From Styela clava (Eukaryota > Chordata > Ascidiacea > Stolidobranchia > Styelidae), in assembly GCF_964204865.1 (NCBI RefSeq), contig NC_135250.1, positions 13,144,001 through 13,208,000 of the forward strand: DNA of 64,000 nucleotides, written 5' to 3'. Shown here piece after piece: positions 1 through 64,000 of the stretch. Each line of letters starts with the position of its first letter. Positions within the stretch are counted from its first letter, which is position 1. The notes under the pieces were generated by a model that was not told the origin of the DNA, made no database searches, and saw only the letters and a list, made by a program, of their open reading frames with translations. A program made the position numbers and the translations under genes.

Positions 1-1836
1 TTGTTTTTAGCAGATGCTTTTAATGTGCCTAGTTTTGAGGGATTTGTTAATGAACACTAACCTAAATGTGGTATAATATATATATAGTTGCTTATACAGA
101 TGCCAGTTCATATATAAAGATATTCAAAAGGGAGTAGTCACGTCTACAGACCCTAATCTATAGGCGAACATTATAATAAACATCACATACATTTTATTAG
201 GTACTTTTAGTTCCTGGTTCAAAGTAATCCGGAATCGCACATAATAAATTGCGTGTAAACCTTATGCAGCCGATTGGGAACACATTGCTTTTATTTAAAT
301 TGGCTTTGATACCATGCTTCGTGATACAATATGTATAAAACCTAAGGTGATTTATTAACGGGCTTATAACATCAGAATCATGGAAGTTCGATGGTCCACG
401 CTTAAGGTTTCATCTATGCTTTTCAGTACTAGCCAATAAAGAGCCCAGTTCAAAACTCCCTTCATTCGTATAAGCTGGTATGGCTTGTCTGTTGACCGCA
501 CATATAGTTTCGCTATAGCGAATTCAGACAGTTTTCACGTTCAATACACTACACTGCGTGGATGACATATCCAAAGCGGACCCCATGGTTTTTTACATGC
601 TACATTTTTTTTCAATATATCGTTGAGTAAATCAAGGGCATTTATTGATGTTGGGGAGTCCGCGATCCAGACTCAGTCGTACAACTCGTACACACAGTAT
701 TATGATTAAGTATGAATGAAATCTAGGATGATTTAATCATTCAAGTTTGACTGACTGCTAGAACAATTTTACGAAGCTATATTCATGATTGAGGAAAACT
801 ATCATCTAGCTAGACTTTGTTGAAATTAATTTTATGATAGCATTATTAACAGCATCACGTTTGCTATGAAAAGGTCGCACGTGAACTGACACATGATGTA
901 TTTTCTATTTTCGCGAACACAAGGCACGTCAGAAACTGATCGATTTTTTATATTTGTACAAGCATGGTCTATCGCAGAAAACGCTCGCTTCAACCACCTA
1001 TTTTACTCGGCAGTTTGCACCAAATTTCTAATTTTATTGTACTTCAAACTGGTAAAAGTCTTCAGTATGTCGTAGCATTTGGACGGTTAATATAAATACT
1101 TGGCACATTGTCAAAAATAGTTCAAAGTAGAAGCGCCGATCTTGAAAGCCACCATTTGAGTCTTAACTTAGAGTTTTAGAAGGATTGAATGTAAATTAAT
1201 TTCTCAAAGAATTTGTTTACATTTGTACAATATGTATGCTATAAATTTGGCTTCTACTTGCTATATTTTTATATGGAAATGTGTATTGATATTTTCAATC
1301 GAATTTCCTCGAAATAGGTGACACCTGGACAGTAACACTGGTTTTGCACTACAGACGATTTATCAAGTACAGATTCAGTTGTCAATTTTCAGACGAGTGT
1401 GGTGGTCTATCAATACTTTGAGCGAAACGACCATTTTTGGTGAATGGTACAAACCGCAAACAGGATTATGTTAGATTGGCGATGCAATCTAATTCAATTA
1501 GTAATGACCCGAAGAGGAGTTGAAAATAAGATCTGAAAATATTTAGCTAAACAGAAATTATTTATGACAGAATTGAAGGATGTAAAACATCACTAAATGA
1601 GTTTAATTTTATTAGTCATCCGGGTCTGTTTTTTCCAAGTGGAGAAGATTATTTTAAGAAATTGAAATTATTTTTATTTCCATTTAACGGCATGAAGTTT
1701 AAAATCAAGAAGCAGCACACAAACCTTTTGATTGATATTAATTTGTTAAAATTTTCATGTCAATGCAGTTTTACCTAATTGTGATTGTTGTTAATATTTA
1801 ATAAAAGACCCATATATGTTTTTTAGAGAATAACAA
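1..1836. other. Gene-poor sequence upstream of the CUB receptor
   Basis: I see no convincing exon, RNA gene or complete mobile element here. The sequence is AT-rich and the open frames are short and lack matching splice signals. The last bases, about 1815-1826, form a pyrimidine-rich tract ending in AG, ten bases before the ATG at 1837. This could be a 5' UTR intron acceptor or a trans-splicing acceptor for the downstream gene. Confidence 0.5.
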
Positions 1837-4800
1837 ATGGAGCGGTTAACAATAGCATATTTTGTTATTGCCATATTAGAAGGTAAGCAGAGTGTTTGCA
1901 ATTCCCACTAGAAGCGATTTGAAATACCTGAGAGTTAATTAAATAAAATTGTTAGACCGAAACTGTTTCTCTACACATTTAGCACATATAACGATATTCA
2001 ATTTCATTTTGTTCAATAAAATTTAATGCTTTATAATGATAGAACAAATGCCAAGACTCACATCAACAGATTATAGCAATGTTGCATCTGTTAATTAAGA
2101 TTTTCAAGTGTTCATAATTATATCATTTAATATTAACAAATTATGAACGCGCACCAAGTTGTAATTAATGTATGATGTCATTTAAAACATACCCAAGTAT
2201 GTCAACGATGACAATTTATGTCTTGTTGCAGAGTACAATATATTGTCTATCTTAAATAAAACGTGGAATATGTAATAAAAATGTTGCATGAACGGTGCTA
2301 TCTGTAATCATCACCACAGTTTTTAGGAAGTGAATGAAATACAACATAATATGCCGAAATAACATATTCGCAACTTATGACATTAATTTGCGATTGCGCG
2401 TGTAAGATTACGCACGATAATTTTTGTAAATTGATAAATTTCCTCGAATATATTTGCATGAATCTTTATTGAATTACACAAATTCGTCATTGACTTTAAT
2501 AGTAAAACTTTACGACTAATTTGTTCTAATGTTGAACTTTGACATTAAGCATGTCATTAAACATTACTTGATATCTGAAATATATACACAAACTTTCAAC
2601 TTAAAAAATACACATTTGTAACGGTGTTTCAGCCAATTTTTGAAACTTCCCCGGTTGAATCTAAAAATAGCGACGAATGTAATCGGTAAAATTGGTATTA
2701 CCGCAGTATGTAGGCTTGTGCAAGTCAGCAGTCATTTACACTTTCAGCGGAGGAAATTCTCATATAGTTGTGGACATATTGCTTAAAACGAATATTTATT
2801 AAAAAAGGGCATTTCTAAAAGCCAATACAGTATGATATATTTTGATCAGAACCATGTTTATCCATTTCAGGCACTGTCTTTGACGTAACATCCGGAATAT
2901 GTCGAGAACTTAGTCAAAATCCATTCATACTACGTGAAAACGAAGGGAAAATTGCGTTGTCTGTTTCATCAACCGGAGAAGAATGCACTTGGAAATTACC
3001 AAGTACGACCAGCAATGATCATGCCTTGATCTTATATGTTCGTAGTATTGAAATGAAAACAAGAGCTGGAAACCGTTGTACCGGAAGTTTGAGCTTACCA
3101 CGTAAGAAAGTGTTCTGAATTTTGTTTTTTTTACCTAAAATTGTATTTCAAATTTTGTTCGCAATCAAGTTGTACTATTTGCCTAATAAAAGAGATATTT
3201 CATTGATATTTCATGGTAGTTTGTGGAATTTAGCTTTTTTATAAATCAATATAGCAATATACGTTGCACAAATTATCACACTTCTAAAAATATTTCTTTT
3301 TAAAATTAGATATTGGGTCATCGTGTCGACATTCTCCAACATGTAGAATATACGTGCACCAAAACTCATCTTGTAGGATAAGCAATATATCACCAAACTC
3401 GTATCGTGGCTGCACTAAGAGTGTGGTTTACTTTGACGATAGACCACAAATAGAAGTTAAATTTCGTTCGGAGAAGCAGGGAGAAAAATCTTTCACACTC
3501 TTATATAAATATATAGACTGTGGTAAAACTCTAAAAGGTGAGTCATGTATATGGTTTAATAAATCGTCGTCATTTTTGTTCAACTTTGCTGTGCAAAACA
3601 CCATTGATTACATTGGACAACTTACTGTGTCACGATTAATACCATTTTTGCATCATCGTATTTTCATAGAATACTTGGCTGTGGAAAAACGTCTTCCGCT
3701 TTCTTAGATTTCATTCTTTGGCAAGTAACCAAAGTATGAAAATAGATTTACTCGTTTAACGCCCGTTTAACTACTCAGAAGCTATTTTGTTTTATCCACT
3801 AAACACAGGGGTGTGCAACCTTTCATACAAGAGGGCCAGATAGAAATAACTGGGTGAAACCGCACCTTTATTTAACATAGGTTTTCTAGTAGTTGAGCAC
3901 AAAAAATTTGGTTATTGATCTTTTGATATGCGTTGTTCGCTTTGCACAAGATAGCTGTTAGGACATTGTAAAGTCATAAGCATAGATGATACATTGGACT
4001 CAGGTATATGGATTGGAATTACTGAATTAAAAACTCGTTTTGCGGGTCGCACATCATTCAAAATTGGCACTTCTTCGCGGGACACACGATTTTTCTATGA
4101 GGGCCGCATTTGGCCCACGAGCCGCAGGTTGAACACCCCTGCTCTAAAGCATAAAAGAGATAAAACTCGTCAGCGTGATATGCCTCAACAATAACTGTGT
4201 TTACAGCACTTTGGTATGCTATCTTGGCGATTGTGTGACCTCACTGTATTCACCTGACGATGACAAGGTTAAGAAATGAATTCTATGAGAATGTCTTTTT
4301 GGGAATAATCACGTTAAGGAAAGAACTACTTTGATTCGTGATCTCACTTCCTTAGAGTGACGCTGGCTATGACGATGAAATCGCATACCAAAGGATTTGG
4401 ATACGGCCGATTTGTTATATATAGACCTTTAAAATTCGAAACATACGACCAAGTTTTATTTGCATTTTTTTGTGTTTAAAACCACATTTACATTTTGGCA
4501 AGAAAATGGTGTGATAGTCCAACGGACACAAAGCAAAATTAACCGAGTCAATGCAATTAATCTCGTTTTTATTGTGATCGATCAACTAACTGGTCGACTT
4601 ACAGTGTCGCACTATTTCAGTTTTCGATACTGTGAACCATTACTATATATAAAGTCTATTGAAACTAACTTCGTGCAGAATTGTAACTGCAATAAACCAA
4701 ACAAAATTAAAACTATTTAATAAGGGTTTGATTTGATCAATTATCACTAACAGATTTAGCGATGCAAAAGTTGAATCTAATTTGCTATAAATACCAGTTA

Positions 4801-6980
4801 ATGCAATCATATCTATTTTAATCGCATCATAATCGTCAATCATGTTCCGAAATAAACTCTCATAATTTTCTATGAACAATAAATTTGTTTTTAATTCAGT
4901 AACATTTAATTAGTATAGTTTTTATTGCGACTTGCAGAAAATGATTCTTTAAAATAGCAGCTAAACTACTTTGGGTTTTGGGGTCCAAGGAATGCGTTCC
5001 TCAAGTCCAACTTCCGTTTATTTATTCTCCAATTTATGCTTGTCTCAGATCAACGTGTACTTGGAGAGAGTCAGCGACAGGTTCATCAAACCACAAGTTA
5101 TTCAAATTCATTCACGAATAAAATAGAGTCCACTACACAAAAGAATAGCTCAGGTGATCTCAACTAAAATCTGAATAGCACATAATTATAATATATATAG
5201 ACATAGAGAATATTCACATATTAAAATTGAAGAGTCCAAAATTAGGCTCGCGTTGCAGGAAGTTGTGAGTGAAAGTAGAAATGTGCACGATACAAAAAAT
5301 TTGTGTAACTGATTGCTGGCCATGAGCATGTTTCGCATTGTGAAAATTGTCGCTGACAAAATTATACATTAGCATTGCTTGTCATAAATTTCTTAGTCGT
5401 AACCAACGAGTTTTATCAGGACAACTGTTTATGCCATGTTAGAAATTTTAAAAGGTAACAATCGAATTATGGTTTAATCAATTTTGTCTGCGTTTTTTAT
5501 GCATTGCCATTCATTCCCCATGGCTGGTTGCCAAAATGTAGCGTCGCCCGGAAGGAAGTGAATGCCTACCTAAAACATTTTGAGATATGACCTTTTGCGA
5601 TTCAGACATTTAAATACACGAGTTCTTACGTTATTACAATGCGATGTCAAAAAATACATTCAACTATAATTTGCAACAAGAATAGTATGATTTGATTTTA
5701 AAAATTCCTAATTAATCATTTTATTTTAAGGATTTACAAATGAAAAATTAGAAAAACAAGGAGACCTTTTCAAACCGACATTTGCAGCGATTGTATCAAT
5801 AATTGTCATTCTTGCAATACTTCTGTCTGCAACCTGCATTATGCTATTCCTTATGTATAAGAGGTAAGAAAATAGGTATTTTGGAAAATTTAAACCTGCT
5901 ACAGTTCTGTCATTGCAGAAAATATTGCACAAAAAGATATGATATTTGTAGAAAGTGAGAAGTGAGGTCAATATTTCTTGTTGAATCATATAGAACTAAT
6001 ATCAGCATTGACATAACTTCAAACATGAAGTATCCAAATTGTGATTATTAATTTTTTTTGGTATGTCTTGAATTTATACCTGACACGGGCAAACTCCGGC
6101 CCGCAGTGTAATTAAATTTAATTTTGATGTTTTAGCAAAAATATAACTCAAGGAAATTGTTGAAACTGCGATTAAATTTAGTTTCGGCACGGGGCTTATT
6201 GTTTCCCACTTTTGCTTTCGTCACACTGTGGATATCGATCATGAAATGAAACTTTTACGTCACACTTACATGGCCCGTCAGTCTAGATGGGCAAAATTTC
6301 CGTCCCCCGGTCCAAAAACCTTGCCCACCCCTGATTTATATCTTTGTGAGGTCATGAAATAAAACTCAAACAATTTTGGGTGAACTTGCTCAAATTGAAA
6401 AAGTCTTAACATTAATGTAACGTTCTGTCGGACAAAACTAAGCACTCGTATTTGTTAATTATATATCATATATGCTTGTGTACACAAAAATATTCAGAAA
6501 AGAGTCTAGAAAAGAGATATCTAGTCCTTATACGACAATGGAAATAACAAAACACGTTAGTCATTATTTCAAATGTTTTGATTTGTTCTAATTATTATTA
6601 TTTTTAGAAAAGAGAAAGCCAATACGTTTCAAAACCCCGCTGTTGTTGCATATGTGCATGATCGAACTGATGAAGATGGATTTAGTTCAACTCAAATAAC
6701 TCCTGAATATCTTGAATTTCCAACGCCGACTGGAGTTGGATCCAAATCTCCCGAAGAACCTAAAAATTTGTACGCTGAAATCGGACGAGATGCTGTTTCT
6801 TCTGATGAATTTTTTACCGTTAACGTGAGAAGTAGGCATTATGAAAACATTGATGAAACTCAGTCTAATCACACAGCATCGACGGGACATATCGATTTAG
6901 ACTTAGAGGAACTACCAACAAGTTACACATATGCTACGGTGAACAAAATTAGGAATCCACATCCCGACGTGTCACTGTGA
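1837..6980 (+). CDS. CUB-domain single-pass membrane receptor with tyrosine-motif tail
   Basis: I infer six exons: 1837-1882, 2871-3101, 3310-3537, 5049-5153, 5731-5863 and 6608-6980. All have GT-AG junctions, phases run 1,1,1,1,2, and 1116 nt give 371 residues. Exon 1 encodes a hydrophobic signal peptide. Exons 2-3 (about 16-168) encode a cysteine-rich CUB-like domain, with a C-T-W motif near its start and N-glycosylation sites such as N-S-S. Exon 4 is a Ser/Thr/Asn-rich stalk. Exon 5 has a 26-residue hydrophobic helix (about 220-245). Exon 6 is a 123-residue cytoplasmic tail with Y-L-E-F, Y-A-E-I, Y-E-N-I and Y-A-T-V. YENI fits a Grb2-type SH2 site (YxN) and YAEI a Src-family SH2 site, so phosphotyrosine signalling is likely. 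No kinase domain or canonical ITAM is present. The ligand is unknown. Introns 3 and 5 carry short hAT elements. The gene model is strong; the CUB assignment is moderate. Confidence 0.82.
3806..4141. mobile_element. Non-autonomous hAT-type element in CUB receptor intron 3
   Basis: The element begins CAGGGGTGTGCAACC and ends with its near-inverse, AGGTTGAACACCCCTG. It contains the 'gggccagatagaaata' and 'gcccacgagccgcagg' blocks shared with the copies at 21872-22180 and 54530-54843. The flanking 8-mers are only partly alike, so the insertion is old. It has no transposase. Confidence 0.75.
6080..6333. mobile_element. Short hAT-type element in CUB receptor intron 5
   Basis: The left end has GGGCAAACTCCGGCCCGC and the right end TTGCCCACCCCTG, the usual ends of this hAT-related class. 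The flanks ATTTATAC and ATTTATAT match at 7 of 8 positions, consistent with an aged 8-bp target duplication. It is about 254 bp long with no coding capacity. Confidence 0.7.
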
Positions 6981-7031
6981 AAGCGGAACAAGCTGATAAT
7001 TTCGCCATTCGATAGCTAGCACAACATGTGC

Positions 7032-7037
7032 AATAAA
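7032..7037 (+). terminator. Poly(A) signal AATAAA of the CUB receptor
   Basis: A canonical AATAAA hexamer lies about 50 bases after the TGA stop at 6978-6980, in the right place for the 3' end of the receptor mRNA. Confidence 0.55.
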
Positions 7038-7039
7038 TT

Positions 7040-8120
7040 GATGTCAAACTGCTAAGGGCACGTTTACGGCTATTATCGAGGCAAAAATGTTGTTATTCAG
7101 AACAAAGTCTTGAAACCAGTTTACTCGACCACTGATTAGGCTAATTCTGACGAAAGAATAGCTGTGTACATCCGTATAAAAAGTCACGAAAAAAACCCAG
7201 AGGAAACAAAACATATTTTAATCACGTAAGAAAGACAACGTTTGTTCGACAGAAACGGTATTATAATACGATATTGACATGGCGGATGCGAGTTATATTT
7301 ATGGTTTTATTTTTTGTTACCGTAAATTATTTTTTCATCTTGCTTTATTTGAATATATCTTTATAATGCCAAAAATATAAAGAATGTCTCCGAGTAAGGA
7401 GCAAGACTTTCTTTTTTCGGAGAAAATTATTCATATCGAATGTAAAGGATTGCATTATACGTCCCGGGTAAATATCAGGTATATTTGTCCTGTTTTTTAT
7501 TTATTTATTGTTGCATGTCCCATTTTATCGAATTATCTAAGCAAGACACAAAAACAAAAACTTGCTTCAAGTAAATAGGCTGAATTCGGATAATAATGAA
7601 TAAACAAAAACTTTCCTAATCAGTATGACATCAGTGAAATTTCCAAATATTGTAAGAGCTTCGAGTTCCTCAAATATTTCTCGGTTTTATAAGCTGACCA
7701 ATCTGTCACTAAGTAATAGGTATCAGCTAACACCGCTTACAAAAAATATTCACTCTTTATTGCTAATTTTAATTTCTGTAAACGTTGGTCAGCCATATTT
7801 CAAAGACAATTTAAGCAAATAAATCACACAGACTCTCACTTTACCAAAACATACAATGTTATGATGAACTAAAGCTCCATCATTTTAGATTTTTAAAATA
7901 CAACATCCAATGCATATTAAAGACGTCAATTGTTAAGTTTATAACGATCAGAAATGCATTGACCCAACATAAAAATACGATTACAATAAAACAATTTGCC
8001 AACTTTCGGAATTCCATACCTATTAAAATCAGAATTAATATCGTTTAAATTCAAACACTGGAAGTCCCGAAGACCTATTTATTTTGTAAGATCAAGGGTT
8101 GCGATATTCTGCGAAACTAG
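7040..8120. other. Intergenic, no gene seen
   Basis: AT-rich sequence after the CUB receptor. There are several open frames of about 60 residues, but none has a codon pattern, splice signals or recognisable motifs that would support a gene. Confidence 0.5.
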
Positions 8121-8605
8121 TAGGGTTAACTTATTTTTTGACTTCAAGGCGGGACGCCTCCAAAGACACAACCACTTATCTGTAATCCTGTAATTTTACA
8201 GTTTTCGATTTTACTACATAGGCCTACATTTAAAGAAAGGAAAATGAATCGAAAAATAGAAAGGAATAGACGCTACCGATACAAATGATCCGAATTTAAT
8301 TTTTTTTTTTATGTAAAGCAAAAGGAATAAAGAATAATGAAATAGTCAGCTGTTTTCAAGCATTCAGATCAACTTATTAGTCCAAGCATGCTTTTCCGTA
8401 GATAACACCTTCAAATAGACGTTGTTCAATGCGAAATAATAAAAAAATAACGCATTCACCGTCAGTATAGGCTAGCGTTGGGCTACACAGCAACAACAGT
8501 AACGAGAACATGTCCGTGTATGAAGCTTGATGGCTGAACGCCAAAGCGGGACTTTTGGCTAACTTGTCGGGACGGCGGGACAAGACGCTAAAAAGCGGGC
8601 GGTCT
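8121..8605. mobile_element. Truncated copy of a TAGGGTTACC-end hAT-like element
   Basis: It starts TAGGGTTAAC, continues with 'ttcaaggcgggacgcctc', and later has 'aaagcgggacttttggc' and 'cggcgggacaagacgct'. The same blocks occur in the same order in the fuller copy at 36088-36771. The right terminal repeat is missing, so this copy is truncated or decayed. Confidence 0.65.
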
Positions 8606-8907
8606 GAGAAAAATATTATTAATTATCTTAAGCCACCTGCATTAAATATCCTCGCATATGAATGCTGTGTATTGCACTGGGGACGCGGGGACTATTTCAA
8701 CTATCCACATCGGTGTTTCTCAAATTGTGTGCCGCGGCACACTAGTGTGCCGTGAAAGATTCTCAAGTGTGCCGCGGAGCTTTTTGGAATTCTAGAAATT
8801 AAGCTGTTTGTATTACATATTGACATGCATGCAACTTATGAGATTTGAATATCCATAATTAATTAGACTGATAATATTATTGCATTTGCCTTGTCGTTGT
8901 AGTAAGG

Positions 8908-9395
8908 CAGGGATGGGCAACTTCTCTAGTTGGCGGGCCAGATGTGGGGCAATGAAGTCCTCGGCGGGCCGAATTATTACAAAAAATACTTCGGTATCCA
9001 ATCTTTGTTAAATGCTCGACACTCTCAGTCAACTTTACGTTTCTTGGGATATTCCATGGTTAATAAAACTTAATATAAAATCTAATTTTTAAAATCTATT
9101 TATATTTAGAATCTAAATATACCTGATAACAGTAGTGTGGAATGCTTACAACGCTCTCTGCTTTGACCTTATATTGATTATTTAACAAAAGTGCTAACGC
9201 AATTGTTTGTTTACTAAGACAATTGTTTATTTCACCAGCTCGCACTGACAGCGCCGTGAGAATAGAGCGATCAGCAACTTTCAAGAATGATTTGTCGGAC
9301 CACATTACAAAGTGTGGTTGGATACAGTCAGCGGGCCGGTCAAAATCTCGTCGCGGGCCAGACCCGGCCCGCGGGCCGTATGTTGCCCACCCCTG
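8908..9395. mobile_element. Inner hAT element with perfect 8-bp target duplication
   Basis: It begins CAGGGATGGGCAACTT and ends TGTTGCCCACCCCTG, with GGCGGGCC and GGCCCGCGGGCC subterminal blocks. The flanking 8-mers TAGTAAGG (8900-8907 and 9396-9403) are identical. It is 488 bp long, has no coding capacity, and is inserted in the larger element at 8711-10030. Confidence 0.88.
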
Positions 9396-9499
9396 TAGTA
9401 AGGGATATTGTTCCAGTATAATTGCATTGTGATGTCATAATGTTTTGTGTAAAAATGAGATCCACCTTCCACTATGTTCACTTGCGCGTTGAGTTAGGC

Positions 9500-9713
9500 C
9501 AGTGGTCGGCAAAATTTGTGTACTTGCGGGCCGAATATGCACATTTCTTCCGCTTACGAACAATCGCCACAATTAATATATCACCCAACAATATATTGTT
9601 TTTATTTACTTATTCTCAATACGAAAGATGATGAGGTTATGACAACTTGGTTGCCAGCGGTACGTCGTTCAAATGACGATCTGTCAAGCGAGTACGAAGT
9701 TTGCCGATCCCTG
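9500..9713. mobile_element. 214-bp hAT-type MITE with perfect 8-bp target duplication
   Basis: The ends CAGTGGTCGGCAAA and GTTTGCCGATCCCTG are inverted. Identical flanks AGTTAGGC lie at 9492-9499 and 9714-9721. It is non-coding and is the second insertion inside the 8711-10030 element. Confidence 0.88.
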
Positions 9714-10038
9714 AGTTAGGCTAACAGGAAAGCAAGTTTGGTCGAGTTTTGGCTATCTGCTTACAAATTCTATTCAATCATCGGTGCAAAAGCCATCAAA
9801 ATAATCTTATCCATTTGCATCTACATTGCTCTATTAACCCGTATTTTCTGCTCTGGCTGTAATCAAAAGCAAAAAAGGGAGCGACGGACCCTCGTTTCTC
9901 AAAACAGGCACACACATCGCATTAACATTTGTATAATAATTTGCCCAAGTCAAATTTTTCACAAGTGTGCCGCGAGATTTTTTCTTATTTGCTTAGTGTG
10001 TCGCGAGCAAAAAAAGTTTGAGAACCACTGATCTACAT

Positions 10039-12254
10039 CGTTGATTACTCAAAAAAACAAAAATAAAATGTGGAATAACTTACTCACTCATTCATCCAAG
10101 CTTAATAGTTCTCCCAATTCGCGGTTTATATGAATTAAAAGTTACTCAAAGCGATACACGTATATATATTGGAAATTAAAATAATTATTTGTTACACATT
10201 TGAAAATGAAATCCGCTGTATAAATGCAAAGCTCTACTATCGATCTACCATGAGTATTGGTTCAACAGGGACAAATTGCGAAATATATGGTTGGTAGTTT
10301 AGGTTATCGATAATAGCCTATGATGTTCCTGCGAATTTGCGAATTTATGCACGCACTCACGAAGTGATAAACAATAGTCTATATTAACTTGCAAATTCAA
10401 ACATCGAATTTGATAATTTCCTATATTGCATTCTTGCAAGGCAAGCAAGAAGTATTTGTCTTGACTTGCAGTTCAATTGTAATTCATTTATGTGGCTGAC
10501 GCATAAGTGTAAACCACCTTAAATTGCTGTGGTGACATCAAAATTAGATAAATGGGGATTAAAACAAATTGTTTTGAGAACAAACAGTGAAGAGATCAAC
10601 ATACCTTTCGCATCATGTAATGTAATGCAATATTTGAAAAAAAAATAAAGTATTTCGTTGCGTTTATTGTAATGTATAAGCTATGGCATAGATATATTTA
10701 TATCAAATTCTACATGATTACATTAAAAAAATGGTTTGTGGAAGTTAAAAATATTTTTGTTTGATTGTGTCAAATAATTTGGCAACCACTTTGACACATG
10801 ATATGAAAGAATAAAAAAAATATGTATAATCTTTGCTATTTTTGTTCAATTGTACTTTGGTATAACAAGTAAACTTCAACAGATCAGTACTCTTCCAAAC
10901 ATACCCATAAAAGATAGGAAATTAGATCGCACCTCAAATTGCTCTCATACTTGACTGAAAAGGTCACGTATACCACAATATTGTAGTGAATTTGATGTGA
11001 GTACATTAAAGTCAAGATCAGCGATAAAACTAATGTTTGACTATTATAGGATAAAATTTATCAAATTACAAAATCTTTTTATTCTTAGCATGGTTTGTAA
11101 ATATCTGAACCTTGCCCAAAAATTTATTCACAAACATTGATAAAAGCACACCCATACACGGTATAGTTGGCGTTTGGATTAAAATTTTCGCCAATTGCCT
11201 TTACTTCGTCAATAATTTAAATAAAAAATTTTGAAGATTTTAAAAAAAAAGTCAAATTTTCCATCTCTTGTATTTTTAAAACATGCACACGTATTGGCAT
11301 AAATCAAGGAAACCCAAACAAAAATTTTAGTTGATGTAAATGATCTTTTATCGCGTATACATTATTCAAAAAAAATATTTTGATCGTGCAATACTCGACT
11401 CTAATAATATGCCCGTCACGTTTGCCCAAGTATATGGGTGCATTGGCGAAAATCATTTTTCAAGAGCGTAGTCCACTATAGCCCTAATTGTTATAGTATC
11501 GTGAAAGTATTCAATTTGGGTGAAATACCATCGCAAGTTCAAACCACCACACCTAAAAATGTTATTGAATAGTCAAGACGTTGTCGGTCGTTACGATCTC
11601 TGCGAAAGTATTCAATAATAGAAATAATTGAATTACACAAAGCAAAGATTATGAGAAATGCGTAGCAAAGAACTAAAGCTTGTGAAAAGCTCGGCACGTA
11701 AGTTGAACTGCATATACTCGATTCCACACGTTATCTACATGAAATTGAAACAGAAAACTTTGCTGATCCAGGCCAAATTACAAAGGTGAGACCACACATC
11801 TCACTGATAATCATGTGTATGTGAGTTTGTACGAATGCGATTTACGTGGCCCATCCAGTCCATTGAATTTCAGTTTGATAAGCATCAAAAAGTTATTTGT
11901 TTAGGAAAATTGAATATCTAAAATGGTATTTGTTGAATAATATTTGTCCGATAAACATTAATAAAAATATTTCAAAAACTAATAACATATATATAAGACA
12001 TACATGTCATGAGATGATCGTATTTCTGAAATGATTCTAAAGAGTTCAAGTTTTGTATAAAAACCTATTCAATTACAGGTTAGAATATTATTTTCACTTA
12101 CCCAACATTCACGTGATAACGAAAGTTGATAATTATTTAAGATCATATTTTAAACTAACAATATTGCGTGTATTTTTTGGACGAAATAATAATATCAAGC
12201 GGCTGTAAGTTGTCATAAATATAAATATTAAAAATATTCATATGTTTTACTTGA
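10039..12254. other. Intergenic, no gene seen
   Basis: AT-rich sequence with many poly-A/T runs. A reverse-strand open frame at 11539-11727 has a hydrophobic stretch but no supporting splice or codon evidence. I recognise nothing here. Confidence 0.45.
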
Positions 12255-14600
12255 TTAGACTCTTTTTATTCCTGACAACTCAAAATGTTTATTGCGAAAT
12301 CTTGGTAAAACCCTAGGTCGGTGATGAAGAAGGGTAAACGCATGACAAAGTTTTGCAAAGAAGCCTGTTCTTTCGGGGTTTATGTCGGTCTTTCCAATAC
12401 TTCGACATTCTGAACGTTTGTCATTGGACTTTGCACATTTGAGACGTGAAGAATTTACGTCCTTCTCTGTAATTTTGCTGCAAAAATGTTTTAGTTGACG
12501 TGGAAATATGACGTAGTGCGTAGCTGGAAGTCCAGATGGGTCGTGTGAAGAATAAGTTACGCAAAACGTACGTTTGCACTTCGGCACCTCTGACTCGAAT
12601 AGGTGTCTTGTAAGGTTTTTATATTCTTGTTCTTCATATCTGATAAAATCAAATGCAATATCGTCACGCTAATAACCGAATTGCGTAAGTCATTTTTAGC
12701 AGTTTTGAGAAAAACGTAAAAAACTTCCTAATGATATTGTTATGCCATTGAGAGTCAATAATTTGCCATTGTTCAATTTTTTGATCGTAGCCGGATTTAA
12801 GTTAATTTGTATGACGCAGTTAAGTGGCGTCATAATGGCACACTGTGACTTAGGCAAAAACGTGTCTATGACTTGGGGACATACGCAATTTTGTAACTTT
12901 ACTATATGCAGCAGTCCTGAAAACTACACATTCCAAAAACGAATGTAATTCTGAGTATCTACAATGTCCAATATCCAAAATAGCTAATCAGTTTCAATTA
13001 CATTATTTTTTATGTTCAAAAATATATATTTCATCAATATAACACGTTCCGCACACCCACCGAAATTAGACTAAGAATAAATATAAAGAATAAAACAACA
13101 ATGCACCCAATATAAAAGCCAACCAAGGTGAATTGAACTCGGACAGTGAATATCACAAGTGCACGTCTTCTTATACTGTAGTATAAATTCAAATTAATAC
13201 GCGCTAAGCTAGAATCCGAGATGCAAAAACTCGAATATACTTCAACGAGGTTTTTGCCTTTGTGACGTCACAATAGTCCTGCGGTGACAATGATAATTCA
13301 TAATGACGGAACAATTGCACAAATGTGCGTGTCATACTAAATCTCCATTTTTATGGGTTTTGGAATTCTTAAAATAAAATCTGAGTTAACAAACAGGTGC
13401 GCAACATTACATAAATACCTATTTTATAAAAAAAAAACTCAAAATCGCCAAAAATGACTTACGCAATTCGGTTATTAGCGTGACGATAAAGTTGCAAGGC
13501 GTTTCATTTAATCAAATTGACCAATTGATCACACTATACGTTTCACGTATTTAGTCTGTTTGCAAAGCTTTATTAAACTGAATAAAAATATAGTATGTGA
13601 TAACAACAGTCATAAATTTGCGATAGCTTTCAAGGTTAGACTATTAACACACGACAATGAGATGATTTCGTGGAATAAAACCCCAGATCAGTTGATTTAC
13701 ATTTTTACATTTTACTAAACTAAAAGTTCCTTGATTAATCTCTAAAATTGAAAAACAGTTTGTTTATTAAAATTTCCAATTGAATCATAATAGTTATATT
13801 TGTGAATCAAACTACTTTTCTGAATTTAGTTTCAAAAGTTAACTATTTTTGACCTAAAGTACAGTATCGAAAGTCACCAATCTTGAGCTGTTTTGAAATT
13901 GTATTTGATAGGTAATTTGTAGCAATGACGAACATTGTGCATGGTATAAATGTTTTCAAAATATTTTCTGGAATTTTATGTGAAGGAATCATCTCCGTTA
14001 ATTTTATACTACAGGAATAGAAAACATAATAACTTGCGTTAAAATTAAAGTTGATAGATTATAAAATGGTTCCATAATGAATAAATCGTAAAAATTATTG
14101 TAGTCCTTTACAACCATTCGCAAAATCATCATTCGCCCAACGCATAAAAATAGGAGTTCCATACCTATCGGGGCAATCCAACCATTTATTATCAAACTTC
14201 GTCGATCGAAACTTTTTGCTAACTTCTATAAAGTCTTCATATTGTACATATTTCCTCTCTTTTAATGTTAATGATGGCATTAACATCATTCCACCAATGA
14301 TCCGACCTTCAATTACTGAATTCTCCTTAAAGAATAAAAATACGTCCCGCTAAATACATAGGCTACATTCTCATATCATTTAATATATCAATCAATAAAC
14401 ATCTATGGTTAACAATTTTTGCACAATTTTCTGTCGTTCCTACGACCTAAGCAGTTAAGCGGCCTGCGGTCATCAATTGAATCTACGCCCAATAATTGCG
14501 AGAAAAGTGTTTCTTCTATGGTGTATTTGAATAATTTATTGCAAACTAATAATATTATAGTAATTCCAAAACGCATTAGATCATTGCATATAAGTAGCAT
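12255..14600 (-). CDS. Hypothetical secreted cysteine-rich protein (tentative model)
   Basis: This tentative three-exon model on the reverse strand runs 14600-14487, 14325-14165 and 12639-12255. Phases agree (0, then 2), and the 660 nt joined frame gives about 219 residues ending in TAA. The first exon has a hydrophobic leader after an M-R-F-G start option. The last exon is open for 128 codons and rich in Cys, Lys and Arg, with C-K-R-T-F-C and H-Y-V-I-F-P stretches. I recognise no family. The IL-17 gene lies upstream on the same strand, but there is no family resemblance beyond a possible leader and cysteines. The final intron holds the 826-bp element at 12661-13486. A further open stretch with a good donor lies at about 14767-15030 on the same strand and may belong to this or another gene. 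Splicing choices, especially the exon 1 donor, are uncertain. Confidence 0.33.
12661..13486. mobile_element. 826-bp TIR element with TA target duplication
   Basis: The left end TCGTCACGCTAATAACCGAA and the right end are inverted copies identical over about 37 bases and similar beyond that. The element is flanked by TA on both sides, as in Tc1/mariner-like insertion. Internal open frames are short (longest about 68 codons) and match no transposase I recognise, so it is probably non-autonomous. Confidence 0.82.
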
Positions 14601-14766
14601 CTTCAGAGTATTTTATTCGGGATAAATTTAGCACATAAAACAAAATTTCAATAACAGGATTTTTCTTTGGTTGCTTCATCTGAGAACTTACCCGGTACTT
14701 GATTAAAATCAGTAGCGTGATTCATCGTATTCGTCCAAAAAGTTAACGAAATATAAGGTAAATATT

Positions 14767-15030
14767 GATGATATTTATATAACTTACCATTTTAATTTTG
14801 TACCAATTCTTCTCCCATAAAATCATACAAAACAAAACAGAATTTTCACTCCACGTCATGACGCCATGAATTGTGTCCAAAAGTCTTTTCAAAAATTCAA
14901 TTTCATCGCGAACAATGGGCTTGCAGTGAAGACATGCCTGGAGTGCTCTAACATAACTCTCTCTAACTTCAATCCAGTGCAATTTTCTGCGACTCAGCTG
15001 AACGCGTGTTTCCCTTAAAAATATGCAACA
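14767..15030 (-). other. Possible coding exon of unknown gene
   Basis: An open reverse-strand stretch of about 80 codons ends at a strong donor (AAAATG then GTAAGT). It contains a C-L-H-C motif and a charged, helix-like composition. I could not place a confident acceptor or partner exon. It is not the IL-17 C-terminal exon, which is found at 16551-16758. Confidence 0.3.
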
Positions 15031-16550
15031 TATACACCGTGGTAAATGGTTGATATCATTGAATATAAAGCATTTTTACTGTCGTTAATCGCCTCTAGTC
15101 ACTAATCTGAAAATAAGTGATTTTCACTCACCAATTGTCCATTTGCAGCGTCACAAATTTATATGTTTATTCTCGAAATCGTGTTCGTTACTGATATTAT
15201 ATTAGAAATCTCATTTAATCATCTCTGTATAATGTAATATACCAACAGTACCAAGCATAAGGTATATTATAACTTCATTGTTGGGAATTTTCGCACCACA
15301 GCGCTGCAAAGTACTGGCGGAGACTATGTGAAACACATTACCTGGCAAGATGAAATGAGATTCTGCTTTATCTGCCGTTAAAAATGTTTTTCTTTTTCTC
15401 TCTCGAAAACATTCATGCACTGAATTATTGTGTTTTCGAGTGTTCTTCGGAATGTTAGTTTATTATTTATTATTCTGATTTGAGATTCAATTCAGGTAAG
15501 TTTGTGTAAAATGGCAATTAAGCTATTCAATTCCGATACCTCAAGATTTGCCGCCAATCTGGCCTTAACCAATGCGCTTACTATGCTGAGTAATTATAAT
15601 TTATATTCAGATATGTATGCCAAATCTTACTCCACTAAAATCTTAACTAACCGCAAGTCAATGAATAAAATGATTATTATAATGTACTGAAGTTCACTTT
15701 CTGTGGTTAGGTGCAATGCAACAAAATACAATGGCCTTCACCTGAATGTCAGTAAGTAAGTACCCTTGCAAGCGCGGAGAACGACCCGGATATGACAATC
15801 AAAGCGCGGATACGACATAAAGCTTTGTGAGATTTGACAGATTAGATAGAGATTTGTAATATATTCGAAAATGTTACGTTTTTACAAATTGAATAATAAA
15901 TATATATGGTATATTTATTTAAATCGATAAAAAAATATTTATGAAAAGATCACTTTCGAGAGGGTATCTTGTTTCAGATAAACGACGTTATTATTTGGCA
16001 AATTACGTTATTATTTTGTCATCTTTTTACATTAAGATCAAAATGTGTTTCTACATGTTTTTCACAATTTTGTGGTTAATATTTAGTGCGTTGGTGAACA
16101 ATATAAGACGTCATATTTATATATTATTAAAGTCATCCGCTGCACATTATGGTGTTACCGTTTTTTTTTACTTATGTTTCGGCCTATCCTTTAAAACAAT
16201 TGTAAAATCCTACATGAAAACAAAAATACCCTGTTAATGTCTAGATAAGCATTATAATTAAATAATTTATATTTTATAAGACCATTCTTTCCAAATTTGA
16301 AAATATTGTTAATATTTTGGAATTGATTTTCATCCATTAAAACCTTTTATCAGCTCATTCTCTAAATAAGAAATCGCCGTAAGTGAGTACAACTTATATG
16401 ATTCTATCCCTCTCAGAGCTACAGTGCAGTGAAAATGAAACTGATTTTTCGAACTGATACATTTAATTCAAATAAAACAATAAGCAAGCGATATAAAGTT
16501 CAACAAAATGCGATCAAGGCCTGGACGATTCGAATGAGCATAGCAATAAT

Positions 16551-17913
16551 TTATTTTTTAGCTGTTCTTTCTATCATTATAGGCATTACGCAAGTGCAGC
16601 CAGTAACGACCGTGTATCTTGCGATTGTGCCATTGTAGTAGTAGACATTTATGTCAGCTGTGACTTCTTTTGATACCAAACTCAAATTCTCTCTTCTTGT
16701 CTTTATATCAATGCACCCTTTACAAAGGCATCGATATTGAAAGATCTTCTTGGGAAACCTAGAAGTATTACCGACTGATTGATACTTTGATATTTATGAC
16801 AATATATTCTTTGTAACAAATGTCATTATTTTTACCATAGTCGCAACGATTTGGTAGTCGTCTTCAACTGACTTCCTACATGAGTACAAAATGAATAATC
16901 TCGTATTTCACCAAGGGGGCGTTAGAGAGCTGACTAGTTGGTCAGTCGAAGTCTGGAAGACCACCGTACGTACCGGCACTGTGAAAGATTAGATACCTGT
17001 ACCACCCGTACTACTTCGTTTTGGCTTTCGTGTCCATATATTTGAGCATGGCTCTCTTCTCTGCATTATCGCATAACGGCCAATCCCAATGCTCGACATC
17101 AGTGCAATTTGGAAAATCAAATTACGATTTCAACGTGAGGTGAGTGAACAAAGAATAAACTTAACTACCCGCTGATCAAAAAACTCAATCTCATTTTAGC
17201 ATATTTGGATGGTACGCTGTGGTATTATCGTTAGTATGTAGTTGTCTATTTTACATCTATATTACATCTACTGTTGATCAAGCCATAGTTATTGAAATTC
17301 GGTATTTATCCAATTACAGTCTATTGAACTCGGGTGTGAAAAATCAGTAGATTATACCAAGTTGAAAAAATTACTGTCAGTACGCATATAATGATAATGT
17401 TTAATATACTTCAGATGATTCATTTACAAGAAAATTGACCAACCTCATGGGGTCGTAGTCCAGTACAATGTCATATGGAGAAATACTTCTTGCTCCATTA
17501 ACGTTCTCATGTTCTACTAAGTATTTTTCCGTCATTTCTGGGCATGTTTTTTCGGAATATTCTCCCATCACTTGCTGTTTTTCGGCGTACGTTATATTAA
17601 GACCAATACCCGTTGTGCCCATCACATGCTGACAGTTTTGAATGAAATCGGAGCATTCTTTCCTGTAGAACACATTTGTAATTATTTATTAGCCTCTTTA
17701 TACGACGAGAATGAAAAGAAAGGGAATAGCAAGGACAAAAACAATGAGTGGAAAAACGAAATAGGAAACTCACATCTTTCTTCTCACATTGTTTTGACGT
17801 ATGTTACAATATTCTTCCGATATTGCTCTATTTCGATTATGTTTCCTAGCATTGCTATGGAGTGGATAACTCGAAAGTATGACGACCAGGAGAATAATTA
17901 AAATTTGCCTCAT
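16551..17913 (-). CDS. IL-17-family secreted cytokine
   Basis: Three exons on the reverse strand, 17913-17774, 17662-17444 and 16758-16551, are all phase 2 joined and give 567 nt and 188 residues. The N-terminus is a clear signal peptide (M-R-Q-I-L-I-I-L-L-V-V). The family signature follows: a first cystine-knot-region cysteine in K-T-C-P, then R-S-I-S-P-Y, D-Y-D-P-M-R-F-P, R-C-L-C-K-G-C-I and, near the C-terminus, V-T-G-C-T-C-V-M-P. These match the IL-17 pattern RS-SPW, D-NR-P, C-C-GC, GCTCV in order and spacing; Y replaces the usual W. IL-17 proteins are secreted dimers acting on SEFIR-domain receptors in mucosal and antimicrobial responses. The splice joining exons 2 and 3 falls within the R codon of the D-P-M-R motif. 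That donor (AG then GTTGGT) is weak, but the join restores the family motif exactly. An N-I-T glycosylation site is present. It is an IL-17-family member; the subgroup is undetermined. Confidence 0.88.
16990..17060. repeat. Fragment of dispersed repeat (CCATATATTTGAGCATGGCT end), in IL-17 intron 2
   Basis: The stretch 'actacttcgttttggctttcg' followed by 'tgtccatatatttgagcatg' recurs in variant form at about 24030-24072. In reverse orientation its end recurs at about 39125-39160 and 40475-40510. It is a piece of an interspersed repeat of unknown class inside the intron. Confidence 0.55.
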
Positions 17914-18959
17914 TTTCAATAAAACAAATGTTGAAACTGGTAAGTCGACGGAATTGTTCCAGTAATTGAGTCACTGATATCTTCTAAAAGACAAGATAAT
18001 GATATTTTTCTGGATAAAGAGTGCGTTTATATAGCTTTGTATTTGTGATTATTCAAACCTATTAAAAATGAGGGCATTTTCTATCTAAAATTACGCGCCC
18101 CCACGCCATGGCGCGTAAGTGTGTATTTGAGCAAAAGTTCGGTATTCCCCAATATGTAAAAGTAACTAATGCATTTGCCACAATGTCTTTTTAATCAGTC
18201 ACATGCTGCTAATACAATCAGTTAAAAATGAAATGCTATCAAAACGAAATTTCAATCTGATTTTAATTTTTAGATGCTATACCTTTTATATTTTGAATGT
18301 AATGCTCACCTCTCAGTAGCCCTATTCTGATAATAAATGACCAAGCAATTTCCAATTTCTCTATAACTTTTTTATTATTTAGTTAATATTTTATTGTTTA
18401 TTTATTTTATGTTAGTAGTTTTTATTATAGTAGTTATTTATACGTTAAAAAAAGTCCGAAATTGACCAAAACTATAAATGTAAATAATTAAAACTAAAAA
18501 TACGATATCAGATGCATTTTGAATCTGAGTTCAATTTTTGGACGGAATTTTAAAATTTGAATAAAAGACGAATAATAATGAATAAAATATATTTTTTCGG
18601 AAGTTTCCAACATGTCAAAAAATTTTCTTCGCAAATAACACTAAAATACTTTGTAATTTAACTCAAGTCTAATATAATTTAAAAATTTTCGGCTCTAGTT
18701 TTTATTATGGTTAAAAATTTACTCTCATAATATGTTCGGAGATTTCTAAGTTTTGCGTTGGCGGCTGAAAATAATTTTGTGCATTTGAATATTGATCTTG
18801 TGCTCGAGCTTCTCTTTGATTTTTTTTTATACAGTTTATGTTTGCAAGATTTGAGAAAATAAGGCAATAATGCACCAAATTTACAATTTCCCCGTTTGTT
18901 ACAAATTCTCCCCGTATGCAAATTACTTAATCTGGAATTATATTTCGAAAGGTAGTCTG
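17914..18959. other. Intergenic, upstream of IL-17
   Basis: This holds the presumptive promoter side of the IL-17 gene. I see no clear core promoter motif. A lysine-rich reverse-strand open frame (18679-18972, 97 codons) has no recognisable domain and is probably chance, though an acceptor-like TATGTAG precedes it. Confidence 0.35.
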
Positions 18960-18965
18960 CCGTAA

Positions 18966-19116
18966 AATGCATTTCGATCTACATACTGGAATATTTTCTG
19001 GTACCGCGATGCCGAACATGAAAGCGCAATGCGTAACAATTGATCATGTAAAGGGTGATAATTTAATTTACAAATTCAAACCATGCGTGACCAAAGATGG
19101 AACGTCAGTAAGATGG
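18966..19116 (+). other. Possible coding exon, unknown gene
   Basis: An open frame of about 50 codons starts ATGCATTTCGATCTACATAC and includes T-G-I-F-S-G-T and K-F-K-P-C. It ends at a good donor (AGATG then GTAAGTAA). No following exon was identified, and the same bases are open on the reverse strand too. Weak. Confidence 0.22.
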
Positions 19117-19119
19117 TAA

Positions 19120-21871
19120 GTAATAAAACTTGTTTACTGAAAATGAGGTCCGCTTTTCTCTCTCGTTTATGATGTAATACAGTTGCCCTCAGAAGACAGA
19201 ATTACCGATAAAGGTAGAGCGCTACCGCAGATTTCTATCGGTCAATTTACGCTGAAATTGTATAAATTTTATTAAAACTGTACTGTGTAATATATATTGA
19301 AACTAGTTGTTAAATCTCACCTCTAATTGTCTCTCAAAAATGAATTTCGCGAAGGCATACCACTATATGAGTGTATTGATTTATTGAATTTAAATCTTTA
19401 TTCGTTGTGGTATCAAATATTCAGGGTTTGCGTCAATTACGTCTTTCTCAGTCATTTATTTAAAAAACTGATAAAAATGCCCAATAATTGGATAGTGACT
19501 TTTATACAGGAAACATCCTCTTGAAATTCCCCTCACCTGTCTACAAATTAAAACGGATTTTTGTACAATAGCTATGGAATCATCCTGATAAAAAAAATGA
19601 TATATACAGCAGTCAGTTTTGCTACATTGTGTACTTATTTTATATCTGGCTACGTCTGATAGCACTGACAGACTGATTTTCGTTTCAGTATGCTGTATTG
19701 CAGAAACTTGTATTTGTTATTCAAAACATTACACACAGATTATATTGGATACGGAAACACGTATGACGCAAACTGAACATAGGAACTCTAATCAACTCTG
19801 TGATGACCTTTGACGCTAACTCATAGTTGCCATACATTACAAGGATTTTGTTTCCATGTAGATTTTTCAGATTCTCGAATTGTTTTAATAAAGCGTATTA
19901 GAATTCGTACACAGTTAATCTGTGGCAAATATGCAAGTCCTTGGTGAGTTAAAGTAATCTTATGTAATATATTTGTTTTGTATTTAGCCAAAAGTTTAAT
20001 TTATTTCCTATTTTTAGGAAAAACATATTACAAATAAAAATAATTTTACAAAAATATACCAAAACTATCGGGCAGTCATTCTATAATATATGACGCGATA
20101 GCGGTTTTGAAATAGTTACACAATTTTTTCTGGATCACCCTTTTTTCTGGAATGGCAAACTGATCGGAGTTTCTGGGATATTTTTTATCGATTCATATTC
20201 ATTCATTCACAAAGAGACTTGCCAATTGCCAAAACCATTATCAGTTATCTATAGGTGCGCTACCTTTCTTGTTTAAAAATAGGTAATTGCTCGAAATAAT
20301 TTCAGTAACGATTCGGTCGCGTAGAAGCATTTCTGGACTATGTGCGGCTCACGTGATGTAAATTGTAGCTTATTAACTGAAGCTGTATTCACACATAGGA
20401 AAATAAAAACCTAAATTTCATCGTGATTCTTAACAAAATTTTATAAACATGGGTGTTCCTAGATCTTAAACATAAAACTACTTGGATAATAAATAATTGG
20501 AAATATATGCAACCTAAATGTAATAATTTCCTGAACAAAAATGCGCCTCATTTAAACTCTTGCACGTATTAAAAATTGTTTGTCAGAAATTTTAAACTAA
20601 AGAATTCGACTGAACATAGTTTTCCATTTATTTTGTTGGTCACGAACATCAATTTACTAAACGAGCTTTCAGCGTAAAATATGATATACTATACAAAATA
20701 CATATGTAAAAGTATTTTTCCAAGAAAAATGCGACAGTTTCTGACGATTAGCAAAATTTGAATAGTTTTCAAGATCTCATCTGTTTACATTGAAATTGTC
20801 CGCGCTTCGGGTAGTAGTTCTCTCTTGTGCTAGATTACTTTCGTTTCCACAAGAATTATGTGTTCCGGCTCCTATTAATTGACGTAATAAATATTATGCA
20901 TTCGTTAACAGGAAGCCAAACCTTCATTTTAAATCAAATACATATACGTCTATACTGTTGAAGATTACTTATTATATAATTGTTTTTTATATAATTGATT
21001 CATTTGTTATTAAATTTTTATTATTTATATTACGCAAATTGTTTCAATAAGTAACGATCCCATATAAACGTTGTCGTTATACTCTGTATGAAAAGATTGG
21101 AGCAAATGTTCTATTTAAAAATATCCATATTCAGTGCTCAACTGCATTTATTACGTGAGATTTGAATAGTTTCAAAATAATTCAATACTCGTGACGTAGA
21201 GAACATGACATTTTTTGGTATTTTCTCATTACACACAAGCACACTTGAAACATCTAATTTGTTCAACATCCGGCTATAAATATGTTTTTAAATTGAGTTT
21301 TGATAATCCTTTCACACTGAGAGAAAACAAACTAATTAAAGCAATAAATTAACTATATATATATTTTATTGTTTTCATTTATTCGAGAATGACGTCAAAG
21401 AACAAGTTACATATTTATAGCACATGTCATAGTTTCTCTGGTTTCGATAAATTTCAAATCTTATATAAATGAAAATATACAAGAAATAATGAATATCTCT
21501 AAAATAGGAACACATAGTCTTACAAGAAAATTAAAAAAAAACTAACGTTTATTGAGGTATTTATATCCGGATTTCACATATTTATATCCAGAACAAATAT
21601 AGAATTAAAATGTTTGAAAAAATTAAAACATTTTTGAGGTCGACCAGGTTCCGAAAAAATGTTACCAAAGATCAGAGAAAAGTTTAACAGTGTAAGTCAG
21701 CTGGTTCGGCCGATGGCAAACTGCTTGGTTCATTTAAATAACAAACACGTTACTGGGTGAGCGGAGTAAAATTTTAGTATGCGTAGTATGTAAATGAATA
21801 AATAGAAATCATTCGGATTGTGGCTGTGAATGGGGCCATTATTTATAACAAGTAAATCCGACGATTTAAAT
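19120..21871. other. Intergenic, no gene seen
   Basis: AT-rich sequence without supported exons or complete mobile elements. Confidence 0.5.
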
Positions 21872-22180
21872 CAGGGGTGTATAATATTTAATACAGGCGG
21901 GCCAGATAGAAATAAGTGGGTGAAACCGCGGGTCGCACCTTTATTTAACATACGCTATCTAGTAGCATGCATAAAAAAATTGGTTATTGATACGTTGTTT
22001 GCACATGCTAGCTGTTCCAAATTCCAAATGGATTGGAATTATTTACTCTCTCGTACCAAATTGAATTGAAAACTCGTTTCGCCGGCCTCACATTATTCAA
22101 AATTGGCACTTCTCCGCGGGCAACACAATTTTTCCTTGAGAACGGCAATTGGCCCGTGGGCCGCAGGTTGCACAACCCTG
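21872..22180. mobile_element. Non-autonomous hAT-type element, second copy of the 3806 family
   Basis: It begins CAGGGGTGTATAATATTT and ends GGTTGCACAACCCTG, with 'gcgggccagatagaaataag' and 'ggcccgtgggccgcaggttg' blocks shared with 3806-4141. Flanks ATTTAAAT and ATTCAAGT are a degraded 8-bp duplication. It is 309 bp long. Confidence 0.78.
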
Positions 22181-23360
22181 ATTCAAGTCGTTAGCCATTT
22201 ATATATAGTTGAGATGTACTTGGAAAAATAAATTATTTGGTTGGAGAAATGTTAGGTAAATCTTAGACTATGCTCCCAATTATTTTAATAAATTCCAAAA
22301 CATTATAATACAATATTCTATTCATTACATAAATGAAACTTAATCAGTTTCACTTCGCGTTTAATATTATATTCTCAGAGAAATAAAAATTATTATTCTG
22401 ATGTGATGACCAAACCAAGAAAACAATTATACGCGTTAAGTAGCCGTTAGTAAACTTTTGTGCGTTAAGGTTATTAAGGTTCATTATTTTAATAATTCCT
22501 GAGATGACTGCTTGTAACATATTACGCAGAGAATACCTGTTTCAGTAAGTGTTTATACGCACTAACTGCGTCATATTTGGCATAAATTTTTGACAAATAC
22601 TTTGAATTGTTGCATTCGGGTACAATATGAAAATTAAAAACGATATGATGTATTCAAATTAAAGAGTTAAAACAGTTCTACTACAGTTTTTCATTGTGTA
22701 AATTAACGACTATATATTCAAAACACGTAATTTCTTCTTTTTTAATACTTATTTTTATATTTTGCAATAACTCAAAAATCAATTCTAAAGATAGAAGATT
22801 GAAGTGCTTTTCTTCGGCTTGTTGTTGTTTGATAAAAAAAATCGCTATTAGCGTGTAGGAAGGAAATTTAATTGCCCGTGGCGCCCACCACGTACAGATA
22901 TCTAACGAAAATCTATTTTTTTCGAATAACGTGACGATGACAAATCAAAATTTAAGTATAAATTTTGGAACAGTGCCTATTTTTTGCTTCGAGACATTGT
23001 TATAAATCGAATCGTTCCGACATATAAACCATTCGTGGCGAGTTGCAATACTGCTCGGACGATGAAAAAATTTTTTTTTTGCTTTGATGCTTCGGTGAGC
23101 GATTCTTGACAATTCCTTCGCCTTGCATTATATACTGTCGAAGAAACAAGAAGAATATCGTATAAGCCGTTTGTGAATAGGCATATACATCATGTTAGTC
23201 TTAAGTATTATTACCACTATTTCTGTGTGAGCGTAAAATGAACGAAACATATATAAAGTGATACAATAAAATTTGTGCAGTCTCCACAAAAAAACATTTG
23301 TAATATATGATATTTTTTGTTTCTTAATTACAGACAATTAAAATAAATATCACCTACATC
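22181..23360. other. Upstream region of the EGF-repeat gene
   Basis: No exon seen. A pyrimidine-rich tract ending in CAG at 23331-23333 lies 27 bases before the ATG at 23361. It looks like an acceptor, so the transcript may have an untranslated first exon or a trans-spliced leader. Confidence 0.45.
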
Positions 23361-26300
23361 ATGGTTCAATACTTCACACTCGTTTTGAGTACGCTCTTCT
23401 GTGTTATTTCGTTTTCATCTGCATTTAACGGTGAGTTTTTTTTTAATTTTGTGTAAAAACTACTTTAAAAGTAGCTGAAAAATCCATTTTTCATGTATTA
23501 CATGCTGTTCACAGTTTTGCTACAATTCAAGCGCCGTATTCAATGAACTGCTAAACTATTAATTCATCTCTTATTAAAATGATTCATTACTTTGCGGAGT
23601 AAAATTATTATGCAATATATGACAGCAGGTGATAATGTAGATACTGGGGTTAAGGTATAGGAATATTTTTTGTTTTTTATTAGATACGAAGTAGACATAT
23701 GGATTGTTTCGTAGTTATGTTGTTTTTGTTGAAATTCTTCTTCATTATCTTGTTTTAATATAAAAATCCCCTTTCCCATAACTACTTGATCAATTAATTT
23801 GAAATTTTCAGGGGTTCAAGATTGCATTTTTTGCTAGATGGTTATTATTTATATTTGCATGAAAAAGTTCTGTGGAATCTATGAGTTTCGTTTTTTTTTG
23901 GTTGTCTTCAATGATGTGATCGCAATTAAAAATTGCGCATATTTTCGCGTTCGCGTTTGCGATCCGATGGTCAAGCGAGGTTGTAAAGACTGCGGTACCG
24001 ATAGTTTACTGGAACAGATTTCATACCCAAACTACTTCGTTTCGACTTTCGTACCCATATATTTGAGCATTGCTAACTTGTAGTTATCATTGTTCTGCAA
24101 GATCGAATATTTCAAGAGATGAGAGAAAATTTGTTTGCTTCAATTAATGTATAATGATATAATGAATAAATCAATATTAAATTAATCAAGTGTAATTATT
24201 GATCAAGTTTCCGAAGCTTCAATTTCCTGGTTTTTAAAAATGTGATATTACTCAATTTCTTCTACTATAACTATTGTGCTAATTCCACCTTGATTTCTAA
24301 AATTAGAATCAACTTTCTGCTTTTGTAATATTTCACATTTCAGAGGAAAATTCTTTGAATTATTATCGCACATTATTAAATTAAAGCGTCGAGGAATTTA
24401 AAAATTATTAGTTTTTTTTTCAATAATTAGAACATTTTGCAATCTTAAAATTTCATTGTTAGTATAGGAAATAATTGATATAACTCAAAATATTGAGTTG
24501 ATTTATACATTCAACAAAATAATAAAAAAAATCGTATTAGAATTTAATTGAAATAAGTTAAATTATTCTTTTCCTATTTGAATTGCATCAAATCTGTAAT
24601 TTATGAATTTCAATTCTATTTCTATTCAATACCTGCAGCAGAGTAATTTAATTGTTTTTAACGAATAAATCAATATTACCTAATTTAAAATACATGAATT
24701 TTGCAAGACAGCCAACATAATTATGTTGACATGCAATATTAAACACAATACAAGTTATTTATGAAAAAACAATTGACGTCAAAGTAATTTAGAATACAAA
24801 AGGCAAATATATTCTAGTGACGATGGGATGACAAATAGTATTTGTCATTTGTAATTTGGCATATTTAAAAAGATTTGTATTACTATTTATTTAACACTAT
24901 TATAGCCATAAATGACATAAAAAAATAACCGGAAATGTCACTAGCCAAGTAATAACAATTATAGATTGATTTCAGCTACTTATGAAAGGGCAAAGCCATT
25001 TTTTATATTATGTTTACGTGAACACAATGAATTGCGCCATTGTCGGATCTATTTCATAGGTATTCAGGTCATAATTCAATCAATAACAATTAACATGTAA
25101 GTTACATATTTTTCATTCAACAAGACGTGACCTTAACGTATTGTGATAGACTTTCACAAAAAATCATGTGATGTGACTTAAAAATATCTGACCTTATAAA
25201 AGTTTCATAGCCAATAATTTATCAAGGTACGATTTATCTCGTATGTCTCCAACAATGATATACATACGTGTTAAAAATTAACATTAACTTCCGTATTTTA
25301 TTACACCATGTGGCAAACCAGATTAATTATGAAGCCAACATGAAACAACTGCCAAATTTTGCAAACGGAAAAGAATCCATCTGCAAATTTTTCAGAAAAA
25401 TATTTTTATCGTTATCAAAATATATCGACCTTTGATTTCAGTTACACGGGGAATTTTTCTATTAGATATAGTTGATTTTACGTGAAGTTGCCATTAAAAT
25501 TTATCATATTTTTTTTCAATGGTTTCCTTGCTATATAATTGCTTTGCATAACAAGACTATTGATTATGAGGTAATCACGATTAACATTAGTGTGGTTACA
25601 TTATTTCCAGATTTCCGGACACTCCCATCTAACGGAATCCGATTAGACAACAAATTTTGAGACACTGTTACGAAATTAGATAGTAAAATGACCTATTTTT
25701 AATTTGTGCTATTAATATTAGACGCACATGACTGTGTGGGCGAAAATGCAACATCATAAAATTAAGTCACAATAATATAAAGACCACGAATGTGCGAGGC
25801 TCGGCATACAATTGCCCGTAGACAAAATGAATAAGAGAATAGTGTCATATGAATGTAAAGTATGGCTTTAACTATTTTTTACGCTCAAGTTTTTAATATT
25901 TTGAAACACTATAATGTTTTATTCGTTTTGTGGGGATTTGCTTAATATGTATATATAATCAATATTTATTTCACTATAAAAATTTGACGATATACACAAT
26001 ATTTTAACATTTGAAAAACCAACCTGATTGCTCAGCTTTGACTGACAGGTGAAAGCTCCCTCAACACCACCAAAATATATTTAATCAATATGAATTTATT
26101 AAATTTTTCGTGTTTTTCAATATCAAATTTTTTTCACAGGTGGCGTATGTTACCGACAGACTGATCGCGACACATATAAAGTATCTTGCACATGTTTTGG
26201 AAAAAAAGCAACGTGGGAGGCTTGCACGGTATTTCTATTGATAATTATTATATGCCAAAGGGCATGTGTGATTAAACAGAGTATATTATTATTATTTCCT

Positions 26301-29300
26301 TTGCGTTTAAAATATAAATGAAACTAAAAGATTTTAATCGTAAAGTTTCAATTTGAACGGAGTTTGACATTTACAAGTTCATTTGGTTAGGAATATAAAA
26401 CTTTAAAAGAGAACGTGTCACCAAAACTAGGCCATCGACGAGCTAATCATACCGCGCTCTAATTTCCTTTGTCATCAGTTTTCAACTAGACTAGACGACG
26501 AAAGGGGTTAGGAGGAAAACTATTTTCCTTACTTTTGATCATTATTATAATGCAATTGAAGATCTTGGTTTCAACAAGGTATAAATTCGTTTAAGAACAA
26601 TTAGGAAAAAAACTCTTTTCGTACGTTGAAAACTGTTGATGAAAAAGTAAGTTCAACAAACACTCTTTAGTAAATCACATGTAAAAAGAGTTGCAATTAA
26701 AAATTGAAATCATATTCCGAAAGATGTCCGATTTGACGTTTATCGCGTTTCAATTTCCTGTGTTTAATTACTTTGCTTAAATTTATTTATTTTGCGTTCA
26801 GGAAACAACCAACGAACTTAAAGTTGAACCGAATGGTAAGTAAATATTTATCATACTTTGAAATGCGTAGCAATTGTGATGAGTCATTCAGTTGATGATA
26901 AAACGTAATGAAATTTATAGGCCTTGGGATACATTGACTTGTATTTATTACAACATAATTGATTGAATTCAATTTGACTTATTCAATCCTGGGAAATAAA
27001 ATTAAATATGTTCTGAGCACATTTCATTCGGGATGGCAAAAAATATACTTTGTATATATAATTAGTTACATTTTTTTAGGTGAGATATGCTTTGAGTACT
27101 CAAATAATGAAGCTAATATGATGGGATGCCGCTGTCCATCTAAAGGACTTACTCTATACAGCGATTACAAGGTAATATTTATAGTATTTATTTATGATTT
27201 TTAAAATCGATTTCATATTTCAATTATATAATAAACTTCTATCCAATCCATTACGGCACAATATTGAAACTACTGTCAGAATAACGAATATAAAAGTGTG
27301 ACATAAAAAAAAATCATACTTCTATTGCATTATAATTGTCCATTTACAAAGGTTCTTTCAAATTATTAAAATGATTAAACTTTTTAGGCAACAACAGTCA
27401 GTCTGCAAAAGCGACCTTCTGGTGAGTTCCGTTTCATTACTTTATTCAGGTTTCTCAGAAATATTTGAAATGGAATAAATTAATGACAATTTGTAAACTT
27501 TGTTTTCCATTGTATATTATATTATCATAATCTAGATTTTAAAATATTTTCAAAGGAGGAACGTGTCTTGCTTTTTTCAATGACGTCAGAAAAAGGATGG
27601 AATGCAATTGTGACTTAGAGGGTGTAGATCCTTCTCGATTCAAGGTGAGTAATATTTGCAACGATTGGTATGCTTTATAGTAACTCGATTGCTTTTATAA
27701 GTAAACAATTCTATACTTTAATTTTCACAACAGAAGTCTACATTAGAAGTCATCACTGGCCCTCCACAAAGATCGGGTTTCTTACCCGGAGAAGCAATGG
27801 AAGGCGGGAAAGGTATAGTAACTAATTTAAAGTTTTATACCAATAACATTGTATGCCTTAACTTGTGTTATGCGGTGTTATCTAAATAACTAAAAAAGTT
27901 TAGCAAGCGAATAACTTCTCAGGAAACATACTTACTAATAAATAAATTATTATAATTATTGCACGACACATCTCTCATAATCAATCTTAGGCATTGTATA
28001 AGTATTATATCATGCATTGAGCTAAATTGAATATAATATTTATATAAATGTCATACACTGACTAAATAAATGTATACCAACATTGGAATCCAATTTTATA
28101 TCTTGTTTCAGCAACCGGACTCTGCTTTCGTGAAAAGAATAGAAACACCGGAAAACAAATTTGCATTTGCTACGGTATTGCAGCTTCAGCTTCAACTTGT
28201 GGAGTGAGTGACTTTTTTAATGGTTTTTATTGGGATTTATTTTATCAAAAACTGATTACATTACTTTCATATTTTTTGCTCAGTTGGACATCATGGAAAT
28301 GCTGCTTAAACCACCAGGTGAAATATTATTTCGTTATTTATGTTTCTGTTAACGCTAATAAATATATATACATATTATGGCGCTTTGGGAATTGAATTTT
28401 TTTCTTTGGATTATAATCATTTTAAAGTATTTCCAAGATTTTTTGAATATGAAAGTATATTTTAAACTTTTAATAAAATTAATTTGGACATCATGTTTTG
28501 AGTATTTAATATAATTCGTTTTACTCTTGATCATTTTTGTATTAAATGCAAAGTAACGCTAATAAATATATATACATATTATGGCGCTTTGGGAATTGAA
28601 TTTTTTTCTTTGGATTATAATCATTTTAAAGTATTTCCAAGATTTTTTGAATATGAAAGTATATTTTAAACTTTTAATAAAATTAATTTGGACATCATGT
28701 TTTGAGTATTTAATATAATTCGTTTTACTCTTGATCATTTTTGTATTAAATGCAAAGTAATACAATGAATGTGGTTTGCTGTTGAGCTAAATTCAGTATT
28801 TCAATTTCAGGTGGGGTATGCTTCGAGCAATCGAATTTTCTTACAAGAAAAGCAGAGTGCATTTGTCCATTGTTTGGAATTTCATTTGACAGTTGTAAGG
28901 TAGGGCATATTAATTTTGATTGTTTATTTTATTACTCACTTACCTGATATCTTTTGATGATTACAACTGATGTCTTATACCCAAACCTTCACAGAGAACA
29001 ACGCTGATTATAGGAGAGCCAATACCGCCTGCGGTTCCTACAAGAGGACCGACAATTCCAAGTATTACTGTTCGACAAAGGCCAAAGTTTGTGGTATGTA
29101 TCTAACAAATATATTCATCATTTTAGCTTCACAATTTAGACGTAAAAGGCCATCGTCTGGTACTAAGAAATAATTCATAAATTTATAACTGTGAATTTTA
29201 ATTATTCAAAAGAGCAAATTAAATTATTTTATACAGCTTGGAAATATACAATGCAATCCCGATCCATGTAAGAACAATGGGGAGTGCAATCCCGTCCCAA

Positions 29301-31742
29301 ATTCGAACGATTTCTTCTGTCGATGCCGAGAACGCTTTCATGGAAAATACTGTGAAGTGAGTATTCATTCAGCTGTAGATATTCGTAGCGGTTCAGAAAA
29401 AAAGATTAAAATATCAGTCAACGAAACAATATTTAAGAATCAATGATAGTTGTGTAAATAATAAATAATCTCAGTCAATAACATATGTGCCTAACTTTCT
29501 CATTTACAACCTTAAAATATAAATTTAGGAGACACTAGCATTTCATAGTGGGAGTTAAAATTGAAGCCAAAAGTTCTTTTCGACTTGACGGGTACTGAAA
29601 AGAACTCATTATATATATATGTTTATCGAAGTTATCTTCAAATATAAAATGGTATAGGACTTGAAACTGGGGTATTCAATATTAAGTTTTGGGAAATTTT
29701 ATATATATTTAAATAATTCAATCTATGTTTTTTAGAAATCCGATTTTCTTCTGCCAATTACTATGGTAAGTACACACATTTTATAAATTACCTTATATAT
29801 ATATAATACACTGCAGTTGAGAATTGTTCATAAAAAAGAATTCCATAAATCAACACCCAGATGCCTTGAATATAAAATAGTAACTGTTTCAAATTAATTT
29901 TATTGCGGTTTCATTTGAAAAAATCTCAAAATAGCTCAGTGTATTCAGTTGATATCTACCTGGACAGTAAGCAAGTCAAAAAAACTTGTTTACATCCAAA
30001 TAGTATGTGTTGAAAACGCTTATTTTATTTGCGTAATTACTTTATTTAACCTATGCTATTTTCAACTCTAGTACTGAAAGTTTTTACATATCCGCAATAA
30101 ATTTGTGTAATCGATTTTTAATATCAAAATGACGAGTTTAATAATAAAACTACATTATTATCACCTCAACAGAGAAATCCTTGTTTACCAAACCCATGCC
30201 GAAACCAAGGCACATGCTCAAGAGTTGTAGGATCTCAAAAGCACACTTGTACATGCAAAAGAGGATACGGTGGTGTGAAATGTGAGGTAATGATTGCAAA
30301 ATTGATACCATTGTTGTGCTCAAACATTATAGAACGTTGATAAATTTTTAGATAGATCATTTTATATTATACGACTATTATACGCGCAACGACTAATTGA
30401 ACCTTTCTTTTTAGAAAACTATTTCAACTTCACAACTATTTGCGAATGGTCGAACACTCTTCACACGGCCCAAAAAAGTAAGTTTAGCAAAACGGTTTCA
30501 AATGCTTTATGTTTTTAAATAAAATAATGATATATATGACGTGACCATTTCATTTCGAGACGCTCGGTTTAGATGCATATCAAATAGACATGTATTCCTC
30601 TACTTAAGATGCAAATCATGGTTGTAATTTTTTCTACAAATATTTCAACAATAATACATAGACCGGCCTTTTGAAATTATTATAATGATTTATTCGTATT
30701 TATTTATAATGATAACGATTTATTCGTAATTTCAGGGACAATATTTATGTTTCCCGAATCCATGCCAAAATAGTGGTATTTGCTATAGACAAAGATCAGC
30801 ACAAGGAAAATACAACAAGTTGTTTTGTAAATGTAGAAATGCATATGTTGGAGAATATTGTGAAGTAAGTCACTAAATACATCCAAAGCCAGAACGATAA
30901 CAAAATTGCCTGCTGTAAAGCATGAGCTACGTCGTATGATAATTCCCAACAAAAAATATAGTTACAACTAGAATATTTATCATAAAATTTATTACATTAT
31001 TGCAATGGTGATCTTGTGATAACAACCAAACAAGAAAGCGATCGGAGACCGCCGACTTATCGAACTAGCGGCGTGTATCCTTCGCTATGACTCAATAGTG
31101 ACACCGCGTGTCCCATCACTAATTAATTAATAACTCGCTAATTATACGAAATAATTCATCCAAAACCAATAGGCTTCTGGTCCAAGATTTGATGAATGCA
31201 GATTTGTGAGAAATTGTGTAACATTCGAAAGTGTCCAGCAGACAGAAAGACAGACAAATACCTATCAACATACTTACCGATCAAGATCGATAAGTAATAA
31301 CTTCATGACAGACAGCAAACACATAATTGTGAAACATACAGTCTACCACTTTCACACTATTGACAATAACTTGATTACCGTAAAGTTATTGAATTATTAA
31401 TAAAATGCCTTTAATACCATTTTTTCAGTTCAGAAAAAGTCTAGCAAATCCATGTAGACCTAATCCATGTAAAAATCGCGGAACGTGTGTCAGAAAAGCT
31501 GATGGCAAATACAAATGTAAATGCAAGAATAATTTCAAAGGAAAACATTGTCGTGTAAGTGTGTATTTTTTATATTACTAATTTTGTCATTTTGGCAGTG
31601 TGATTAAGCCGTAATACTTCGTTTTCAACAGGCAAGACCCGATCCATGTGTTCCCAACCCTTGTTCAAGTAAAACATTATGTGTACCACTACAAAAAGGA
31701 CATCTCTGTATCTCAACAAAACAATTGCAATCTATCGGCTGA
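23361..31742 (+). CDS. Secreted protein: five novel Cys modules plus five EGF repeats
   Basis: Eighteen exons: 23361-23430, 26140-26228, 26802-26835, 27080-27171, 27388-27421, 27556-27644, 27734-27812, 28112-28203, 28284-28317, 28811-28899, 28995-29093, 29237-29356, 29736-29765, 30173-30286, 30415-30477, 30736-30864, 31429-31554, 31632-31742. All phases agree, giving 1494 nt and 497 residues. A signal peptide (about 1-22) precedes five copies of a roughly 30-residue module, one per 89-92 bp exon (phase 1 to 0). Each has C, 12-14 residues, C-x-C, and often a fourth Cys. Linker exons (34 bp three times, 79 bp once, phase 0 to 1) separate them, mostly ending P-x-G. A proline-rich spacer (235-267) leads to EGF repeats at about 268-307, 318-355, 377-419 and 420-461 (six Cys each), and a last one (462-497) with four. 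No membrane segment is seen. It is probably an extracellular or mucus protein; function unknown. The modules faintly resemble half a fibronectin type I domain. Confidence 0.85.
23740..24083. repeat. Fragments of a dispersed repeat in intron 1 of the EGF-repeat gene
   Basis: The right part (about 24030-24072) repeats the 'aaactacttcgtttcgactt' and 'cccatatatttgagcattgc' blocks also found at 16990-17060. The boundaries are unclear. Confidence 0.45.
28350..28757. repeat. 204-bp perfect tandem duplication in an intron of the EGF-repeat gene
   Basis: The block starting TAACGCTAATAAATATAT at 28350 is repeated with a period of 204 bases from 28554, apparently without mismatch through to about 28757. 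It lies between exon 9 and exon 10 and changes no coding sequence. Confidence 0.88.
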
Positions 31743-32052
31743 ACGGGTAAGGTGGATAAAAATATATTTTAGGTATAGAGTTTATGTGCTAAATTTGATG
31801 ATACGATAAAATTAATGCGAGCATCTTTGAATTCGGAAAGAGGCATCATAATTTAATTCAATTTATTTTGCTAACTTTTGTCCGGGTTGAAGATATAAAA
31901 TCGCAGATTTAAAATAATATATATATATTCTTTTAAGATTGATGCCAGTGACGTTCAACAGTTGATCAAACAAGATGTTGTATTTTTTTTTTATTATTAT
32001 AAACTGCCTTTTAGATTGACTCTTTTCTTTTGAATGTTGTTCATGTTTAAAC

Positions 32053-32058
32053 AATAAA
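32053..32058 (+). terminator. Poly(A) signal of the EGF-repeat gene
   Basis: AATAAA lies about 310 bases after the TGA stop at 31740-31742 and is the first strong hexamer in that stretch. Confidence 0.45.
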
Positions 32059-32663
32059 AGTTCAAAAAACTATGTTATGATTTTTTTTCATTTGTTTATT
32101 AGCGTGCTGACTTATAGGCAAAGTCTGTTCGCCAGAATAACGATATCCAGGATGTCTGGGTGATAATCATCTTTAAAAAGATCAAAGAATCCATTTCACA
32201 TCAAATGTAGTAAACAAATGTGCATTGCTTTATTATCAGATAGTATTTTTATGAGTATGTTTTAAATATGTAAGGCTTTGGTTTCTGCTCTGTGGCCTCC
32301 CAGACACATCTCTCTTTTTCGTAATCTATCATTCCAAAAATGACATAGCGACGTTCGAATTAAATCGTATATACAAATCATCTTGATAAAACTATTAATG
32401 AATATTATAACATGTATCTTTATTCTGGTACAAGCGTATCAGTTCAATCGCTTTTGCGTCGCAAAGAATGTATCTTCGAGGCTATGAAACTGGTTTGATG
32501 CCACCCACGTCGAGGCCTCCACTATGCCTTAGTGTGTACTTTCATATTAGGATGTGAGAACAAAAGTGAAAGACATCTTTCAATTTAAACGAATATATTT
32601 TCAACATAAACTAATTGAAAAAGAAACTATAATTGTTCAAATCTAATTTAATAAATTCCAAAA

Positions 32664-32891
32664 TCAGGTGCATTGCCTACCCTGATACCGAACTAACATG
32701 GCTGCTACGTACACATAAAAACATAAAAAGACGAAAAGAAATAAACCAAAAAACCCATCGCTGGAATCAGAATTTTTTTCGTCTTCCACCAACATGAAAG
32801 TACAGTTCGTTGAATTTGATAGCTTCTTGTTTTCTGAATTCCAATCGAAAGCTTCTGTGAGGTTGGTACAGTTGGGGGTTTTCATTATCAT
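32664..32891 (-). CDS. Possible small single-pass membrane glycoprotein
   Basis: A reverse-strand frame starts at an ATG near 32891 (M-I-M-K-T-P-N) and ends with a stop at 32664, giving about 75 residues. The N-terminal half has four N-glycosylation sequons (N-C-T, N-L-T, N-S-T, N-C-T) and an acidic stretch. A strongly hydrophobic segment (G-F-F-G-L-F-L-F-V-F) follows, then R-Y-Q-G-R-Q-C-T. A glycosylated outside, a single helix and a short basic inside resemble KCNE-type potassium channel subunits in topology only; no KCNE motif is definite. The end reads CAGG then GTAGGC, so it could splice to a further exon. It may be a chance frame. Confidence 0.38.
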   Translation of the reverse strand: MIMKTPNCTNLTEAFDWNSENKKLSNSTNCTFMLVEDEKNSDSSDGFFGLFLFVFLCFYVYVAAMLVRYQGRQCT

Positions 32892-35800
32892 CGCTTTGTT
32901 AGAAGCTGAAGTCTGCTTCACATCAAAGAATACAGTCTCTTTTCTTCGTTATGTTTTCTACACACGAAGAAGAGTTGCTTGAATGAAACTCACAGTTTTT
33001 CGTAACAGCAAGAGACAGTAATTCTACCCAATAGTCCTCGAGGGACAAATTTCTTCAAAATGTGGCAAACAGATTGTGCAACCTAGGACTGAATAATACA
33101 TCTCAAAACAATTACCATATATATATATATCATATTTTAACTATGTTTGTGCCTCTCTATTAACTATTGATCTATTTATTATTCATCACGCTATAGAAAA
33201 CAAGCAAGGATTGTCAGGCCATTATAATATCATAGTTTACTATATAAGCTTATTGATCAGTAAAATAATTACACGTACAATTCTCAATCATATTATTTTC
33301 CTGTGGTCGAAGCAAACAAATACTTATGTATAATGATACCAACGCTTTTGAACAAAATTATTTTCAGGGAGTCATAAATAATGCACACGTAAACCAAAAC
33401 CCTGTGACGTTTGATGGACGAAATGAACAGAAGGTAAATCTCCTAGTAGCTCTGTTTTGAGTACAATAAATACCTACACGCCTTATTGTTACTTCATATT
33501 GATTAACGACTAAATATCGAGTTTGGCTTAGCATCATAGCTATTCTGGAAGAAGATATTCGAATTCAATTGATCCATGCTCATGTGACGCGATATCGATA
33601 GTCATAAACTCTGTTCGGCCGTTTTCAAACCATTAAAAAAAGCATTGCTTCTTTCAAAAAAGAGAATTTGATTGTTAATATTTCTTCTTTCGGATACCAA
33701 TTCCAATATATATATATTTTTATCGAATACAATCAATGCGCATTAATAAACAATAAATAAATCAATAAAAATTATGGAGTAAAACAAAAGAAATATTTAT
33801 AACAGCCGGCAAATTTCTAAATTCTGTGGAGCAATTTAGTGAGCGACTCCTTGCTGCATAAAATATAACGTTATTTATAAGCCTAATTATATTTATTCAA
33901 TTCCAACAAAACATATGTAAATTACAAACAGAATACAGTAAAATGTAGAAACAGAATGATTAATGGAATATCTAAGACTGTAGCCAGCTCAATTTTTTTT
34001 TTTGCTCAACGACGTAATACGACGCTCACTCATGCTTTTTGCTCCAAACAAAGTCAGATAAAAGTAACCCCCGATATCTAACAATATCTTTAAGAATCGC
34101 CCTACAGACATACTTCGATGTGTAGAAATTATCTAAGACATATAAGTGCTCATTTGTATCTAGTTGGTTTGGTTCATTTGGTGAATAGATTATTGTTAGC
34201 AAGTCAGAAAAAGTCCGATTTACAGTAAATCGTTCAAGAATAGATCAAAATAGCGAAATTGAAAAATGTTGGCTTCTTTCGCTTATCTGGATACCAAATG
34301 TCACAATACCATATTGCGACCATTAGAATGTGGTGTAAATGAAAAAAAATCACAACAAGGTATTGCCGAAAAGCTTGAAATATTTACAATTAGCCTACAA
34401 CAAAACAAGGATTTCAAGGGGCGCTATCGCACATAGTAGATATTTCCATGCTCGTGATCTTAATTGGCTCGAATACCTTGTGGGGAGTAGACAAAGATAT
34501 CATGTTATTATCTTAAACAAATAAGTAGGAAAACAACATTACTTAACAATACCAATCGAAACACATCACAGATACAACTGACAATAGTACAGCGACAACA
34601 TATGATTTTAATATACATAACACACTATTGAAGCAAGTTGATTTATGAGCTAAGGTAATATTTCAACTTAGAATATCGCTTCAAGAGTTTTCTATATATT
34701 AATTCTGAAATAAATCGAATCATAAAGAAGTATTTCTCTTTGCAATCAAAGGAGAACTTTTTTCCGAATTTAGTGAATACTTATCAAATGACAAATAAAT
34801 AAGAAATGGACCATTTAATAAAATAATATGTAAATAACTAAATAAAAAGACATGGAAAGGACGTGTGTGTGTGTGTGGTATGAGAGTATATGGAGCTTTC
34901 AACAATTTAAGTCTTTTGCGCCAGACAATTTAAATCAAACTTTGTATATGCCTATAGTATTCTCTTGGTGGACTTCATAAAATCAACAAGAGCGGAGAAA
35001 ATGCTAGGGTTGCTTAAGATAGTTTTGAGTTGAAAATCAATGCCATAATTTCGGCATTTCATCTTTAGTAGCCTATGCGTCTTTCTATCTTCTAATGAGA
35101 AGATACTTGAAAGACGACTGCCTACTCTGAAAAAAGACTATTTGGTTGGCCAACAATAGAAATTTCAACAATTTCAATAACAAAGACAAGGTACATTAAT
35201 TGAATTGCAGTATGTGTAGTGTGTACCTAGTAAGGTCTATCCCCAAACGATATTCCGACCTTCCTTATCTTGGTTCCATCACGAGCTCGAGACTGCCCAT
35301 GTCAGCCAAGCGAATACGTCCCCTGCCAACTGGCCTCGGTCTTCCTCACATTCGTTTCCTGTCAGTGTACGTACTTGCTTAAGATATAAAAGTGTGGTAT
35401 GACGTATGATCGACACCCATATCTTTGCAAAGCTTGCGGAAGAGTCTAGTGCTGAGTACTGATCGTTCTATCGTTATGTGATAAATTCCGTAACAGTTGT
35501 TGTACATATCGGTATAATGGAACTACAACAGTTGTTAGTATGTTTTTAATTAATGTATACGAGTGCATCTCAATGTTTTTTTTTTAATTTTATTTATTGG
35601 ATTTTTATAAAATAAAACAATATTGCAATAAACAGTATCGATCAAAGTAAAAAAAAACAATAAATAACTATGACATTTCAGATCACTCTATACGTTGAAT
35701 TGCAATGAACCATTTACTCAGCCAGAATGTTTGCAACAGCAGTTTCAATCTAAATATGATACAAGAAAATCTCACATTATATCTATATATACCGTAGCAT

Positions 35801-36087
35801 ATAAGGATAATAAATAGACAAATAATATAAGAAAAACAAAAACGCAGTAGTCAGTTTACAGCAAAAAATCATATAAACTAAGGTTATATAAACAAATGCC
35901 ATTTTCTTTTGCGTATAAGAATTTTACCATTTTTTTATTGCTATATATTTCTCATCGTCACAAATGTCACAGATAAATTTATAAAAAACGTCAAAAACCG
36001 GTTCACGTTTATGGACCCGGTATCTATATATATACAGTATAAAGAACCGTGCACTCAATAGTATACAATTGAGAAGTTGTTTATCAG
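32892..36087. other. Intergenic, one orphan exon candidate
   Basis: No supported gene apart from the exon candidate at 33368-33433. A short GT microsatellite lies near 34862. A 60-codon frame at 35200-35382 has no support. Confidence 0.45.
33368..33433 (+). other. Orphan candidate coding exon
   Basis: Sixty-six bases (22 codons, open, phase 0 to 0) lie between a good acceptor (ATTATTTTCAG) and a donor (AAG then GTAAAT). It could be an alternative 3' exon of the EGF-repeat gene, whose late introns are phase 0, or chance. Confidence 0.28.
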
Positions 36088-36771
36088 TAGGGTTACCATA
36101 TTTTTTTACTTCAAAGCGGGACGCCTCTAGAGACACGACCGCTTAGCTGCAATCCTGTATCTTTACAGTTTTCAATTTTACTACATAGGCCTGAAGTTAA
36201 AGCCATCCCGGCTGTCTGCATTGACCATATTGTCATCGAGAGTTCATGCGCATATTCTTTGTCTAAATACCGGGTTTAGTTCGAAAAATAGAAAGGAATA
36301 GACGCTAACGATACAAATGATCCTGCTTCAGATTTTTTTATGTACAGCAAAAGGATTAAAGAATATTGAAATAGTCTGCTGTTTTCAAGCATTGAGAATT
36401 AACTTTTTCGCCCAAGCATGCTTTTCTGTAGAAAACATCTTCAAATAGGCGTTGTTCGATGTTGCATTCGCGTGAATGTCCGAACAGGACCAATTAGAAT
36501 TGATTTTACATGTGATACGTTCGCTAACAATGTTAGCGAGAAACAACGAAACAAACAAAATAACGCATTCACCTCCAGTAAGTAGGCTAGCGTTGCGCTA
36601 CACAGCAACAACGGTAACGAGAACATGTTCGTGTATTATGCTGGATGACTGAATGCCAAAGCGGGACTTTTGGCTGACTTGTCGGGACAAAACGCTAAAA
36701 AGTGGGACTTCTGGCTAACTTGTCGGGACGGCGGGACAAAACGCTAAAAAGCGGGACGTATGGTAAGCCTA
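36088..36771. mobile_element. Non-autonomous hAT-like element with TAGGGTTACC/GGTAAGCCTA ends
   Basis: It starts TAGGGTTACCATA and ends TATGGTAAGCCTA, its near-inverse. Flanks TTTATCAG (36080-36087) and TATATCAG (36772-36779) agree at 7 of 8 positions. A 'gacttgtcgggac...aaaacgctaaaaagcggg' unit is repeated near the right end. A truncated relative is at 8121-8605. Confidence 0.8.
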
Positions 36772-36889
36772 TATATCAGGAATGCTATCAAAGCCAATAA
36801 AACATTCATTGAGGAAAAGGTCAAAATCGAAGGTTTCAGTCTTAAACACAATCCACTGGTCTATCTCGGGTCAAAATTTACTAGTTACT

Positions 36890-36969
36890 CCACAATAAGA
36901 AAATAAATGTAGGATAGGATTTACATATTTATCCCGGGGGAGAGGAAAGCCGATAAGACGGCTTATTCA
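36890..36969. repeat. Left part of a dispersed repeat split by a transposon
   Basis: The sequence 'ataggatttacatatttatc' then 'gagaggaaagccgataagac' matches 62953-63012 in order. The remainder of the repeat resumes at 38757, after the inserted element. Confidence 0.6.
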
Positions 36970-38756
36970 TAGGCTTACCATAAATCTGAAACAAAAAACC
37001 GGGACGGTGCGATTTGGCAAACATTCGGTCGATTGCCAGTCTTGATAATATTGGAACGTCTACCATGCCATTGCGGGTATATACGGCTGTAAATCTCTAC
37101 TGATCATTGAATTAGAAAAAACACAAAAAATTAGTTTGTATTATTCATTTAGACCAAAAGTATTTGGCCGCAGATGGAACCTTTCTCAAAAATTCTTGTT
37201 TTGATTTTGTCATAAAACTGATAACAAGAGACATCACCATTAAATTTGCAGGTTACGGAGTGGTTTTATATTTTCTTCTGGCATTCTGCACCTGCTTTCG
37301 GACCAAAATTTTTTAACAATGGAAAAAATCCTTTTAACAGATGCCGATGTTCCGAAAAACAAAATCAACCAATTTGCTGCAAATTCGAAATGCTAATATT
37401 TCTGTTAGAAAAAACGTTAAACATCTTTGTCCACTTAATTTCAACCGGCAAAGTAAGTCAAATTGCATTTGAACCATGCTCAGATAAATATCTCTTTATC
37501 AGTATTCGTAAAAGTGCATCGCTATTCAAAATCTGATCAGCTAACCAAATATATCATTTATCAATTTTGCAGACCAAACACTTCAGTCCAGTTTATTTCA
37601 CTCTTCAAATTTGTCCATATGTGTGGCCTGGCAGCATTGTAGGCTTCATCGTGCAGCTCTATATACGATAGACATTTCTCGTAAAAATCGCAAACATTTT
37701 TTTTAAATACAAATTTTTTCCCTGCAAATTTAGCTTCACCTCTGACAGAATATTTGCAACATCTACGGCAGGGGTCGGCAACCTTTTGTCGCCCGCGGGC
37801 CAAAATTAAGGGTTGCGAGTCATTGGCGGGCCGCAGATATTTTTAGAAAGTTGAAACTGAACGGATGATAGTTTTTATATTAAAAATCAAGCAGTGATAC
37901 ATCTCTCGAATAGAATATAGATTTATTTCCTCATTGCATCTCAAAAAATTCCGTTTGAATATTTTCAGGGCCATTGAACCCTTTGCACTTAGCATCAACT
38001 TTTCTGCGTTTTGTTGCCATTCGAGCTTGAAGTAAATCATCATTAAATTCAGAGGAGAACAACGGAGCAATGCACCAACTCTCATTTATTTCTGGCTAAA
38101 CGTGCAAAATCAGCGAATCCGCTTATCAAACAGCGGACATCAGAAATTCTAACTGTGTATATTTACAAGTTAATGCAAATTTAGCCTCAAAAAAATTTGA
38201 AATTAATTGAGAGGTGCAGTCAAAACTTTGGTCATGAATAGCAGTGTGATAGGTAAATGTCGGCTGCCAACGACACAGAATCATCCGAATTTGTTATCGC
38301 AAAATTGGTCAGTCGAGTCGATGCTTCAATGTTATTGTTTTGTGCTTCCTGCTTTGGATATGATCGTTGACATCTGAACGTCCGCCATGACTAATAGAAA
38401 AACAGATCTGCAATGCGTACAGTGTACCTTTCCTCCTTCAGTTTGCTTCAAATAAGGTAAATCTTTCTTCAACTCATCAGAAAACTTGTACTTTCTTTTT
38501 GGCATTTCGACAACTTAACGACATTGCAGTTAACGCCAGAAAACGCATTAAAACATATACCAATTGTGACATAACAATAGAGCGATTTCCCTCTCTGGAC
38601 TAGCAAAGTGTGTCGCAAAACAGTGGTAAATGGGCTGTCACCGTTAAAAAAAATTTGTAATATTAATGAATTTGAATTTTTTAACCGGCCGGGACGCCGG
38701 GACAGCTTGTCAAATCCGGGACTGTCCCGGCTAAACCGGGACGTATGGTAAGCCTA
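36970..38756. mobile_element. 1.79-kb hAT element carrying a broken transposase
   Basis: The ends TAGGCTTACCAT and ATGGTAAGCCTA are perfect inverted repeats, and GGGAC-rich blocks lie inside both ends. It interrupts a repeat whose uninterrupted relative is at 62953-63115. It contains a transposase-like remnant at 38310-38505 (-). Another hAT-type terminus ('caggggtcggcaacctttt') occurs near 37770, suggesting a further fragment inside. Confidence 0.75.
38310..38505 (-). pseudogene. Decayed hAT transposase N-terminus (BED-like zinc finger)
   Basis: From an ATG at 38505 the reverse strand reads M-P-K-R-K-Y-K-F-S-D-E-L-K, then a C-T-H-C pair. After a frame shift it reads H-G-G-R-S-D-V and H-I-Q-S-R-K-H. 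This C-x2-C ... H-x5-H arrangement and the M-P-K-R-K start are typical of BED/ZBED-type N-termini of hAT transposases. The rest of the enzyme is missing or unrecognisable, so it is inactive. Confidence 0.65.
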
Positions 38757-38900
38757 CTTTTATTATTCATATGGCGAACCACGGCCTCTCGTCCGGTTAT
38801 CATTCCAAGTCGGGTATGGTATGGGATTAGTTTTACTGTATTGTTTGTTTTCGGAAGCATGGACTTGGTGGTGGAGGAAGGCGTAACCGTCCAGCGGTTA
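38757..38900. repeat. Right part of the repeat split by the 36970-38756 element
   Basis: 'atatggcgaaccacggcctc' followed by 'gtatgggattagt' and 'gcatggacttg' parallels 63010-63100. Confidence 0.6.
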
Positions 38901-40319
38901 CGTGAACCACCCAAACGGGTAAACGGGTTTCAATATGTAATTTACAAATATCACTTAAGCTTGTTTCTACTAATCCAAATCCACATAAAACATTATTTTT
39001 CAGAACTACAGCTTTATAAAAAAAGTTTTTCGGCATTGCTGTGGTAACGATTTTTACGCCCACTCGTGGATTATTCTTGAAATAACACAAATTAGAGCAC
39101 ATTCCTGCATTCTGACATTAGTACAAGAGAGCAATGCTCAAATATATGGACACGCAGAACAATTCCCCAAAAATCATATGCGGTGACCAACGACTAACAT
39201 ACCGGCGGTGACTTACCAGTACCTGTATCGGGGTACCGTGACGGTACAGGGACTGTCATAGATATTTTAGGTCCTGCGACAAGTGAAACATCAGTTGAAA
39301 TATCTCGTGATATGAGTCAATTATGTACCGTATTATCGGATCAGGTACCGAACCACAGTCAAACATTTCAGATAAAAACGTTACTAAATAACATGCGTCA
39401 ACTTAACACCAGCCGAATCGGGGTACAATTTTTGGTACAGTGACTGTCATAGCCGTTTAGGGCTGATGGACAATTCGACTACACGGACAACTCGCCAGGC
39501 CTAGGGTGGTGTAGCCAGTCTGCGGACAATTTCATTCAAACCGCTATAAAACAAGAACCAATATATCTAACCCGTTAATTTTTTCACCGTGGGTGCATTG
39601 GCGGCATTTATTCTACACGCTAAACCTCGTATTAACTTTCTACGACAAAGGGTTGAAGCTATACAAATCCCCAAAGTACGGCACTCGAAAGACGTATTTG
39701 CGACCGAACGACCAGTGTGCGACCTTCAAGCCTTGATCATCGTTTATGCTGCGTCGAGACTATCGCATACGCAGCCATACAGCAATCAAACAGACAAAAC
39801 ACGGTGGTCGCAAATTGGTTGACAATTGTTGGTCTTGTGACAGCGTGAAAACATTGGGCTTCTAATTGCATTTCTGACCGTCATATATTTCAAAAACACG
39901 GTTATTTCGAACAAAACTCGTTAAATTATAAACAAAGCACCACATCACAGCAATCAAACAGACGAAAACACGGTGGCCGTAAATTGGTTGACAAAGATAT
40001 TATCGACGTATCGGAAATGCACACCCCCTATTCCCCCTCCTTCAAATGTAGAAACGCGAAACTTTCAAATATGGTTAAAAGAAACACAACTCTACCCACC
40101 TGCCAAGTTTTATCTTTTTATTTCTCATATTTGTATGGATTTTCAAGCTTTTGACAGCTACGAGTTAGTTCAGTGTCACCGCGCTGTGTTACGGTACCAG
40201 AACTTCAGGAGGTCCTGTCTTGTGACAGCGTGAATTGAAATTGCAAGATGGTCCGTTGGACACAAAATGGCGTCCGATATCCGCAGAACGTTTAGTGACG
40301 TCATAGCAAACAAAAACAA

Positions 40320-40512
40320 ATCTTACAGAGCTAACAGAAATATTTGAAATAAATAAAAGTAATAGCCTTCTGGGGAAAAATTTCATCTTCAACCACTGAA
40401 AATTTCAAAGCAATTAGTCCAGTAATCAAAGAGAAAAGCGACTTTTTAAAAACGTGTCAAAGAACAAGAACAACAAGAGAGCTATGCTCAAATATATGGA
40501 CACGTAGAGTCA
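40320..40512. repeat. Dispersed repeat, copy 1
   Basis: It contains 'aagtaatagccttctgggga', 'aaccactgaaaatttcaaag', 'agaaaagcgactttttaaaa' and 'gctatgctcaaatatatgga'. The same order is seen at 40540-40650, 45405-45515 and, inverted, at 52330-52525. I see no terminal inverted repeats; it may be SINE-like or a fragment of a larger element. Confidence 0.7.
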
Positions 40513-40537
40513 CATAATTTTGATGACGTCATAGCGA

Positions 40538-40652
40538 AAAAAGAAGTAATAGCCTTCTGGAGAAAATTTTTATCTTTAACCACTAAAAATTTCAAAGCAA
40601 TTGGTCCAGTATTCGAAGAGAAAAGCGACTTTTTAAAAACGTGTCAAGCGGT
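40538..40652. repeat. Dispersed repeat, copy 2
   Basis: A direct-orientation relative of the 40320-40512 copy, about 215 bases downstream. It ends after 'aaaacgtgtcaa' where the 328-bp duplication begins. Confidence 0.7.
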
Positions 40653-41316
40653 ACTGAGTTAGCAGTCAGGCAGCATCTTACCTGTACACTGTAGGCCATA
40701 TACGGTAATTGATCACAGAACAGTTGTTCCCTTGCAAATTTTATGTTGTTTACACTTTAGGACAGATAATTGATCACAGAACAATTCTTCCCTTTCAAAT
40801 TTTATGTTGTTTCCAGTAGACTCTCATCAAAATAAACAAATATAGTAGGCTACAAGTGCTACAACGCTTGCATTACTGCACTTGTAGGACCGTGAAAGAA
40901 TAAGTTACGGTAATTTCATTGTGGTAAGACACCGGTACCGGCACCAGTACCAGTATCGTACTTACGTACTGAGCTACCAGTACCGGTTAGCAGTCAGCCA
41001 GCATCTTACCTGTACACTGTAGGCCATATACGGTAATTGATCACAGAACAGTTGTTCCCTTGCAAATTTTATGTTATTTACACTTTAGGACAGATAATTG
41101 ATCACAGAACAATTCTTCCCTTTCAAATTTTATGTTGTTTCCAGTAGACTCTCATCAAAATAAACAAATATAGTAGGCTACAAGTGCTACAACGCTTGCA
41201 TTACTGCACTGGTAGGACCGTGAAAGAATAAGTTACGGTAATTTCATTGTGGTAAGACACCGGTACCGGCACCAGTACCAGTATCGTACTTACGTACTGA
41301 GCTACCAGTACCGGTA
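40653..41316. repeat. 328-bp tandem duplication with internal sub-repeat
   Basis: 'gcatcttacctgtacactgt' at 40673 recurs at 41001, and the following roughly 300 bases are nearly identical, giving a period of 328. Inside each copy, 'aattgatcacagaacag' and 'aattgatcacagaacaa' blocks repeat at about 63-base spacing. Confidence 0.85.
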
Positions 41317-42792
41317 CCGAACCTGTAGGTCTGATATTCCGTTCCGCATACGATAGGCTATAAAACTTGCATTGCAGCATTAGTAATACCGCGGAAGGAA
41401 TAAGTCAATTTCACTGCGTTACGGCACCGGTATGGCAACTTACCAGTACCGACCTACAGTAGCTGTAGTACCAATGACATTAAACAACATGATGCGCAAC
41501 TCCGGCATTTTTGTCCGAAGATCGTATTCGATAGCACGCTCCAATGCACATACTTGACGAGACGAAAACGAGCGGATGTGTGCTGCTTTCGAGGCGTAGC
41601 ACGAATGGTGTTCGTGCCTGCTTTGACAGTTGTTGTCGATTTTAATGATATTTTTGAAAGTTGGGGTAAAAAGAAATCGGTAAAAGGTAAGGTGAATACT
41701 ATTGTTGTATATCACACCCGGGAATCGCACTGTTAAGTACATGTGGGAAAGCCAGCCTTTGTCAAATACTACGAAGTTATTAATTCAGTACGGTACGTAG
41801 TTGCCCATTTGCCGAAATTACATATTTACTTACCCCTTATGGTTTCAAATAGTTCATGCACCTCCAGTTAGTTTTTTTTAATCAGTGAGGATATATACTC
41901 ATTGTTGATTGTTGCTCATTGTAACATACTATTGCGCATTCACTTTTATTTGCGTATTGAATCAAAGTGTTAACAAGTTCACCTAACATTTCACTCATAC
42001 CGGTCTATATTGTATAGTCTGATTTCTCAAGTATTTGGAGCCACGAATGCTTGTAATTTTCTTACTAAACCCTTTTATTAGTTGGTTTATATACCAAATT
42101 CAGTAAAATATTTTTTACATAAAACATGAGATATTGGATTTATTAGCTTTTCCATTCTAAATCATATAGACTGCTTTATTTATTCTTAACGAAAATTAAT
42201 AAATCTCCTCTCTTTCTTCAGATGTGAAAGTTGTGGACAAACCTGTCTAAGCATTGTGAGACTCTTGCAGTACAAGAGGCAATAGCAGAAATAGTAAGTA
42301 TATCAATCAAGAAATTAAGCCGACATAAAGCAAAACTTTCAACTATTCGTCTAATCTCAATTTCCTATTATTTATTCACAGGACAACTATAGCAGACGGG
42401 GAGATATCAGAAGTCTGGCGACATATCAGTGACAGTGTGATTCCAAGAAATATAATGTTTGCAATAGAAAAACAACCTATGGAGGCATGCAAAGACATTT
42501 GACCCTCCGGTAGAGTTGTTTATGGCCCCCGCATTCTGCAGGGCTTGAGGAAAATAACTAAAAATTCCAAAGCGTAAGATTGCATAAGCGGTCTTATTTG
42601 TAAAAAGGCACAAAACACGCCAGACATACTTAAAACAGCTTTGGAAATGAGGATTACGGGTACCTCACTGCACCTGTGTTATATTTGGTTCATCAACTTT
42701 TGGTAGTACTATAGAAGAAATTCCGAAAGGGGTATAATCATCATTCATGATAAAATACTATCATATATTTTTTGAACAACTTCAATCTAGAC

Positions 42793-43979
42793 CAGGGATC
42801 TCAAACTCGCGGCCCCAGAGAACTTCCAGTGCGGCCCTCGAACGCTTAACAATAATTGTAATAGTATTTTGGAAGTTTTTTTTTTATCTAAATGTAATAG
42901 ATTTTTCAAACCTTCTAGAGTGAAATTGATTATTCACACAGAAAACAATTTACTGAAAGTAGTTTTGGAATATTAATTTTTTTTGTCCACATTTTGACCC
43001 AATTAAGAATACACATCAAGCTAGCAAAAGAATACTTGAATAAAACACTTGAGTAATTAAATTAAACGCAAAGTACATGAAGAAGGTGGCATTTTCGAAG
43101 AAAATGAGCGTTGTAACATTTCTGCTCTTCACAAAATTCTGAAGCACATTGTTTAATTTGTCATATTTCCATCAATACAATCAAAAAACACAATAAGCTC
43201 AGCAGTCAATATGACAAATTCGAAGACCAACTTCGAACAGAAAATTTCCATGTGTTTGTATATTAATATAATTATACAACGACTTAGTTACTAAAAATCA
43301 ATATCAATAATAATTCAAGCAATCCTATGGCACGCAATGTAGTGCGAAATGTCTTGTCGAAAAAATCTGTCATTTGTTTTTTTACTGATCTATACATGAA
43401 ATGATAAAAGTAGCTTTTTTGCATTACTGGAATTAATTAAACATTCGTAAAGATCCAGATAAACCCATGATCATGTGGCCTCGTTAGTTAGAGTTGGTAC
43501 TATAAAATCATTTCGAACTGGCCTTAGTATGCTGGTGACACAAAAAAGATGCCAAACGCCAGGACAAATGTAATTATTAAAACATTGAATTTATACTGTA
43601 GTATTTTTGTTAATTTTAGGTTCATATATTTAGATTAAGTTATTTTTAGTGTATGTATTATTCTTTCCTTATTCAAAGCTTGTTCAAAAATGATTTTGAT
43701 GGTTGTACATAGAATTTTACGATTTTTTATAATAAATACTGTAACTTGCAAATGTTGCAATAATAGTGGAATGCAAATATTAATATGTAATTGCATTTGA
43801 AATTGAAGAAAATAATAAAACTTAATCCAACTGTTTAGTTGCATCACAATATATGTCACAAACTAAAACTATCTTAAAAATATCTTTTAAGTATACATTA
43901 TCAAAAACTGTTTGCGGCTCTTTTTACAATTTTCAAAATGCAATGCGGCTCTCGAAAACCCATGAGTTTGACACCACTG
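42793..43979. mobile_element. 1.19-kb hAT-type element, non-coding
   Basis: The left end is CAGGGATCTCAAACTCGCGGC and the right end TGAGTTTGACACCACTG, inverted hAT-type termini, with 'tgcggccctcg' and 'gcggctctcg' subterminal blocks. Flanks ATCTAGAC and ATCTATTC are partly alike. No intact open frame is seen. Confidence 0.8.
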
Positions 43980-45404
43980 ATCTATTCTAGACGATTCAAG
44001 CATTGCTTTGGGAAATTATATCACTGCAATTAAATTGAAATAATCTCGCTATATTAAATACAAAATCGTTGCTATCATAAAGGTAAACCAATTCAGCCAC
44101 TCGAAATATATTGGCCTTCACAAAGCAATGGAGGCAAAATTGAGAGTTCGTGAGCTATGAACATTTGTTCTTTTCTTTGTCTTGAACTTTTCATACTCCA
44201 CAGCCCCTATTATTTTTTTTAATTTTAATTACCATGTGATGGTCATACATATCTTTAACTTGTATTTTCTGTCATGATGTATTATCTCAATGTGCCAAAC
44301 TATTAATTAGTGTGCATATTTTGCTTCCAGATGACATAAATGTATTGTCATGTTTATTACCTCAGCTTGGAGTATTGACAAGAAAAAGGTGCCAGTAAAT
44401 TAGGTAAAAAAATTTTCAACTAATTGTTATAATCAGAATTCACAATCAATAGGAATTATAAACAGCCAACAATCAGTGAGAATTATATGCGAAATCCCTC
44501 AGAATAAATTTGTCTAAAATCGTAGGAATGCAAAAAATATAGGTAGTTTCCATCCACACAAGCATTTCAAGAAGACTTGCTCGAGCCAAACTAAATGAGC
44601 ATCGTCAGGTGATCGGTAAGGCTGCAAGTTGAATTCAGCCCTGCAACCTCCTGCATAGAAGATAATATTAATTAGTGGGCTATGAGCTAAATTCCTAAAT
44701 TTAAACAAACCTATCTACGATGCATTATGTACCAGCAATGTTACCTACGATTAACTGAATATGTAATAAGTCTAATAAATTCACCTACAAAAGCAAGTTC
44801 GATAGGTGCAAACTTTGTGTTATGGAATTGTATCGCAGCACAGTTTTTTATGACACCCTCTTTAAATGAAATTTCAATGATTAAGCGCAAACATTAAAAT
44901 TACTAACTTTGAACTTTATCATTATCTGCAAAATGTTCCACACAAATCTTTCCGCTATCGCGTTTGTAATCTTCTCTGATAAAAAAAAACGTCTATGATG
45001 TCCAGAATTGCTCTTTACAGCTTGCCTGTTATTCCCGCTTTCCAAGTAAGCAAAACTTCTTAGATATAGAGATTATTATGTTTCGTTACAGGCGCAAAAA
45101 GGCAGGTACTGCACGTAAAAAAGACGCCCAGTAGCAAAAGCGAGAGGAAAACGGACGCGAAAGGCGACGAGAAATATGTGCATTGGAGCGTATCATGAAA
45201 TATAATGTTTCGCCTGTAGTCTTATGGAGTGACGTCAGAGTTGCCTATCATGTTGTTTAATGTCATTGGTAGTACTGAGCAAGACAATCGATCGCGAAAC
45301 CGCTTGAAATAAGTGTAAAACAGTGTTCCCATGAGTAAAAATAAATACCGCGAAATTTTGTATGAAATATCATATCTCATAGGATTCATATAAAATTTAA
45401 GAAT
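43980..45404. other. Intergenic, no gene seen
   Basis: AT-rich sequence. Several short open frames, none with supporting signals. Confidence 0.45.
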
Positions 45405-45545
45405 AAACAAAAGTAATAGCCTTCTAGCGAAAAAATTAATCTTCAACCACTGAAAATTTCAAAGCAATTGGTCCAGTATTCGAAGAGAAAAGCGACTTTT
45501 TAAAAACGTGTCAAAGAACAAGAACAACAACAAGAACAACAACAA
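45405..45545. repeat. Dispersed repeat, copy 3
   Basis: It shares 'aagtaatagccttcta', 'caaccactgaaaatttcaaa' and 'agaaaagcgactttttaaaa' with 40320-40512 and is followed by an AACAAC-rich tract. Confidence 0.7.
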
Positions 45546-45626
45546 CATAATATTGAAACGATCGTTATGTCCACTACGTGTCCAACAACATAATATTGAA
45601 ACGATCGTTATGTCCACTACGTGTTC
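45541..45626. repeat. 43-bp tandem duplication
   Basis: 'aacaacataatattgaaacg' through 'ccactacgtgt' occurs twice in direct succession with a period of 43 bases. Confidence 0.85.
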
Positions 45627-45975
45627 AAAAATAGATAAAAACAAAAGTAAAAGTAACTGATTATAGAATCGGGAAAGCGAACAAAACCTAGAGTAAGGTT
45701 TGAAACGTACAGATTTTAGATGGAAAGGTACCGGTATTGATAAAAGAAGTAGGCCTAGTACCGGTACCGTACGTGTTCGCCCACCCATCGATTAGCGAAA
45801 ACGAGAACAGTTAAAGTATAGCCTACAGGTAAGTTATATGCAATTTTACCATGACAGAACAGTAGCAGCGTAAATTCTGAATGTACCGTACAGCCAGGTA
45901 CTGGTACCGTACGGTACTAGGACATTATTATGGTATGGTATTTTTGATACAGTATTAGCCTTACCCTTCTGCCCT

Positions 45976-46512
45976 TAGGGTTGCCAGCTATGAAAAGTTT
46001 CAATAAAGGACATAGATTACCGTCATCACTTATTTTGTAACTTAACAATATAAAGCTATGAAATAAAAATTATATAGGCCTATTAAAAAATCTTCATGTA
46101 TTTTTCATTTAATGTCGTACCTAATGTTTATCAAACATTGACCCAAACTAGCCTAGCTCTAGTTTTGCAGTTGCATAAGTTTATAATCCTTAAAGTTATA
46201 TTTCTGCTGTTCAACAATTGTGGACACGTCACGCATTGTGGGATTGTCACGATTGTGGATGTCATAGAGACCAAGCGAAATTAAAAAGAATAATTAAAAG
46301 CTTGCAAATACTGAAATACATAAACGGGGACGATTTTTTAAGAACGGAACAATATCAAACACAGTACTTACTATATATATCGGGCAAAACATCGCTGGAA
46401 AGGATAAAGGACAATTAGCATATTTTTTAAATGCTAAAAAGGACAAGGACCAAAAACGTAATTAAAGGATTGTCCTTTGAAATACAGAAATAAAGGACGG
46501 TTGGCAACCCTA
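45976..46512. mobile_element. MITE with TAGGGTTGCCA/TGGCAACCCTA ends
   Basis: It has inverted ends TAGGGTTGCCA and TGGCAACCCTA, with 'aaaggac' sub-repeats inside both ends ('caataaaggacatag' at left, 'aaataaaggacggttgg' at right). It is 537 bp long. Target duplication is not evident. It lies about 145 bases upstream of the BBS9 start codon, so it may form part of that promoter or 5' UTR region. Confidence 0.72.
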
Positions 46513-46657
46513 TACAGTATATTCGTCTTCAGTTCTTGTTTGATTTATTCGGGAAAATTCATATTCTAGATAGAGATTTAGTGCAAATGTCCACCTTCTG
46601 ACTTTTTGTGGCTCATGATTTTGAATTCTCAAAGTTTATTGACACATTTCATGAGTC

Positions 46658-49600
46658 ATGACTTCTCTATTTAAATCAATTGAGTGGTGGGGAATGCAAA
46701 CGACTTCTGAAGAGGAATGTGATTTTGGATGTCTGTGTGTTGCAAATATAGATAATTCAGCCGATGGCACAGGTAAATTTTTATTTAATCAATTTCATCA
46801 GATAGATTCATTGATTTGTCAACCCAAAATAAATTTATTAATGAAAGCATACCTACAATAAACCTGTAAACAGACACAACGTTTTCCTTGGTAGAGACAG
46901 AGGAGGGAGCGATACGACCATAAGCGATTACCACCGGTCATCCAAGTCAGCTTCCCCCAGTCAGTATTTATGCAAAGTGAAGCAGCAATTATTCACTGCC
47001 TTAAAACTTAATCAAAATCATTCATTTTTACTGCATCTGCCCCAGGTTGCCAGGTGTAAACAACATGCTCCATTTCTTTGTTACTGAATGTAGCCACAGT
47101 ATTATGTTTTTATAGAACAAATCTAGCCTATCTATTTTTTTATAATTTAAATTCAGATAAAATCATCGTTGGAAGTTATCATGGAATACTTCACATTTAT
47201 TTACCAAGTGAAGGAGGAAAGAATCCACATGATATATTATTAGAATCACAACTTTCTGGTCCTATATTACAAGTTGCAGCTGGAAAATTTGTATCGTAAG
47301 TAGGGATGGGCCGGGATTCGGATCCGGACTCGGATTCGAGTCGAATCCAGGAATTTTTTGGACTCGGATTCGATTTCGAGTCCACGTCGTTTTTACCGAG
47401 TCTATAATCAATTCTGTTTTTACTAATTTACGCCTATGTTTGTACTTTTACCCCTATAAATCTCACTACATACCTTAACTAGTTGAAATTCAAGGTTAGA
47501 TATGTAACAATATCACTCGTGTGTATTATAACACTCCTAATAAAAACGACGACAGATATCCAGATAATATACCGCTAGGTAAAAACTATTGATAGCTTGT
47601 AACAATGATGCGCCAGTCGCCTTCAAACTATCTATCGTTTTTGGTATACATGTGGTACACAATAAAATATGTGTCAGCGCAATATACTTGAGTTTTCGAT
47701 TTGCGTAAATAAATATGAAACATGCGCTCGTTCAACCCAAGGGGAAAATCTCACCAATACCTCTTTTAAATCAAGTTTATTACGTGCAATCCTTTCTCTA
47801 AAAAGGGAGCAATGGAAAGCATGGAGCGTTTTAGAACGTTTACATGAACTACTAAATTGCAAGCATTGTATTGACGACGAGTGACATCTCTCTACCATTT
47901 GCACACGCGACATAGTAAATTTAAGGCTAGAAATATCTGAAATTATGGGGAAGCATTGTAGTCAAAAGCTTTTTATTTTCCTATTTGACATGTAAGAATT
48001 TCTAAAAAGCCGCCCAGATTTGACGCAAGGTGGTGGGCTGGAAATCCAGTTCACCAGTGTTTGTGAGCGCGCGATGCTGTAGTATGGTCGAAAACGTGTT
48101 TTTCTACTTTTACATTGTGACGTCACGGACTCGGAGGATTCGATTCGAGTCCCTGACCTATTACTCGGATTCGTCGAATCTCTGTAATGCCGGACTCGTC
48201 CCATCCCTAATCGTAAGCATCACTCTTGTTTGACAATTTCAATCTTTTTTGTGTAACAATAGTATGAACTATGGAATTGTAATCTTGCCAATTTGCCTGT
48301 GTTTTTTACATTTTTTTTCACTCTCAAACTGAGGGTGTCTGCCTGCATCAATAAAAATTAACTTGGCCTATATATTTCATCTGCTTCCTATAAAATTCAT
48401 TCCAAAATAACCTAAAGTTTTCTAAAGGTATTTTTATAAATGGATGCATGTGATGTCTAGTGAAATCATGACATTTATAAAATAAAATTCAGGCATATAT
48501 TATATATTTCTATAAGAAAATTTACTGTATTTTATGTCTTGGTTCATTATTTAACATCAAAATTTATATTTGCAGGGTTTCTTCAGACTTACATCTAGCA
48601 GTTTTGTTACCTCGCAGTCTCACAATATATGCAATCGCAGTTAAGGCAGGAGCTGTAGATCATGGTAATCAGTGTATCATAAACAAAATATATGAACACA
48701 GACTCGAAAGAACAGCTGCAAATATGACATATGGTCCATTTGGCGGCGTACAAGGTATTTATTTTATTTATATACAACATGCCGGGTAAAAGGTCATTAA
48801 TTTGCTATCCTTATGTATTTAAAATTTTGATGATGCCAATCTCTATTTCGGTGCTTCTAACAATGTGATTAAAAATTGTATTCATATATGGAAGTGGTTT
48901 CGAAGTTCCAACCTTTTTTATCTTGGCCCCTCTCCGGAGGGTTCTAGTACTTATGACCTATTTGGGTCAAACAATTCATGCTCAACAAGGTGAAAACCCC
49001 CTGTGAAATGACATCAAGCAATGAAACTGGGAGAACGGGAGTTTTATCGTATAAGGAGAAGTAAAATCAGTTCTGTGCCTAGCATTGTGCCCTCTTGGGG
49101 GGCCACAGCCCTCAGTTGGGATCCGCTGATATGGGCCATTCCAAGCAAAAGTTGAATTCCATCAATTTTTTAAAAAGTGTAGTCAAAGTAATTTTTTTTT
49201 ATTTCTGATATCAAAAAACATTGGAATTTTATTGGACTGCATTCATTTCATCGAACAATTTAAAATTTCACCCAGGTTTTTGATGGTTTATAAAAAATGG
49301 CCTGAAATGTAGAAATTTTGGTATAATTGACATATTTTGGGATGATTCCTGACACAAAGTGTTTGATTGTGTGGTACAGTTATTTCATATGAAATTGACG
49401 CACTGGATTTAAGGTGCTGTAGGACATTTCTTCACCCATGTAACGATTTATTACCAGAATTTTAAGAGATGATAGAGGCCGCTGTTTCAAAGTGGAAAAA
49501 TGTCCTGTAGTGTCACATACAATATGCACGTTATTGGCATGGATTTACAGTGTTACATTAAGTAACTTGAGCAACACATAGAGGGGTTGTTCAGCTACTG

Positions 49601-52600
49601 CACCAAAAATATTATGGGCTCCTGCTGTACCATCGCAAAAATTTACAGCACAACACAATGTACTGTTACTGCATGGTGGATTTGCCGTCCTGTAGTGTCA
49701 CGCTATATTTTATTATATTTTTTTTATCTACTAAGTAAGTCTTGGGTGTAACTTTACATATTCAATAAAGCAACTGATCGGACAATGAAACAAAACATGT
49801 AGCCGAAAATGTAAAAATATATTGCATCCAACAACTTGCAAAATTTCTGGAATTGTCCTGTAGTGTCACTTGGAATAGCCCATATATTGTTCAATATATG
49901 GGAATACCATTTAGTCTCCTCTGGTTCACTCCTTACATTCATTATGCTTGTTCTATATATTTTAGGCAAAGATTCACTATGTGTACAATCTATGGATGGA
50001 ACATTATCAGTATTTGAAAGCGAGAACTTTGCCTTCACAAGGTTTATTCCAGGTTTTCTTACACCTGGTCCACTAGCATATAACGCAAGAATAGATTCTT
50101 TTATAACAATGTCTTCAAATAGATGCTTGGAAGCCTATAGGTAGGTAGATAATGGATTAAACTTAATAACTAGATTTGAAAATACAAGGGATATACTTTT
50201 TTCTATATACTTAAAACAATGTATTTGAAAGTAGAAAGTCTGATGCTATTACACTTGAATCTTGTAATATATTTATTCACTTTGTTCTAATTGTTCAGCC
50301 ACGTTAACTAATGTTAAGCGTATGTGTCAGAAAAAAAAATATTTTAATTGCAGTAGTTCTTTATTTTATTGTTGCAGTTATCAGGTACTTGCAGTTGCCG
50401 TGGACTCTAATACAAAAGAAGAAAGTCAAAGTGTTACAACTGGAAAACGAATCAATGTAATAAATTTTAGTGCGACTTTTATTTCTGCATTTGACAAAAC
50501 ATGCTCTTGTTTAATCCCTTTATGTTATTTTATAGGCTGATTGGAAACTCAATCTTGGGGAAGGTGCACTTGACATAAGTGTGATTAATATCCCAAACAG
50601 TCCTTCTGTGATAATGATTTTAGGTGAGGTTTTGTACATTCTCATGTCTTTCATTTCATATCGAATATTTCAATAGTACTGTTCTAATTTATATTGAGGA
50701 TTGGATTATTTCATATTCAAAAAGTCGTTTTTATAGAAATCTATCATAGAATTATGGAATTCTCGCTGCTGTAGGGTGCTTTACATAACCGTTGGTCGAT
50801 TTCGGCTTCCTTTGCCATCAAATCCATCTATATGGAATAATCGATTGGTCAACTACTAACATATCAGACATAGGATTGTAATCAGACAAGAAGCCGTGAT
50901 TCGCAATACGATTAGGCATTTTAGCGCCTTTTCTCTCACCCCTACAGATGAATACGAAAATCGTATTTAGGTTCTAATCACAATGTTCTGATTTTTTGCG
51001 AGATGGGCTTTAAATAGTTTCATCTTTTGAACGTGATTTGGATGGAAACAGTATTCCTTACTATAAAATGTTGAATATATGCATTTGCGAGTAATTTTGA
51101 TAAAAAAAATTTTTATTCCACTTGACATTTTATCTATTTGAATATTTTAATTACCTCTTGTTCTTAAAGGTGAAAGAAATCTATTTTGTGTACATGAAAC
51201 TGGGCAGCTTGCTTATATGAAGAAGCTTGACTATAACCCTTCCTGTTTCTATCCATTCATCGTCAGAGGTATATTAAATTGATGTATGATTCTTTCGTTT
51301 TTTGTTGTGAAACAACCAACCAATGTTAACAACTCTATTCACATCCTGTATTATATTTTTTCTTACTATATTTTTCAAAAAACTCTATGAAATCATTCCA
51401 TTTGTATGCAAAATAGCATGCAGGTTTCGATATCAATCCATCCACGTAATTCAGGAAGTTATTACACGTCCGTTATGATATTATAGATTTGAATAATGCT
51501 ATCAATTAAGTTGCTTGCTTCTCATGTGTTTACTGTGGACAATAGTTACTAATTATCATAATAGTGTTTGTCTCGAATTTTCTACGCTATAAACTTCATT
51601 TCTCACACATACAATGATTATATACCATATTACTTCTTAGTTTAGTCTGAATTTAAATTGTATTCTCTTATTTCATATCCCAAAAATGTTAGTTCATAAT
51701 GTTGTCGAAAAAAAGTACGGTAACTTTTTTCATCTCTGGCTGATGGATCAATATTTCTTTTGAGATATAACAGATGGCCACATGGATGTATGCAACCACC
51801 GTGACTCCACTGTGAATTTGTTATTGCCTATGAAATTCATGGAATATGTGTTAATGAGTCATGCTCAGCAATTAAAACTAAACCTTTAATCTGTATGTTT
51901 AGATTATAAATATTGTGATAGTTGATGCTCTATTATGAGAATGGGAAATTTAAATGGCATGTTTTTTTACAGAATCAAGCACAGTCAATTGCATAGTTTG
52001 CACTCACACCAAGCAACTACTACTTTATGAGGGAATCACATTAAAGTGGGCTTCCTTGCTCAGTGATACTCCAGTACAAGTTGCGGTTGGAACAATAGGG
52101 TGATTACATCTCTTCTTTTATATCTATCGTTATTGTTTCTGATTATTTCACAATTCGTGAATTAAAAGTTATCTGTTCAAAATTATTTAAAAAGCGATAG
52201 CAATTGAGATATTTAAAATTTGCCATTATTTACAGTGGAATCCTAGTCTGTTTTAAAATAGTTCCATACAAATATGATCCTTGCTTTAATATATTGTTAT
52301 CTATACTAACTTTATTGCACATGAAGTGGACCAATGGATTGTTTTGTTACAATGTTGTTGTTGTTCTTCTTGGTATTTTTCTTCCTATCATTATGAAAAA
52401 TTGCCTTTCTCTTTAACTACTGGACCAATTGCTTTGAAATTTTCACTTGTTAAATATTGTATTTTTCCCTAGAAGGCTATTCCTTCTTCATTTTGTATAT
52501 TTGAACATAGCTCTCTTGTTTTGATGAATATCTTTGTTCAACTTGACAGAAAAATGCCTGGAATGTTGATCACATTGACTGACCAATGTAATGCAGCTTG

Positions 52601-55600
52601 TTCATATCTTGGAACACATCCATCTGTTTTTAATCTTCCACAATCTGCTGCAAGAGAACCAGACTATGCAACTATTGACCAAGAAATGCAGAAAATAAAT
52701 AATAAAATCAAAGAACTTCACATGAGCAAAGGTGGGTATTTGAATATTTGTACTTCTTATTCCTTTTAAGTCACAAACACTCAACTACCATATATCCTCG
52801 CATATAAGCGGAATTTGTAGTGTGATCAGAGTTATGCGTGTTCAAGCCGACCTCTCAGTTTGGCGATATGTGAGGATATGTCATATACGATATGTCTAAA
52901 AATTATCATCTTGGAGAACTGATCTGGAATTGTTTACACCGATCAGTCTCTATAGATCTGAGAAATTTGTAACACTATGTCATATATCGCTATAGCAAAT
53001 ATCAAATTTCGTAATTGATAATTTCAAATCTTTTGTAAATCATTTTCTAAAACAAAAAGTCTCCATAACAATATAGGTAATTATGTAAAAAGCTGTTAAT
53101 GTTTAAACAGTTGATACTTATATATCAACTATATAGCGGAAATATTCTTTACTTCAAAATACCATTCATAATAGATAATAGCCTGCTATTAATATTGAGA
53201 ATTTTGGTAAATTTGTTTTGGATGGTTTTTTTATGATTATTATCCAGGTGATGCCTTGTCACAAGCAAAAGAATCAGAAGATTTAACTGTAAAATTAAAT
53301 GTGCCTTCTGCAATCGACAAGGTTTCGGTATGTTAGAATGTTGTTTCATAAAATATTCCAATCATCATTAAAAAATTTCTTCATGTGCTTCGTCAAATAT
53401 AGAATTTCAATAATCTTCCTTGATTCTTTTCCAAAATGTAGACAACAACAACAAATTCTACTGTTCATTTTTCAAACTTCATGATTCTCCTTAAACCTCA
53501 TAGAGACTGATGATAGTTTTCATTTTATCATATCAGGTTTCGTCTGAACATGCCACTGTTTCATCAGAGGGAATTGTTCCTTCAATCACAGTACAGGTAA
53601 AAAAATGGTGTCGCGCTTTGGTATGCGATCTCGGTTGTGTGATCTTGGTGATTTTAGTATTATTAACCTAACTAACCCTAATGCAATGAAGAAAGGTTTA
53701 TGGTCAGTAACTGAATTTTATGAGAATGTTTTATGCAATTGAGATCACATTAAAAAGTGAGATCAAAGTAGTTGTATGGCGGCAAGATTGCATACCAAAG
53801 TGGCACCAAATATAATGATTTAGGTCGCTGTTGTTCATAAGATAACCAACTATTCAAATGTTTTTGAAGTAATATTGGTTGGTTGTGGTGACTTTTTTAT
53901 GAGATTGCTATTTTGTGTATTTCAGATTATTTTAAAAGCTACAAGGAGAGTCAAAGATGTATCTATTATGATTCACGTCGATCAGCCTCTAACATGCACT
54001 CAAAAACATATTGCAATACCTGCTATTTGTAAGTAGATGAACTATTGATTCAATTAATGTGCCAAGTATTCATTATTTTTCAATTACTTATGTTTTAATG
54101 TAATTGGTAAATTTACATTTTTGTGATTTGAATTTATTTGAAAATGTATTTTGATTTTAATAAAAGTACAAGGTTGTGAGCAAGTACAAGTAAAGCATAA
54201 AAAGAGAAAAGGATTTTGTCTGATGCGAATCTTGTATTTTAATGAGAAGAAACCATAAAATCTTAAGATAATATCATGTTAATGCGAATTTTGAACATTA
54301 CCAACTTCTTTGATAACCAAACCCAGTTTTAATATATTTATATACATAAACTCTTAATTTTATTAGCTGAAAGTGATCCAACACCATGTGCAACTGTTTC
54401 GTTTTTTCTTTGCAACGAATTTTCTCCTTCTTCATTAGAATTTGAGGTTGTTGTGTATTATCAGCAAAGTGTTACAGGTTAGTATTCCATTTTTGTTTTT
54501 GTTTTTCAATAAAGTGAAATATTTTTAATCAGGGATGTGCGAAACTGCGGGTGTGCAAAACTGCGGCCCACAGGATAAATGTTGCCCACAAGGAATAATT
54601 GTGCGGCCCACTGCCCACATAGAAGTGCCAATTCGAACGGTGTGCGACCTGCAAAGCTAGTTTTTAATTTAATTTGATTTTGTGTATGTGAGTAATTCCA
54701 ATGTCTTTGCACTGAAATTTTTGTGCCTGCAACTACTAGAAAGCTTTTGTTAAATAAAGGTGTGGCCCTGCGACCTCACCCAGTTATTTGTATCTGCCCC
54801 CCCCCTCTCCCCCTGTATTTAAAGGTTGCACTGCACACCCCTGTTTTAAAGAATTTGCCATAATTATTGAAACTTAATTTTAGGTCACCCGAAGGTTGTA
54901 ACAAAAAGTGCACAACTACCTTTGTCTCTTGTATCATGGCCGCATGACCCAATTAAAACTATGGATTCTAAAATTACACTGGAAAGCAACAACCCTTGCA
55001 TGAATCTTCTAGAACTTTTTCCAGGCAAGTAATCCTATTACTATGAATAGGTAATAGGTACTTAGTTAATATGAATAGTTTTCATCTAAGTCAGTAATTG
55101 TGATTCTAACAGACAAGATTACCTTTAATACTTTTGTCATTTAAAATTTAGTTTTCTTTTATAATTTTATCACAATTTCAGAACTCGCTGCGGCAGATGC
55201 AGGCCCAAACTGTGTGGGATTGAGGCTGATTTATGGACCCAGAACTACTATATTGACGTCAAAGTCATCAAGTATGTTTATAGGATATTTTTATATAACA
55301 TTTTCTACAAATTTAGGCTTCAAAATGACATGGAAACGTTAAATTTATTTTAAGCTTTAGCTTGAAAATTTGACTTTAAGAGCCCAGAGAATTTTGGCAT
55401 GTTTTCATTCAATCTCAAGCTCACTGGAATCGGGAGCTAGAATCATATTTACAAGTTGTCTGATTCGGGAATCGAAATTTAAAAAATGTGATATTCAAAT
55501 TCAAAGTTACCATCAGCACTGGGTCGACTAAGCATTCTCAACAGTTAGCATGGTCAAAATTTGGGTCTCGGATAAATGGGAGCTGGATTTGAAGTTAAAA

Positions 55601-58600
55601 CTTAATTCAATTTGGAAGTCTTAGTCGAAATTCCATCTAACCTAAAGTTGGATTTATGTTTGGAATCGTTCAGAATTAAAAGTCTGGTATAAATTTTTCA
55701 GGCTTCCCGGTCCTGGTTAGAAAGTGACTTGATTTTTAATTATGAAACATAAATTAATAAAACAACAAATTGGCTTTATCATTTAACCCATCATTGTATA
55801 ATGTATATTTTGTCAATTTGTTATTTAATTTATTCAGATCGGTACAGAGTGCAAAGCGAATCATATGCAGGATTATGGCTTGTTACTCGTGAATTGGTTA
55901 AAAGATTAGAAAGTTCAGCAACATGTAAACTGACTCATCCTCAGCCAGTAAATTTAGAAGAATTATCACCGATAATTGATAGACATTACCAGGTAGTTTA
56001 TGATCTTTGTTTTATTTTTCGATTACTGGCAATTGCTATTTATTAATTGTTCTCTGCTCCAACATTATGAAAATACTGTTTTCCACATCTTATTTAGCTT
56101 TCAGTTGGGGTATAACCATCCTTTCTATACACCACTTCTCCCAGTATTCTTCAATTGTCCTTATTCTTTATCCTTAGTATCAGTTTTTTTCTCCATAGAA
56201 AACAAGGCTCATTATATAGTAACCAATATCAATGTGAGATTTCCCATGCAGTTCAAAATAATTTAACTATGGAGGAATTAATAATCGTCATATAGCTTAA
56301 CTGTTATATCAAAATAAACCATATTTTGTCGGATGGCCTAATAATACATACCTACATTTTCAACTGGATTTTTGATGCCGTTACGTGTTTTTTGGTAATT
56401 CAAAATTAATTTTATTTTTAATTGTTTAGTTACGAGTATCGAAAGAGAGCGTTCGTCAAATTTTAGATCTTAGAGCAAAACAATTTCGAGCGATTCAGAG
56501 GCGATTACTAACAAGATTTAAAGATAAAACACCAGCCCCATTGAATTGTTTGGATTCGTTATTGGAAGGAACCTACAGACAAGTATTCAGAATTTTTTTG
56601 TGGTGAATGTATATATGAATTTCTTACTGACTTTGATTGACTTTTTTCTTTTTTCTCCGAGATTAATCCTGTTATGAAAACAAATAAAAATTGTAATTAT
56701 AAAGCAATGGTTCCTGAAGTTGATTGACCAGGTGCCAAAATTCAAAGTGGAGGGATATTCGCGGGCTGGGAAAGGGGATTGATCGCCTGCAAGTGCACGA
56801 ACTTGTATATATAATCCTCATTCTGATACATATAATTGAGATACCGGTATAATTGAATTGTTCCGAATAAACACATGCTTAAATTGTGATAGTGACGTAA
56901 CAGTTGGCAGTATGTCAAACGCAAAATTTAAAACAAAGTGTTAAAAAAGTTCGGTGGGCCATATTAATATTACGAAGCACCATTTGATATTATACTATAT
57001 TCAGTTGATATTGAATACTCTTGTGATTATAAATAAAAACGGTGTTGTTTTCAGATTTTAGCACTTGCTGATGCTTGTGAAGAAAATGCTCAAACGTTAC
57101 TCATGTCTAATATTGAACTCTCTTGCGTTTTGAGACTAACAATTTTACTCGCTCGTCTTTGGTTGGAACTCAGTTCTGAAGAGGTTTCACTCCTCGAATC
57201 TGTGTTCTGCGTTCACTTGAGGGACGCTGATATGGTGAGTTGAAGTGTAAACATGAATACTGATGTACCGATGTCATGTTTATATTTATTGAAAAAAAGT
57301 AATAAATGGGTGCGCTAGATTCTGTTGCATTTGTAAGAATTGCATGTTGAAGGTTTTAAGCTTTTAAATTCAATATTTTTCACACTTTTCTGCCATTCAC
57401 TTCAACAAAAGCACTGTGTGATGATTACAAACCAGTAATTTATTCAAATTTTCTCATAGGCAGTTTTCACAAGTACCAGTAATTTTGATTTTCATTAACT
57501 ATATTCCAGAGCAGCGGTTCCCAAACTATGGGTCGCGACCCACTGGTGGGTCGCAAAAGGAATCTTAGTGGGTCGTGAAAAGATGTAGAAAGCTTTGGGT
57601 AATTATTAGGGATGGGACGAGTCCGACATTACAGAGATTCGACGAATCCGAGTAATAGGTCAAGGACTCGAATCCTCCGAGTCCGTGACGTCACAATGTA
57701 AAAGTAGGAAAACACGTTTTTGACCATACTACAGCATCGCACGCTCACAAACATACGTCGTAGCTCATATTTTTTCCCTAATGGCAGATTTTTTTCCTAA
57801 CCTGCAGATAGCTGTTGAATAAATTTAAAAATATATTTTTCTGTTTTTCTGGCAGCCATAATACAATCGTAAACGTGGGTCAATGTGCGCCTTGAAATGG
57901 ATTTCCAGCCCACCACCTTGCGGCTATTTAGAAATTATTACATGTCAATATGAAAAATAAAAAGCTTTTGACTACAATGCTTTCCCATAATTCCAGATAT
58001 TTCTAGCCTCAAATTTACTATGTCGCGTGCGCAAATGGTAAAGAGATGCCACTCGTCGTCAATACAATGCTTGCAATTTAGTAGTTCATGTAAACGTTCT
58101 AAAACGCTCCATGCTTCCCATTGCTTTCTTTTTAGAGAAAGGATTCCACGTAATAAACCCGATTTAAAGAGATATTGATGAGATTCCCCCTTGAGTTGAT
58201 CCTGCGCATGTTTCATATTTATTTACGCGAATCAAAAACTCAAAAATATTGCGCTAACGAATATTTTATTGTGTACCACATGTATACCAAAAAAGATAGA
58301 TAGTTTGAAGGCGACTGACGCATCATTGTTATAAGCTATCAATAGTTTTTAACTTGCGTTATATTATCTGGATATCTGTCGAGAGATATTGTTACATATC
58401 TAATCTTGAATTTCAACTAGTTAAGGTATGTGGTGAGATTTATAGGGGTAAAAGTACAAACATAGGCGCATGTTGTTGGATGCAATATATTTTCACATTT
58501 TCAGCTACATGTTTTGTTTCATTGTCCAATCAGTTGCTTTATTGAATATGTAAAAAATTGCACAAAAGTTACACCCAAGACTTACTTAGTAGATAAAAAA

Positions 58601-61600
58601 AATATAGTGAAATATAGCGTGGCACTACAGGACGGCAAATCCACCATGCACTAACAGTACGTTGTGTCGTGCTGTAAATTTTTGCGATGGTACATTAGGA
58701 GCCCATAATATTTTCTGGTGCAGTAGCTGAACTACCCCTCTATGTATTGCTCAAGTTACTTAATGTAACACTGTAAATCCATGCCAATAATGTGCATATT
58801 GTATGTGACACTACAGGACGTGACACTACAGGACATTTTTCCACTTTGGAATAGCGGCCTCTATCATCTCTTAAAATTCTGGTAATAAATCGTTAAAGGG
58901 GTGAAGAAATGTCCTACAGCACTCCAAACATTCAAACTTTATTAACTTAAATCCAGTGCGTCAATTCCATATGAAAAAACTGTACCACACAATCAAACAC
59001 TTTGTGTCAGGAATCATCACAAACTATGTCAATTATACCAAAATTTCTACATTTCAGGCCATTTTTTATAAACCATCAAAAACCTGGGTGAAATTTTAAA
59101 TTGTTCGATGAAATGAATGTAGTCCAATAAAATTCCAATGTCTTTTGGTATCGAAAATAAAAAAAAATTACTTTCACTACACTTTTTAAAAAATTGATGG
59201 AATTCAACTTTTGCTTGGAATGGCCCAGTAATTATACTGGTTATTAGGATCGGTGGCGACTCGCATGGTTCCATTACATTTGAACCCACGTACATTTGAA
59301 CCCATGACAATTGCACCTGTATGCTATTGCACTTATGGAATTTTTTTTGTTTCACGGATAGTTAAACCCATACTAACCCTAACCCATGGGTTTTAGTTAT
59401 AGATTGAACCCGTGGATATACGCATGGGTTCAAATGTACATGGGTTCAAATGTACGGTCACCGACTCGCATGCATAAATCTTCAAAAAAAAAAAAATTAA
59501 ATTGAATTTAAATTCTAATCTGTGAAATTTTTCTTTTTATCATCTTCTCAAAGGAACGAAAATTTGCTACACAAAGAATATCCATGTGGCTTTTTTACGC
59601 ATAGCAGTTTTGTACACTGCACAGCACTTCTTACCGCGTTTCCCCAAAATTTAGACAGGATTTAGATTTATTTTCTTTTGAAGAATAACACTGTTTATTT
59701 TTGGAAGAGGTCTTTTGTGTTCATTTATCAAAAATAAAATTACATTGTAGAAAATCACAAGATTTTTTACTAAACATTATATAAAAACCGACATCCATTA
59801 TTTTTATTTGTATTTCTTATACAAAAATCAAGTGACAAATATCATAATTGTGATATCACACAATCTTGAATAGTGGTGTGATCTTCACCTTACCTCAGGC
59901 CAATGAACCTTTCCTATCCCACACATTTTAAATTTATTTTAAGGGTAGGGCTTAATTAAAATCCTTTTGAAAATTCAAATTAATATCTTATTTTCAGGTC
60001 AGGTCTTATTTTCGAGGAAACACGGTAGTTTTGCAATGATTAGCCATTGCTGTCTTATGCCATAAAAAAAACAAAAGAAAATTTAATTAAAGTTAAGTGG
60101 GTCGCCATAAGCTGTGGTAATAAATAGTGGGTCCCAACTCTAAAAAGTTTGGGAACCACTGTTCCAGAGCATTCTTTTTTTCACAGGGATGGGAGGAAAC
60201 AGTAGAGTGTTCAGTTTCTAAGTTGATTCGCACTGTTCTATCCAAAGGTGGTAAAGACTCTTTCAGTGCAAGTATGCCTCCGTCTAAAACAACATTGGAG
60301 CTACCTGATGACGTCAGTAAGGTGAATTATGACATCATATGAAACTCTTTTTAGTCTTGAGTCCTTCAGTATTACAAAAGTATTTTATTGAGAAATTGAT
60401 GCTCCACTGAGCTTATTCCATAGAAGAAGTCATTTTATTTATTGAAAAATTCTTCCAAGAGTTTTTGATAATCATTGTCTATTATTTAATGGCTAACGTC
60501 TACACATACAGTGTAGGGGAAGTTCCTGCTTAAAATTTCTTTGCTAAGGTGTTTACCGAAAGCACTGCCCTCACCTAGCAATGTTGAACAAAATTATTTT
60601 AAATCAGCTGATATCATCTTTCATGAATACAAGCTTATAAATATATCATCTTTATATTCCTGCTGATTCGTGAATCTTCTACCATATATCTCTCTGCTTT
60701 TTAGTTATGGTATAAGGTATTATAGCCTTACTTTAAACAAAGTTGCTTAAACAGATCCAAAATATTTTAATATCTTCATTTTAGATCAAAAAGTACATAG
60801 GAATCTTTTTTGATCATCTTTCCAAGGGAGCAAGATTAATCCCTCAATCCAGCTCTAAAAGTATAAACAGAAATACAGGCCCAATTTCTAACAGTGAGTG
60901 ATTGTTTTATTTTTATGGAATGCATATTTGTGTTTATTTACATTTACTGACAATCGTTATCAAATGGAGATTCGAATTCTATTTTTGTAAATTTATCCAG
61001 TTTCTATAAGCAAATCAAAGGATAGTTCACCACAGCCATTGATGTCTAAAAGGGGTCAACCTCCACCCATTGCAAGAGGTGTAAGTGATGATTATTCAGC
61101 AATATTGGAAGAAGATGAATCAGCAATAATTGATGACATTATGAAGTGAGATGCAGTAGTATATATAAATTGATAATCTGATAATGTAATCTTCAATTAA
61201 TTCTAAATAATAATAGCTTGAAATTGTCTTGTAAAGTAAAATTATAATAGGTAATTTTAATTATCTAAGGCAGGCCACATCCGGCTTGCTGCAAATTTTC
61301 ATCCGGCCTGCGAGCAAGCTTTTAGATTTAGACACTTTCTTTTTTCTTGATAATGAAGAAGTCAGTAATAACGTTCGACAAATTTTTTTTAAATTGCCGA
61401 TGGTTTTCGTCAGCTCGAGGTGACTCCTCAAATCACAAATTTCCCTCAACATATATTTGTCTTGTATACTGTGGAACTATTGAGACTGTGGAACCATTGA
61501 GAAAAACGAGTTATTATTGATCATCGGCGACGAGATGCTAAAGATAAATAAAGGAGTGAATCGGCAAGCAACTTAAATCTAGAGCGCCAATATAAAATAC

Positions 61601-63423
61601 TAAAAATTGAACAGAAATAAGTTTTGATTTAGAAGGCCCCTGACAGGTTAAAAACGCTGTTGTAGAAATTGGAAACTGGAAAATTTCTGGTGCACACGAC
61701 ACAACATTTGATTGAGTGGCTTTCGTGCGCTCGATGTACCTTTTGAACAATTCCGAAACTACCGACAGCGCCTGATATATTAGATAATTAATGTAAAGTG
61801 AATTCAATCGATTTTCATGGTACTGAAATGAATTTTACTCTGTGTGGTTTTATCGCAGACGTGGGGATTTTTAAAATGGTAAAATCTTTAAAACAGAGCT
61901 GAGTCAGTGTTGCAAGAACAGATCAGATTTGTCGAATTCACGAAATCGAATAAAAATAATCTGGTACTTTACCTCACATTTTTATATCCACAGAATGCGG
62001 TGGTATTTTAGAGGGGTAATGCCTACATTTTGTCAAGTCTACAACGGGTTAAGTTGAAAACAATAAAGCAAGACATTTTAAATGTATCCGTATCGAAAAT
62101 AGGTATCAAAACAAATTATATTCCGGCAGTTTATCTGACATTTTTTTATCCGCAGTTAGTCGTGGTATTTTAGAGCAGTGCATCCCGAACTTTTAAGCTC
62201 GCAACGCCTTCCTGTTCACAGTAAAAATTCTATGCAGCGCCTTCCTGTACACGGTAAAAATTCTATGATGACAGCAAAGTTATATGAATCACGATGTTTT
62301 GCCACCGAAGACATGGTCCTAATTTCGCATTGTTACTCACTCTCCAGCATTATTATGCAAGCGTGCCGTTTCTCTGATCCTATGTATTGTCACACAATTT
62401 ATGTTTTAAACTAGTTTTAATTGTGCTTTGAATAAAAATTCTAACAAAAAGACAATAGATGTAGTACTTGTTTTATTTAAATGTGTAAAAAAATATAATA
62501 AAAAAGCACGATCGACTCTACCTAGTCCGGCCCGCCACTGCATTTTGAATATTCAATGTGGCCGATACCAAAAATAATTGCCCAGCCCTGATCTAAGGCA
62601 ATATCATTATATTGTACTTATACATTGTTTTTTGCCATATATGATATTTAATAAATATTCTGCCAGGTCCACTCCTGCTATGCCCAGTGTACTCAAACCA
62701 CCTTCATTATTCAATTCTTCAATAAAAGAAGACAATACTGCGGAATCAATTGATGAAAAACCATATAAAGTTGAGCCTAAAAGTGAACATGAAAACGGAG
62801 TTGAAAGTAAGTTATTGCTTGAAATATATAAATTTTTCCAAAACACTCGTACAATTTCGGTCATAGGCAGGGAGTTTAATTTTAGGTAGTTGTCTTTACT
62901 GCTGCGATATAATCTCCGATCCATAAGTTTAGGCATTGTTTCTCGTTCTTAGGATAGGATATACATATTCATTTCTGGGGAGAGTAACGCAGATAAGACA
63001 GCTTAATCATATGGTGAACCACGGCCTCTGTTCCTGTTACTAAACCAGGTCTGGTATGGGATTAGTCGGCCAGTTATTTATTTTGGATGCATGGACTTGA
63101 TTCCTGGTTACCTAGGTACCTAAAATGTAGAAAAATAGAATTTATGTCTGACAATTGAAAAAAAATTGCACTGACCATTATTAAGCCAATCTAGATACAG
63201 TTTTGAATATTCATTCAGATTTTGCTTATTGCAAGTTGGTCACTCCGTTTCATTTTCACAACATTCTTCACATTTTCTTTTCTTTTTTTACCTAGATCCT
63301 ATTGGAATGGCAGTAAAACCATCTCCATCAAAGAATAGCGATGATGCCTTTATGGCTGGTGATGACATAATTGAATCGCCTTCATTTTACGACAACACTG
63401 CAGATGATTTGTATGCAATGTAG
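46658..63423 (+). CDS. BBS9: BBS9 (PTHB1), BBSome subunit
   Basis: Twenty-three exons: 46658-46772, 47157-47295, 48576-48754, 49966-50140, 50378-50456, 50536-50623, 51170-51268, 51973-52099, 52550-52731, 53248-53327, 53537-53596, 53926-54028, 54367-54477, 54884-55024, 55182-55271, 55838-55992, 56430-56582, 57055-57234, 60187-60321, 60785-60893, 61001-61145, 62667-62806, 63296-63423. All phases agree, giving 2913 nt and 970 residues (human about 887). Strong matches along the length include S-L-F-K near the start, D-K-I-I-V-G-S, G-N-Q-C, P-G-P-L-A-Y, S-Y-L-G-T, and R-R-L-L-T-R-F-K-D-K-T-P-A-P-L. Family knowledge: an N-terminal beta-propeller, then a GAE-like domain and helical C-terminal region; it is a core subunit of the BBSome coat for ciliary membrane-protein traffic. 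The Ser/Pro-rich C-terminal tail (exons 21-23) is poorly conserved and accounts for the extra length. Intron 14 has a GC donor. Introns 2, 3, 8, 13, 18 and 21 carry repeats. Confidence 0.96.
47301..48209. mobile_element. 909-bp hAT element inserted at the BBS9 exon 2 splice donor
   Basis: The ends TAGGGATGGG and CCCATCCCTA are inverted, with 'ggactcggattcgagtc' and 'gactcggaggattcgattcg' subterminal repeats. Identical 8-bp flanks ATCGTAAG lie at 47293-47300 and 48210-48217. The upstream copy holds the last three bases of exon 2 and the donor GTAAG. A second, truncated and inverted copy is at 57607-58472. Internal open frames at 47669-47884 are conserved between copies. Confidence 0.9.
49129..49885. 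mobile_element. 757-bp TIR element in BBS9 intron 3
   Basis: The ends ATATGGGCCATTCCAAG and CTTGGAATAGCCCATAT are inverted. The unit 'tcctgtagtgtcac' occurs three times (49502, 49691, 49857). A truncated inverted copy at 58473-59227 shows that the family is dispersed. It has no coding capacity. Confidence 0.8.
52330..52525. repeat. Inverted copy of the dispersed repeat, in BBS9 intron 8
   Basis: It contains 'ttactggaccaattgc'-like, 'gctttgaaattttcactt' and 'ctagaaggctattccttctt' blocks, then 'tttgaacatagctctcttgt', the reverse complement order of 40320-40512. It ends about 25 bases before exon 9. Confidence 0.65.
54530..54843. mobile_element. Non-autonomous hAT-type element in BBS9 intron 13
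   Basis: It starts CAGGGATGTGCGAAACTGCG and ends GGTTGCACTGCACACCCCTG. It is an inverted relative of the 3806 and 21872 copies. Flanks TTTTTAAT and TTTTAAAG suggest a degraded 8-bp duplication. It ends about 40 bases before exon 14. Confidence 0.78.
57607..58472. mobile_element. Truncated inverted copy of the TAGGGATGGG element
   Basis: From TAGGGATGGGACGAGTCC onward this is the reverse complement relative of 47301-48209. It stops abruptly after the bases matching 47435 or so, where the next element begins, so one terminal repeat is lost. Confidence 0.8.
58473..59227. mobile_element. Truncated inverted copy of the ATATGGGC element
   Basis: It is the reverse complement of about 49132-49835, including 'cactacaggacgg' units and the terminal 'cttttgcttggaatggccc'. 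The other terminus is missing. A duplicated 'tgacactacaggac' occurs near 58830. Confidence 0.8.
59265..59460. mobile_element. Small palindromic element with internal repeats
   Basis: 'acatttgaacccacgtacat' at the left is inverted as 'catgggttcaaatgt' blocks at the right, each arm carrying two copies. Direct repeats CGACTCGCATG at about 59258 and 59462 flank it like a target duplication. About 200 bp. Confidence 0.6.
61271..62590. mobile_element. 1.32-kb hAT-type element in BBS9 intron 21
   Basis: Perfect 8-bp flanks ATCTAAGG lie at 61263-61270 and 62591-62598. The ends are CAGGCCACATCCGGC and ATTGCCCAGCCCTG, with CCGGCCTGCG and CCGGCCCGCC subterminal blocks. Two related internal blocks around 61975 and 62125 share 'tatttta' and 'atatccacag'-type sequence. 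No intact transposase. Confidence 0.85.
62953..63115. repeat. Uninterrupted copy of the repeat split at 36970, in BBS9 intron 22
   Basis: 'gataagacagcttaatcata' joins directly to 'tggtgaaccacggcctctgt', whereas the counterpart at 36969/38757 is separated by a hAT element. Confidence 0.65.
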
Positions 63424-63440
63424 CTGCTGATAGAGGTTGA

Positions 63441-63446
63441 AATAAA
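63441..63446 (+). terminator. Poly(A) signal of BBS9
   Basis: AATAAA lies 18 bases after the TAG stop of BBS9, a plausible 3' end signal with a very short 3' UTR. Later A/T-rich hexamers could give longer forms. Confidence 0.5.
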
Positions 63447-64000
63447 TTTCATTTTGAATTGGCTATGCAAACTCTAGACTCAGATATACTTGTATGGCTG
63501 TCTTCGGAAGACTAATACAATGCATTGTTTCTTATTATTTATCAATAGCTATATTGAACTATCTCATGCCGTGGTAACTAAATTAATTGAAACTTTTTTA
63601 TCTCTGTTTTTGATAACGCTGTATTCATACACTGTACTGCATGAAAAAAATTTAGGATTTGTTTTGCAGCCTATTCGGATGTGTAGTTAGAATTTACTGA
63701 ATAGGAACAATATGCATATACAAGAAATCTTAATTTTTCAGATTCAGTCATAATTGAAGCGATAGTATCTGAATCACTAGTATTGTTATTTTGTGTCTTC
63801 AATTTGTATTATATGGCCTTTTCTAATTTATTTTAAGTCTTTGAAAATGTATATTGCAATCTTAACATTGTGAAATCGATATAATACCTTATTATTTCAT
63901 GTCAAAAACTGCAGGCGTGGGACTGCAGATGTGATTATTAAGTGATTAGTACACCATTCCACATTTTTAGACCAACAAAATTTATAAGTACATCTTGATT

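What the first reader, a model, noticed from the sequence alone, without database searches (positions are those of the whole stretch)
23361..28899. Unrecognised cysteine module encoded by a strictly alternating exon array
Exons 2, 4, 6, 8 and 10 (89-92 bp, phase 1 to 0) each encode a roughly 30-residue unit G-x-x-C ... C-x-C, often with a further Cys. Exons 3, 5 and 9 are exactly 34 bp, and exon 7 is 79 bp (phase 0 to 1); these encode 12- or 26-residue linkers, the 34-bp ones ending P-x-G. The two-exon unit has clearly been duplicated at least four times and then joined to EGF repeats. I know no named domain that fits. It faintly resembles the C-terminal half of fibronectin type I (C-x-C-x-G ... 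W-x-x-C), which is only a guess.
Basis: partly seen in the sequence, partly recalled or inferred. Interest (0 to 1): 0.72.

Follow-up and report, generated by a model that had tools for sequence, protein, structure and literature searches.

The report
Repeated cysteine hairpins before EGF repeats
An animal gene for a secreted protein carries five copies of a short cysteine-rich unit on alternating small exons in front of ordinary EGF repeats; the repeat is real, but whether it is a cut-down EGF, a cut-down fibronectin type I module or something new cannot be settled from this window alone.

Summary
An 18-exon gene (23361-31742, +) with GT-AG introns and consistent phases encodes 497 residues: signal peptide, five modules (exons 2, 4, 6, 8, 10), a linker, four EGF repeats and a partial one. 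All five modules have C-x12-C-x-C; three have a fourth Cys after nine more residues. Shuffled sequence gives 0.12 such cores in the region, at most 2 in 500 shuffles.

No Pfam family or solved structure matches significantly. Two leads tie. The only PDB sequence listed up to E 10 for the module profile is fibronectin type I (E 0.09), and a type I profile ranks exon 2 first of 2143 window segments. A profile of this gene's own EGFs ranks exon 2 next after its EGFs. Both beat Cys-preserving shuffles only weakly. Exon ends and the N-terminal flank favour EGF; C-terminal spacing and the whole-cassette test favour type I. Each family fails defining features.

I lean to degenerate EGF halves (0.38) in a secreted matrix-type protein; that role is inferred. 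No eukaryotic collection was available, and the own-genome search did not complete.

The parts
23361..23430 (+). Exon 1: start codon and signal-peptide-like segment (MVQYFTLVLSTLFCVISFSSAFN), ends in phase 1
   Evidence: signal peptide judged from the sequence, no predictor run
26140..26228 (+). Exon 2: module 1, 89 bp, phase 1->0, four Cys (12/1/9)
   Evidence: best single match to both EGF and type I profiles
26802..26835 (+). Exon 3: linker, 34 bp, phase 0->1
   Evidence: codon score not distinctive
27080..27171 (+). Exon 4: module 2, 92 bp, phase 1->0, three Cys
27388..27421 (+). Exon 5: linker, 34 bp, phase 0->1
27556..27644 (+). Exon 6: module 3, 89 bp, phase 1->0, three Cys
   Evidence: not recovered by the leave-one-out profile
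27734..27812 (+). Exon 7: longer linker, 79 bp, phase 0->1
28112..28203 (+). Exon 8: module 4, 92 bp, phase 1->0, four Cys
28284..28317 (+). Exon 9: linker, 34 bp, phase 0->1
   Evidence: codon score and donor not distinctive
28811..28899 (+). Exon 10: module 5, 89 bp, phase 1->0, four Cys
28995..29093 (+). Exon 11: proline-rich linker, 99 bp, phase 0-0
29237..29356 (+). Exon 12: EGF repeat, 120 bp, phase 0-0
29736..29765 (+). Exon 13: linker, 30 bp, phase 0-0
30173..30286 (+). Exon 14: EGF repeat, 114 bp, phase 0-0
30415..30477 (+). Exon 15: linker, 63 bp, phase 0-0
30736..30864 (+). Exon 16: EGF repeat, 129 bp, phase 0-0
31429..31554 (+). Exon 17: EGF repeat, 126 bp, phase 0-0
31632..31742 (+). 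Exon 18: partial EGF with four Cys, stop codon
   Evidence: own-EGF profile E 0.0026
32053..32058 (+). AATAAA, possible polyadenylation signal

Best explanation
Shown from the sequence: the gene encodes a protein with a signal-peptide-like start whose N-terminal part is a tandem array of a two-exon cassette. Linker and module exons are each asymmetric in phase and only in phase as a pair, so skipping one alone would shift the frame. Inferred: each module is a small disulfide-braced beta-hairpin, most likely the C3-C6 half of an EGF-type repeat that lost C1 and C2; the linker exon stands where that lost part was, and 'linker + module' (41, 42 and 41 codons for exons 5+6, 3+4, 9+10; 57 for 7+8; phase 0-0) corresponds to one EGF exon of the same gene (38-43 codons, phase 0-0). 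Inferred pairing: C3-C4 and C5-C6 in the four-Cys modules; the odd Cys of modules 2 and 3 could bridge to each other (18 Cys in the array). The outcome would be a semi-rigid, cysteine-braced spacer at the front of a secreted, basic, EGF-bearing matrix, coat or adhesion protein. That role is a guess.
For: EGF exons 12, 14, 16, 17 and module exons 2, 8, 10 end one codon after the last Cys in phase 0; exons 4 and 6 end at the equivalent place with Y or F instead of Cys. Cassette and EGF exon lengths and phases agree in 3 of 4 cassettes. Separate linker exons also occur between EGF exons (13, 15). Own-EGF profile: exon 2 is the next segment after the four EGF exons and exon 18 (E 0.11); column shuffles reach its best score in 15 and the five-module sum in 46 of 1000. 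Flank of the first module Cys fits the own EGF C3 site (18 of 2000 shuffles as good; Notch EGFs 82 of 2000; type I Trp site 358 of 2000). C3-C4 spacing 12 lies within the 9-14 of the gene's own EGFs. hhalign, own EGFs plus Notch: 2 of 150 shuffles as good. AlphaFold2 gives a hairpin between the first Cys and C-x-C, as in the EGF control.
Against: C5-C6 spacing is 9 in 3 of 3 modules, 8 in 7 of 7 EGFs. The stretch right of C-x-C fits EGF worse than 991 of 1000 shuffles (own) and 915 of 1000 (Notch). Whole cassettes against own EGFs: 122 of 600 shuffles as good; Notch 495 of 600; type I only 8 of 600. Pairwise module scores against own EGFs: 373 of 1000. A Notch EGF profile does not favour the modules (612 of 1000). 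No EGF chain appears in the PDB profile search up to E 10. Linkers carry no Cys.
Confidence: 0.38

Rival explanations
1. The modules are an independent, so far unnamed small four-Cys hairpin family; the likeness to EGF and to type I comes from the generic C...C-x-C...C hairpin.
For: No significant match in Pfam or PDB; EGF and type I tie in the shuffle tests; left and right halves point to different families; the spacing 12/1/9 matches neither family in full.
Against: Exon ends shared with the EGF exons of the same gene; the two weak family signals are above most shuffles; only five sequences from one gene were available, so lack of a match is weak evidence.
Confidence: 0.3
2. The cassette is a shortened or altered fibronectin type I module: linker in place of strands A-B, module in place of the C-D-E sheet, first Cys lost and the Trp position changed to Cys.
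For: Only PDB sequence listed for the module profile is fibronectin 8-9 FnI (E 1.1 with linkers, 0.092 without). Type I profile ranks exon 2 first of 2143 segments (E 0.065), exon 4 ninth. Shuffles as good: 28 (best) and 15 (sum) of 1000; 3 and 1 of 150 in hhalign; whole cassettes 8 of 600; right and left of C-x-C 49 and 36 of 1000. Spacing of 9 after C-x-C as in 7 of 9 type I modules. Ciona fibronectin has type I modules (PMC5006582, passages), should the species be a tunicate, which is untested.
Against: C1-C2 spacing 23-26 in 9 of 9 type I modules against 12 here; Trp site does not fit (358 of 2000); pairwise module scores 63 of 1000; exons 6, 10, 8 rank only 37, 120, 182 with the type I profile, and two EGF exons of this gene (14 and 17, ranks 33 and 39) score as well as exon 6; the PDB match covers only the stretch around C-x-C-x-G.
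Confidence: 0.25
3. The array is partly a product of gene modelling: some small exons are not in the transcript.
For: Codon scores of exons 3 and 9 and the donors of exons 2, 7, 9 are weak; no transcripts seen.
Against: Phase agreement and open frame over 18 exons; a phase 0->1 exon is needed between each phase-0 end and phase-1 start; 5 cores where shuffles give 0.118; acceptors of exons 2-10 in the top 3.1%.
Confidence: 0.05

Closest known systems
EGF-like domain (Pfam PF00008), second half C3-C6
   Same: G-x-C before the hairpin, C-x-C, a last Cys one codon before a phase-0 exon end; hairpin between C3 and C4-x-C5; present four times in the same gene
   Different: C1 and C2 absent; 9 instead of 8 residues between the last two Cys; last Cys missing in 2 of 5; poor fit right of C-x-C; an intron just before the first Cys
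Fibronectin type I module
   Same: C-x-C followed by Gly at +2 or +4 and by Cys after 9 residues; top PDB and window-scan match
   Different: 12 instead of 23-26 residues before C-x-C; no Y-x-x-G-x-x-W; exon phase and internal intron differ from the single phase 1-1 exon recalled for vertebrate type I modules (not tested here)
von Willebrand type C and fibronectin type II modules
   Same: Small Cys-rich extracellular modules
   Different: Pairwise scores at shuffle level (197 and 426 of 1000; one and two sequences used)

Membership tests
EGF-like domain | Six Cys in the order C1-C6 | tested here: not met
   Four Cys in modules 1, 4, 5 and three in modules 2, 3
EGF-like domain | Eight residues between C5 and C6 | tested here: not met
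   Nine in 3 of 3 modules; eight in 7 of 7 EGFs compared
EGF-like domain | Significant profile match | tested here: not met
   No Pfam EGF match to the array or its pieces; own-EGF profile to exon 2 at E 0.11
EGF-like domain | Disulfide pattern C1-C3, C2-C4, C5-C6 | not testable with these tools
   C1 and C2 are missing; needs protein
Fibronectin type I module | C1 about 23-26 residues before C-x-C | tested here: not met
   12 in 5 of 5 modules; 23-26 in 9 of 9 type I modules
Fibronectin type I module | Y-x-x-G-x-x-W (or Y/F) motif before the hairpin | tested here: not met
   Cys at that place; fit reached by 358 of 2000 shuffles
Fibronectin type I module | C-x-C followed by Cys after nine residues | tested here: met
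   3 of 5 modules; 7 of 9 type I modules
Fibronectin type I module | Significant profile match | tested here: not met
   No Pfam match to type I; PDB E 0.092; window scan E 0.065
Fibronectin type I module | Disulfide pattern 1-3, 2-4 | not testable with these tools
   Needs protein

The most novel reading that the evidence does not exclude
A new small extracellular domain family: a two-exon, about 41-residue cassette folding as a four-Cys hairpin plus linker, intermediate in layout between EGF and fibronectin type I, amplified at the head of an EGF-bearing secreted protein. Orthologues bridging the two families could show how such half-modules arise.
Probability: 0.3. Interest if true: 0.55.

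Novelty: new variant of a known kind. Interest (0 to 1): 0.34.

Why it matters
If the modules are half-EGFs, the gene shows EGF repeats remodelled by losing their first half while an intron splits the unit, a readable case of domain decay by exons. If they are a separate family, it is an unlisted extracellular module. Either way the impact is modest until relatives or a structure are in hand.

Full report
Observation. The window holds an 18-exon gene at 23361-31742 (+), with GT-AG introns and consistent phases, encoding 497 residues. Exon 1 encodes a signal-peptide-like segment. Exons 2, 4, 6, 8, 10 (89, 92, 89, 92, 89 bp; phase 1->0) each encode one module; exons 3, 5, 9 (34 bp) and 7 (79 bp), phase 0->1, encode linkers; exon 11 is a longer linker; exons 12, 14, 16, 17 encode EGF repeats and exon 18 a partial one with four Cys (Pfam EGF E 4.6e-19, 5 stretches); exons 13 and 15 are linker exons. 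AATAAA lies at 32053.

Is it more than chance? C-x12-C-x-C occurs in 5 of 5 modules, with a fourth Cys nine residues on in 3 of 5. The region has 5 in-frame cores against a shuffle mean of 0.118, maximum 2 of 500; the whole window has 8 against 1.95, maximum 7 of 60. Leave-one-out profiles place exons 10, 2 and 4 fifth and exon 8 sixth of 2143 segments, behind the four training modules; margins over the best non-array segment are narrow for exons 4 and 8, and exon 6 is not recovered (rank 57). Codon scores trained on exons 11-18 are unusual for seven of exons 2-10 (fractions 0.0016-0.071) but not for exons 3 and 9 (0.14, 0.39). Acceptors of exons 2-10 rank in the top 3.1% of 359 AGs; donors of exons 1-10 from the top 1.0% to the top 24.8% of 408 GTs. 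Since module exons end in phase 0 and start in phase 1, each join needs a linker exon; only the pair is in phase.

Database searches. Pfam gives nothing for the N-terminal 267 residues and only chance-level matches for two of ten pieces; phmmer against PDB gives nothing. A profile of the five modules lists one PDB sequence up to E 10, fibronectin 8-9 FnI: E 1.1 with linkers, 0.092 without, over the stretch around C-x-C-x-G. In the other direction, a profile of nine fibronectin type I modules (letters checked against PDB) ranks exon 2 first of 2143 window segments (E 0.065), exon 4 ninth, exons 6, 10, 8 at 37, 120, 182, with EGF exons 14 and 17 at 33 and 39. A profile of the gene's own four EGF exons ranks exon 2 sixth, after those exons and exon 18 (E 0.11); exon 8's segment follows lower (E 5.5). 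Adding three Notch EGFs puts exon 2 seventh; Notch EGFs alone rank no module above 161st.

Shuffle controls. Non-Cys columns of the module alignment were permuted jointly, keeping Cys spacing and paralogy. Profile scores as good: type I 28 (best) and 15 (sum) of 1000; own EGF 15 and 46; own plus Notch EGF 139 and 61; Notch EGF 612 and 392. hhalign: own EGF 4, own plus Notch 2, Notch 59, type I 3, type I 7-9 1 of 150. Pairwise module scores: type I 63, own EGF 373, Notch EGF 754, type II 426, type C 197 of 1000. Whole linker + module cassettes: type I 8, own EGF 122, Notch EGF 495 of 600. By parts: around the first module Cys, own EGF C3 fits (18 of 2000; Notch 82) and the type I Trp site does not (358); right of C-x-C type I fits (49 of 1000) and EGF does not (991 and 915); left of it type I 36, own EGF 197, Notch EGF 269. 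Spacing: modules 12/1/9; type I 23-26/1/9 in 7 of 9 (the others 8 and 6); EGF 8-14/1/8 in 7 of 7. Taken together, sequence is balanced with a slight lean to type I; no p value here is strong, and several tests were run.

Function. Behind the signal segment the protein has 46 Cys (18 in the array part, 28 after it), no N-glycosylation sequon, no RGD, 74 K+R against 36 D+E, and a highest 19-residue hydropathy of 1.51 (at 179) against 1.78 in the signal segment. I infer a secreted matrix, coat or adhesion protein in which the array is a disulfide-braced spacer. Nothing here tests that role.

Limits. The species is not given. A Pfam IL-17 match and a PTHB1 C-terminal match in the window and the splicing point to an animal; I thought of a tunicate, untested. 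The collections searched hold no eukaryotic genomes, and the own-genome search did not complete in 12 attempts. Verdict: real and tidy, a variant of a known kind of modular secreted gene; the family question stays open.

Noticed in passing
window 16581-16781 (-): Exon-like open stretch matching Pfam IL17 (E 2.6e-11, above cut-off): an interleukin-17 relative near the array gene.
   Followed up: partly
window 60130-60321 (+): Open stretch matching Pfam PTHB1_CtH (E 1.1e-8, above cut-off): probably an exon of a BBS9/PTHB1 gene.
   Followed up: partly
window 28350-28757: Two identical 204-bp tandem copies inside intron 9: a very recent duplication or an assembly artefact.
   Followed up: no
window 40658-41315: Two 328-bp tandem copies, 99% matching.
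   Followed up: no
window 23332-23360: Pyrimidine-rich AG acceptor-like site 27 bases before the start codon (sequence), which would fit a 5' UTR intron or spliced-leader trans-splicing.
   Followed up: no
window 6582-6977 (+): 132-residue open stretch with several tyrosine motifs (NLYAEI, HYENI, TYATV) that looks like a receptor tail; best Pfam match is below cut-off.
   Followed up: partly
window 59277-59351 (-): Best non-array match to the module profile (E 0.03, 11.3 bits); probably chance.
   Followed up: no
window 31632-31742 (+): Exon 18 carries only four Cys in EGF-like order, so the gene ends in a front-half EGF while it may begin with back-half ones.
   Followed up: no
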